A stretch of DNA of 64,000 nt from Trichodelitschia bisporula (Eukaryota > Ascomycota > Dothideomycetes > Phaeotrichales > Phaeotrichaceae), in assembly GCA_010356995.1 (NCBI GenBank), contig ML996701.1, forward strand, positions 153,952 to 217,951. Direction: 5' to 3'. Shown here one piece after another: positions 1 through 64,000 of the stretch. A program made the position numbers and the translations under genes. Numbering within the stretch: position 1 is the first letter of the stretch; every line of letters starts with the position of its first letter. The notes under the pieces were generated by a model. It was not told the DNA's origin. It did not search any database and saw only the letters and a list, made by a program, of their open reading frames with translations.

Positions 1-1734
1 ATTCATGCCATAGGCGGTTCCGTTGCCGTTGCCGTTGCTGAAGGCACCTGCGCCATAATTCCCGTACCCACCAACCGAGTGCACCGGGCCACCGTTCAGC
101 GACGCGGAAGGCGCCAGACCAGGCGGGAGCGCAAGGCCGGGCGGCGGACCAGTGACGCTCGAAAAGCCCGGTGGCGCGCCGAGGCCGCCAAGTCCAGCTC
201 CGAGACCGGCGTGGTGGAGGGGCTGCATGCTAGCAGCAGAGTTCTGGCCAGAGCGCACACCGAGCGGGTTCTTGCTGAAAGACAGACGGATACCGCCCTT
301 GACGGAGTTGTGCAGCATCTGCCCGTAGAGATCATGAAGCGCCTTAGTAGCGAAGCTCGTGTCCTCGAACTCGACAAAGCACATGGGTCCGTTCTGCTTC
401 GTCCGGAAGCACAGGCGCTTGTACCCGCGCTGCTTGCTGAATATCGTCTTGAGTTCGTCCTCAGATGTGTCGACGGGCAGGTTGCCGACGTACAGCGTGT
501 TGCACGGTGGGTTCTGGTCCGCTGGGTTGACGGGCGGGTAGTTGTGCCGCGAAAAGTGGCCGAGTGGGAAGCCAGCGCTCGGGCCGAGAGGCATGGCTGG
601 CGGTACCGGGGCCCGCGGCGCGGCGAACGTAGAATGCGGCGACGTCATACCGTTGCCGGAGGGCGATTGGAGCGACAGGGACTGAAACATGGAGACGGGA
701 GGGGCCTGGGCAGCGGCGGCAGCAACAGCAGCAGCCGTAGTAGCGCGACGCGTGGCCTCGCCGTTTCTCGCGAACGCGACGGGATCATTGAGGAGCTGGC
801 CCGTCTCGTCGCCAGGATCGTCGTTGATAATGGACTTGCTAGAGACAGCCGAGTTGGCCAATGGCGACTGGGGCGAGAACAACGATTGGATCTGGGGGTT
901 GGACTCAGGCGCGGGGAAGGTGTCGCCAAGGCCGGCGGGGGGGGACAAGCGCTCCAGGGACTGGAAGGTGTTGTTGAAGCGCGAGGCCTGGCGACCGTTG
1001 ATCTGCACGCCGTGGCTGGTGTGGCCAGTGTGGCCAGTGTGGCCGGAGTGGCCGTTGACCTGGGCCTGAGGCACCGAGGGATGGCGCAGCGCAGGGCCAT
1101 CGACCGTGTTGCGCCGCACCGAGGTCGAGCTACTACCGTTGCTGCCTCCGCCCACCGTGCCCGGCGGATATAATTCGACGAGCAGCTTCGCGTCGCTGGA
1201 GATGGCCTTGCCGTTCAGCTTATCGCGAGCCTCGTACGCGCCGGGCAGGGAGGCAAAGCGCGCGATGGCGGACGCGCAGCCGGCGTCATCGGGGTACTCG
1301 GCGGGGACAAACGAGACGTCGACGAGGTCCTTGGCGAAGAGAAGCATGGTGCGCAAGACATCGAGGGTTGTTTTCTGCGGGAGTTTGCGGATGAGGATGG
1401 CGGGGCGCGCGTCCAGATCGGATTGCTGTTGCTGTTGCTGTTGCGCGACGCTGGCGTCCTTCTTGGCCAAGGAGAGAAGCGAGGATTGTTCGAGTGGTTT
1501 GCGCTCGCCGATGGGAGCGAGGTTGAAAGCATGCGACGGCATGGCGTCAGACATGACGTTTTGCTGCGCCTTTAGCTGCGACTTTTGCTGCTCCTTCTGC
1601 TGCTGTTGCAGCTGCTGCGACGAGGATAACGGAGGCGGCGACGCGGCGGTGGAACCGAACGAAGTGGGGGTGAAGGGCGACTTTGCGGCTCCGGATGACG
1701 ACGTTGCGCTTGACGGAGATGGCCCGGTGGCCAT
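1..1734 (-). CDS. Whi3/Scw1-type RRM RNA-binding protein (3' end outside window)
   Basis: Reading the minus strand from the ATG at 1734 gives 578 uninterrupted codons to the window edge, so the C-terminus is missing. A canonical RRM lies at about residues 410-490, with RNP2 LYVGNLPV (about 413) and RNP1 GPMCFVEF (about 447). The motifs [19 protein letters not shown] and [18 protein letters not shown] are typical of the Whi3/Scw1 family, which binds mRNAs for cell-cycle and wall control. A degenerate N-terminal RRM-like segment ([19 protein letters not shown], about 110-190) is also present. Low-complexity tracts include poly-Gln around residues 45-105, an HTGHTGHT tract and a Gly/Pro/Asn-rich C-terminal part. 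Such tracts are linked to condensation in Whi3 proteins, which is family knowledge only. The frame stays open upstream without another ATG, so I take 1734 as the start. A long purine-rich (plus strand) region upstream is the probable leader. Confidence 0.88.
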
Positions 1735-2158
1735 GACGGGGTTCTTTGTTGCCCCACGAGGTGCGTAGGCGTTTGATGCGCACGGCGAACAAAGCAAAGC
1801 GCGATGCGGCGGGATGCGACCGGTGCTGCGATGCGATGCGATGCGATGCGCGACAGATTTATTTTGGCAGTGACGAAGGAGGCGGCGCGACTTCGTCAGA
1901 TAATTCGCGAACAAAGTGCACAGTGAGTATGCAGATGCTTAGAAAACTTATGCGACGCGGATTGGGACGAGAAAAATCGTGGATAAGCGTCTAATGGTGG
2001 GGGAAGACGACGGAGAAAAAAGTCGAACCAAAGACCGGTTTTTGGGGGGGATGAATGGAGCGGTAGAGTTGAGAAAGAATAGAGAGAGAGAGAAAGAGAG
2101 CGAGGGAGATGTTTGGGGTGGTGGAGGGCAGAAAACGGAGTTTCGAAATGCGACGTCT
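1735..2158 (-). promoter_or_regulatory. Probable promoter/leader of the Whi3-like gene
   Basis: This stretch lies directly upstream of the minus-strand start at 1734. On the plus strand it is G/A-rich, so the transcript strand is C/T-rich, as is common in fungal leaders. It holds a GATGC pentamer repeated four times at 1830-1849. I see no TATA box. It runs into an assembly gap, so the transcription start cannot be placed. Confidence 0.4.
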
Positions 2159-2298
2159 NNNNNNNNNNNNNNNNNNNNNNNNNNNNNNNNNNNNNNNNNN
2201 NNNNNNNNNNNNNNNNNNNNNNNNNNNNNNNNNNNNNNNNNNNNNNNNNNNNNNNNNNNNNNNNNNNNNNNNNNNNNNNNNNNNNNNNNNNNNNNNNN
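2159..2298. other. Assembly gap (140 N)
   Basis: Positions 2159-2298 are all N. Translations that cross this stretch are meaningless. The flanks are purine-rich low-complexity sequence, which probably caused the assembly break. Confidence 0.99.
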
Positions 2299-5200
2299 GG
2301 GGGGAAAGTGAGGTGGATGAGTTGAAAAAGAGGGTGGTTATGGATCGTGATGGAGCTCCTCAGTAGGGATTTGTTCGTTGGTGGGTAGGGGGGATTGTGT
2401 GCGGAAGGGATGGTGGGTAAGTGAGGGGGAAAAGTAGACAAGGGTATGTTGGGAGAAGAGAGTATTGAGTGTGAGTTGGAGACCGAGAGGGTGTGGGAGA
2501 GAGACGGTTGTACGCTATACTCTGCTACACCTGGCGTTGGTAGAGGGTGATGATAGACAGCGTAGCTGGCAATAAGATGTTCCCAAATGGAGGGTGAAGA
2601 GAGGCCCAGGAACACTACTGGGATGGCGCGATGCTGAGATAGTCTGTTGGCAGGGTAGGATGGAGAGCAGCAGCAGTGAAGGCGTGAGAGATGCAACGCA
2701 GGACAAGGATGAGGTCTTGTAGGCGACGCTGCAGGCCGACGGAGGGCTAGTCGAGTCCCTAATCAGTTGCAACGGCTCTGCAAGAGCGAAGTAGAGTAGA
2801 GATGGTGGGTGAGGTTGTGGTGGTGGATGCGGAGCTGCTGGTGGAGATGCTGGAAGACAGGTGGTGGTGATGAATGCACTGTTGTCCCTCGTCGCTGCGA
2901 AGAAAGCGAGTTGTAAAGGGTTGCGAAGGAGTGAAAGTCAAGAAGGCAAAGTGCCGAATACCACGATCTGTTCCGTACTCTCTAGGGCGAAATGACTGTT
3001 CGTCGTTGTCGGTACGGGCATTTGCCCATCAACTGCGTATGTAGTCATGGCGTAGAAACTGCACCCCATTCTTCTCGTCTCCTTCTATTGGAAGGGGATT
3101 ATGGCAGAGATGGGCGTGGTCTCCTGTGGGCTTGGGTTGCGATAAGACTCGGCATCATCCGCAGCCCATGGCAAAAAAGAGGACGACTACGTACATTAGC
3201 GAGGCCGGAACCACGCACTCGCCAGGGCGCCCTAACTACGGAGGTAGAGCACTCGCTATTCATGCTGCTGTACCACCATCACGGCCTGCAGAAAGGTGTG
3301 AAGAGAGGCCGCAGTCGTTTCCAATTCCTGCAGTACGTCAGTACCGTACATGAGCCTCATCCACCGTTCCCTCCGTCGTCTTGCTCTTCCTTTCACCCAC
3401 CATCCACCATCCAATATGTATCCATCATCTCTGATCAATCATCTTCCATCTTTCATTCGTCCTCCATAATCCGTTCAATATCAATCATCCACTCAATATC
3501 CCTCCATCTTTCCCCCCCCAGTCCCAGTCCAAAGGACCATCCAACCATCCTAACCAACCCCATAAATGCCCTCGCAACCTTCTTTCTCACCGGCTGGCCT
3601 TGCGTCCCGCGCCATCGTATTGGCCCGACCAAGTTCTGCCGTGGAAAGCAGAAAATGACGACAAAGCAGCCAGCGCACTCCCGCTGGATCGCATATCAAT
3701 GGCGCAGCCCATACTCCTTCCCGTTCCTATAAGCCTACTTTTTGTCCGAAGGAGACGCGTGTGGGGGATGCCACAAAGTGGTTGACGTTGCCCATTATCC
3801 TGTGCCAGGTTGCCGCCCCCCCCCCGCTCCCGCTCCCCCCCATCCTGCCCCACCAATTTTTATCCCTCGACCCACCCCCGCCATGTTGGAAATACCGTAC
3901 ACACTCTTTGCTCCAGCAGCCAACACCGCTCCACATGTTTCTCACTTCTTCACATGCTCAATCCATACAGAACCGCACACACCTCGCTTTCCCCCTCAAC
4001 AACGCATGACAAAGAGAGACGGCGGTACAGATCACTCCATATCCAACCCAATCAGCCGCCCCTCCTCCCCCAGCTCCGCACCCCACCCCCGCCAAAACCC
4101 TCGTAACCTTCCTACCCCACACCCCTCACCTCACCCGCCAGACAACCGAAACTAATGCCGTCAATCCCGCCGACGCACACGCCCACTAGAAGCAGGTACC
4201 AGCACCTACCCGCCAGCCTTATCGTACTCCGTAGCCCTATCCTTATAAACCTCCTTCATCATCCTCCATCCTCCCTCTTCCTGCAGCTCCATCGAAGCTC
4301 CCGCGGCTTCCTAATCCGCTTCCCGAGTCCATTGCGTCTCCTCCCTCCCGTCCTCAGCCATCATCTTCTCCATATGCTCACGCGCCCCTCGCCCTACGTG
4401 TGTGATCGGTCTAGTTCGCCGCCGTGACGACCTCCCGCCATTCCAGGCCACTGATTCGCCCATCCCGAATCGTCGTCACACTTCCTCACCGCGACATCGG
4501 CTCAGTTCGCCGCGCTCGCCACCCCCGGTGCTGACGGCTCACTGAGTGCAAGACAACTGCTCGGCCAGCGATTATATCCAGCATTGCTGAGAACATGCTC
4601 TTCAACCCTCAACATACGCAAAAAAGGCCACCAGGCCACCCGCCGAAGTTCCCGAAATTCAGCCAATCGTTCCTTCCTCCCCACCCCCACTAGCTCGCGC
4701 TAACCAATCTCAACTCAAGCGCGCCAAGTCCTTCCTAAGGAGCACTCACCAGAAAACCTAACCACCCACCCTTGGCACGTTGAATTTCGCAGCAAAAGCC
4801 CAAAGAGTTCAAAACTCGGCGCTGATTGTCCACTCACAGTCTGCGCCCTCCGCGCCTAACCTACCCGTCTCCACGTCCCCCGGCCAGCGGCCGCGCACTG
4901 GGATACCGCAGTACGAGGCGCGTAAAATGTCACTTTGAGATTACGAAGTTCGCCGTGCGTTCGTCTTCGTGCACGGAATTGCGAAGAAAAAGTCGCCGTT
5001 GTGCTCTCTCGCTGCGCGCCGCGCCCCTGGCCCTGTGCGGCACTGGGGTGCTGGTGGCCCATTCGCGTTCCGGCGCGGGGCTGGGTTCTGGCCTGGTCGG
5101 CCTGGGCGCGGTACGGTAGGGCCGGGGTGGGGATAGGGCGGCCGCGGCGGCCGCACTGCTGGCCGGGGTGTGATTTGTGCGCTGGCGGCCCGGTGGGCTG

Positions 5201-8200
5201 GGTGACGGGGGGGGGTGTTTGGGGGGAGGTGATTTGCGAGCTTGCGAGGAACCGTACCGTACTCGAAGGGAGTTTTGTCGCGAATGGTGGAGGGTGGTAT
5301 CTTGCGCTTGTCGCGAGGAAAGGCCGAGGGCGAGGCTATGGCTTTTCTTCTCAGCCGCGCCCGCGCGGAGGATGGGAGGCGCCGCGGTTCGGTTCACCGC
5401 GCGCGCCTTGCGGCTTGGCGCCCCCTCCACACCCCGGGCGGGCGGCCGAGCCGACGGCTCCCGCTCCGCACCGCGGCGCTAGCGGTGACCGTGAGCTCCA
5501 CCCCCGCAGCCTTGTGGGATGGTCTCTAAGGTCGATGGCTGAGGTCAAGGCTGTAAGGCGTGATCTGCGATGAACGCAGGCTGGTACGGATGTGGCGCTG
5601 AAAGCGTAGACGACGCAAGCTGATATCACGGCTAGACTTGGCTGGGCGGAGGCCGCGGGCGGGAACCCGGGCGATGGAAGGAGGCTTGCGTTTGAGAGTT
5701 CACGCGGCTGCGTTTTTGCGGTGGGTGAGGTGGGGGTAGGCGGAGAGGGAGAGTGGGGGTGGAGTGCGGGAGTTTCTTCTTGCGAGGAGTATAGTTGCGT
5801 GGTAAGGCTGGGAGCCGTGCCATCTGGTTTTATGCTCTATGCATCTCGTATTGCGCGGTGCCGCTGGTAGCCGCGCTATGTACGAGTGAGTACTTTCCCT
5901 CATGTTGCGCGACGCCTTCCTCACCCGCCCGGTGCGGGAGCGGGGCGGAGCGGAACACGCGGGGGCGGGGAGGCCCTTCGACTTACCAGATTGGATGAAG
6001 ACGACGCAGCGTCGCGATGCTGTACCGCATACGTCTTTGCCTATCCATAACGCGAAGTATAACAAGCGCGATACTCCAGCCCAAGTACTGTAGCTTCGGC
6101 GCAAGTACAATAGCGGCGGCCCTAGCAGGCGGCCTAAGCGGCCCTCCCTCGACGCCAAACCGCCTCGACGCCAAACCGGTGAACGAATCACGGCACCCGG
6201 AGCACGCACCCCTTTGGTGACGCTTCAAGGCGGAGGTGGAGTGGAAGTATTTGTTTTTAGCGGGGATGCTGGAGAGGGGGAGTGGGAGGCCGCTGATGCG
6301 CGCGGCTCGGAGCGGGGGTATGTTCTTCCTTTGTACCACGGACAGGTACATCGTGTCGTACTTGGTCTGAGGGAAGAGCCGCGCCGTAGGATGGGGATGC
6401 TTGCTGGTTGGGGATGACCTGCGTGCAGCGCTGGGATGGGTGGTGGTGTGATATGGCTGCGGTGCTGGGTTGGCTGGGAGTTTGGTAAAGGTGGAGGTGA
6501 CGAAGTAGGTACCGATGTACATGCGATGTACATCCAGGTTGATGCTCTTATATGACCCTTCTATTCGACAGGAACAGAAGATTCACAAGATGGTCGACTC
6601 TGTTGTAGCATCACACGATCCACTAACCGCATACCATCCGATAGAAGAAAAAGAAGCACCGATCTGCAGTGGCCATATAAAACCACGCCGCACCTTCTCT
6701 CGCAAACAGCACAACTAGCAGCGCCGACCGGCTCCAGCTCATAACCCTCGAACCTCAAAATCTTCTCCATCCCCCTCACCAACAGGCCCATTCCCTCTCC
6801 AAAGCAATCTCCAACCAACAAAACCCACCAAACACTCGATCCTGCATGCCATTGTCCGGATTCCGCCGCCGATCCTGCCCAAACGGCCCACCTTTCCTCC
6901 CCGGCCCCAAGGCGTCTCCCACACCAATGTTGACTGTCGACCAGGGTGTGCGCCTGCAGCAATCAGAAGCTGCTTCGCCTGCGGCCGTTAGGCCGGCGGA
7001 CGCGGGCCATGAGAGGTTACCGTCGACTTAGACGAAATTCCCAGATATTGGAGCACGACCGAGCCTTGGGTTGTGCCCGTTCGCACCAGGGAGAGATTAT
7101 TACGCTGAAAGCATATGGTAGGCGATAAGCCGCGCTTCCGCCGGCCACCCCAGCTGCGATCACGGTCCTGCACTCTAACACCCCTCAGCCATCGGTCCTT
7201 GCCAGCTGGCTACCCTGTTCACACAAGAGACACCGCAGCACCAAAAGCGCATCCCTCGCGAACACACCACCGCGCCTCTCCCACCCCTTCCCTCTGCCAG
7301 CCCCCCAGTCCCTCCCAGGAACCCACCACTCACCAACGCCCTCTTACCAACCTCATCCCTCCCCTGTTCCCCCCAACACCGGCGCAAATCCACCTCACCG
7401 GGCTCCCGCACGTCAAATTCGCCAAAACCTTCAGGCCGATCCGCAAGCAACCCCCCCTCTTCCGCATCGCTTCGCTTTCAACCCGCAGCGCATCAGTGTC
7501 GCCCACCGTATTCCAGCATCCCGACTCCCCTCGTCAAAGTAGCAAGCACCGTCCCTCCCTAGTCCGACCGCAGACCGCACATATCAACCCCGCCCGTCCC
7601 CATCTGCCCGCCGCCGCATCCGGCGCTGGCCCAAGTGCTTGTGCGACCACACCGATCCACCCCCCCGCTCCCGTCATCAAGGCCACCCACCCCGCCCCGC
7701 CCAACGTCCTCGGCTCACCCAGCTCCGCACGCAACGCACCCGTCGTTGCGCGTGCTCCGGCTCATCAGCCCTCGCTCCGCCCTCGGTCTTTCCATCCAAC
7801 GGCCCGGATGCCACCGCACGGCTTATCGGCCCGTAGCGCCAGACCGGTCACCCCGCCCCTCTCAGGCCGCGCGCCGATCCTCCCGCATCGGGCTCGGGGA
7901 CCGGTGGGGGATCGCGGACGGGGGAAGGAGCGGGAGCGGTTGGACGGGAAGAAGCGGGCGAACGAGGGGTAGCGAGGCCGCCTAGGTGCGGGGTGCGCTG
8001 ACGTGTGCTGCTCGTGATGCGCTTGTGTTACCGTGGCGTTAAGGGGAGCGAGCCGAGGCGAGGGGAGGTTACACGACGGTTAAGCAGCGCTGCGGGGCGC
8101 TGTATTGAGCGGGTCGGGGTCCGGAGGGTGGGCGGGGGGCGCGGGAGCGGGGAGATGCCGAGAAGCTGATCGGCGGGCTGCGGGTGAGGCGGATTGGAAC

Positions 8201-9108
8201 GGCGCGGCGGGCCCGATTCTGCGGGCCGAGGATTGGCGTTGTGCGTCGCTAGCGTTTGGGCATTGACTATACTTGTGTCTTGATCTTACATGCATAGGGA
8301 CCTGGCATGGACTAGACGCGCCGTACTGCTGATACGCCCGCCTTGAAATATTTGGGAACGACATATTACCCGGCGCACGCACCCGGAGGTACTCCGCATC
8401 GATCAGGGCCTGAACGTCCCAGCTGCGGCGACGGCATGATAGCCTAATTGCGAGCATCGACTAGTTCTAATCGATGACTTCTCGGAAAAGCTCCCTTGAA
8501 GTGGAGACGCCGATGAAGCAGCGGAGGATTCGAATGGCCTGGTAGGCTTACTCTCAGGCTAAAGGTGCCAAAGGGCTTTAACCTCAATGAATATGAGCTG
8601 GCTGCTCAAACCCATGCAGCGGACGCCCGAACCCGGACGGCAGTAAGGCTATGGCATTCAGCAGTTATTGACATTCTCGCCTTTCGGTGTCCAGCAACAT
8701 CAAGGAGTTACCCGCAACCGCTTAAGGTGGTGGCAAGCCGCATCGCAGGGTTCTCTCCGCGCTCCTATCAGTCTGCACTCCGTTATGAGGCGACTAGGCA
8801 AGATAGGCAAGCAGAGAAGCTCGTTTGCCGGAACGTATTGCTTTCAGTTTCAACGCTAAATTCAGTCTAAGGGTCATCACGGCACGTTTACAAAAGAAGG
8901 AGTGCCAGGTTTAAAGTCAAACAAAGTCAAAAAACCAAAGGTGAGTGGCGGTGCGATTCATATCTTGACCCTAGATACAATGCTTGTCCTGTATCCTCTC
9001 AGAGTTCCTTCCAGTCTTTGCCCTCTGTCGCATTTCCCGGTAGGTATGTTACGCATGCAGCACCTGGAGTATATGGAACTGTTGCGACGGTGTGGCGCAC
9101 TTCATCAT
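2299..9108. other. Gene-poor intergenic region with strand-asymmetric blocks
   Basis: I find no protein I recognise here. The sequence alternates between G/A-rich blocks (about 2300-2950, 5600-5800), C/T-rich blocks (about 3350-4450, 6720-6900, 7140-7700) and GC-rich blocks open in many frames (about 4830-5560, 7110-8250). The longest open frame (7115-7972, plus) encodes only a Pro/Ser/Arg/His-rich chain with no domain and follows the C-rich strand. I treat it as a compositional artefact. No tRNA or rRNA was recognised. Confidence 0.6.
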
Positions 9109-9429
9109 TCACTCTCGGAGCGTCTCTGAGACGGTAGAGTCGATGAACGTTGTGATTTGGTAGCCGATCCTGTTTTGCTGAACAGTCCAGGTATGGTTTG
9201 ATTTCCAGATCTCAATGTTGACGACCGCAGTCCTCGCAGACGGAGGAGGCTCCAGCTCGCGCTTTGATACAGGCCATGGCTCAACGAAATTGACCGCGAG
9301 AGGGCCCGGAGACATATCGATCAGACGACGTCCGCCGAGGCTATCGACGAAGCGTACAAGTTGCAGATGCCACGCCGCCCATTCCCTCGGCCCCTTGAGG
9401 ATAACCGGGTCGCTGACTATTGGCTCCAT
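9109..9429 (-). CDS. Lone gag-like ORF (Copia-type gag N-terminal resemblance)
   Basis: The ATG at 9429 opens a 106-aa frame. Its features resemble the N-terminal part of fungal Ty1/Copia-type gag polypeptides: VILKGPREWAAWHLQLVRFV near the N-terminus (a substrate-like 'W..W...L' pattern) and WTVQQNRIGYQITTFIDSTV near the C-terminus (a 'Q.....I...I..TV' pattern). After the stop at 9109-9111 the frame soon meets further stops, and no protease, integrase or RT follows. An AT-rich TATA-like stretch (9563-9573) and a C/T-rich transcript-strand leader ending TTTCAG just before the ATG make it look like an expressed short gene. It could be a domesticated gag fragment, a truncated retroelement, or a chance ORF. 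The family call is by pattern memory and is tentative. Confidence 0.4.
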   Translation of the reverse strand: MEPIVSDPVILKGPREWAAWHLQLVRFVDSLGGRRLIDMSPGPLAVNFVEPWPVSKRELEPPPSARTAVVNIEIWKSNHTWTVQQNRIGYQITTFIDSTVSETLRE

Positions 9430-10393
9430 GATGCTGAAAAGTAGAAGGTGTTTGAATGTTTCGTGTAATGTATGGGAGCGTCTTCACACGTGTATTGCAA
9501 TTGTGCAAAGTGAAGTGTAGATGAAAGACAATGGAAGAAGAGAGTCAAGCGGCTCTGAGAACTAAATATATGATGTAGTAAACAGCCTCCATGGCTCCTT
9601 CCTCCCTTAGGCGACAACGTCACCGCCATTACCCTTGGTCCTTTCCCAAGAGTAGAATGCTCTTTTTACCGTTGAATATGTTGCTGCAAGCATGCTTACC
9701 TTAATGCCTTATCCCCTTCGTGCCCACATCATCGTGGTTGTGCTGCTGATTGCTAAGGATTCCGATGATCGCACTGCTTTTCGATAGACCGCGGGCTACT
9801 TCACCAACTGTGATTGAAAAAAGTCGAAAATGGTTGAATTGGCGGTTTGGCGGGTTCACCGCCCAGGCTCATAGCTATCAGCATCTTCTGCTACGTGATC
9901 CACCACTGCTGGTAGAGGCTAATATGTGTTCTTTCCAGGAATACCTATGCTCTTTCCTTAGCTCACATGACGGTCTTCCGGACCGGTACTGTTCCCCGAG
10001 CAGCGGAGGTGGCCATAGTATCATGCCTTCTGTGTCGACAGAGCTGTCGGCTTCCTTGCCGGACGCCGCTTCAACGATAGGGGAGGTTGAGGTGCGCTTT
10101 AGAGCGTGTGTGGCGATGATGTAGCTTATGCGGGGTATCTAGTTCTATTTCCATCGCGAGCCCGCACTGACGAAGTCCGTGCGTACATGCACGTCATCCG
10201 TGACAGATCCTTGGACGTCCATCCGTCTCAATCCGCAGCTCTACCACACACTATACCAACCGGTGGTCTGACACTGGCAAATACGCCGTTGAGGAATCAT
10301 GCCCTCTCCCTCTATATTCAAAGGGTCTCCCGCTTTGCGTTGCGTTTGAGCTTCCGCCATCCGAGACATCATCATCTTCCCGCCACATCCACC
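9430..10393. other. Intergenic region upstream of the GST and gag-like ORF
   Basis: This is the divergent spacer between the minus-strand gag-like ORF and the plus-strand glutathione transferase. An AT-rich TATA-like stretch at 9563-9573 faces the minus-strand ORF. A weaker TCTATATTC sequence at about 10311 lies some 80 nt before the GST start. No other gene is recognised. Confidence 0.45.
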
Positions 10394-11590
10394 ATGGAGC
10401 AGTACCGCAACCAAATCAAGCACATCGCATCGACAGTCCTCCCCTCCCGGACGGGCGCCGCCGATACGATCCACAAGGCCGGCACGAACGATGGCTGGCA
10501 TGGAGCCATTTTAGAGGAAGGGCCGTTCAAGCCAGAGGCGGATCGGTACCATCTGTACATCGGACTCTTCTGCCCCTTCGCCCACCGCGTGAACCTCGTC
10601 CGGCACCTCAAGGGTTTGACAGACATTATCTCCCTGGACGTGGTCAAGGCATATCCAAAAGGAGACGACGAGGGCTGGCCCGGGTGGCAGTTTCCGAAGA
10701 CGGTCGACGAGTATCATGACTCGACAACGGATCGCCTGTTTGGCAGCGCCTTCCTCCATGAAGTATATTTTCGCGCAGACAAAGAATATAAGGGCCGATA
10801 CAGTGTGCCCGTCCTATGGGACAAGAAGAAAAACACCATTGTCAATACTGTAAGTGGCCTTCGCGCGTTTTGAGCGGAACTAACCTGGCCATAGGAGAGT
10901 GGAGAGCTCCTGCGCTGGCTGCCGACGGCGTTCAATAGCATCCTTCCCGAGGAGTATGCCAAAATCGACCTGTATCCGCCGCATCTGCGGGCGCATATCG
11001 ATGCCGTCACTGCCTGGATGCAGCCGGATCTCAATATCGGCGTGTACAAGACCGGATTCGCGCCGGACCAAGAGACGTACGACAAGAACGTGATTCCGGT
11101 GTTCGCGGCGCTGAACAAGCTAGAGGAGATTGTGCACGCACATGGCGGGCCGTATCTCCTCGGGAACGAGTTGACCGAGCTTGATATCCGCCTGTACGCC
11201 ACGCTGATCAGGTTCGACGTCGCGTATGTGCAGCATTTCAAGTGCAACCTGGGAACTATCCGCCATGATTACCCGAATCTACACAATTGGCTGAAGAACC
11301 TGTACTGGAACGTCAAGGGATTCAAGGAGACGACTAACTTTAGGCACATCAAAGAAAATGTACGCGGCTCAGACTATGTGAGCGCAACGGCTGACCAGAA
11401 GCAGTACACGAAGAGCCACCCGGGCATCAACCCAAAGGCCATCACGCCGATGGGTCCGTTTCCCGACATTGACGAGGGCTTCGAGCCGGACTTTTTGAAG
11501 CTGCCCGTGGGAGCGATCAAGCTCCCTGCGGTTGTGGAGCGTCAGGCTACGCTGGAGAGTCCCACTACCCCGTCTAAAGCTGCTCTGTAG
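10394..11590 (+). CDS. Xi-class glutathione transferase (glutathionyl-hydroquinone reductase, ECM4/GTO-like)
   Basis: There are two exons, 10394-10849 and 10895-11590, giving 383 aa. The 45-nt intron starts GTAAGT, has a CTAAC branch site and ends ATAG. It joins NT to ESGELLRWLPTAFN, the expected 'NxES..I..M....FN' block after the thioredoxin-like fold. The catalytic Cys is C60 in LFCPFAHR; the family norm is CPWAH, so this copy has Phe for Trp. The all-alpha C-terminal domain carries YLLGNELTELDIRLYATLIR and the conserved H-N-W-L-K-N-L-Y stretch. Xi-class enzymes reduce glutathionyl-hydroquinones in the cytosol, which is family knowledge. This would fit quinone handling beside the laccase about 43 kb away, but that link is only speculative. 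The gene ends 123 bp from the convergent GTPase gene. The start is the first ATG with context CACCATGG. Confidence 0.9.
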
Positions 11591-11713
11591 GTCGGCAAAG
11601 CCTTTGCCGAATAAGCGGTATATTTTCGAGATACCCCGGATGATGGCGTACGGTACATAGACCCAACATAATACTTCTTTCTACGGAATCCCAATGTAAG
11701 TGAATCGGTGTCC

Positions 11714-13959
11714 TTAAAGCACAACCCACTTCTCCTCACCCTCGTCTTCATCGTCCTTCTCCCCCTGCCCCTTCCCATCCTCCCCCCCCCTGTCATCCCC
11801 CCTCCACTCATTCTCTCCTTCTTTCCTTCCCTCCTTCCCTTCCTCTTTCCCCTCCTCCTTCCCTCCCCCCTCCCAGTCCCCCACATCCATCCCCTCCAAG
11901 CCCTTCAAATCAGGCCTCACATATTTCTCCCTTGCCTCCTCCGACTCCCATAGCACCGGGGTATAATACGCCCTCCAAAGCTCCTCATAAACAACATGCC
12001 CATTCCCCCTCACCCATCCCTCAAACCCCCCTCCCACCGCCCCCTGCACATTACTCAGTACCTGTCCCGCCCAAAAGCGCCGCCACGTCACCCCCCTTAC
12101 ATACGGCCCGCGTAATCGGCGCACAGTTTCCCGTCCCCGCGCTGCAAGACTCTCCGCATTTCCGCCCTGGAGTGCCGCCCACACCGCCGCCAGCATCTCT
12201 GCGTGCGAGCTCACGCAGCCTATATCGACGGCGCGCAGCTCCCCGCCGGGGCATATCTCGTCGGTCAGCAGCGCAGCGTGGAAGGACAGTTCTTCGAGGG
12301 GGGGAATCTCGCCGGTCCACAAGAGGCCGGTGTGATCCCCCAGCACGTCGAGATTTTGCGGAGGAATGAGGGACGGCAGCCGCGCACGGTCCGGCCGAGC
12401 GACGTGCGTGCGTGCCCCGTAGGAGTTCCACGTGCGCGGGGTGTAGTGCTTCATCCACAGTGTGGACGGGAGGGGGAAGAGGGACGTGAAGGTTTGGAGG
12501 GAGAGGGTGGGTGCGAGGGTGGGGTGGGAGAGGGAAAGGGATGAGAGTGCTACGTGGACGATTTGGATCCAGAAGGTGGCTTGGGTGGCGGAGTATGGAG
12601 GGAGGGAGGAGGGGGCATGGGCGCGGGCGCGCATGGTGTTGGACTGGAGGGCGGAGAGGGCGTGGGTTTGGATGAGGTGTCGGAGGTGGAGGGAGTGGAG
12701 GGTGTACTGCGCGACGGAGAGGGCGAAGCGGAGGAGCCGGTAGGTGTCTTGGGGGAGGGGGGAGGGGTGGTGGAGGGTTGGGAGGGGCGCGAGGTCGGGC
12801 GTGGTCCAGTGGAGGTGGGCGGGGGGGCTGGAGAGGGTGGTTGCGGTGTAGTAGGCTTGCCAGAGGGTGGGGTTTGTGAGGGCGGGGGAGTGGAGGAGGA
12901 TGAGATTGAAGGATGAGGGTGGAGGGGCGGATGGGAGGTTGTGCTGGCGCTTGTAGCGGTTGATGGAGAAGCGGAGGATGTAGAGCCAGAAGATGGTTAG
13001 TGTGCTGGAGAGGTTAGTTTCTGATATCAGGATAGGAGCTGGGGCGTACCGGTTTTCCGCATCGTGGAATCGATTCGGCCATGCTTCGCGCAGGCGTTCG
13101 AGGTGGTGAGTGAACGTTTCTGCGGAATCGAAGATACCTTTCTCATTCCCGATACAGTCCAGTAAGATCATGTATCCGGCCCGAAGGTAGTTTCGGTGGT
13201 TCCACACGGGAAGGTCGGCCGCCAGAAAGCCATGCCAAAATGCCGCCGGCTCCAGGTCCAGCTCTGTCTCCTGGACCCTCGGGTGGTACGATGAAGTCTC
13301 CTGGGCTGGTAACTCTTGATGCAGCGGTAATGGTGGTGCATCTCTAGCGACCTCCGTGTGTGAGATGGAGTCCAAAACGTCGTATATATGCGCTCCAGTC
13401 TTAGCACTGAACCCCGGAGTCGCCACAATCTCCCAGCTCAGCCGGCCCTCGTACCTCGCCAGCTCCTCTTCAAACCGTTTCACGGTCTCCGCGACCGTGG
13501 TCGAAGCACTCTCCGGTGGGAGCAGGTCCTGCTTGTTAAATACGATCCACAGGTACCGCGCGCCCACAAGTTGCAGCTGCCTCGCAAATTCATGAAGAAC
13601 CGCGAAAGACTCGCTCAGCGCTTTAGAGCGCCCGCAGCCGTGTACAAAGATGCCCAAACAGTTTGGGCTAACAAAGTAGCTGATGTAGGCGGGAACCCCA
13701 TCGCAGCCTAGAGCTCGTCAGATTGGACCTGCTTTGAACGGGAGGACAAACCGCGAACGGCCCATATCTCGTAGTTGGTGCCCCGGTGGGCTATTGTCTC
13801 AACATTACAGAAGCCAACTGTAGTTGAAGCAGTGCTGACGTCTGCCCCGAGCTTCCACTTGTGAAGAAGCGTAGCCTTGCCGGAAGCGCCGAGTCCAAAC
13901 ATGACCACTTTCTGTTCCTTCGGTCCGAACCAGGGAATAGCTTTGAGCAAGCTCGCCAT
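11714..13959 (-). CDS. ARF-like small GTPase domain fused to a long fungal-specific C-terminal region
   Basis: The exons are 13959-13752 and 13707-11714, separated by a 44-nt intron (GTTTGT donor, CTGAC branch, CTAG acceptor), giving 733 aa. The splice joins WAVRG to CDGVPAYISYF, matching the ARF block 'WDVGGQ......YF'. ARF landmarks are a P-loop at 22-29 (GLGASGKA), a switch I-like TTVGFCNVE, the base-specific NKQDL and the SAKTG loop. Key residues are changed: Ala replaces the Mg-binding Thr after the P-loop Lys, and WDVGGQ is WAVRGC. About 550 further residues follow. They include FWHGFLAADLPVWNHRNYLR, which I know only from fungal proteins, and end in a Glu/Lys/Gly/Asp-rich tail that explains the pyrimidine run at 11715-11880. 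The role is unknown; GTP hydrolysis is probably weak or lost. An upstream in-frame ATG exists, but the ARF alignment favours 13959. Confidence 0.78.
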
Positions 13960-15445
13960 TCGGTAAACTGCTGTTAGTCGAACACAAAATTGAATGCAAC
14001 CATTCCCAACTCCGGAGTCCCCATACGCTAAGTAGAGGCTGTTGCCTGAATGTTCAAAGGACACCTTGGCCGACTTTCATGTTGCGCAAAACATGGCGGT
14101 TGTGGCTGGCCGGCTAGGCATCATTGTGAGTACTTTCTCTGTGGTGAGCATGTTGCTTGTCATCAAATTCTGAATATTTGCTTACTCAACTCAGGCCGGC
14201 CGAGAGAAAATGCTGCCGCCTAATGCGCTACACCTCTGATGGGAGCGAGGACTCATTTTGTGCGAAGGCAACTGTAAAACTGAATATTGAAGTAAAGACA
14301 AAGAGTGGAAGAGAGTTGGGAACTCTCAGGAATATATGTACCATGGTCCTTCAATTCCTTCCCTTAGACATGAGCATATTACGGCATGTCCCTTCCTCAG
14401 ATAAGTATGCTCCTTCCCATATCTACATCAACCTCGCTGTGCCGGCAAGGCTGCCGACGTCGGTCAAAAAGCGTCAGAGATCCATTCGCCGATTGCCTTG
14501 ACAAATGGCATTAGCTGTGTTCGTAATCATGCAATGAAGACCGCTGTCACAAGTTCCGCATTCGATTTCGGGGTATGTATCCGCCAGCCTAGCGTCCCAC
14601 AGCCGGCTCGTGGTTGCTGATGTGTATACGTATCGGGAGCCGATAACGCCGACGACACCTCAACTTGTTTGTAAATAGCTAAAAGTATATCAACGCCAGA
14701 CCGCCACGTCAGCCCATTTGTTTACCTTGCGGAGAATCGCCACAACATTGGTGTCGTGACCATCGGTTCCATTTGGGTCGTTCCGATGCCCGGGATCACA
14801 CTACAATGTTGGGAAGAAGGGTCTCGGTAGAAGTGAATTGCGACTACCGTTGCGGTCTACTGACAGTAATGACGAGTTGCAAAAGAAAGAAGACAACGCG
14901 GCCAGAGTCCGGAGTCATCCTCGAGAATGCACCTGGGGAAGATTGAAATGGAGTAAGTGTATGGAGTTCACGTAAATGCCATCATCAGTACGTAGGACTT
15001 TAACAGGCTATACAATGATTCTAACGATCCGCAAGCATCATGCACACCGGATGGTTAAGGTGTCCCAAACTGCAAACTTATGACTGAACCCACGTGGAAT
15101 CCCGGGTCCGGTTGAAAATAAGTGCCGGAGGAACGCGCAATGAAGCCAGAGAATAGCGGACCGTGTTCCAAAGAGTGTGACGCGGCCTGGGAAGTTTAGC
15201 ACTGAGATACGGTGTATATAAACACCCAAGACGCCCCTCCAGCTCAAGTCCCGACAAAACATATCCTCACCACCATCCACCACCATCCACCACTCCCATT
15301 AGAGATCTGTCTTCACTTGTCTCGACAACCACATACCTCAATTCGTGACAGACACAGCATCCACATCACCACTCACCATTCAACACAAACCTCCATCCTC
15401 ACTTGTCTCGACTACCACACATCCCTTTTCCTTTCAAGCCTCACC
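13960..15445. other. Divergent intergenic region between the ARF-like and BTB genes
   Basis: No gene is recognised. The right end holds a TATA-like TATATAAAC at 15215-15223, about 225 nt before the BTB start. After it comes a leader rich in CACCATC repeats, with two near-copies of CACTTGTCTCGAC about 90 nt apart (about 15314 and 15402). The remainder is ordinary AT/GC-balanced sequence. Confidence 0.5.
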
Positions 15446-16566
15446 ATGGACCCGATCATGGTACACTCCTCGGACAAGGCCACAACCAAGGCACCCTCCG
15501 TGCCACCACCCCAGCCGAGTCGTGCACTCCACCCTCTAGCCAGCAGGGCACCGACTCGGATAGGACCATCGAAGCGGATAGCCTCGCCGAAGGGGGCTGG
15601 ACCATCGAAAGGGATTGGACCCACGACTGGTATTGGAATGCGGGCATGCTTGCGAACTCCAAAACACACCGATTTCTGCATTACAGTCTTCCTCCGTATA
15701 GGTATTACGGCGACGATGGCTGCCATGATTCGTCCCGCACCTTTGCGATACGCCAGGGGCGGGCTCTGGGATCATTAGCCCGCCCACCATTCAGCTTTTT
15801 CGACATGCTGCTTTGCTGGACTGAATGAGAATTTCCCGCTCATCGCGCGATAGTTTGCCCCGCGTCGGAGCAGTTAAATGTGCACTCGCAGCTCGCGGAT
15901 TCCCAGTGTCCCCGAGTTCAGATGGAGTGGTTGGCGAACTACTGGAGCACTCGTTCCATGCTCCAATTTCTGTACGACGGGGAGTACGCCGAGCCGGAAG
16001 CTTACGAGGAATTCGGACAGCCCATTACAGAATTGGAGCGAAGCTGCAGCACAACCAACGACGAAGAGAAGGAAGGGGAGGACGAAATCGCTGCAGAAGA
16101 AGGTAGTGGAGAAGAAGAGACAGTCAACGGGGACCAAGATGAAGATAAGACAGTCAACGGAAATCAAGATGAGGAGCAGGTCCCAGGGCGTCCCACTCCC
16201 ATGCTATTTCACGCAGAAGTTTTCATGCTGGCCATTGAACTCGACATGGACGATCTGGGTGCGAACGCCGAGCAGTGCTTTATTGCCTGCAGTGCATGGA
16301 ATGTAGAGATCGATGATCTTCTGGCGGCAACGAAGGTGGTTTGGACCGACGGTCAAGATCTGGGAGACGCGAAGTGTTCCGCTCTCTTGCGTCCCCGGTG
16401 GGAGAACATGAAGCGTGTGATCGAGAGGGAGCTAATGGAGCATTGGCCAGAGGTCCAAGCGATGGAAGACTTCAAGATAATTAGTCATAATTATCCTGAA
16501 CTTTTGATGGGGATTATTTGGACCCAATATCCGTTCAGGGTCAAGCAGGAGTCCGTCTGGACTTGA
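15446..16566 (+). CDS. BTB/POZ domain protein
   Basis: The ATG at 15446 has context CTCACCATGG. I propose two exons, 15446-15701 and 15830-16566, giving 330 aa. The first exon ends in PKHTDFCITVFLRI. The second opens with EFPAHRAIVCPASEQ and continues to STRSMLQFLYDGEYAEPE. Together these follow the fungal BTB pattern 'TDF.I......F..H+.+VC..S...(M)LQFLY.G.Y'. Without splicing the two halves lie in different frames and a TGA (15826-15828) stops the second. The 128-nt intron starts GTATTA and ends GAG, and its branch site is weak. A donor 7 nt earlier (GTATAG) is also possible. Between the BTB strands lies an acidic repeat-like stretch (Glu/Asp-rich, with duplicated TVNG.QDE units). BTB proteins often act as Cullin-3 adaptors or dimerisers; no specific partner can be inferred. 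Confidence 0.68.
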
Positions 16567-18968
16567 GTTAGAAGAATAATGGACAGATAACAGAATGATT
16601 CCTAACTATGATCGTGCTGACAAGAATATCAAGTAGCTGTTGATTCGCTCGTACACAACCATCCAGTTCATTAGCGATCTCCGAATAGCCTTGCCATTTC
16701 AGTTGAATATCTTTTTGTCGACGATGGGATGATGATGAATGCCAAGAATGGCATATCGAGACCACATGGGGTGGGATATCCACGGCGCATGCTCGACTCA
16801 CAGTACAGTACACCTTTCAAATGCTCGTCAGCTATGCTTCGTCTAGAGGAATCTAGTCAGTCAAGTTCAACATTTGAAATCCCAGAATCATCACGACAGA
16901 CCTTGTTCTTCGCTCCACCATTCCGCTAGAGCATCTTCTCCACCGCCGAGAGCGGGGCCCGCCTTCCTGCGCTACTCTAGCTGCCGCTCTGCTCCTTACG
17001 CCGCAAATTCCTGTTCACACCCGCTCAAAGCCTATTCGCACGACGCACCGCATAGCACCCGAGCACCCGCATCTCAATCTTCAAGCTAACCAAGCCAAAC
17101 TTACCCCTTGCGGCCAGCGCACCTCAATCGAGCACTGCAAGATACAGATCAGGCCGTAGCGGCACGCATTAAGTCTTCCTTCGGCTCCCGGCAACACCGG
17201 GCCCCAATCGCCGCAAAGGCCACGCCTCATCCAAACGCCTTCGTATTGCAGCTCTCAAGACGTCTAGCGCGCGACTGCCCAACGGTACGATGCATCTGAA
17301 GCGGCGTTAGCGTGCGGGTGCATATTTCGAAACGCGGCGAGCGCGCATGAGGTCGGGGTTGCGGCTTCCGGGTGCTTGGCGGATCTTTGCGAACGGGTTC
17401 GGTCGCGAAGCAAAGTCGGATGTCTATTTCGTACGCATTACTGTCGGATCCGGGTCAGGTGTGAGGAAGGTTGTTATGCGGGGAGTTGGGTTCGACAGCG
17501 GGGTGACGGCCCGAGGGCTGGTGGGCTGGCACTGCTGGTCGATAGGTTAGTTCTAGACGTCACGTTTGTCCTGATGACCTCTCGCTTGCTTACCTGTGTG
17601 ATTCGCCACTCGCTAACTTGCTTATGCTAGGCTGGCCGGTCAAGCCTTACAGTGTCGAATACACTACGAAGGGGAACGCTTGTCGTTGAAAGGCGTCACA
17701 TTTACGTCGCCGGTACGAACGAACCGACATGCACATGCCCCACGTATGGTGGGTGAGACGACTAGCGCGGTGATGTGCTACTGCAGTTATGCTCCATGCA
17801 GCACCCATCACGCCTGCTACGCTTGAATGGATCGGACCCTGAGGCATGCCTAATGACGAGCATTGTGGGCTGATGTTGAACGATGGACGAACGGGTGCTG
17901 GTGTTTAGCTTGCGCCATGAAGAGAGGTAATTGATTCCAAGAGGATGCGGAATACTCCTGATACGTGCGCTGCTGCCTGTGGTTGGTGAGGTGTCGCCTT
18001 CAACTTGGCTCGCCGGGCCGTCGTTCCCGCCTCACGAGTCTACTGGCCACTTCCACTGGTTGAGCGGAGAACGAACCGTGGGAGCCGTAAGAGATGGACA
18101 GCCATGCTTTGGGCTTCATCTCTGCGTGGGGGTCATGGAGTAGAGTCACTGGTGAGTGTTGACCGAACATCGTTGTTTTTGAGACAGAGATCATAAAGCT
18201 CGTAGACACTGGAAAGTTTGATGATCCTCCTACACAAAGCACACACCAACTGCTTCTTTTCGGCATCATGTGCTTGCTCGTTTCGCATCAGTCATGCAGA
18301 GACGTCAATACTTGCTCTGACTATAGCCATACACTGGGCAGACAAACTCATTGCGTTCCCAGATAGATTATATCGTGCCCGTCTCAGTTGATTCTGATGT
18401 TGAGGTATACCCGTGGATCGATCGCTGAACATTGGTCCGATACACCAGATCGCTCGATGCTACTTTCTAGGGAGCCTGGATCGTAATCTACTTAACTTTA
18501 GGGGGCCGTGATCTCGCACTAGGCGGCCTTCTACTCCGTACTACATCCGTACGGGCCACTCGAATGAGCATGAGTTCCTCAGATATCAACATGGAGAGCG
18601 CTTCCCGGGAGGTCCCATGAGAAGCCTCTTCAGAAATGTCTGGAACCTGGTAGTCGTCCCGCGGGTATTGAAAGGTAAAAGCATGCTCGCTGGTTGATAC
18701 TGATGACGGACTGCAGGTGACAGGCAATGACGATCGATGCGACTACGATCTTTCCATACTCTGGTGGAGTTTCCATTCGCTGAAAGAGCCTGTCTGATGT
18801 GAACCAAGGAATGAGAATTGATGTCCCTGGAAGGAACGGTCCTACCTGAGGAAGTGACATATGGCAAGACTGGAAGGAACCCTTGGTGGGCTAAGAAGGA
18901 GGAGATGTGAGTAGCCCCGCCGCTCTCTTATCTTTTCTTGAACTTCATCTTTCCTTTCACTCTCAATC
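16567..18968. other. Intergenic region without recognised genes
   Basis: About 2.4 kb with no recognisable protein, tRNA or repeat. The open frames are short and without motifs. The last 60 nt before 18969 are C/T-rich, as in a fungal leader. Confidence 0.5.
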
Positions 18969-19157
18969 ATGCACTCGTTGTTTTGCACACGCGCCGTGGT
19001 GATGCTCCTATTACTGTTGAACTCTTTGACCTCGGTTCTCGGTCCGTTAGTGACCAATTCTGCATCTAACAAGCGGGCCTTTCTTCCAGAGGAAGGGACG
19101 ATAGCCAAAGACATAATGAGGCAGAGAGAGCGCGATCAGGATCCTCAGCATTCCTAG
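18969..19157 (+). CDS. Possible small secreted peptide
   Basis: This is a 62-aa frame starting at ATG 18969. Residues 1-25 form a convincing signal peptide: a short polar N-region, then VVMLLLLLNSLTSVLG. The mature part is about 37 aa, charged and without cysteines, with a Lys-Arg pair (SNKR) that could be a Kex2 site. A C/T-rich leader precedes the ATG. No homolog is recognised. The frame is short enough to arise by chance, so the call rests on the signal peptide and leader only. Confidence 0.3.
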   Translation: MHSLFCTRAVVMLLLLLNSLTSVLGPLVTNSASNKRAFLPEEGTIAKDIMRQRERDQDPQHS

Positions 19158-22100
19158 CGTATCAACCTGTAAAGGGCAGGATATGCGAGCGCTGCCAGTC
19201 TGGAACCGCCTCCGAATCCCCTTTGCCGAGGCGCAACATCTAGGCCAGTCGACGAGGGGACGTCACTGCATGCCGCGAGCCCTCATTCGCCAGGACTCTC
19301 GAATAGCCTTTGGACGGCGTGCAGTCCTTTGCACGATGTACCGTAAAGGGCCTAGGAAAAGGAGAGCAGGACCGTAAGCAGTCGGGTGACCGCTGGGCAT
19401 CTCCTAAACTGATGCCAAACGCGCATACGGTGACGCTGGAGCGATATGAGTGGCAAAAAGGCGATGCGGTTGTCGGATGATAGTGGCGAGCCTCCCGGTG
19501 CGGCCATGGCGACATTATGCCTGGATGAAACCAAACAGCGCCGCCTCGTACGGTGCCTTCCGGAGTCCGGCTCGACGCACGGATGCCCTATGCAGAGATG
19601 CAGCGCGTTTCGGCGATGAACAAGGCTAGCAGGGCGTAAAAAGAGCGGATTGGGGAGATTGAGCTGGCGTCAGTATCAGATTTCCGATTTCAAATTTCTG
19701 CGGAGAAGGAGGCTGAGTGATCGACCATGGCACCCGCGTGATGGTGGAGCGCGAGACGACGCGACGTCGTCATGACTGAGATGGCGGCGACTCGAGAGAT
19801 GCGAAGCCCTAGACTGAACGGCGGTGTGGAGCAGATACACCACCGCGCGGTGGACGTGGACGAAAACCGAGCTCGCGGTTCGTGTGACGGTCGCAGTCCA
19901 CGTCGCTCTGTAAACATCGGGATGCCAGCCAGACGGCCGGACTCCAGCCTAGCGCCCGCACAACGCGAACAACAGCCAATATTGCTCCGAAAGCCATGAA
20001 GCCCACCACGTATTCCAGAGCGCAATTAAAATGCCGTCGCGAAGAAATGCAAGAAGCCCCGCGTCCATTGGCCAGGGCGCTCGCTGCGCAGCGAGGCTTG
20101 AGGCACGCCTCGCCATCCCGCAACAGCTGGAGGGGTCACGTCGTGTCCTGCACATCGGTGACTTTATGCCGATCCTCCCAACGGCGCCTGGGCATCTCTA
20201 GTACAACGCATGTTCCTCTCGCCTTCCTGCATGTACTCCAATTAGAGGCAACGAGCGGACGACAGCCGCACGCCCACCGCCTATCGGCGCGCGTGCCTGA
20301 CTGGCAGCACTCATCCTTCATTCATAGCCTCGGAACGAACGGCGTCGGGAGCAGCATAGGTAGACCAGTCCACCCACGTAGCCGTACGGGGGACAATCAG
20401 CGCAAACATCGGCAAGCCAGGCCATGCCGGCCCCTAGGCGGGGCAGGGCGGTCGCTCATTCGCTGCCTGCCGCACCCGCAGATCGCGACGTGATCGGCGA
20501 CCAGGTGGGTTAATCTCCGAGACGTGGGCCGGGCGAGCAACAATCACCAGGCACGCGCTCGCGCTGGATGTCGCGGTACGGGCTGCAGGACGCTGCTGCT
20601 GCGCGCCCCGACGTCGACGCACGCCCCGTCGTACGTGATGCCGCTAGCCGAGCAAGCTGCGCAGCGCGTCGAGGACCCCGACAGCGGGAGATGTGATGGG
20701 CCTGCCGCGAGGTTCGAGCAGTTGGCGGGGCCTGTCAGGCGGCGAACGGATGTAAGGCTGCCCGGCGGGAATGTCATGTCAAAGTAAAAGTCAAAGTCGA
20801 AGTACGTATCCCGCTCCTGCCCCCGCTTCGGGCCTGCCCAGAGCGGAATTCGTCGGCGCCGTCGCAGCACTACGGCTGATCGGCACCCACACCGGGACGG
20901 CAACGTGCCTACCGTTCTCACGGCGACGGGTTCGCGCGTGCGGAACACGCCCTGCGGTCTATCCCGGTCATCGGGACTGAAGACCCCATGCGTCGCTGCG
21001 ACATATCGAACTGGTGCGAGGATGCGAGGTTGATGCTCGCACCCGACACACGTCCTCCGTACTGTAACCCACGCGCAGCGAACACTTGCATTTCGCCGCT
21101 TTCTGCACAAAGCCCGTCTACCACGCGCATGCCCCTCTTCCCCCTCCTTCGCCAAGCGCCGCGGCAAGCGGGCCTCGCAGCACATCCACCCCGCACTGAG
21201 CCTGCAAACGGCATGCCGCGATATGCGCGGCGGGGCCACCCCGCACGACCTGCATCATCTGGCGGCGCATCGCGCAGCTCGCGTCTGCCACCTACCTTCG
21301 CAGCGCTCCTGGACACTAGCAGCCCGCACTCACTCCACCGTCATCGGTACCCACACCCCTCGGGACATCCGCACGGCCCCGTCGGCGCCCGCCCTACCGA
21401 AGAGAAGAGCGGTGACCTCCCCCCATGCCCTCGCAATATCCGCGCTCCACGTAGAGGGAGGACGTGTTACGTTTCGCTGTCGTGGCTTATAGGTAACGCG
21501 GTACAACAGCGCAGGGCAGGGCCGCTGCGTCAGCGTCAGGGGCGCGCAGCGCGCGCGCAACCGGTCCTGTCGCGTTTACCCGCGTTACGCAGCGCAGTGG
21601 GGAGTCCAAACTCCGGACCGCGGGCGGTGGGTGCTGCATGGCCTACGAGGTTCTGCCAAAGTCTGGGACGGAGGGCCGCACAGGACTCACCGACAAGGCT
21701 GTCGTGCGAGCGTGCGCCTGCGCCGTAACGGACTTGCGTGGGAGGTAGTGGGTGTCGCGACGTGCGCACCGCAGCGGCGGCATATATGTGTGGGACTGAG
21801 GAGCTGCCAATACGTTGCGCTATTGCTTTGTACCGCTTGCCGCTCTGCAACGGTTGCGCCTGGCGGCCCCACGGCCGCAGCGACACGAACCACTGTGCCA
21901 TGTCGGCGTTGCTGGGGGCGGGGAAAAGAGGTGGGACCACGATGAGAGGATGTGGTGTTCCCCGTGGATTTTCTGTCGTCGACGGATGTTATTGTTTTAC
22001 CTTGATGCCACTGCGATGGAGGTTGCGTGGCGGGTGTGGAGCTGCCGCCCTGAAGGCTGTGCTCGAGACTTACATCCGTACAGTACCTTACGTTCTGGGG

Positions 22101-24617
22101 ACGGTAACGAAGACTGGAGTGGCTGCTTTCGGGCGACGGGACCAGCAGACGGGCGTCTCACAGGGCTCTTCCCTTGCCCTTCTTTTGCGGCGAGCAGCAG
22201 CAAGGGGAGCCCATGAATCGAATCCGAACTGCGGCCCGGGATGACTGGAGAAAAGTCCCAAGGGCGGAAACGAGGTAATGGCAAGCAGTTGGCCAGTGGT
22301 GAAGAGATGCGAAGAACCGCAAGCCTCCCAAGCGAGATTATTGCCATCCCAGACGGACGACCCTCCGCCTCCCTTCCGTTCGGCAACGTTGCGGTTGGAT
22401 AAAATTTCCTAAATTCCGGGATGCCGGACAAGGATGGGGCGGGTGAGTTCGAGGGTCGAGAAAAGCGGCGCGGAAAGACGTGAGGCCTCGAAGACTCGAA
22501 GCCTCACGGAAGACGACGATCGTTGAAGCGAGCCAAAAAATATAAAGCGCCTCAAATTCAATATCTGACCGCTCATTCGTTCGCGCAATCTGGAATTCTG
22601 AAAACCCACCTCGGGCGCCTCGCGCGCCATGGCGCTGAAAGAGATGATCGACGGATTCGGTGATCTGCACGGGATTTGCTTTTTCGTTCTTTTCGTTCCT
22701 TCGTTCTCTAACCTATGTTGCGAAAGTGGCGGGGCACGCGCCAGCCGCCAATCGATCTCATCGACGCCTGGGCGCCGCATATGGCGCACATCTTAGAACA
22801 CGAATATGCGGCGGACAGCACCAGGTTATTTCCAACATCGCGCCTAGTTACAGGACTTGATGTCCAAGGGACCCATTGTTCAGCGGCCGGAACCGGGAGA
22901 CGTGAGCGCACACGGCGCCTCGAGCATTGCCTCTGTGCAGCGCGGGGACAAGGCACTGGCTTAGCAAATCTGTCGGCAGCCAGCGCGAGCGGGGATGGTA
23001 CTCCATCCACGACGGAGTCGCGCTGTGCAGTAGTTCCCATGTATGAGAGCCACGCCGGCGGCACGTGCAGTAACCTCACGAGACAGACCGCAAGTCCAGC
23101 TCACTGTCACGACTCCCAAGTCAATCCGAAGCCGGTAAGTCAGTGACAGCAGGTCCCGCCACCACCGGCGCGGTCAAATAAATCCTCCACATGCACACTC
23201 CCCGCTAGCCGTCTCACCTCTTCCCGTAGACTGCAGGGCGGGCGCGCGGTTTCGCGGTTTCGTCGGTTACTCGGCCGTGCTCGATTCAGTTTCATGGCGA
23301 AGCGGTCCGTGCGGCACGGCGCCACTGGAGCGGGCGGTCGAGTCCGCGGTGAGAGCATCATCAGGTAACTTAGGGCTAATGGGGGATACAGTAGAGAAGA
23401 TGGGAATGGGGCCAAGGATATGCAATTCCAGAATGCGTAGGCCAAGGTTGTTGCAGGAGCGGGCGAGCCCGCTTCCGACCTTTGCGCGACGCCGCGAGTC
23501 CGGGGATGATGCTGGCAACGTTGTAGGACGCTTCATGCGTAGGGGTCCGAGAGGCCGGGTGTAGTGGGGAGACAATCGGGCTGACTGAGGGAGAAGAGGA
23601 GATGTCGAAGTTGCTATCGACAGTTGGTTTGAGAGATATTGCGGCGACACCATGTCACTGTTGATGTTTTCTCTTCGAGGCTCGGACAAAGTGGAGGGGG
23701 TCGACGTTGTTGTTGTGGTTGCCTCATACCGCCCCACTCGGGACTAGCGTTGAGCATGGATCCGTTCCGCATCGCATGGCTATCCTTGCGGGCAGCCTTG
23801 CGGGTGTTCCCCTCGGACAGGGGAGGCGAGTCGGACATATTTTGTGTGGCCTGCACAAGTCCTGTGTCGCAACGTCACGCTTTGGTGCTGCGAGAAAGAA
23901 TGGCCTACGCCGGGCTGTGGGTTGACAGGCTGTGGGTGCTGTGCTCTTGCAGCTCCCTCTCCCTTTCATATCTGCTGACAATGGTCATTCCCGTCTCTCC
24001 TCACCACTCTTGGAGCACGGAACACGACATCGACAAAGTCCAGCCTCGTGACGTTCAGTCCTCGCGATCTCCACTCCTTGCGCCCTAGCGGGTCGAGATG
24101 GTGTTCTCCGCGTGTGGCGTAACAGGGCTCGCTGGCGGTGGGTTTCGAATACGGCAAGTCGGGTGTGAAAAGGTGGTGGTGCCTGACAGACGTCTGACGT
24201 CGGTCGTTCATCTGCGCTCGTGCCTGATTCATGCCTGGCGCGTGGCAGGGAGCCCGTTTCGTGTGCGCCAAGTCTCCGGCCGTGTCCCAATTCGGAATGT
24301 CTGCGGGCGGTCGAGTGCTGGAGAGGGAAGGGGATGATCGAAGAGGGAAAGAGGGGAGGAGATGGATGGGGATGGGTGGCAGCTGTCAAGACCGATGGGG
24401 GCATGGCGCGGAGCATCAAGAGTCAGAGAGAGGGGTGGGTTTGATGCGCGCAGCGTGTCCCTTTGCACCCTGCAGCCCATCCCGTGCATCTGGAGGCTTT
24501 CTGTTTGGGAAAGGAGAAAGTCTGCTTACGGCCGTTGAGGGCAAGCCAAAAGTCATGCTGTTGGGCGAGAAGAGGAGGAGAGTTGGAGAGTGAAAAGCAA
24601 GAGATACGAGCGAAAGA

Positions 24618-24656
24618 GAGACACGCAGCAGAGACACGCAGCAGAGACACGCAGCA
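24618..24656. repeat. 13-bp tandem repeat, three units
   Basis: The unit GAGACACGCAGCA is repeated three times without change. It lies in non-coding sequence. Confidence 0.95.
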
Positions 24657-26767
24657 GAGCCCGGCAACGTCAAGTCGGCAATCCTCACGGTGTGATTCGT
24701 CTGCAGAAGTGCGTTCGGAGCTTTCTTCGCCCGGCCGTTTGCAGTTTTCTGCAAGCGCGTTGTCTGTTTGGCCCATGCCGCGAGTTCCCCAACCGGGTGC
24801 ATTACCTGTCTTTCTTTCGCAGCTCTCTTCTACCCGCCATCGCCTTATTTGCTGCATCTAGATTTCCGACTTCCGACTCTCGATTGGCCCCGCCCTTAAC
24901 GTTATTTGCGCACGCAGTCTATCTCGTTAATCTGTCGTCTTGTCTGTTCTGTAATTCTGTCGCTTTTCTCGCTTCACTCGCTCGCCCTCTAAACGCACTT
25001 CGGGCCCTGCGCCGATCAGCCGCCCCATCAATCTCGCACCCCGCTGCCTGCCCTCTCTCGCCCTAGTTCAACAGTGTAGCCAGCCTCGCGCAAGGGCACA
25101 CCACCATCAGCAACCCACTCAGCGCATCCACACCCGTCCATCTCACCTCTCCCCCTCGCAGCAGCAACGCATTGCACAGCGACCGTCGACCGTCGTACCA
25201 CGAGAAGTGCTCGTGCCTGGTTACCTTCTACCTCGTAAAGCAAGCAAGCAAGCCCGCAAGGATGTCCCCCTCATGGAATGTTCCCGCCGCCGTGGCAGCC
25301 GCTGGTCGGCAACCCAGTCCAGACAGGGTGCCGTCATTGATGATGATCCGTCCATCGCGCTGCGAGTGCGTCCCCCGGCCCAGGATCCAGCGCATCCCTG
25401 TTTACCCCGTTCTGAGCCCTGCGCAGGGATATCACGTAAATGTATTGTACCACTCATTTCCATTCTATACGCGCTTGTCATCCAAGCAACCCTCTACGGT
25501 AGGCCTCTCCTCTTCACTACCACCACCAATCCTTCCACCATCATTATACCCGACCCCACGACTCCCCAAATCCAATCAGACCATTCTGCACAGCCCCCAA
25601 CGGAGGTATCCCCCGCACCGTCAGCTCCCCAAGTCTCCTCGCGGCGCGCATCATAATTCACAGCAAGCCAACGAAGGTGCGGTACGAGTCTCGACGTCGC
25701 CGCGGGTGGCACGTGCGTATTCCTGACGAGGCTTGAAGGGTGGGCGATCCGCACGGGGCACCACGAGGCAGGTGCGGGCGGGCGTACCTGATCTGTGCCT
25801 GGGAGGAGGCGGCCTGAGTGTTTGAAGTGCGGCGCTGCGTCATGTTAAGCTATGATTAGCATCTGAGGGTTTTGCGGGGAGGCGGTGGGTGTTTTGGGCG
25901 TGGGCGCTTTTCTGGTCTGATCTTTTTGAATCACTGGAGAATGCGGCTAATCGTGAGGTGTGAGGACAGATATGCTGTGAGAATCACGGCTTTGGATGAG
26001 GTTGAGAAGAAGCATCTACGCACGAATTGCCGTTGGCCGGTTAAGAGAAGTAGATCTGATAGTCGCACAAAGCTGTCGAATAGACTGAGCTTAAGGCGAC
26101 GGACCTATCATCTCTCCATCCTTCCATCGAATCTTCACCACCAACCAACATCACAACCTCCATCCACGTTCAGCTCTGCCACCGGACCCCGCCCCGCGCG
26201 CACCGAAAACACATCCCTCCCTGGCCCGCCGCCAGACGGTGACGCGCAGCGTCGCAGCGCGATGTTTCGAATAGGCCGATTGGCGCCATCTTTCTGGCTT
26301 TGCCCATTTCGTCCTGTTTCCCGCGCAGCCGTTGCCGTTGATGCGCTGCAGGGAAAAGGGTAGAGGGAAAGCGGGCGTCATCGATCTTTTTCGCTGTGGT
26401 ACGGCGCGCTGTTTCCATGCTTCTATCTCCACCGACGGATGTCCCATGTCATGATCTACCCGAGTTTCGTCCGCCGTCGAGTCGTCGATATCCTGGTGAG
26501 TTTGAACCTTACCTAGCAGCTTCACTTACCCTACTTTCAATACGCCCATCGTCCTCCATACCGTACCACCACCATGTACCGTTGTACACCACTCCATCTA
26601 CGACTGCAAGGATACACCCCGCAACACCCCATATCCTCACCTGCGAGATCCACCTTCCCACCCAGAGCACCACCAGCAACCCCGGCGCGGGACTGTAACA
26701 CATCTCGCTCGCCCTAATGATCCGCCGGGAACAAGAGAGCCCAAGGAAACCCTCGGTCAGCAAGTCC

Positions 26768-26795
26768 AGCATCAAGCATCAAGCATCAAGCATCA
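26768..26795. repeat. 7-bp tandem repeat, four units
   Basis: The unit AGCATCA is repeated four times without change, in C/A-rich non-coding sequence. Confidence 0.95.
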
Positions 26796-27609
26796 CCATC
26801 CAAACACCCAATTGCCCAGGGCACGGCGCGAGCCAGGAACCCCGCCTAACCTACCCACATACAGTACCCAATCCATATCCAGTACGGGACCCGCAAATCA
26901 CCCGGACGAGGCAACCAAATGACAGCAGTTCGCCATGCCCAGCACCTTCCATCCCAGCATCCCATACATGGACCCGTCCCCTCGGCCACCAAGCATCAAA
27001 CACCAACCCATCATCCCTCCCCGTACCATCCGGCAACCCCAATCCCCGTCCCCCATCTCCCAAAGCAGACTCCCCCATGAACACCCCCGCAGACCAGTAA
27101 ACAGGCTCTCTCTCCCAGAGCGCATCCAGCCCCGCGAACGCCGTTGCTCCCAACAGCATGCGCCCCATGTCCCAGCGGCGCATCATGCCAAACCTCACCA
27201 CCAGTATCCAAGCATCGCGACCATTCTTGCACAGCCCCACGCTTAACGACCCCCGAAACCTCGCCGTCCCTCAGGCTCAGACTCAGTCGTAGAAGGAACG
27301 CATGCCCCGTTGAAACGCCCACCACCCCGGGATTGAAACTCCCCGCGAGTCCCACTCTCCTAACTCAGCCCCGCTAAACATTCAATGCACCACACAGGTA
27401 AATGCCGGGTACATGCCGGCGCCGGCGCGTTCCCCATCCGTGAAGCTTCTCCACAAAGCCCGTGTGTAGAAGTAGAGCGTAGTGTTTAACGATGCGCCAT
27501 TGACCCCATCCCACCGCTTATTTTTGGAAATTGATAGCCATGTTACATGCTACAAGCTCCGCAATGCCCATCGTTCCTCACCAAACCCACACACCTGCCT
27601 TTCCCCCCT

Positions 27610-27625
27610 CCCCCCCCCCCCCCCC
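27610..27625. repeat. Homopolymer of 16 C
   Basis: A run of 16 C within a C-rich stretch beginning at 27603. Its exact length may be an assembly estimate. Confidence 0.9.
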
Positions 27626-30119
27626 ACAAACATACTACACTTAGCCTTGCGCCCTAAGCCCGCACCATCTCAAACCCCCAAAGCGCGGGGTTAAACAGCA
27701 CAAGCGCAATGCCCTCCGTTCCCCGGCTCGAACCGCAAACCCGAACCGGCGCATGGTACGTCCTGCGACGCCCGCCCGAACAACGCCCGCCCGAACAACC
27801 CCCAAACCGCGATCCCACAACCCCCCCGAACAATGCCGGTGCGCGATCAAGCCACTACCTCCAAATCTCAGGCACCGCGCCCGAGAGTCCATAAAGTGCC
27901 AAGCTCGCCGCCTCGAGTCTAATCGGATGCGCGACCAGGGAAAAGAGGAACGAGCCAATTCACGCACAGGCACAATTTATCAAGATCCCATGCACCACGA
28001 AATCGAGTAGCATATCTCAGCCTAAACTCCCAAGCTCCATGCCGATCCATAAAAATAACATACCGAAATCTAACCCCAAAACCCCCCCTAGCAAGCCACG
28101 CGCCACCATCCACACCCACCCTCCCCCTCCCTCCAACGCCCCCCTCGCGGCGTGGCGCACGCACACGCCCACGGCGTCGCTCGGAGAATAGTCGAAACCT
28201 AACGCTAGCGCTTCACCTGTCAAAACGCTTGCTCAGCGTGTCTTGCCCGGGCGGTTCCCTTGGGTGCCGCAGCCACGCCCTGCCTGATCTGCCCTGCCTT
28301 GCCCCAGGGCGTTGTCGGTAGGGGAGGGTACGATTGCGGTAGCGGGTGCGGGAGGTGCCTGGTGCTGTTTCGTTGTTGCGAGATGGTGAGGGACGGGGCT
28401 TGGCCTGGAGTCGTGGGGAAAGACGATGGTGGAGGCGAGGCTCGAGGCTGCTTGCTTGCTTGCATGGACGAGCGTGAAGTGCGGCAATGGCTGCTGGCCC
28501 GCCCGTGAACCCGTACCATATCCTGCAGGGCAGGTGTCGTGGTAGCGCGTTGTGTGCCAGATGTCGGCCGCGTATGTATGTGTGGGTGTGTGGTGTGCCA
28601 GCAAGCAGTCTACTCTGGACGTGCAGGCTGTGGAATTAAGAAATAATACGCCCCCCCGCTGCATCGATCAACAAGGCTTCGGCCACAGCTCTCCTCCCCC
28701 TCCATCCACTCATATTCTCCAATACTTCTCCCAACTCTTCCCTCCGCTTAACCCACAGAGCCAGCGGACAATCGGCCGACGAGCCCGGAAACCTAGATCT
28801 CAAGCCCTCTCCTCCACTCATCGTCCTCACCCCTCCTCCATCTCATCCACATCCTCATCCTCGTTACTCCCCTCCCCCCTCCTCCTCCTTCACCCCCCAC
28901 CCTAACTCTTTATCATTCTCAAAAAAAGCTTGAGCCCCAAATAAGGTCAGCGTTGCTAGCAACACCACTCACCATTTGATCGATCGCTGGGGGAAGTACC
29001 GCGCCGGCCAGCTGCAGGCCGAATTAACCTTGCCCTCTCTTTCTCTCACAAGACTTCATTTCCACAACACAAACCCATCTTGCCTTTGCCCGCTGGCCGT
29101 CAGCGTACATAATCGCCGTTTTTTTACCCTGCCTTATTTTTTCGTTGCATCCCACCAGGTCGTTCCTCACCTCGTTCGCGCGGCTACTTGCACACTCCAA
29201 TCCCCCTCCACCCCCCCTCCCACACCCACCCCATCCAAATCTTGTCGTTGCTGCTTTGCCCTGCTGGCTGCCACCGCTGCTTGCTGCTGCTGCTTCTCCG
29301 CTACACAACAACCACCCCACGACAGGTGTCCCGGGGCAGGGAACAACAATAACCTTGATCGTGTCCTTGGAAAACCCGGCCTGGTGCAATCCCCGAATCC
29401 CAGCGGGGCTCGAATTCGCACCGCCCGAGCGCCTGCCCATCTAGTCAGCCCAGCAAGCACCCAGCCAGCGAGAGCAAGCAGCAGGGTCAACAAAAGCACC
29501 AGCTCGCTGTCGTAGTTCGTTCCCATCCCATCGAATCGATCCCTCATCTCGGGGAAACACATGGTCCTCCTCGCCGTCTTCGGAATCCAGACCAGCTAAA
29601 TGCCATTCTGAGCCACGCATCGGAAGCCGCTTGAAGCCGAAAACAAAAAAGGCCTGCTGAATTTCCTGGTATGTATTTCCCCTCATGAGTGACAGTGACC
29701 CTGTTCGTGTCGAGGAACCGTTTGCTCAAGTGGAACCGGACGCCTGCTGCTGTTTCGGCGTCGGCGACGAGAGAGTGTCATGGCAGCGTGTTGCTCTGCT
29801 TGTCGCTGTGCCACTATCCACCAGATTCGCCCCTCCTCTTCCCTTCCCCCCCCTCCCCCCCAAAATCACCCCTGGGTCATGCCCATAAAGCTCGGCCTCG
29901 CATCTCCCGAAGTCTTCGTTCTGACATCCACAGGAAAACTCTCGTCGAGGAAATTCAGCAAGTCAACAGCATCACCCCACCAGACAACTCAACAGTGACC
30001 ACCTTTCGCCCTACATGGAGGCTCCCATCCGCATTCAATCTCTTGCCCCGCACTCTCACTTCTTACCACTTCGTTATTGTTCCACAGAAGTTTACCGCCC
30101 CAGGAGTAGAGACGAAGAG

Positions 30120-31398
30120 ATGACTTCGCCTCGTAGCTTGTATCCGTTTGATGCCACCCGTGATGATCGTTCGGCTTCAGCAAGTCAGCAGCATAAACGG
30201 ACCGCGATCCACTCGCTATCCTCCGGTCACGAATTGTCGGCTGGTTCGATGGCAACTCTCCATCGCACTTATCAACCCCGGGAGATCGAGTCCAGCCCGA
30301 GGTTGCTCCAACGACAGCCGCAAGACGCACCGATGATGTCCGAGTCGAGTAGAACGGACCTCCCATCCATCAGGAGTCAGCCATTCGGATCACCATGGGC
30401 CGGTCAGGCGCCGCCGGCACCCCCATCTCGTCCAAGATCTCCGAGGGGCCAACCGCATGGCAAACTCCCATCATTCGGGGAGGTGAGTTGATGAAAATTT
30501 AACCATATTTTGATTGTTGCGTTCTCTGATTCGTCTTTTAGCTGCTCAACACCATCCAGGATCAACCGCAGCCCAACGTGCGCCCCAATGGAAGAGCAGG
30601 CTCTGTACAGGGCCGACCGGATCAGTATGTTACAGCAAGCAACCGTTCTGCAAGAGTCGTTCACCCACCTTCGTGGCCACTGGCAACCGCTCCTGGAAGC
30701 AGTTCGGCAGCTGGTTTCGTAGCAGCATTTTCAGAGCCCAGCTCCCCGCAAGACTTTTCTGGACGCACGTACAGCCCGTCGAGGCGCCCGAGTCGGTCGT
30801 ATCAAGACGCCCATCCGTACGGTTCTGGAACTCTCCACCACAGGGCGCATACCTTGCCAACTCTCCCTTCGTACCGACTGCCACCTGGAGCACCACCGCC
30901 TCAAAGTCAGACACCAACTCGTATCGAGCCGCACGCAAACCCTTTTTCAGCGTCACCCTTTCTCCCAAACGTTAGCCTGGGAGATGCAAGTCACCTTGGA
31001 GAGGATCTTCGGCAGCCGCACGGTGCTCACTGGTCCTACGGAAGGGCGAACAGTCCATACAGCGCGAGAAAGAGGCGGGGTAATCTGCCGAAGGAGGCGA
31101 CAAAGATATTGCGTGGATGGTTTCTTGAGCACCAGGACTCGCCGTACCCGTCGGAGGACGAAAAGACCCGGTTGTGCGAAAAGACACATCTCCAAATGAG
31201 CCAGGCAAGTCCAGAGAGTGGGTCGAACAGACGGCTCCTAACGTTCGCTAGGTCAACAACTGGTTCATCAACGCACGGCGTCGCCTCCCCAGACAAGAGG
31301 CCAAAATGAGGCAGTCTCGCTCATCCACCGTCACGAGTCAAGACTCGAACGGTCCCGATCATGGTCAAGGACACTCGCAGCAATCGCCACTTTCGTGA
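30120..31398 (+). CDS. TALE-class homeodomain transcription factor
   Basis: The exons are 30120-30482, 30542-31204 and 31252-31398, giving 390 aa. Intron 1 (59 nt, GTGAGT..TTTTAG) joins KLPSFGE to LLNTIQ, a motif often seen in fungal regulators. Intron 2 (47 nt) starts GCAAGT, not GT; it has a CTAAC branch and a CTAG acceptor. It lies inside the homeobox, joining QMSQ to VNNWFINARRRLPRQ. The homeodomain spans about 296-358. It starts RKRRGNLPKEATKILRGWFL, carries the TALE loop (Pro-Tyr-Pro in HQDSPYPSEDEK) and ends in the DNA-contacting WFINARRR of helix 3. The N-terminal 295 residues are Ser/Pro/Arg-rich and apparently disordered. A start at 30015 would add 35 residues in frame. TALE proteins act in the nucleus, often in conidiation or sexual development in fungi; the target is unknown. 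Confidence 0.87.
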
Positions 31399-33849
31399 GC
31401 ACTCCCGGTTGGAGCCTGAGTCAGCTTCCGACCGGTTAAGGGGCTATTCCGCTTCCGACCTCCAGTAAACGACAGACGTTTTTGCTGTCGTTTATCGGTA
31501 TCCTCACTCGGTATTCCGAGGCCGGATGTTTTCGAGCCGACAGCGCCCTTATGCGGACTCCGGTGTCTAACGGCAGCCTCACCCGCGTTCTGGATCGCCT
31601 ATTGGAGCCCAGACGAGCTAGAATGAGTCGGTCCAGATGTCGAGTTTCGACGGTGCGGTTGAGCGGTCCTCGAAGGCGCCGGTCAGTTCTTTCTACCATC
31701 CGGTCTCGCGCTTGCTGATGCGTTTCCAGGATATCCCGAGGTGATGGTCAAAGTAACACATGGCCGAAGAGCTGTAATTTTTAGTGAACTCTGTTCCGAG
31801 CCGTACGCTTGTGCAGAGTGGAAGAGTGGGTTGTTGGGTAATGCTGGAAGGAGGCCGGATTCATGTTTAATGACTGAACGATGACGACGGGAATATGTCG
31901 ATACAAACCTCGAATAATCTTAATCAGCGCCGTCGACAGGTTGCCCGATTGGACTTTGCTCCAGCCATGGGAGGTGGTGGGGTTCGAGTTGAGTGGATGG
32001 TACGGAGATCGTCGTCATATTGATCGGCCAATGGTCTTTCTGACGTGCAGCTTCCGAAGTTGGCGTGGACATCTTTACTCGTGCGTTGTCAGCTAGTTGA
32101 CCATAATGTCTGTTGTAGCAGGTAGCAATAATGCCTAATTCAGTCGTTTGCGAACCACAGGGTGCTTCTGTCGGCCGCTGGGCGTTGCGGTGAGCTGATG
32201 GGGCCGGACAGCAAGGTTCAACAACACTGGGAAGCAGAACTGAGACATGATCCAAAGCAGGAAGCTGAATTGGTTGCAATGACAAAGTGGTAGCATCTCG
32301 TAACAAGGTGACGTGAGGATGCTGGAACGCAAAGAGAGAAAAGCGGACAGAAAGTAAGTTCATAAGTAGCGGTAGAAGGTCCAGAGAGAGCCATGAACAG
32401 ACAAAGCGACCCCAACTGTCGTCAAATTTCCGGCAGGTCAAACTGGGTGCCTGCACCTGCGTCGGCTTCGTTCCCGCATAACACCCGAACCCGTCTCGGA
32501 CGGCAAGCAAACAGACGACAGACGAAATAGAGACATAAAAAGATGATGAAGGGGAAGAAGAAGACACGTCAAGGGACTGGAGAAGACGAAAAGGAAGAGA
32601 AGGAGAGAAGGGAAGAAGGAAATTCTCTCGACTTATGTACGACGTCAGAGGTACAGTCAATCCTGCCCCGCGATGGGACTTTGGGGGAAGGTACAAAGGA
32701 GATAGTTCCTGCCCGATGTGCTCTGGACCAGTCGCTGATCTCCAAAGATGGAAGGCTCGATAAAAACGCCCCCTTGCCCGCTTCAACTTCCATGGCAGGG
32801 ATTAGAGGCCGCCCTACGGTCGAACCCGAGCCCAATGCCAGTCTGTGCGCGCATATGGGCAACCGGTAGATGCGCAGGTGGCTTGCTGCCCGAACTATTG
32901 ACATCTTGACTCTTGCAGGTCAGCGTACACCTTGGTATATTGTTGAAAGTATTGATGGACACTGTGCATTGAAAAGCCACTTCGCCCTTCAGTAGAATGC
33001 ATTTCTCCTAGCCCGGAAGGCTGGCCTTGTCATCAGAAACGACCATCTCTGACGGAAGCCGTCTAGACCCTTCACCAAAGAAAAGTGGCCGTGTGGGGAG
33101 CGGATGCGTCATTAATGCGGGGAGACAGAATGGAATTCACCTCAACTCGCGGGTCGGGACGAGGTGCACTGTTCAAGTGGGCAGCCTAACGGACATCACT
33201 TGCGCCGTTGAAGTTGGCGCCCGTATATTGCCGTAAACGCACTTCTACGTCCGTAGTGGCTTGCAGAATATTGGCATCTAGCGCATCGGTGGCGGTCCGT
33301 TAACATTGGCCCATAATCCGCTTGACTCTCTCATGAGAGGCATAAAATTGGTATCTTCCTTCTTCGAGACCCGCGATCGATGGCTTCGGAGTTCATTACC
33401 TGTATTGGGGCAGCTTCGTGATGCTCAAGGACGGCTCATGCTAAGTGGGAACGGTTGTGCATTATTGAGGCGTAGTTGGAGGCTCTCTCGGCTGAACCGT
33501 CGGTCGCTTCGACCTTGTATGTATTGGCGGAGGAATCTCCGAAGCCGGGGTGGGACTCGGTATTCCAGAGCCAACGTCGAGTCAGCATCAGGATTCAATC
33601 CTCAATATCATCTACCACAACTAGAGCCACGACGTGCAGTAGCTGCATAGTTAGCTGCTGGCCAATGACATTCATAGTTCCTTCCTAATATACATAGCGG
33701 AGTGGTATTTGCGCCCAAATGACACCATGATATGCTTACGCCCAGCTCCTTGTACGCATATGGCCTTTGACCCATGCGATATTGCCCATAAAACGCCTTG
33801 AGCCTCAAAGGCCGTATGCGTCACCTCGTAGCCAATGCAATAATTTCGC
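31399..33849. other. Intergenic region between the homeobox gene and PET191
   Basis: About 2.45 kb with no recognised gene. The left part is the 3' flank of the homeobox gene and the right part the 3' flank of the minus-strand COA5 gene. The frames present have no motif or plausible splice partner. Confidence 0.5.
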
Positions 33850-34227
33850 TCATCTCCCCGACTCGCTCTCTCCCTCGGGAGCTTCTATGACGGGGGGCTT
33901 CTTCTTCTCACCCAAGCTCGCGTAAAGCTGTGAGTTATCCTCTGGTTCCGTTCCCATTTGCACCGGCTTGTTTCCCCGAAAGCGCTTGCGCATGTCGATC
34001 ATGCCGCGCTTACAGTCGCCGTAGCCCTTCTTCAACTGTTGGCACCGGATGGGCAGCGTGTCGGAGAGCGGGAGGCGAATGCAGTCGGAGGGTTTGTTTC
34101 CTGAGAGTACACACTCGGACTCGGCGAGGCATTGCGCCAGAGCGGCGCCTAGGAAACAAGGTCAGCGGCGTTCTTGCGCATTGTAGATGGGGCAGGTCGT
34201 ACGAATGTCCTTGCAGGAGGACGGCAT
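33850..34227 (-). CDS. PET191: Cytochrome c oxidase assembly factor PET191/COA5
   Basis: The exons are 34227-34203 (25 nt) and 34148-33850, with a 54-nt intron (GTACGA donor, CTGAC branch, TTTCCTAG acceptor), giving 107 aa. The spliced N-terminus MPSSCKDIRAALAQCLAESE continues to CIRLPLSDTLPIRCQQLKKG. It then reaches YGDCKRGMIDMRKRFRGNKP, the Pet191 signature. Twin CX9C motifs are visible: C5-X9-C15 and RCQQLKKGYGDC. The family functions in the mitochondrial intermembrane space in complex IV assembly. The C-terminal 35 residues are charged and not conserved in my memory of the family. The tiny first exon holds only eight codons. The gene shares a 425-bp divergent promoter with the lipase-family gene. 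Confidence 0.94.
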
Positions 34228-34652
34228 CGCGATTTGCAGAGGTTGATTAGCGACCAGTTGGTGTCAAGGGAAGGTCAGGCCAGCGCGATTTCTGGGGAAA
34301 CATCAGTTATATTGCCGGTGAGAAAGAGGGCGGTGACATGTAGAAATTTAAACTTTTCACCCAATACAGGAACAAGCATGTTGGGGAACTGACGTGCGCT
34401 AACGCCTTTTGAGCTCCCTTTCACATGCTTCACTCCTGGCATTCTGCAGCACAGCCGACGCGTCATAGGATCAACGTCCCCAAGATCTCACCCACACGAC
34501 CGGCAGCATTTGAAGTAGCACATGCTACGATGGCGAGCAGTGGCCGACTGACTGACCGGCCTTCCATAGCCTTTCCTTCAGCGTTGCGCGCTCCTGAATC
34601 GATGCAACGGTAGACTTAACGGCACAAACGGAACCAAAACTACGCGCCCACC
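34228..34652. promoter_or_regulatory. Divergent promoter, PET191 (-) / lipase-family gene (+)
   Basis: The 425 bp between two outward-facing starts must hold both promoters. I see no clear TATA box on either side. There is no sign of another gene. Confidence 0.5.
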
Positions 34653-36419
34653 ATGATACCATTTCTCGGCCGCCTGCACCCATGGGAGTACCTCTCTCTG
34701 CTCGTATCCTTTATCCTTATCGGACTCGAGAGCTTCATCCGCATCATCACACTTTGCCTCCCTGCACCCATCATCAACTTCTGCTACCGGACCTCCCGCC
34801 GTCTGTTCAATTACCTGTCGTCGCCTACCAGTCGCAAGTCGCGCAAGAAAAAGAGAGCCATTGTGACATCTATTGCCCAGGCTTCCGACTTCGTTGAACT
34901 ATGCGAACTTTTCGACTACTATGCAGAGGAGCACATCGTGCAGACAAAGGACGGGTACCTGCTGGGGCTTCACAGGCTGGGATGGAAGAAGGGCGAGGAA
35001 GATCACAGAGTTAACTCTGGGAAGGGCAGCATTAAGAAGAAGGTTGTGTACCTGCACCATGGTCTCATGATGAACAGTGAGGTGTGGGTCTGTTTGACGG
35101 AGCGAGAGCGCTGCCTACCGTTCGTGCTTGTGGAGCAGGGCTATGATGTCTGGGTGAGTACTTCATGCGGTCTGCCCCATTCTGCCACTGACTGCCCGCA
35201 GTTGGGTAATAATCGAGGCAACAAATACTCTAAAAAGTCTACTCTATGTGCCCCAACGGAGACTCGTTTTTGGAACTTCTCCATCGACCAGTTCGCCTTC
35301 CATGACATCCCAGACAGCGTCGACTACATCCTCGCTACCACTGGCCAGCCATCGCTTTCGTACATTGGTTTCTCTCAGGGAACGGCCCAGGCCTTTGCGG
35401 CACTTTCAATCCATCCTACCCTCAACGAAAAGGTTAACCTCTTCATCGCCCTTGCGCCCGCAATGTCACCGTCCGGGTTGACAAGCGGTATTGTTGACTC
35501 CTTCATCAAGTCATCACCTGACGTGCTCTTCCTTGCCTTTGGCCGGCGTGCGATCCTGGGCTCAGCAACCATGTGGCAGGCAATCCTCTATCCGCCCATC
35601 TTCGTCCGCACGATCGATATGAGCCTGGGCTTCCTGTTCGGTTGGAAAACCAAGAATATTACGCCGCATCAGAAACTCGCTGCCTACCCACATCTTTATT
35701 CCTTTACCTCCACTAAATCTGTCGTGCACTGGTTTCAAATCATCCGCAATGGAAAATTCCAAATGTACGATGACGAGGTACAAGGACCGTTCAAGGGTGA
35801 ACGCTACTACAAGGTCGCCAAGTTCCCGACGCGCAACATAAAGACGCCAATTGTCATGGTGTATGGGGGTCGGGACAGCCTCGTGGACATCAACGTCATG
35901 CTCAAGGAGCTACCGAAGCATACCACCGCGCAGGAAGTACCACACTACGAGCATCTGGACTTTTTGTGGGCGGACGATGTCGCCACACGGGTATTTCCAA
36001 TTGTATTCGAGGCACTGGAGCAGTATGCACAAGGTGGCGAGGCGGAGACATCCTGGGACGACCTGCGGGCGGAGGGAAGGACGGACAGCTGGGGCGCCAG
36101 AGGCGGACGATCAGGCTCCACTCACGGACACCTTGTTAATGGCACGAGCGGCCAATCTTCAAACCACTCATCTCCAGGCATATCGGACAATACGCTGCCC
36201 GAGCACGGCACTGAGGGGTGGTCGAGTAGCTACTCAGGCCAAAGTGAGGGTGTTGACTGTGATGCTGCGAATGGTGGAGCTAAGAGGAGGGCAGCGGCGA
36301 ACTCTTTCTCGCAGATTGGCGGGCGAGGTATTCGACTCGCGGCTGTTCAACCCGTAGGCGGCGTTGTGGATGGCAAAGCAGAGGCAGAAAAGCTGAGTGG
36401 GGGTGAGGGGAAGCAATGA
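34653..36419 (+). CDS. Membrane-anchored acid-lipase-family hydrolase (steryl ester hydrolase-like, Yeh/Tgl1 group)
   Basis: I propose exons 34653-35153 and 35202-36419, giving 572 aa. The 48-nt intron (GTGAGT..CCGCAG) is a multiple of three with no stop, so the gene also reads straight through. Removing it restores GYDVW-LGNNRGNKYSKKST, the family block. Residues about 12-48 are strongly hydrophobic and would anchor the protein. The abhydro-lipase region follows with HVVQTKDGYLLG-type sequence (HIVQTKDGYLLGLHRL). The oxyanion segment is HHGLM at 135, the nucleophile elbow GFSQG has Ser225, and the acid and base are probably Asp392 (GGRDSLVD) and His418 (HYEHLDFLWADD). The C-terminal 130 residues are Gly/Ser-rich. 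The family hydrolyses steryl esters at the ER, plasma membrane or lipid droplets; the substrate here is inferred. Confidence 0.88.
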   Translation: MIPFLGRLHPWEYLSLLVSFILIGLESFIRIITLCLPAPIINFCYRTSRRLFNYLSSPTSRKSRKKKRAIVTSIAQASDFVELCELFDYYAEEHIVQTKDGYLLGLHRLGWKKGEEDHRVNSGKGSIKKKVVYLHHGLMMNSEVWVCLTERERCLPFVLVEQGYDVWVSTSCGLPHSATDCPQLGNNRGNKYSKKSTLCAPTETRFWNFSIDQFAFHDIPDSVDYILATTGQPSLSYIGFSQGTAQAFAALSIHPTLNEKVNLFIALAPAMSPSGLTSGIVDSFIKSSPDVLFLAFGRRAILGSATMWQAILYPPIFVRTIDMSLGFLFGWKTKNITPHQKLAAYPHLYSFTSTKSVVHWFQIIRNGKFQMYDDEVQGPFKGERYYKVAKFPTRNIKTPIVMVYGGRDSLVDINVMLKELPKHTTAQEVPHYEHLDFLWADDVATRVFPIVFEALEQYAQGGEAETSWDDLRAEGRTDSWGARGGRSGSTHGHLVNGTSGQSSNHSSPGISDNTLPEHGTEGWSSSYSGQSEGVDCDAANGGAKRRAAANSFSQIGGRGIRLAAVQPVGGVVDGKAEAEKLSGGEGKQ

Positions 36420-36774
36420 GGTGCTTGAGGGTTTTATGGATTGGATAGCGTTGGGTGAAGCACGATCTGCTTTCAGTATAGAGCTGCTGCCATTAAAATT
36501 GAGTCATTTTACACTGGCATCCATGAAACATCGGTAGTGAACAGCGGAAGGCGAGCCTCTTTTCAGAATCGCACTTGCGGGAGCGTGAGCGAGCATTGAA
36601 TGGGACTGCCTACTCGGCAAGATTGTGACGTTTGTTTCAGTTCAAGGCAGATGTATGTACAACCCCGCCATCTTCGCTCTAGTTTCGGAAGAACGCTGAC
36701 GACTTATTGGCATAGTTTGCTGAAGTCGGAACTTCGGCATCATGCCGCACCCCTCTGCTCAACACAATAGACGC
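36420..36774. other. Convergent 3' spacer
   Basis: The 355 bp between the ends of the lipase-family gene (+) and the complex I subunit gene (-). It presumably holds both 3' UTRs; no gene is seen. Confidence 0.5.
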
Positions 36775-37072
36775 TCAATCATCGTATCCTTCAGGTATCT
36801 GTCTGGGGCCGGCCGGAACTGCAAGTATGACGTTAGTGATACTCTCTCGGTCACTATGCCGGGATCATGGTCCCGGCGCACGACGTACTCGGATAGCTCA
36901 AGGGGATGTGCGGTCTCCTCTTGTCGCCCAGGCGGTAACGGATAGGAGGAATGGTGAAGGCCATAATGGGGCCGATGCAACCGATCACAATCGACCAGAA
37001 GATGGCCGGCTTCCGCACCGAAGCCCAGTGGATGTACCTCAGCGGCTGCGACCAGAACTGAGGTGTCGACAT
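36775..37072 (-). CDS. NADH:ubiquinone oxidoreductase 9.5 kDa subunit (complex I)
   Basis: The exons are 37072-36889 and 36818-36775, separated by a 70-nt intron (GTACGT donor, CTAAC branch, TTGCAG acceptor), giving 75 aa. The N-terminus MSTPQFWSQPLRYIHWASVR leads into a single membrane span (AIFWSIVIGCIGPIMAFTIP). It continues PPIRYRLGDKRRPHIPLSYP. The second exon supplies IPAGPRQIPEGYDD, the conserved Pro-Gly..GYDD end. This matches the small accessory subunit known in Neurospora as the 9.5 kDa subunit, located in the mitochondrial inner membrane. Unspliced, the frame would end in an unrelated 11-residue tail. The start is 292 bp from the divergent WBP1 start. Confidence 0.92.
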
Positions 37073-37364
37073 CGTGTTTGCTTGTGGGAGGCAGTTGGCG
37101 GGCAACGACTGGATATTATTAGCACAATGCAGCTACACGCATCCATAGCACATTGCACATACAGAAAGCTTGCGCGGGCGCAATTCAATCGGGTTCGCTC
37201 AGCGTTGACAGCTCCAAGCACAGGTGATGTTGCCCAGTCCCGCCGGCCGGAGGTGATGGTTTCTCCGCGACACCCTGACTGCCAAGGCCTCGAGCTCTAC
37301 GAGCGACAAGGCTTACGTTTCCAGAAGCGCGACCAGCAGCGACGACTCCATCGCTCCATTCACA
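37073..37364. promoter_or_regulatory. Divergent promoter, complex I 9.5 kDa subunit (-) / WBP1 (+)
   Basis: The 292 bp between two outward-facing starts must carry both promoters and leaders. I see no obvious TATA box. Confidence 0.55.
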
Positions 37365-38869
37365 ATGCGCTGGCTGTCATCTTTCCTCTTGCTCGCCGTG
37401 GCTGGCATTGCCAGTGCCTTGAGCGCCAGTGGAAACAGATTGCTCGTGGTCCTCGAAGATGCAGGCGAGAAGGACAAGTATTCGCAGTTCTGGACGGAAC
37501 TCGAAGGTGAGCCTTGAGCTTTGGCTGCGTGTCCCATCCCGCTCCAAGTGCTAAACTTCGTGATTAGGGCGGGGATACGATATCTCCTTCGAATCACCCA
37601 AAAAGTCTGACCTCTCGCTCTTCCGTCTCGGCGAACGGTCCTTCGATCACGTCGTTCTCCTTCCTCCCAAATCCAAGGCCTACGGACCTGCGCTCACACC
37701 CAATATCCTCCTCGATTTCTTGAAGGCCGAGGGCAACATCCTGCTCGCGCTCTCCGCCAACACACCCACGCCGAGTGGTGTTGTTTCACTGCTCCTGGAG
37801 CTTGATATTCACCTCCCGAGTGATCGCAATGCCCTGGTTGTTGATCATTTCAACTACGATGGAGTGTCAGCCGCCGAGAAGCACGACATCCTGTTAGTGT
37901 CGCCGCCTAAGGCCATCCGCCCTGATGTGAAGAACTACTTTGCGGGCTCGAGCCCCATCGCGGTGCCTCGCGCAGTCCCACAGACCCTCTGCGCGACCAG
38001 CCCCCTACTGGCCCCCGTCCTCCGCGCCCCGGGCACAGCATACAGCTACAACCCGAAGGACGAGGCGGAGAGCGTCGAGGACCTGTTTGCCACTGGGCAG
38101 CAGATTGCGCTCGTGTCGGCGCTGCAGGCGCGCAACTCCGCGCGCATCTCGGTGCTAGGCAGCAACGAAATGCTGCAGAACGAATGGTTTGACGCAAAGG
38201 TCAAGCTCGGTGGCAAGGATGCTACTACCGGCAACAAGCTCTTTTCCAAGCAGATCTCGGAATGGACCTTCAAGGAACTAGGCGTCTTGAAGGTTGGCAA
38301 ATTCCAGCACCACCTGGACGAGGGCAAGAGCAAGTCCAACGAGAGCGACTATCCGATTAGCGAGTTGAATCCGGCCATCTACCGCATCAAAAATGATGTC
38401 GTGAGTACCTCTGCTACTTGCACCATTGTCCTGTGCTAATTCTTAGACCTTCACCATTGAGCTCTCGGAATGGGTCGACGACCACTACGAGCCCTTCGAA
38501 CCACCCGCAGGAGATGAGGTCCAAGTGGAGTTTTCGATGCTCTCCCCATTCCACCGTCTACCCTTGACTCCCGTTGGCAAGACGGCCACATCTACCCTGT
38601 ACAGCACGTCTTTTACGCTTCCTGACCAGCACGGGATCTTCAATTTCCGGGTCAACTACAAGCGCCCGTTCCTCACAAATGTGGACCAGAAGCAACAGGT
38701 CACGGTGCGGCACTTTGCGCATGACGAGTGGCCTCGCAGCTGGCGCATTAGCGGCGCGTGGGTGTGGATCGGTGGCATCTGGGTGACGGTTGCGGGTTGG
38801 CTGATGTTTGTGGCCCTCTGGCTCTGGAGCGCGCCTGTCAAGCAAGCGAGCATTAAGAAGCAGCAGTGA
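37365..38869 (+). CDS. WBP1: Oligosaccharyltransferase 48 kDa-type subunit (WBP1/DDOST)
   Basis: The exons are 37365-37506, 37568-38400 and 38447-38869, with introns of 61 nt (GTGAGC..ATTAG) and 46 nt (GTGAGT..CTTAG), giving 465 aa. A signal peptide (MRWLSSFLLLAVAGIASALS) is followed by NRLLVVLEDAGEKDKYSQFW and LEGRGYDISF. These are the OST48/Wbp1 N-terminal blocks. Further conserved stretches are HVVLLPPKSKAYGPALTPN, the lumenal core and the HGIFNFRVNYKRPFLT beta-rich domain. A single transmembrane span (WIGGIWVTVAGWLMFVALWL) lies near the C-terminus. The cytosolic tail ends KKQQ, a KKXX-type ER retrieval signal. The protein is a structural subunit of the ER N-glycosylation complex. Length and topology fit the family. 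Confidence 0.95.
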
Positions 38870-39870
38870 TATGGGCTCAATCTAGGCGTGTTTTACGGTG
38901 GTGAGTGTGTAAAAGTATTATGTGTACGGCGTTGGGAAGAGAAGTGATCACATTTGTGGGCGAAGCAGTACGTACTTATGTGAGAGGCCAATGGAATGCT
39001 TCTCGAATGTCATACTCTCTGTCGCGTCGTACAGACTTATGAAGGCCTCGTACAGTCTGGGCACTGGCGATGCATGCCGATCTCCCCCCCGAACCGGCGG
39101 ATAAATGGCGTATTTTTAGGTTGGAGCGTGGCGCAGCCCTAGCGGCGTGACGGACGTGGCGGCGAGATCGCAGTGGCAGGGGGGCCGACGTCTCACGTAC
39201 GACGCGGAGGTTTGCGCATCTTTTGACGTCTTAGCAATGAACTCCGGGACGCCGATTTATGCTCCGGTTGCCGTTCTGTAGCAACCGCTGAACCCTCTTT
39301 GCCTCTCCCAAGGATCTTGGAGTGTTCTTGTAGTCCTCGTTCTCTCTCCACTCTTTGAGCCTGCGCCTCTCTCGGCATCTCTTGTCCGACAGTCCCTAGT
39401 GGCCAACGACCACTCAACATCGAGACGCGGCTGAGGCTCACAGCGTCTCGTCGACTTAGGCCCCACGTTGGGTTCAATGCTGACGACAGCCTGAAACTAT
39501 ACGTAGAGGCCGTTGAGGCTGAGGCGAGCTGTGCCGGGCAGAGGGCTCCACTCCGTCCCGCAAAGATCTTACGTTACTCCTACGTATGCGCGTTCACCGT
39601 TCACCGTTCATCCTTCGTCCTTTTCATCCATATTCGCCCCCTCATCCTTTGTTCTGTTGTGAAGTCAGTCATTGCGTTTTCTCTATTCCTTTTTGAGATA
39701 TCATCACCACTGTTTCTGTTCAACTAAAAAGCTGTTTGATCATCTCATACATAGTAACACTTTAATGCATTGCGTCGATACCCCACTCGCATCTCCACCT
39801 TCGCCTTGAGCCGTCCGTAATCCGCTTCCGCTCGACCCTTCACCTTCTCCATCTTCACTACCTCACCAAT
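38870..39870. other. Intergenic region upstream of the PLC-like gene
   Basis: About 1 kb with no recognised gene. The last 250 nt are C/T-rich, as in a leader. A duplicated GTTCACCGTTCACC is present at about 39592-39606. Confidence 0.5.
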
Positions 39871-40974
39871 ATGCATTTTAATACCTGGTCATTAGTCCTC
39901 GCGAGCTGCTGGCAAGTCGCCGTAGCGATCCCGCAAACCAGCTCTTCAACACTGGCGTGCAACAACTCACCGTCGCTATGCAGCCGCGCATTCAATAACG
40001 TCACTCATCTTGGAGCGCACGACAGTCCGTTCGTTTCGAATTCGTCCAACAAGTACACCTCGGCCGGCAACCAGTTCTTCGACAGTATCACTCAGCTCAA
40101 CGCTGGTGTGCGGTTACTCAGCGCGCAAATCCACACAGCCGACGACTCGTCTTCGGAATTGCGTCTTTGCCACACGAGCTGCAACATCTACGATGCCGGT
40201 ACACTGGTCTCCTGGCTATCCGGCATCAGCTCGTGGCTTGACGCGAACCCGAGTGAAGTAGTGACGATCCTCATCGTCAATTCTGTCAACGCCGACGCCT
40301 CACGCCTCAATACCGATTTTACCGCATCGGGTATCACCAAGTACGGCTTCAAATTCACCTCTAGCAGCACAACGACCTGGCCGACATTGCAATCACTTAT
40401 CAGCGCCAACACCCGTCTAGTGACCTTTGTGGCATCACTACCCTCCGGCAATGCTGCCGCACCCTACCTTCTTGACGAATTCACCTACGTCTTCGAGAAT
40501 CCCTACACCATCCTCTCCCTCAACAACTTCACCTGTATCCCTGATCGCCCCACCGCCGTTGGGGGTTCACCCTCCGCGGCAGCCCAGTCTGGCCGCATGT
40601 TCCTAATGAATCACTTCCTGGACAAGGCGCAGCTTTTCGGCGAGATCCCGGACATGGACAACTCGACCATCACCAACTCGCCGGATACGAGCATCGTAGG
40701 CAGCCTCGGCAACCATGCGGCAGCGTGCAGGTCAACATATGGGCGATATCCGACATTTACGCTTGTAGATTGGTTTAACGTGGGACCAGCTATCGCTGCG
40801 GTCGACGACATGAATGGAATTAGCGATGCCACGGGACGGACGTCGGTTAGCTCGGCTGTGCTAAGCCAATCGGGTCAGAGCGCCTCGTCGGGAGCGTCGG
40901 GGGCACCGGCGAGGGGGAACAAGCTGGCTTTGGTGCTGGGAATAACGGTCGCCATCGTGCTTGGAAGGGTGTAG
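39871..40974 (+). CDS. Secreted, probably GPI-anchored PLC-like phosphodiesterase
   Basis: A single-exon gene of 367 aa. A signal peptide (residues 1-19) precedes the PLC-like TIM-barrel start THLGAHDSPF, with likely catalytic His50, then GNQFFDSITQLNAGVRLLSA and the second His101 in LCHTSC. The block WLDANPSEVVTILIVNS and the LVDWFNVG near the barrel end match the fungal PLC-like phosphodiesterase family, related to PI-PLC X domains. The C-terminus is Ser/Gly/Ala-rich and ends in a hydrophobic stretch (LALVLGITVAIVLG), which suggests GPI attachment at a small residue near 345. The substrate of this family is not established; lipid or cell-surface phosphodiester cleavage is inferred. The ATG at 39871 sits after a C/T-rich leader. 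Confidence 0.88.
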   Translation: MHFNTWSLVLASCWQVAVAIPQTSSSTLACNNSPSLCSRAFNNVTHLGAHDSPFVSNSSNKYTSAGNQFFDSITQLNAGVRLLSAQIHTADDSSSELRLCHTSCNIYDAGTLVSWLSGISSWLDANPSEVVTILIVNSVNADASRLNTDFTASGITKYGFKFTSSSTTTWPTLQSLISANTRLVTFVASLPSGNAAAPYLLDEFTYVFENPYTILSLNNFTCIPDRPTAVGGSPSAAAQSGRMFLMNHFLDKAQLFGEIPDMDNSTITNSPDTSIVGSLGNHAAACRSTYGRYPTFTLVDWFNVGPAIAAVDDMNGISDATGRTSVSSAVLSQSGQSASSGASGAPARGNKLALVLGITVAIVLGRV

Positions 40975-41230
40975 ATGTTTTTGCTTTTGGCATATATTGG
41001 CGTTGGGGAGCTGGCGGGCACTTGCATATCCTAACCGGAGTTTGATGGGAAGGGAGGATTGGATAGACACATTATCAAAGTCATGTTGCATCAGGACTAC
41101 AGGGGTCATAGGAGACAAGAGTCTCCATTCATAAGTTCGTTCATTAACTGATGCCTTGATTCATGCTGTCAACCAACAGCGGTATAGTACGTTGTACTAA
41201 CTCCGTACGGATCTATACGGATTATACTCT

Positions 41231-41436
41231 GTCACGGTATGACACCCGGTTCTGCTGCTCCATGGGCTCGCACCATTACCGGGTTTGTATGGGGCTTGGT
41301 GCTGTGCCAAGCCGCCACACTCACACTCACACACCAGGCCTACTTACCCGCAGCCCCTAACATCTTTGCTCCGTAGCTTTACAATCTACGTCTTACCCAC
41401 ATCTTGATCGTGCATGCGTGATTGTTGACGGTGACA
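41231..41436 (+). repeat. Left terminal inverted repeat (206 bp)
   Basis: Inverted copy of 42715-42926. It carries the CACACTCACACTCACAC microsatellite, which is 6 bp shorter than in the right arm. Confidence 0.93.
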
Positions 41437-41794
41437 TATTGTAAAGCTCCCTGTTTCAAATCATCAACACAAACCTGGGGAAGCTTCTCCCTCAAAAGAG
41501 ATCACTTTCGCAGGCCCCTGAGAAAACAGAACTCTCGGAGAAACAGCTTTGCTGAATCGCGGAAGAGTCTGGAAACGTGCGAGCGTTTGCTACTAGCAAT
41601 CGAACTCTGTGGCTGCCTATTCACCAGTCCACTTCTCTGTCACTGCATAACTTTGGAAACACCACACCACGATCGCGGAGACTGCAAATCTTCTCCTCAA
41701 TCGCCTACCTTCCTCCATCCACCGAACCACTCTACGCGCCTAGAGAACTAGTGGACGAGAACCTCTGTCAATTCAGATCTTAAGATATACCACC

Positions 41795-41896
41795 ATGGAT
41801 ACCGAGATGTTTGACGCTGCCGCTACGGCAGCGCCCCAGGGTGGCGACGGAAACCGTCCGGTCGAGACTGGCGAGCAGGCTGTAGTCATGCCCTAG
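41795..41896 (+). pseudogene. Truncated coding-like fragment inside the inverted-repeat element
   Basis: The ATG at 41795 has an ideal context (ACCACCATGG) and opens 33 codons (start MDTEMFDAAATAAP, end VVMP) to TAG at 41894. The same frame then continues with coding-like composition (IAVTKDQEEAVIILTHES) for another 27 codons to a TGA at about 41978. It looks like the 5' end of a gene captured or left over in the element and stopped by one nonsense codon. No family is recognised. Confidence 0.35.
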
Positions 41897-41994
41897 ATAG
41901 CCGTTACCAAAGACCAGGAAGAAGCTGTTATCATCCTTACCCACGAGTCACGTCACAGCCACGTCGCAGCCACGCACTGAGATATAATCAGCAT

Positions 41995-42049
41995 CCTAAC
42001 CCTAGCCCTAACCTAACCCTAACAGACTAAGCTAACCGTAACCCTAGCC
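41995..42049. repeat. Interstitial telomere-like tract
   Basis: Positions 41995-42023 read CCTAAC-CCTAGC-CCTAAC-CTAAC-CCTAAC, that is CCCTAA-type repeats with small errors. A looser continuation (CTAAGCTAACCGTAACCCTAG) runs to 42049. It is at the centre of the inverted-repeat element, far from either window end. Confidence 0.88.
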
Positions 42050-42714
42050 TGATACGGCAATGTAAACCTTGGCGCCAAGATTATGTTCCTATCGCGTGGC
42101 TTTGGCGTGGCTGTGGCGTGCGGGAAAATCCTAGCGCCACACCCCATCAACATCGTGACATCCAAACTTCAACACGCGATGCACGCACAAATACTTGATA
42201 AAATCAAGCGTTCTTATGTTTTGCCGCATCGCCTTGATTAGACGCATCTTTTGACACCAGTATCGGCGCTTTTTGGATGACTCTTTTGGCACCAAATTTT
42301 GATGGTTGAAAGCGTTGTCATTGGCTCGCGATTTTTGAATTTTCCTAGCGCGTCATTAGCTGCACGTGAGGGGGTGGATTTAAGAGCTCGATTTAAGAAA
42401 AAGAGTGTCATGGTCTCAGCACGCCAGGCCCTGCCAGTGCGTTGCTGAACCATACCACGTGATGTAGCCGCTCGGTGCCAAGTCCAGGGTCCACTGCCAC
42501 CCCACACCTGCATTTCAGTTCTAGACCTTTCACGGTTCCTCTTTATAGCAGCATTTTCAGTCATACACGCATTCAGTGCATTGGATGTCCCAGACGTTGC
42601 CCGTGACAAAGGGGAGGTGGATGTAGCCCGCCCCTATAACTAAGCGGCTCTTAGTTGAAGGGCATAGACGTTTTAATAGGTATATTAAGTATAACGTATT
42701 TTTAGAGTGAAGTG

Positions 42715-42926
42715 TGTCACCGTCAACAATCACGCATGCACAATCAAGATGTGGGTAAGACGTAGATTGTAAAGCTACGGAGCAAAGATGTTAGGGGCTG
42801 CGGGTAAGTAGGCCTGGTGTATGAGTGTGAGTGTGAGTGTGGCGGCTTGGCACAGCACCAAGCCCCATACAAACCCGGTAATGGTGCGAGCCCATGGAGC
42901 AGCAAAACCGGGTGTCATACCGTGGC
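42715..42926 (-). repeat. Right terminal inverted repeat (212 bp)
   Basis: Inverted copy of 41231-41436, starting after TGTCAC at 42715 and ending in CCGTGGC at 42926. Confidence 0.93.
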
Positions 42927-42931
42927 ACTCT

Positions 42932-43641
42932 CACCGTTACTTAATCGTGTCAGGGGCGCACAAATCACTGGTTGCACAGCATTGGTTGTGGAATAACATT
43001 CATTAAAAGCTTGAAGAACTATGTAAGGGTTTCGCGTGTGAATGTGGAGTGTGGGGAAGCTGGGGGTGCTAGCGCACAGGCCAGCGCCAAGTCCTTACCC
43101 CTGCATGTCTAACTGGGCTGAAATTGCAGGGATCAGGCATCAAGCTTACCGAGTCACGTGAGCCATACAGGGCATGTTGCGACTTGACATGGGAGAGATG
43201 GTATCCTCCCATGACAATCCTCTAAGCTAACTATATAGCCTGCAATATTTGCTAAGCAAATATCTAATAGGTAAGCGCTAAGATACTTAGGTAACAAGTA
43301 TCAACTGCTACTGAGGAAGTTGTAGCGACCTCCATAGGTACCTTCTATCTAATATACTCGCACCTCGGCCACCCCTGTTCCGGGGTCCCCAGCCATGGGA
43401 ATATGTGGCACAGGTGGCGCTGTTGCGCTGTGGCGCGTGAAGGCGTTTCTAGAACAAATGCACGTGCCACGCTACTCAGTCAACCCCCCAGGCGAATGAA
43501 GTGCCCAACATCTCCCCCGCAACTTCACAACACCCCATTAATATAACAACAAAGCTCTACCCCGCTTCCCCACGCCCCTCACCTGCAGGATATCGACGCT
43601 CAACCGTCTCCACCAGTTCTACCATACATTGCGGTTTCGCT
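42932..43641. other. Intergenic region upstream of the F-box-like gene
   Basis: About 0.7 kb without a recognised gene. The middle (43200-43350) is AT-rich with several short ATTTGCTAAGCAAAT-like palindromic stretches; the last 150 nt are C/A-rich leader-like sequence. Confidence 0.45.
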
Positions 43642-44841
43642 ATGGCTCCTGCGACTTTCCACCCCTTCCTCCGACTCCCTCCAGAGCTCCGCGACATCAT
43701 TTACTCCTTCGTACTCGCTGGCGTTGCCGATATTGACGTGGACGATGACCCTGAGATGACCGAACATATTGACAGCCACTACTGGGCCGTTGCACTTTTT
43801 GCTGTCAGCAAACAGGTGCATGACGAGAGCATGCGGATCTTTCATACCGTCAACACGTTTATCACGTTTGAGACTCCATGGGATGACGCCCACTCCGAAT
43901 TCCGCCTCAAAGATCACGTACAGATCATCGAAACGGCTTTTGGTAGTACGCGCCTGCCGCCCGTGTTCCAGAAAGTCCATCTCCACGCCAAGATTGACTC
44001 GCAGCGGGTTGGAACAGACCAGTACAGCCGCGGCCGCACTATCGTTCTGACTTTTGACGATTTGGAACGGGTGTGCAAGCTCTGGATGTACACCGACATC
44101 AATCGCAACTGCGCCCTCAACGGTACACTGCGACTCACCTTGACTGTGAACAACCCTGTGGGTCCTGATCCGCCGCCGCTGGCGCTGCAGAAACGGCTGC
44201 TCGAACCGTTTGGGTACATCAAAAATCTGCGTGCTCTAGAAGTCAACGGCATGCAGCATGAGGAAGCGACCATGAGCATGAAGGCGCTAATGGATGTACC
44301 TCTTGAACCTGCGGAGGACCGCCTTGCAGCTACCACACAACTCAAGGATGAAGGCAACGCGGCTCTCAAGACAGACTCGCGACTCGCAATCAAAATCTAC
44401 GAGAAAGCATTCGAGAAGTTACACATCATTTGCGAAGGGCGGCGGAGACACGAGTGGGGCGACATCTGGTTTGACCGGACGATGAAGTACGGCGAGTTTG
44501 AAGGACAAAACGGCCTCAAAATCCGGACTCAACTGCGCACCCGTCTGGTCGCCAACGTCATGAAGGCGTACCTCGACATGGGTGAGTTCGAGGAGACAAT
44601 ATTCTGGGGCAAGCGCTCACACAACATCATCAACGGCCATTTCGGTCCACACCACGGCCCCATTCCGTCATTTCCGGCTGCCCCTCAGCTCGGCAAGATC
44701 TACTATCGTTTGGGCGTAGCCCTGAAGGCGATTGGAGAAACCTCTGAAGCTCGTCACTACCTGTCCATCGCTCTGAGCTTCCTGCCTGAAGATCAGACAA
44801 TCAGACAACTGCTCTCCACCGTGCAGCTGACCCTTGGGTAG
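43642..44841 (+). CDS. F-box-like/2EXR N-terminus with TPR-like C-terminal repeats
   Basis: A single exon of 399 aa, from ATG 43642 (context GCTATGG). The N-terminus FHPFLRLPPELRDIIYSFVL is the fungal F-box-like/2EXR motif. It is followed by the typical 'LF.VSKQVH.E....F...N.F.F' block (VSKQVHDESMRIFHTVNTFI). The C-terminal half holds TPR-like helices: LKDEGNAALKTDSRLAIKIY, then KAYLDMGEFEETIFWGKRSH and a final unit YYRLGVALKAIGETSEARHY. Such proteins are numerous and mostly uncharacterised in Pezizomycotina; an SCF-adaptor role is only a possibility. The frame is open 47 codons upstream without an ATG, and homologous motifs start right after the chosen Met. Confidence 0.85.
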   Translation: MAPATFHPFLRLPPELRDIIYSFVLAGVADIDVDDDPEMTEHIDSHYWAVALFAVSKQVHDESMRIFHTVNTFITFETPWDDAHSEFRLKDHVQIIETAFGSTRLPPVFQKVHLHAKIDSQRVGTDQYSRGRTIVLTFDDLERVCKLWMYTDINRNCALNGTLRLTLTVNNPVGPDPPPLALQKRLLEPFGYIKNLRALEVNGMQHEEATMSMKALMDVPLEPAEDRLAATTQLKDEGNAALKTDSRLAIKIYEKAFEKLHIICEGRRRHEWGDIWFDRTMKYGEFEGQNGLKIRTQLRTRLVANVMKAYLDMGEFEETIFWGKRSHNIINGHFGPHHGPIPSFPAAPQLGKIYYRLGVALKAIGETSEARHYLSIALSFLPEDQTIRQLLSTVQLTLG

Positions 44842-45238
44842 CGATTCTCTCATATGTTTTCGTGGATCGTCCGCTCCTATACCAGTATCACCTCGGGCGA
44901 AGAAGCGAATTCTAACAACTCTTAGCTTTGAATTTAGCCCGGCGGGTTACACTTCGAGGGGAGTGTTTGTTCACGATCCTGAAGTATCACTTTCGACGGG
45001 ATGCTTGGCTCACGATCCTGATCAATGAGTTACCATGGGAGGATTGGTTCACACCAGGAGCCTCTCCAAAAACGGTCACCGTAACTCTGGCTCTTATCCA
45101 AGCAGGTTTCGAGCTGCAACAGAAGTACATGTGAATCGGTCACATATCAGACTTCTTGATTTCACCGAACTAGATACACCCAATAGAATCCAATTGCCCT
45201 CCCTTTTTCTCCCCACAAATCTCAGTCCCTAACGTGAC
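44842..45238. other. Convergent 3' spacer between the F-box-like and CFEM genes
   Basis: About 400 bp. No gene is recognised; it presumably contains both 3' UTRs. Confidence 0.5.
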
Positions 45239-45815
45239 TTAAGCAGGCGTCGGCGCCGCCGCCGCCGCCGCCGGCGCACTCAACGCCTGGAACCCACTAA
45301 CCCCCTTGCAAATCCCATTGACCATATTCGCATACGCCGCCGCGGCAGTCGGCTCCGACGCACACGCACTCGGCACACAGCTTGCCGCCGCCGCCGCGAA
45401 CGCCGTGCCCCCGCACACGCAACTGCGCACCGACGCCGCCGCACTCTGCGCCGCTGAAATCACGGCTGGGTCGATGCTCTTGGGCGGGCTGGCGCCGGGA
45501 CCGCCGGCGCCCGTGGGCTTGGGCGGGGCAGCACCGCCGGCACCCTTGGGCATGCCCGGGAAACCGCCTGCGCCGCCCTTAGGGGCGCAGCCAGCGGCTT
45601 GGAAGGGTTGCGCGAGGCAGGAGAAGGCGCTGGGGGGGTTAGCGCGTTGTGTTGATAGAATGGGGTGGAGTAACGTACCACTTCGGCGGCATGGCGCCTT
45701 TCGGCATCTTTGGGGCGCCTCCCTTGGGGAGACCGCCGGCCTTGGGGGCGCCGGTGGGGGCTTGCGCGGCGATGAGGGTGGCGGTCGCGAGGAGGAGGAG
45801 GGCGGAGAACTTCAT
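45239..45815 (-). CDS. Secreted CFEM-like eight-cysteine protein with a Gly/Pro/Lys-rich insert
   Basis: The exons are 45815-45679 and 45629-45239, with a 49-nt intron (GTACGT donor, CTAAC branch, CCCAG acceptor), giving 175 aa. The signal peptide is MKFSALLLLATATLIAAQA. After splicing, eight cysteines fit the CFEM pattern. P-x-C-A opens the domain, with C-x3-C (CAFSC), C-x9-C, C-x-C (CVC), 11 residues to C6, 4 to C7 and 17 to C8. The exception is the C3-C4 interval, normally under about 10 residues and here 55. The extra is low-complexity (PKGGAGG, MPKGAGG, PPKPTGAGG). The Asp that binds haem in Candida CFEM proteins is not at its usual place. Similar PKGGA/MPKGA repeats precede C1. The C-terminus is Ala/Pro-rich with no clear GPI signal. 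CFEM proteins act outside the cell in haem/iron uptake, adhesion or virulence; which applies here is unknown. Confidence 0.82.
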
Positions 45816-48687
45816 TTTGCTTTGTGTGGGTTGAGGTTGGTAATGAGTGCGTGTGGTAGGGAGTGAGTGTGCTGGGTTGGGGTGTGGTGTTGAGGGCGAG
45901 GCTGGTGGTCAAATAGCTTAGTGCCCGCGCTGGCCAAGCAAGTCTTCGGATGGGATGTTTCGTGCTTCGGGATATTTTTGATTTACCATGACGTCCCTGA
46001 AATATCGCTTCCAGCGCGGGATCTGGCAATGGATGTGGGAGGTTGTAATCCGAGGAAGGCGAGGCTGAGATGAATGGGCATGGGCCAATCGCGACGCTCG
46101 TGGTGAATTCCAAGAACTGGGTCGGCTGATTCGATACATCATAGAGTGATGCCAGTGGTTCAGGAGAGTACAAGCGATATTGTTTTGGTGTTTGGGAGAG
46201 AGTGGAGCGGTTGCCATCGGGCGATCGGTGCTGTTCCGTAAAGGGCGGTTTTGTGGGGAAGCATGATTGGGGCAGTAGGAATTAGGTTGAGGATAGAGGT
46301 CTTGGTAGATTACCAGATCGCTACAGGGCAAGACCGGGAACATGTACTCGGAATAGGGTGAATTGTTGGTGGTTACAGTGTCGAGTTTGGTTAAAGGTCT
46401 GCGGATTACAGGCTCGGCCGATGACAGTTGATTGCGAGGAGTTAGCTCAGCCGAGGGAATAGAGTGCCGCCTTATGTCCTGATCAGCAATGAACTGCGAG
46501 GTCGGAAATATGACGGATGCCCAGAGTTGTATCGAACACGGGTATGTGAGAGAGGTCATATCCAAAGCGGACAGTTAGTGTTGAGTTCACAAGGTTGCTT
46601 TCAACATTGTCCGTCGTTGCTGCTGGCCAACAGCAATAAGAAACCACGCAAGAAACAAGCATGCCGTGTATCGCCATGGCTTCTCGGTGTTTCCAGCTGG
46701 TACAGCTTCTATTCATGGACTGACGTCTTGTTCCCTATTCATTGGGATCGTTGTATCGGATATAAGGTCCAGCCTTGCCCCTGCGGATTCATATCACATT
46801 CTGACGTTGATGTACCTTTCCGCAAGGCTGCAACCGGGGGGCCATCCGTGGAAAATCTATCTGAATTCCAGATTAGCATTTGCACTATGGAACGGGCATG
46901 AGCCTTGCGTTGATCTATTCCATGCCTTCCATATAACGATCAATGTACTTCTGTCGATCGCGATTTCAAACAGGAAAACTCTTTTTCAACTCCATTTCGC
47001 TTTGATGAGAGGTCACTGGACATTGCCGGGAATTCCGGATAAAGAGGCAAGGCAGCTACCTGTTCCGGCTCGTAGTAGTGTTCTTGCACGTGCTTCCGAC
47101 CAAGGTCGAATGTCTGATGCGACTCAACATCAAACCAGCAGACAACCATTCGTCACGGGGAGCTCTCTTACCTTACCAACTTCAATCAAGGCCAGATCCT
47201 CAAATTCCCCGCAACAAGGCTAACTCTCGTCCGTCTCAGCCCCAACCCTTCCATTCACCCTTTCACTCCCCTTTCGAAACGTAAACATCCCACCGACCAA
47301 ACATCCGCAACCCTACGAAGTTATTCCGACCACACAAACCTTAAAGCCCCTATCAAGAGCCGTTCTACATTACATAAACCCTCCCGGCACTGCTAACTGA
47401 CAACTGCCGCACTAACCCCGGGTGCCATCAACCCGCGACCCGCATCCCTGCCCGCCTCCCGGTCCGCCACCCGCCCCCATGCCAACGACAGCCAGCCCTG
47501 CGCCAGCACCAACGGCGGAGAAATACGAACTAGGAACGGCATTAGAAACAACGAGAAACCAGCCTCCGGGACACGGGTTCGCCCGTCCTCCCGCTCGTCA
47601 TCGGCCATAATTCCCCGATGTCCGACTCTGTACCCCGGATGCTCTGCTGATGAGGCGCCCAGTGTACGAGAGTCTTGGACTTTGACTCGCAGCTCCTGGC
47701 TGTCCAGTTTAGTAACTGTCCACGAGGGATGCCCGGCAGATCGTCGGTCGCCCGTTGAGGCGCATGTTCCGAGGTCGGCCGACGCAGGACGTCGGTGCTG
47801 ACGGTTGCGGTCCCTGCATGGCGGTGGGCGGGAAGCGGTCGACGACGGCGTGATCCGGACGGTAGAACGTTTGTCAGGCACGTTAGTTCGTATTTCACAA
47901 GATATAAGCATACCAAGCCTGCTAGCCAGACACATGGGGCGCGCGTGGTACCTCATAGCGCGACATTGTGGTGGCCGAGATGCATATAGAAAAAACACCG
48001 ATGAGATTTGCGGCTGACGGAAGGAGCCGCGAGTAGGGCCCGCTTGAACTTGCCAAAACTTGGCATGTCTATTGCACTCATCCTTGCCGGTTATGCATAT
48101 TTCTGCCTCATGAACAAGTTTCTAACCCTCGCCTGGACTCGCTGTTTAACCGGCCCCGGTCACCCCCGTCTGATGTATGTTTGCCTCCAGGGGCCAGTCT
48201 GCCTGACAGGCACTGAGGCGGATCTGTGGGGTTTCCCCAGGCCTGCGCGCAACATGGGAGATTTGGAAAACAGTGATCAAATGCCGCTTAGCAGCTCCCG
48301 GGGGTTAGTGGGAAGCGTAGAGGTGGAAAGAAGGGCGGTAAGGATTCGATGGCCTAGTTTCATAAGGAATCTACTCAATTCAGTGGTTATAGAGCATGAA
48401 GAACTAGGATATACGGGATGTGGCAACAACCCTAGACTATGGCTCCTGCACGCCAGGGATAGAAGCCACTGCGCCCAAAAATGCAGCCAAAAATGCAACT
48501 AGTTCACGCTGACAGTTGCAGGGCCATCACGGCAGACTGCGTAGTACCAGGGCAAAGACAGGATGCAGGAGACGACCGCGGTGGAAAACACCAAGAAAAA
48601 GTCAAAACCGAACAACCGCAACTACCGCAACTACCAAAACCTCCTGGAGGGGATTCAATCTCGACAGTCAGAGAACCCGGCCATAGA
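45816..48687. other. Intergenic region without recognised genes
   Basis: About 2.9 kb. The first 100 nt form the leader of the CFEM gene (C/A-rich on the transcript strand). Several 100-200-codon frames exist on both strands, but none has a motif, signal peptide or splice continuation. The last part lies 3' of the monooxygenase gene. Confidence 0.5.
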
Positions 48688-50996
48688 CTATGCACGACTG
48701 CCGATGGTGAAGTCACCAAGTAAGTCGAAAAAAGCCCTCAGTTTCGACCGCAGCTCCGAGTTTTGCGCCCTGAGAGCTTCATTCTCCCGGCGCAAGTCCA
48801 TGCAGGCAAGCTCCAGCGCCAGGGGGGAGGCCGCTTCTCGTGTCCATCGGCCATCATGGGAAAGGAAAATTTCGCCGCTCGGGACATGCTGTCTCATATC
48901 GTCCAGACTGGGCTCTGGGGTCCTGTAGCTGCTGTGACCGCCAGAATGTGGCGTGTTTGTCCCTTCCATCATCTCCGCAAACTGGATCCGACCGTCTGGA
49001 ACCCCGCCAAAGGCAAACGGTCCATCATCCTCGCGCCCACTGTGGTCTCTAGCATGACTGTAGCCACCGTTCGCATGACCATTGGTGTGTCCATTCGTGA
49101 GACTGTCGGTATTGTCACTCGTGTTCACAATGGCGTGACCGTCAACGTTCGGGCGAGAGTCTTTGTCGCCGGTTTCTGTCCTCTGGCTCGAAGCACTATG
49201 GCGACCGGCGTTTTCGGAACTATGCGCCGGCTCTAGCACTGCCACTTGCTCCTGAGAGCGGCTCCGAGATGTCATTTCGCCAGGATGCGGTTGGACAGCA
49301 GGTGCCTCCTTGACTCGTTCTTCGGGCGTGGTGCTATGGCAGTCTGCGAAAAAGTTTGCCTTCCCATATCCAACACGGAGCATGGGTGTGCTGCTCAGCG
49401 ACTCCCAGTGGTGCATCAGCAAACCCCACTGAGATGATATCTTGATTTCCTGGCTACCGCGCTCAAATACTTCCGACCCATACTCGGTGATCGCGTGAGA
49501 TAGTGACTTCTCGTGTCCCTTGACGGCAAGAATGGCGTTCACATATCTGCCAGCGTCTTCCATACAGTTATTGAGGCCCTGAGCGCGAAAGGGCATCATC
49601 GGATGCGCAGCATCGCCTGCAAGTGTGGCCTTGCCGTTCCAGTTCGGCCACAGGACGGGATCTTTCCAATAGCGAATGCGATCGGGCGGGATGTCAGTAT
49701 CATCAGGGAGCCACAAGACTGCCGAGCGCCAGGGTTCAGCAAACGTTGATGCGCGCTCCCTGAACTGCCTCAACCGCTCCTTGTTCGGCTTTGGGTGCTG
49801 TGCATCGCCCCATACGGTGAAGAGGCACTGGATCTTCCAGTCCTCGGGATGCTCCAAGTTTGGAACGTCAACCAAGGTCACCAGAAACAAGTACGGATGT
49901 TCTGGATGTATCGCAAACTTCGCTACGGGATCCAATGTGCCCCGTATGAAACGCGCCTGTTCAGCAGTGTACTTTTGGCAGACTTAATAGTCAGTATCAA
50001 AAACTGCCTTTCAAAGCATGCTCACTGTTGACAACAGTGCAAGGCGCAACCGACAACGCTGCTTTCTCCCATCCAAGAAGGATTTCGCGCCCTACACCTT
50101 GGACTAAAAGATGTCAAATTGACAATCATTGGTGGTATCGGTACACTCACTGCCATCGCAGCATACGACCGTCGTTCCAGAAACGAAGGCTCCATTTCTA
50201 AAGTGCACGGTTACGCCCGCGTCGTTCTCCTCGATCTTGGTGGCAGCCTTGTCGAACTACAGGGGTTAGCAACTGTCAAGTCGTGGTGTTCGGGTTCGCT
50301 CACTTGGATGTCGACGCCTTCGGAAAACAGCTTTCGCATCTTGAGCCGACTGACGCGACTAGCCGTGCCCCCGGGAATTTTCACTATCAGCTCGGCACTT
50401 TGGCCATTGTACAATGGGAGCCAGTCATCTCTGTCCGGTCCGGGGTGGTCGTGCGGATCCGACCTGATCTCGTCGAACCGTGCTCTCAGCTGCTCCGGCA
50501 GCGTATTTTTGATGGAATCGACATCCCTGGCGAGCGACATAGACCAGTCGCGGTGGCGACTCCAGTACGTATCGGCATTTTCGCGTTCGTGAATAGAGAA
50601 AGGGATGCCGTTCTGTAGCAATCAGACGTTAGCGTCATCGCAATTCTACCTAAGGAGACAGTGGATGTGCTGGTTGCGGGGTCCGGCAACAAGTAACTCC
50701 GAGCGGAAGTGCAACCTCACACCCCGGGCTTGCTGAGGCATCATTACTTTTCCTACAGGTTTGAAGGAGTGTTCCGTCTTCCAAGCTCTATGAGAAAGCC
50801 GAAAGAGGAGTGCGAATTCGTACCTTTTTGAGGCCCTGGGCGATGAGGAGTCCAGTCTGTAGAGGAGTTAGCAATCAGTCCTTCACAGTACAGCATCAGG
50901 GACCCTTACAGTTCCGGCGCCCAAGATAATGACATGTAGGTTGTCGCCTGTCACGGCCCCGGTCTGTTGAGATCGATGGAAGGATTTGCGCGGCAT
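48688..50996 (-). CDS. FAD-dependent monooxygenase with a long C-terminal extension
   Basis: There are six exons: 50996-50910, 50856-50824, 50612-50304, 50256-50151, 50103-50026 and 49982-48688, giving 635 aa. All five introns are GT-AG (53, 211, 47, 47 and 43 nt). The spliced start carries LHVIILGAGTTGLLIAQGLK, with the FAD-binding GxGxxG at 26-31. Exon 3 has IPFSIHERE and the SRLKMRKLFSEGVDIQ region. Exons 4-5 supply VVCCDGIQGVGREILL, a DG motif. Exon 6 has LAGDAAHPMMPFRAQGLNNC, the GD motif with Asp328. This is the salicylate/PHBH-like (FAD_binding_3) arrangement. From about residue 430 the protein runs on for about 200 residues rich in Ser/Asn/Gly/His (NGHTNGHANGG). It ends in a coiled-coil-like LRRENEALRAQNSELRSKLR. 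Such an extension is unusual. The substrate is unknown; an aromatic compound is plausible. Confidence 0.87.
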
Positions 50997-53900
50997 AGAG
51001 ATGGAGGCTCTCCAAGGCGAACGCGTCAAAAATATGGATTTGTATGGTGAGATGCGGGGACAGGTCGTCTAGGTGAGGAATAGGGAGTTGAGTTTACAAG
51101 TAAAGATCAGCTTTGTGGCAGACTCGATCAGGGGTTGCATTGTGTTCGCAAGAAATAAGCTGTCATCGTGGTCCACAGTTGCAACTGTCTGGCGAAGAAG
51201 GGAGGAACGGATGGGAAGGCAGACGAGCACGCTTCACAGTGCGTGTTGGGTTCTCGCTCTTGTTGGCACAACGCAAGGCTCTGCAAGACCATTGGAGACC
51301 ATTGGAGTGGCCACTAGCTAGCTAGCTAGTCCTCCCTTTGCGTGATTACTGCCGCGAGCCATGGAAATCAGCATACTGGCATCCAAGAGTCCAAGTAACG
51401 GTCATCAATAGCAATTGCGCTACGATGAACCCTCTGGCCGACTTGAGGTCCATATTTTGGTAAATTTGCATTCCCCAGACTTATCTTTCCGTCCGACAAT
51501 ACCATGGGCTCGACGGTGGTCCCACAAAAAAGACTACCGGTCAGTGGCGGCTGCCCTTCAATCAAGACAGAACTGGCGGTCGTGATGAGCTAAGCGTTGA
51601 ATGTAGTCGTGGAAGGTCACGCCGACATAGGACAGTGTTGATACCGACTGGGCCAGCGAGGCAGCGATGGGGCTGGTGCCTATCTGACGTCATTGAGCGT
51701 GTGAGCACCGAACTTATAATGCGTCCCCAATTTACCCATATCCTCCAGGCTATGAATACAACAGTCAAGATCATTTGGCGAACCCTAATGCCATCCCTCT
51801 TCAACGTTAGAGAAAGCTATCCCCAATCAACGTTGACCAGCGCGTTCTGCAGCGTCAGAGAAGCTCGTGTGATAACCTTCGGGGACTTCACGACGACATG
51901 CAGATGGCTGACCGTGACAATCCCGCTCGGGCCGTTACCATTTCCAGTCATGCAAGTAAGGTTAACTGAGCACCAGAGGTTTGTATGCGCGGCACGGTAG
52001 GTTTGAGCCGGCCTGGACCTCGGCTACAAAGTGCAAGAGCGGGAGGTGCTCTTCTTGCTCCCCTACCATCCAGCTTCCATGTCGCAATGGAGTTGTCCGG
52101 TTGTCTGGTGTAGCCGATACGTCTCCACCTAGGAGTATCATGTCGCAATCGCCGCCGTTTCGCAAATCTAACCCGATAGGCCACTTTGAATTGTTGGCGC
52201 TTTCAGTGATAAAGAAGGACACATCATAGGCGGAGTCGAGGACGAAAGTTCGAAGTTCAGTTAAGGTGGACGGCCAAGATATGCTTAGTCATGGTGTCTC
52301 TTTTCAAAATGTAGCGTGCACTTGGAGGCAGGGATCAACAAGTGCCGTCTCGTCCCGAACTCCTCGTGCCCCTCATCACTTGCACCATCGCAACATGCTC
52401 ACTACATCCGTACTACCCACCGTCTTCCGGCCGAAGCTGAATCGCAGCATCTCCGAGCTATTTCGCACGGCCCAGACTGCATAATCCGACAATCTTGAAT
52501 TCACCCCCATCTCTTTTGACGCGAGAAAATGCCTGCATAGCTTGTGGCTTGGACGCTGTCGATCGTCATTACCGCACCACCCACCCCGCCTCGACAGGCT
52601 TCCAAACCAGGCATGGATTGCGATGCCGGATCTCGGGTTCACGACTCAAGCTCCAGCTTAGCTCCGCGGAGTAAGCTCCTCCGCTCAGCGCTCTCTGGTT
52701 ATTTTGATCCTTCGCCTACATAGCTACAGTAGGCTAGACGTCGTGTACTACCGTACCTGGAGGCCAGGCCATCATCAACAAAAAAACTCCACCATACCTT
52801 GCCATAATCACGTCTCATCTGATTGCAGTAAAACGGGTTATGCAACATCGTAACGCCACTTCCGAATGCCCCGCCTTTCGTCGTCTTCCCGAGGATGTCA
52901 GTTCGACACGGCTTTGCTGGCTGTTTTGCAACCGCCTTGGGGCAACGACAAACGCACCGAGCCCCCATGGCAGCCCTCTAGCCCTAGACGTAGTCACAGT
53001 GGTACGTTGCCGTATGTCTACCGGAACTGGGCCGATGTTGCTAGGGCTCGAGTGGCCTCTTCCGTAGCCATCCAAGACAAGCACGGTCCAGAAAACGGCC
53101 GTATGATGTCCAGTACGAGGTATCCAGCAGTGGAAGCTCGGCCTATTGGGGTTTCTGGCCATTTCTCTGCTACTGGGCCGTAGCGCAGGCAGCCGCAACT
53201 CCGGTTCTAGGACTTCGATCCTCGACGTCTTATGAAATCCTTGTATAGCCCGTAATATTTCACAGCCCCCAGCGTCGTCGATTCCTTTGCTCTTCTATGT
53301 AACTTCTGGCAAGCCACCCCCAAAGGTCCCATTACCACGAGTCTCGACTGCCGTCTCCTCCGGGCTCATCGTTGCAGCCGCAGCCATGATATGCACTCCC
53401 TTCGAGGGTCAAGCATCACTGCATTGCGGCTGACCAGGTTTCGAACCCCTGTTCTTTTCGGTACGCCTTGCCGTGAGCAATTCAAGGCCACCAAGACAGT
53501 CATGATGGCCGCCGCAGTCCGAACATGTCCGGTCGGGCGCTTACTGTGAGGAGGTGTCCCGAGCTCTCGGAACATCGTATTCCCAGCATGTCGAAGCAGA
53601 CGACACTAACAGATGATGCAGGTACTAGACCGCCTCAGCCAGCCATCTAGTCACCCGAAGCGCAGGTGTCCGTTTCGAGGTCACGCTCAGGATGCTATCT
53701 ACGAAGGCAGCACCCGGAAGCCTTCTCAGCTCGCGCCACAAACACAATCCCTCGAGGGTCGCTGAGCACTAGCAACCATCGGGTCGGGTTCTAGAAGACG
53801 TTTGAAGGTTCCCACTCATCTCTTTCCTCCTGCAGGAGGAGCCTTCCATGACTAAGTTCGAGGCATACAAGTACCCTGCGTTGCTAGACCTCTCCACAGT

Positions 53901-54337
53901 CGGCCTCAAGGACCTTGATGTCGATCATCCGGTCCATCGAGCGCTTTCTCTGAGCTATACTGCTGGTATGAAGTATTTTTACCATTATGCCAATGTGCCC
54001 CTGCCTGGGTCCCTTGGCAGCGGGGAATTTGCCATCGTATTCTTCGGCATCTGAACACAGCCCTCTGTGTCTCAGCAGCGGACTTCACCTCGCCTAGAGC
54101 CGCCGTCGACGGCACCATGGAGGACTCGAGCACCAGTGTCGTGGTATGCATGGCCTGGTGGCTTGATCCCTCCCTCGCTGTCCCAGGCGGGCCGTTGGGG
54201 GGGTGCGGTAGGGGGATGGTGTGTCTATAAAAGTTGGTCGATTTCTCGTGGGAAAGACAGTATACGCTCTTTGTGCTTTGCTAACAGAGTTCGACCCTAT
54301 TCTGATCACCTCTTCCCTTCTCGTTCTCTCTCTCACG
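50997..54337. other. Intergenic region upstream of the monooxygenase and laccase genes
   Basis: About 3.3 kb between divergent genes. No gene is recognised. A GCTAGCTAGCTAG run lies near 51315. A 68-codon frame at 53848-54054 has no motif. The right end holds the laccase TATA box. Confidence 0.5.
54226..54232 (+). promoter_or_regulatory. TATA box of the laccase gene
   Basis: TATAAAA at 54226-54232, 106 nt before the laccase ATG, followed by a C/T-rich leader (TCTCGTTCTCTCTCTCACG). Strong TATA boxes are typical of inducible fungal secreted-enzyme genes. Confidence 0.75.
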
Positions 54338-56107
54338 ATGGTTTTACCCTCCATTTGGCGCCTGGCGGCTCTCGGATGGGCAGCACAGGTCGCCGGCCTT
54401 CCTTCAAATGTTCAGAGTGGAAGCCTCAACACGAGGCAAGCTTGCACGAACACCCCTACGACCAGAAACTGTTGGTCAAACGGGTTCAGTTCCAGCACCG
54501 ACATCACCACCGACTGGCCCAAGACTGGCCAAACCAACACGTACGACCTACGCATCACCAATACCACCTGCAGCCCTGATGGGCATTCCACGAAGATGTG
54601 CCAGCTCATCAACGGCCAATACCCTGGACCCACCATCCGTGCCAATTGGGGCGACCGCCTTCGGATTGTCGTGCACAACGATATGCCGGACAACGGTACA
54701 AGCATCCACTGGCACGGCTTCCGCCAGCTGAACACGTGCCAGAATGATGGTACTAACGGCATCACCGAATGTCCCATTGCCCCGGGGTCGACCAAGACTT
54801 ACGAATTCGTTGCCACCCAGTACGGCACCACCTGGTACCACAGCCACCACTCGGCGCAGTATGGAGAAGGCGTCGTTGGAACGGTCATCATCGACGGCCC
54901 CACGACTGCCAACTACGATGTCGACCTCGGTACCCTTCCGCTGACTGACTGGTACTACAACCAGACATGGATGCTGCTGTCAAGAGTCGTCAACTTTGGT
55001 GCCGTCCCACAGCCTGATACCATCCTTGTCAACGGCACGATGGTCGACGGCGCCGGAAACGGCCACTACCAGACCCTAAACGTCCAAACGGGAAAGAAGT
55101 ACAAATTCCGACTTATCAACACATCTGTCGATCAGCAGCTTCACGTTTCGCTAGACAACCACCCGTTCACCGTCGTCGCGGCCGACTTTGTTGCCATCAA
55201 GCCATTCAATACGACTGACCTGATGATTGGAATTGGCCAACGGTACGAAGTCATCATCACCGCAGACCAAGCGGTCGACAACTACTGGCTGCGTGTCACC
55301 TCTGGAACTCAGTGCAATGGTGCCCCAAGGATTTACGGGAACACGAGCTTGGTCGTCGGCGGTATTCTCCACTACGAAGGCGCATCATCCAGTAATCCGA
55401 CGTCGACCAGCTTCAATATCAGTACCGATTGTCTCGACGAATCATTTGAGCCATTCGTCGAGCACACTGTCCCGTCCGACACATTCGCCTCCCAGCTCGG
55501 AGAACTTGACCTCTCTTTCGACAGGACCATCATCCGCTGGAGCATCGACGGATCACCTATCGACGTCGACTGGGAGCGCCCGACGCTCGACTACGTGCAG
55601 GACAACGACACGGCGTACACAACAAGCATGCGCGTTTTTGAAATGACGCAACCCAACGCCTGGTACTTCTGGGTGATCCGCAACTTTGATGGGATCCCCA
55701 TCCCGCACCCTATCCACCTCCACGGCCACGATTTCTACAAGCTCGGCTCGGGCACTGGCGACTTCCCGGGCACCATCTCCGCCCTCGACTTTGACAACCC
55801 GATCCGCCGCGATGTGGCCATGCTCCCGGCCCGGGGCTGGCTCGTAATCGCCATGCCGGCCGACAATCCCGGCGCCTGGCTCTGCCACTGCCACATCGCC
55901 TGGCACGTGTCCCAAGGCTTCGGACTGCAGTTTCTGGAGCGTAAGCAGGATATTCTGGGTGCTATAGGCAGCCTCGATAGCATGAACGAGGGTTGCATTG
56001 AGTGGGAGAGGTACTGGGATAGCCCCAACCGGCCATACAAGAAGGAGGACTCGGGGCTGCGTTCTGTAGGCCCCACAGACATTTCTGGTCCTGGAGCCGG
56101 CGTTTAA
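54338..56107 (+). CDS. Secreted laccase (ascomycete-type multicopper oxidase)
   Basis: A single exon of 589 aa. A signal peptide (MVLPSIWRLAALGWAAQVAG) and a short propeptide precede the mature start near ACTNTPTTRNCWS. The four copper signatures are present: HWHG (124-127), WYHSHHS (166-172), HPIHLHGHDF (457-466) and HCHIAWHVSQGF (517-528). C518 is the T1 cysteine. The axial position ten residues later is Phe528, where ascomycete laccases usually have Leu. The C-terminus KKEDSGL is followed by 15 residues, matching the ascomycete laccase processing site after DSGL. Many N-x-S/T sites suggest glycosylation. Laccases oxidise phenols extracellularly with reduction of O2 to water. The gene is in tandem with the acyl-CoA ligase gene, 617 bp apart. 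The chosen ATG lies after the TATA box and leader. Confidence 0.95.
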   Translation: MVLPSIWRLAALGWAAQVAGLPSNVQSGSLNTRQACTNTPTTRNCWSNGFSSSTDITTDWPKTGQTNTYDLRITNTTCSPDGHSTKMCQLINGQYPGPTIRANWGDRLRIVVHNDMPDNGTSIHWHGFRQLNTCQNDGTNGITECPIAPGSTKTYEFVATQYGTTWYHSHHSAQYGEGVVGTVIIDGPTTANYDVDLGTLPLTDWYYNQTWMLLSRVVNFGAVPQPDTILVNGTMVDGAGNGHYQTLNVQTGKKYKFRLINTSVDQQLHVSLDNHPFTVVAADFVAIKPFNTTDLMIGIGQRYEVIITADQAVDNYWLRVTSGTQCNGAPRIYGNTSLVVGGILHYEGASSSNPTSTSFNISTDCLDESFEPFVEHTVPSDTFASQLGELDLSFDRTIIRWSIDGSPIDVDWERPTLDYVQDNDTAYTTSMRVFEMTQPNAWYFWVIRNFDGIPIPHPIHLHGHDFYKLGSGTGDFPGTISALDFDNPIRRDVAMLPARGWLVIAMPADNPGAWLCHCHIAWHVSQGFGLQFLERKQDILGAIGSLDSMNEGCIEWERYWDSPNRPYKKEDSGLRSVGPTDISGPGAGV

Positions 56108-56724
56108 GTTGCCTGGAGATCAATTTCACCGATCATACTGAGGCTGAACTCCCGGAGGCCAGTGCAACTGAAGGCGGCTTTAAGCCGCATTAGGCGATAT
56201 CATCATGGTACGACAAGTTTCAGACCACTCACACCGACTAAGCAACATTACTGCCTCATTGTGCTTTAACGTTTAATCTTGTTTGGCGTTGTCTCTTCAC
56301 TTTTACCGTATATATCCGTTCGAGCTTCAATCTCTTGTCAGTCGCTACTAAAAACATAATAACTGTTGCTTTTGAGGCGTACTTTGGCATTGACCGAATT
56401 GCATTGCCGCTGTTGTGTTGTCTCTTTGGGTGGCTGACGGAGAACGTTCGCCTTGATTTGCCCCACCTCCCCACACCCCGCACTCTCGCCCCCAGCCCCA
56501 TGCAACTCTGCCATCCCCGCCACATGTAAGGCGGCGCTAACAGCTTGAGCTCCAGTTACCCCACACGCCGATCGAGTTATTACGAACGCCATCCCGAGGC
56601 TCATGGCGTCCAACATGATTACCTCCATGGCTCATGTCATCTTAAGGCCGGCACACCCGCCTCGAGGCGACCCAAAAGCGTCGCGTCTCCCTTCCTTCAC
56701 ATCTCACCCTCCTCGTCCTGCAAA
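56108..56724 (+). other. Spacer between the laccase and acyl-CoA ligase genes
   Basis: About 0.6 kb. It holds the laccase 3' region and the C/A-rich leader of the ligase gene. No gene is recognised. Confidence 0.5.
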
Positions 56725-58576
56725 ATGCCTTCCTCCCAGGGACCCATCGCTTCTGAGCGTACCATCGCTGAGCGCGTGGGCAATCAGACGATATATCGCG
56801 CCGACATCGACATCCCGATCCCGGAACTAGATGTCCTGTCCTTCCTCTTCGGTACTACCCTAGCGTCCCTCCTTTACCGAGTGAAACTGATCCAGATAAG
56901 ATAATCCTGGCTGTAATACAAGATCTGAGGACGCCCCGGTGCATATCGACGCCGCGAATCCGGAGAATAGGGTCACGAAAGCCCAGGCCCGCGACCTTGT
57001 GCGCCGCATCGCGCACGCACTGCGCACTCGCTTCGGCGTTGGTAATGGTACAATCGTCACGGCGCTTAGCACAGGGAGCTATGTCCTCCCTAATGTCTTC
57101 TACGGCGTCGTAGCTGCGGAAGGGGTCTATTCGGCGGTGCCGGCATCGGCGACAGTCGAGGAGCTGGTGCGCTTTGTGAAGGGAGCGCCGAGCGAGATTA
57201 TCATTTGCAGTGATGATGTGAAGCCCACGGCGCTTGAGGCGGCTCGCGTTTGCGGAATCCCGATGTCAAAGGTGCTGGTCATCGACGCGGGTGCAAAGCC
57301 GGCATTAAGAGTGGCTGACACAGGGGAGAACGTGCTCGGGAATGAAATTCTCGAGTGGCCGAGGCTGAAGGGAGAGAAGCTGGAAACCCCAGTGTGCCTG
57401 GTTTACTCGAGCGGGACGACGGGCCTGCCGAAGGGTAAGCACTGCGTTCCGGATGATCTTAGTCCTGAATAATTACTAACATCAGACAGGCGTTACCCTT
57501 AATCATTGCAATATGGTTGCTGAGTGCGTAATTGCTATCGACCAGATGCGATCTCAGATGGACCACCTCGCGCCAGACATGGGATACAGGACACTCGGTC
57601 ATCTGCCGACGGCCCACATTGCCGGCATGCAGGGATACTTTATCAACCCCTTTTACGCTGGCGGGCCCACGTACTGGATGGCGAAATTCGATTTCGCCAA
57701 ATTCCTCGAATACATGAAGCGGTACCAAATCACCTGTCTGTTCACAGTCCCACCGATATACCTTCTCATTGCGAAGAGCCCAGTCGTTACGGATCAGCTG
57801 GTGCATTTGCGGCACGCGATTGCCGGTGCTGCACCACTAGGGAAGGAGCTACAGATGGAGGCAAGCAGGAAGCTTGGAGGCGGGAAGACGTTCATCGTCC
57901 AGACCTGGGGCCTGAGCGAGTCGACTGGCAGCGCCACTCTGTTGAACTTTCAAGAGCAGGATGATACTGGCAGCATCGGGCGTCTCCTTCCTAGCATAAC
58001 CGCACGGTTTGTATGCCCTCCTTTGCAAAGAAGTTACTCATGTATAACAGTTTGGTTGACGACAATGACGTTGATGCCCCTCCCAACACCCCCGGCGAGA
58101 TCCTTCTCAAGGGCCCAATCATCTTCCGCAGCTACCACCGCAACCCTACCGCCACGAACGAAGCTTTTACGCCGGATGGTTGGTTCCGCACTGGAGACGT
58201 TGGTGTCTTCCGCGACGGCCTGTTCTACATTATCGACCGTAAAAAGGAGCTCATCAAGTACAAGGGCCTACAAGTCGCTCCTGCCGAGCTGGAGGACCTC
58301 CTGGTGTCCCACCCGCTCATCCTCGACGCAGCCGTTATCGGCGTACCCCAGGGTCACACCGAGGTGCCACGCGCCTACGTGGTTGCGGACCGAAGCAAGA
58401 TATCCGCGGCGGAAATCGAGGCGTTTGTCAAGGACCGGTTGGCGAGTTATAAGCAGCTGCGTGGCGGAGTTGTATTTCTTGATGCTATTCCCAAGAGCCC
58501 TTCGGGCAAGATCATGCGAAAGGATTTGCGCGAGCTGGCGAAGAAAGAGTCTAGAGAGACCGGCGCAAAGTTGTAG
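56725..58576 (+). CDS. 4-coumarate:CoA ligase-like acyl-CoA synthetase with peroxisomal signal
   Basis: The exons are 56725-56880, 56930-57434, 57490-58006 and 58051-58576, giving 567 aa. The introns are 49, 55, 44 nt; intron 2 has an ideal CTAAC branch, and intron 1 is the least certain. Adenylation-enzyme (ANL) signatures are clear. The P-loop-like VYSSGTTGLPKG ends at about residue 221, split by intron 2. YRTLGHLPTAHIAGMQGYF and QTWGLSESTGS follow. Then come GWFRTGDVGVF, DRKKELIKYKGLQVAPAELE and the C-terminal catalytic Lys block PKSPSGKIMRKDLR. The protein ends AKL, a PTS1-type peroxisomal targeting tripeptide. Fungal members activate aryl or fatty acids to CoA thioesters, for example for side-chain shortening in peroxisomes or natural product supply. 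The substrate cannot be read from sequence. It lies downstream of the laccase on the same strand. Confidence 0.9.
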
Positions 58577-58860
58577 ATAGCACAGTAGGAGCTGGTGTTC
58601 GGGTTCAGGGTGTAGTTGAATGCCTTCTAGATTAGGGAGAAGTTGTTAGTTCTAAGTGCCTTGGACGCACGATATATTACATATCTTGATAACCTCAAAA
58701 GGGTTTTTCATCATGTTCGAGGGGGCATTCGTATGTGAAAATGCAGTTAGACCTTCTCATCTTATGGTCCTGACGAACACCGTCTTTCAGTTGAACCAGA
58801 AGAATGGAGTCGACTCCTAAGTGAACCTAAGCTAACGGCAGGGGCGTGTTCTGCTAGGAA

Positions 58861-58926
58861 TGATGCGCACACCCCAAAAATTTGAGATACACACCTTCCA
58901 TGCACACTCCTAAATCCAGTCAACTG
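58861..58926 (+). repeat. Diverged repeat unit, copy 1
   Basis: Shares the frame GCGCAY...GAGATAC...CCTTCCATGCACAC..CC...ATCCAGTCAACTG with copies at about 61009-61074 and 61339-61405. Many of the differences among the copies are transitions. Confidence 0.5.
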
Positions 58927-61008
58927 TGGACCAAAGATTCCGACAAACGGCAGCTAGTCACCCTATCAAATCTGCACAGACGTTGCAGTTGAATAATACC
59001 TTTTTATATACCATAGGGCAAACCATGTGTTAAAGAGCTCGCCTCGTCGGACACGTATTCAATGATACAGAAACAATTTCGATTCTCCTATATCCCATGA
59101 GCGCATCGCGACCATTAAGGTCATCTTTATCTCGACCTCAGCACTTGACGCGGTCTCGGCCCATACTAGTTCTAGTCGTTGTGTATCTCGGGTAAGTATC
59201 ATGGGGTTCGAGGGGTGTGAGCCCAGTTGTTACCCTAGAATGATTCAAGGCTTGAGAGTTGAGGGCAAAAAATTAAGAAGTGTACTCGCTCTTCAACTGG
59301 TAGGTACATTGAGGCCGGTTAAATTTAGCCGATGAGGTAACCCGTTGTCATCACCAGAGCAAATCACATCGAATTGCGACGTACAGTTTTTGAAGGCTCA
59401 AATTATTCACGCTCTGTCGGTACAACGGGGAGAGCTTTCTGCAAATAAATCTTATAGCATAAGCCCAAGTTAAGGAGAATCATTAGGTACATATAAAGAA
59501 AACCCCCGACATACGCAACCGTGGCACTCAAACGCCCACACGGAGAATAAAAAGCTATTATAGACGATGAGCTTAGAAAGAGTATCAGCTCACAATCACG
59601 CAAAGAAATTCGATGAATCTGTCAAGCGAGATTTCAAAGTAAGTGCGCTTGTAGACCGAGTTCGCTTATCGATGAATCGCTAGTAGTGGTCGCATTGTTC
59701 CCGGAGCCTGTCGGCTTACAACATAAAAGTGGCGGCTTATGTATGACCTTTTTCTCCTTCTCCGGCGTGATACGGGCAACCAGGCTAAGGATGTTAAGAT
59801 GTTTGCAGACATTCGTCGTCAGTAACGTTTACGCCCTAATTATCATTAGTTTCTTCCTAATTAGAAACAAGATAATTGGTAAAAGGGCCCGTGCCACCCT
59901 GTCTTAATATACGCGAGGGTGTTGCAAGGAGAAATGTTACTTTACACAAGGGATATGGACAGCCGATGATTGGCCACGGACATGTCCGCTAAAACCGATG
60001 ACTGACGTTGTCGCTCATAATTCACGTTTCACCGACGATTTGAAAAATCACATACAACATCCGTTTTGCCCCGGCCGCTCAGCGGCAAGGTCCCATTATA
60101 ATTCAGCATTGATACAATATTATCATATTCAGTCATGCGACGTGAAGGAGTTCAGAAATCTATCTTCATTTTGATTTGACGATGAAGTCAGTAATAATTA
60201 ACCCGATATACTCTTAGGAAATCTGTTAATCAACTGCATTTTAAGATGAATTTATAGCAATATTGGCTGGCAATTGCTGGCGTCTAAGAAATTTGGCGGC
60301 TTCAAAATCGCTGAATCCGGAGTGTGTGTCCAGCAAAATGTAGGGGTTGAACTGAAGTATCTTCTGGAGTGCATTGGACTTTTCCTGGTGATTTGCTATA
60401 TAGAGGCGTGTGCATGTAAGGTGCGTATTCCAAGTGCTTTTGGGGTGCGCGCCGACTCCATTCGTAAGTTTTCACACCATGCTGTAGTGGTGCTTTGGTC
60501 AACCTAAAAATACACTAGCCAGCTGCTGTAGTGTCTGGCATTTTTACAGCTTGTACAAGTGCCTCAATTACCCGTCAATGAGGTTATGCTCCTAGGAGCC
60601 TGCGTGACAGCGGATAAAGAATCACTACATATGCATGAAGGAATGGCTCCCAAAGTCCAATATAATGCAGTTGATTGCCGCCCCTGCATTTCAAGGTTAG
60701 ATCAACAAAACTACAGGTATACAAAGTTCAACCCACGGCTGCTGGCTCAGAACTTAGACCATCAAAGGCATTGTCAGACATTGAGACGAACCAAATGGCC
60801 TTGGCTCCCCAGCGCTGAGAATAACAATTCTCAGGATGATAAGACAATACTTGCAAGCACCCGTTGAGGAGAAGCTCATTCTCCTTTGCTATTCTTTCCC
60901 TCGTGTGAGCCTGCCTACTCGCATCCAGTTAACGTCTCGTTGGTTAAATGTAAATAAGCGGCCTTGATACCCCAAAGCATGGAGCTCGTCACAAAATTAG
61001 GGAACTAT

Positions 61009-61074
61009 TAGGCGCATATCAGGAAGCTTTGAGATACGTATCTTACCTGTACACCCTCCGATCCAGCCGACCGT
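61009..61074 (+). repeat. Diverged repeat unit, copy 2
   Basis: Starts TAGGCGCATATC, then CTTTGAGATACGTATCTTAC, then TGTACACCCTCCGATCCAGC and CGACCG. Same order of blocks as copy 1. Confidence 0.5.
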
Positions 61075-61338
61075 AAGAGAAAGTTGTTACGTTTTTTAAC
61101 GGTTGCTCTTCCATATAGATACTGATATGCTTAAGGTATGCCTTCGGATACGCTCTAGTTTTTAAAGGGGGTAAACTGCCAGTGTGGGGCATTGTTAATA
61201 TAACCCGTCCTTTCCAAGACAGGTAATACAGCAGTAAATTGCAGTTGACTTTGCAGTTGACTTTTGGATAGAGGGTAGGACAAAATTTTCAATTTTGAGT
61301 AATACATGTTAACCCTTAGCCTCATTGTAGCAAACAAT

Positions 61339-61405
61339 TAGGCGCGCATGCCCAAGACCGAAGATACATACATTCTATGCATACCCCCCAGCCCCGTCAA
61401 TCGAA
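61339..61405 (+). repeat. Diverged repeat unit, copy 3
   Basis: Starts TTAGGCGCGCATGCCCAAGA, then GAAGATACATACATTCTATG, then CATACCCCCCAGCCCCGTCA. Same block order as copies 1 and 2; the weakest match. Confidence 0.42.
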
Positions 61406-62799
61406 GGAGTGTAGGGTTGGGAAATGCACCCCCACAAAATCATTTTCCTTAACGTCCGGCCAATACGAGATTTGTACTATTAAAGAAACTTGTATGGGTG
61501 GCTTTAAAAAATACTAGGTTGGTGCTTTCTTTAAAAACCTTCTCCTCTAATAACTGAACCAGAGGGTTGTGTATGTAGGATGTGCACCTGACCTTTTTTT
61601 GGTGTACCTAATGGTTCCTGAGAGTGATAGAGAGGAGATACAAGAGGAGAGAGCCCAGAGAATTCCGCAGAACATTAAAACACTCAAGAGATATTTGGGA
61701 AAAGGAATTCAGTTGGTCCCGGACTGTATGGAGGTCCTAGAACCTTACACTTAGAGACGGCGGACTGTAGAAAGTCGCTGTGGTTGGGCACTAAAGGTAA
61801 CAAAGTTTTCTAATTTATTGCAATCCTTATCCCCTACGATAGGCTTGTGGTGAAGCTTGGCAATTAAGTGCCCGGCTGAACAAAACATCTGTAGCATCTA
61901 ACCCCACATATTGTAACTGGATTGCAGCAAAGCAGTACCATCGTGCAAGTTGTAGGCCTACGACCTCTTTCAACAATCTCTTATAATGTCGGGGCGTGTA
62001 TTTAAGGTGGGTAACCTGGGACTTTAGGCCACCTCTAACAGTTTCCTCTATGCGGTCCGCAATTCTGTGTAATAAAACTTCTTTGTTACCTTATTAACCG
62101 ATATCATCCATTCACATCAGGATGTCGGAAGCTGAATCACGGACGTAGCCTAGGACTATGCACCATCTCTGGGAGTCCCTTCAGGTCGCAAAGCTTATTG
62201 AGGAATTATGGTCCTCGGGAATATACCGAGCCCAGCCTTTCCAGCAACCCCCCGCTCTAAAAGAATATATACCGGCATGATCACAGTCTCAACCTTTGGA
62301 GTCCTTAGAGAGGGGCGCTTCAATTCTCAGCTTCATGTACAAGATAATTGCTAGAAATCCACATTCAAGGCCCTTTCGCAGCTAGTTAATCTCCAACGGA
62401 GAGAGGAAGAGAGTGCACTATTTGACGACATATCTCACCATAAGTCGTCATTTCAGGTTCCGAAAACAATTTATTGGGCTTTAGACCGGCGCGGCAAACA
62501 TTGCTGAATAACCAAAAAATAAACTCGTTACTAGAAGGAGCTGATGGCTAGATGGCCATAACTATGCAGTGTAAACGGCGCAATGGACACAGCTTACCGA
62601 CTAGCGAGACATCTTTTAAGCATAGCATGTGCGACATAAATAGCATATATACCTTGTCGAGAATCTGGTACTTCAAGAGAGGTAGCAAGAGTACTCGAAT
62701 GCATGGGGCAATCTTGCTGCGAAGCGCTATGCGCATAATCCCTTACACCGCTGCGGTTCAAGCAGCGGTTTAAAAAAGAGTCTCGGGGCTGGAGTATAT

Positions 62800-64000
62800 G
62801 CTGCGGTTTATTGGACCTAGTAGGGGCCTACGACCGAGTCTCCCATGAAATACGGCTTCACACACTGAGGCAAACCGGGATCGCTGGGAAAATTGTCCGG
62901 TTCATCGGCAGCTTCCTCACGGAACGAACCACCACCCTCACCTTCAGCGGATTCAAAAGCAACCCTATCCAAACGCAAACTGGAATCCCTCAAGGCTCCC
63001 CCCTCTCCCCATCCTCTTCCTCATCTACGCAAAAGGACTCCTAGAAACATTCGAGAAGCCCAATCCCACCGCACCACAGCTTTTGGGTTTGTAGACGACA
63101 CATACCTCATGACTTCCGGAACCTCCGCGGAAGCCAACTGCAGGAGACTAGAAGAAGCTCACGACGCATGCATCGAGTGGGCGAACAGACACGGCGCAGG
63201 CTTTGCCCCAGAAAAATACAAGCTGATCCATTTCACAAACAAAAGGCAAACGCCCACTGCCACAACAAACATCGAGGGAATCGCAACCCCTCCGGTTCAG
63301 TCCCTAAGGATCCTCGGAGTATGGGTCGACCCAAAACTCAAACGGAAAGCCCACGTCAAGGTGACAGCCGAAAAAGCAATGAAAAACTTCAACGCGTTAA
63401 GTAGGCTATCCGCCTCGGTGGCAGGCCCAAGTCTCAACCTCACACGCCTCATTTATGTGTCTACGGTCCGAGCAATCATGGCCTATGCCTGCAGGGTATG
63501 GGCCTACGATCTCCCAAAACGACTTTGAAGATCATTGAAGCTGTACAGAACGAGTGCCTCCGAAGAACCACCGGGGGGTTCCGGAGGGCCCCAACAGCAG
63601 CACTGGAAAAGGAAGCGGGAATTCCCCCGTTAGGCCTGTACCTAAGAAAGATAGCCTACTGGCAATCAATCGAACACCACGACGAGGACGAGGAGAAATT
63701 CATCAGGAAACGCACACGAGCCTACTGGGCCGGAACTACCCCGCGAAGAGGCCGGAGGCCCCCAGAACCCACATACCCTGAAGACAAAATGCTCATGGAA
63801 GCGAAGGCGATTGTGGCAGCGGCAGACCCCTCTCAGGCGCCAAGAACGATCTTTGGCGACTGGGAGAACCAAGAATGGGAAGCCCTGTGGAGAACCAACG
63901 GATAGAAACAGGCACCAGCCTGGCACACTCCCTGGAAGGAATACGTCCCCAACCTCCATGGTGGACTACTGAAGGCCAACAGCGCCGTAGCAACACAACT
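62800..64000 (+). pseudogene. Non-LTR (Tad/LINE-like) reverse transcriptase relic, right end outside window
   Basis: From about 62811 the plus strand encodes reverse transcriptase blocks: LDLVGAYDRVSH, the TGIPQGSPLSP motif and GFVDDTYLM with the catalytic F-V-D-D. The thumb-like LRILGVWVDPKLK follows, then the post-RT region (QNECLRRTTGGFRRAPTAAL). The frame is broken near 63003 (a base is missing in a run of C), broken again near 63510-63525, and stopped by TAG at 63903-63905. Coding-like sequence in that frame (WHTPWKEYVPNLHGGLLKAN) still runs on to the window edge. The part of RT upstream of 62800 is not recognisable. The copy is therefore dead. Order of motifs and sequence style match fungal Tad-like elements. 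Confidence 0.85.

Follow-up and report, generated by a model that had tools for sequence, protein, structure and literature searches.

The closest described systems are Tf1 and Tf2 of Schizosaccharomyces pombe, self-priming Ty3/gypsy retrotransposons of the Tf1/sushi group. According to an excerpt of a review (PMC7175516), Tf1 RNA begins with 11 bases that can pair with the primer-binding site (PBS) of the same element. Tj1 of Schizosaccharomyces japonicus has likewise been proposed to prime itself, with a segment of its 5' LTR complementary to the PBS, and it inserts upstream of Pol III genes (PMC4600332, in excerpt). Unequal recombination is known to leave lone LTRs that lack target-site duplications (PMC7251063, in excerpt).

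Here we examine a locus of Trichodelitschia bisporula within a window of 64,000 nucleotides (contig ML996701.1, positions 153,952 to 217,951), where an initial annotation had described an inverted-repeat element at 41231-42926. Searches covered the 30 contigs of the genome, 25.65 Mb in all. We conclude that the arms are two LTRs from a retrotransposon of known type, placed head to head amid other transposon remnants, and that the locus does not represent a novel class of mobile element.

Results

The inverted arms and their edges

The window does contain two nearly identical arms in opposite orientation, and their true limits extend one base further outwards on either side than first annotated. 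The features of the locus are collected in Table 1. Aligned to each other, the arms share 204 of 207 bases; the three mismatches are transitions, and a 6-bp indel falls within a CACTCA repeat. Identity is 98.6% when gaps are left out, complementarity is 98% within the ungapped pieces of 121 and 103 nt, and the similarity is far above chance level. The TGTCAC/GTGACA tips are found on each arm, and the view that each arm is a unit of its own was borne out: both are complete copies of one repeat, A. As had been remarked, no transposase was recognised between the arms; the A copies of the window hold no enzyme gene, and a search of the window against Rfam at gathering scores gave no match.

Table 1. 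Features at the inverted-arm locus, in window coordinates
Feature	Position	Strand	Remarks
Left outer flank, TACTC	41225..41229		left-hand member of the left element's putative target-site duplication
Left arm: 5' LTR of family A, 207 bp, TGTCAC..GTGACA	41230..41436	+	
Putative self-primer, AGCTTTACAAT	41375..41385	+	inside the left LTR (LTR position 146-156), complementary to the PBS
Leader of the A element and start of the frame in gag position	41437..41947	+	ATG at 41795, stop inside, broken at 41947
Putative self-priming primer-binding site, ATTGTAAAGCT	41438..41448	+	one base past the LTR, 11-nt match
Partial copy of palindromic repeat C, carrying a degenerate CCTAACCC core	41949..42342	+ (as read)	
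Solo LTR of family B, 203 bp	42406..42608	+ (as searched)	flanks AAGAG / AAGGG, 4/5
Single-copy stretch separating B from the right arm, 106 bp	42609..42714		one match, itself
Right arm: second A LTR, inverted	42715..42927	-	flanks in LTR sense GAGAG / CACTT, unmatched (1/5)
LTR-like repeat D, 269 bp, TGTCAGGG..CCATGACA	42948..43216	+ (as read)	

The direct ACTCT said to flank the arms is present at both edges (41226-41230 and 42927-42931), but each copy overlaps the adjoining arm by its terminal base. Strictly outside the pair stand TACTC on the left and CTCTC on the right, 5-mers that differ, agreeing at 3/5 positions, a level that a random pair of 5-mers would reach about one time in ten by hand calculation. 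No partner 5-mer was found for the TACTC to the left of the left arm, and no second copy was found of the sequence beyond it (40500-41229). Neither flank of the right arm contains A-internal sequence, a purine tract or TACTC.

The arms belong to a dispersed family

That each arm is a dispersed repeat was absent from the earlier description, which had left recurrence as a prediction. Our search of the same genome placed repeat A (~207 bp) at no fewer than 27 places, the window and fragments included, and showed the arms to be mobile. Of these places, two are the window arms, two are the LTRs of an element at C23, 17 hold further full-length copies and 6 hold fragments. A has TG..CA ends, and a 5-bp target duplication flanks the 17 other full-length copies exactly in 10 cases and at 4 of 5 positions in 2. 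It is absent from the remaining five (C15_7, C23_338, C3_1871, C26_68 and C23_92). The flank of C3_1871 is 3'-internal sequence of the element, and C26_68 and C23_92 count as one event because their flanks are common on both sides. C23_338 (C23:338289-338494, L007) shares its left flank with C2_1902 (C2:1902667-1902869, L021) and differs from it on the right, which suggests an exchange between elements, near contig ends.

The larger copy that the initial annotation had hoped would reveal a source transposase does exist, although its enzymes are those of an LTR retrotransposon and not a transposase. It is a structurally complete element of 6.1 kb at C23:55569-61674, with two A repeats in direct orientation that are identical across 208 columns, GGTTT as the outer flank on both sides and a purine-rich tract preceding the 3' LTR. 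The first frame (514 aa) is called gag by position alone, no Pfam gag model reaching its cut-off against it. The second frame encodes a protease and a reverse transcriptase (RT), and the third RNase H, an integrase zinc-binding domain, the integrase core and a Tf2-1-like SH3 domain. The protease, RNase H and integrase zinc-binding matches all exceed their Pfam cut-offs, as does the SH3 domain that follows the integrase core (50.7 bits, cut-off 30); a Chromo match in the third frame scores 17.2 bits against a cut-off of 25.1. Among solved proteins, Ty3 Gag-Pol is the best relative of the third frame, and the domain order is that of Ty3/gypsy elements, PR-RT-RH-IN, with PR and RT in one frame and RH, then IN, in the next.

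The two pol frames of the C23 element overlap (L059:2552-4255 and 4233-6434), and the RT match ends near the end of the first of them. Separately, a weak reverse-transcriptase match lies near the right end of the window (62796-63026, corresponding to C15:216747-216977; 30.9 bits, cut-off 29.6).

Given the TG..CA ends, the 5-bp duplications and the C23 element with its direct copies and pol domains, the arms are almost certainly LTRs. The proposal that they form a composite of two miniature terminal-inverted-repeat elements is thereby replaced. Like MITEs, A is a short dispersed repeat with inverted tips; unlike them, it has TG..CA ends, its arm is followed by a PBS, and it derives from a gag-pol element in which direct copies serve as LTRs. 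Judged by its sequence, family A is a Ty3/gypsy-type LTR retrotransposon with a Tf1-like, putatively self-priming layout.

The left arm together with 41437-41947 is the broken-off 5' end of an A element. Aligned with the opening 720 bp of the C23 element, window sequence 41230-41947 shows 94.7% identity, with 22 transitions and 11 transversions in the first 718 bp. Repeat-induced point mutation is unsupported as their source, C>T plus G>A changes numbering 12 and those the other way 10, in a comparison whose direction is not polarised.

A putative self-priming layout

ATTGTAAAGCT and AGCTTTACAAT are reverse complements of each other, both in the window and in the C23 element. As a control, 2000 shuffled LTRs and 280 internal 20-mers were compared, and no case of 11-nt complementarity appeared; the best internal 20-mer attained 10 nt, one below the observed match. 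We infer that the LTR segment AGCTTTACAAT marks the start of the RNA in family A. By homology, the 5' end of the transcript would pair with the PBS and prime reverse transcription, and the integrase of A would insert the cDNA with a 5-bp duplication.

The surrounding repeat cluster

Repeats B, C and D share with the A arms a 2-kb intergenic cluster. The neighbouring reading frames lie at 39871-40974 and 43501-44841; for the second, the in-frame ATG at 43642 was chosen by inspection. The second LTR family and the partial palindromic repeat between the arms were also missing from the earlier description.

The A sequence switches abruptly to repeat C at 41949. Relatives of C with both halves lie at C18:742489-743026 (L041) and C3:979867-980403 (L040; palindrome arms of 217 nt, 90%), and the window copy is 68-79% identical to both halves of these palindromes. 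The reported telomere-like core is indeed there, at ~41995-42050, but it is degenerate and belongs to this unrelated palindromic repeat. The CCTAACCC stretch is common to the window and C18 copies and was not seen in the C3 copy. No run of four exact TTAGGG units was found anywhere in the assembly, and we reject a telomeric origin of the core on this ground and on that of the stretch shared with the C18 palindromic repeat. Repeat C is low-copy, with a weak extra match at C5:465534.

Among 11 other B copies, the 5-bp flanks match exactly in 8, at 4 of 5 positions in 2 and at 1 of 5 in the last. D occurs at 30 places, fragments counted; the window copy, whose 5-bp flanks match at 2/5 positions, starts 20 bp past the right arm. 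Outside this locus, 7 pairs of A, B or D copies lie within 500 bp of each other, as against 0.09 expected under uniform placement, with distances taken from midpoints and some pairs involving fragments or nested copies. At C12, for example, an A copy sits inside pieces of B. Copies within 10 kb of a contig end number 11/27 for A, 2/14 for B and at least 8/30 for D, compared with 2.3% of the genome. Contigs tend to end at repeats, and since a TTAGGG-type telomere repeat was not found, this proximity is not to be read as subtelomeric targeting.

ARAGORN identified no tRNA in the window and one tRNA gene over 50 loci, many of which carry only ~500 bp of flank. This gene (L006) was called Ser; with introns allowed, the same place was again the only hit among all loci and was called Phe. 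Insertion targeted to tRNA genes is unsupported by these counts.

Origin of the inverted pair

Among the 21 full-length A copies, the closest relative of each arm is the other arm (tree support 88/77, with the bootstrap not settled). At the same time, 23 of the 210 pairs among these copies are more alike than the two arms are, gaps left out, and the identity of the arms does not require conversion between them, one of the two causes that the earlier description had offered.

The reading we consider probable is that the arms are two Ty3/gypsy A LTRs from separate insertions in opposite orientations, followed by local deletions. We favour separate insertions because non-element DNA lies on both sides of the right arm, other insertions lie between the arms, and A, B and D are often clustered. 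The left element, if full length, would have lost ~5.4 kb in a deletion that starts inside gag and takes in the left portion of repeat C. Recombination between its LTRs would have left the right element as a lone LTR, its duplication being lost through recombination with another element or a neighbouring deletion. As that target duplication is absent, the independent insertion of the right arm is something we infer.

The nearest-relative status of the arms would also fit a common insertion. Both could be LTRs of one element whose 3' part was later inverted, or whose cDNA was rearranged by self-integration, with deletions afterwards. The arms are nearest neighbours separated by three transitions and one indel, as such a history would have it; however, the right-arm flanks contain no A-internal sequence, purine tract or TACTC, the 106 bp of single-copy DNA and the solo B LTR stand between the arms, and the 23 copy pairs mentioned above are more alike than the arms. 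We regard this reading as unlikely, and its more specific form, in which a single insertion entered the genome with its LTRs already inverted, as quite improbable. Self-integrated cDNA is a possible source of inverted-LTR insertions. Inversion by recombination between inverted LTRs was considered and is unsupported: it would swap target duplications between the arms, and TACTC and CACTT agree at 3/5 positions, while the inner flank of the left arm is the PBS region and not a duplication.

Even less probable is that one LTR was locally duplicated in inverted form, or that the arms were gene-converted. The 98.6% identity and the nearest-neighbour position would suit such an event, but the inverted similarity ends at the LTR ends, a boundary that insertions would produce and a random duplication would not; conversion between two LTRs already in place may have occurred, though with low probability. 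Finally, that 41231-42926 is a single inverted-repeat DNA transposon, or a pair of miniature elements moved as a unit, is very improbable: despite the long inverted arms and the ACTCT at both edges, the unit has no shared 5-bp duplication (outer 5-mers 3/5 alike), it encloses single-copy DNA and other repeats, its arms occur singly elsewhere with 5-bp duplications of their own, a search of the whole unit against its own genome yielded no second copy, and the parent element is an LTR retrotransposon.

Discussion

In its layout, family A appears to resemble the Tf1/sushi group, with self-priming putative. A and Tf1/Tf2 have in common their LTR ends, the SH3 domain of Tf2-1 type after the integrase core, and many solo LTRs. 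A differs from Tf1/Tf2 in an LTR of 207 bp, that of Tf1 being longer, and in the two overlapping pol frames of the C23 copy. The 11-nt PBS complementary to the element's own LTR recalls the arrangement in Tf1 (PMC7175516, in excerpt), and the pairing of a 5' LTR segment with the PBS recalls that proposed for Tj1 (PMC4600332, in excerpt). A is unlike Tj1 in its surroundings, a single tRNA gene having been seen in the 50 loci scanned and none in the window.

Were the pair of arms to have entered the genome in inverted-LTR form, the locus would record an aberrant product of retrotransposon replication. As matters stand, what had been taken for a new inverted-repeat element gives way to a retrotransposon family whose layout for putative self-priming is clearly Tf1-like. 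Of modest interest, the recurrent close clustering of A, B and D points to common insertion preferences or to sites at which insertions are tolerated.
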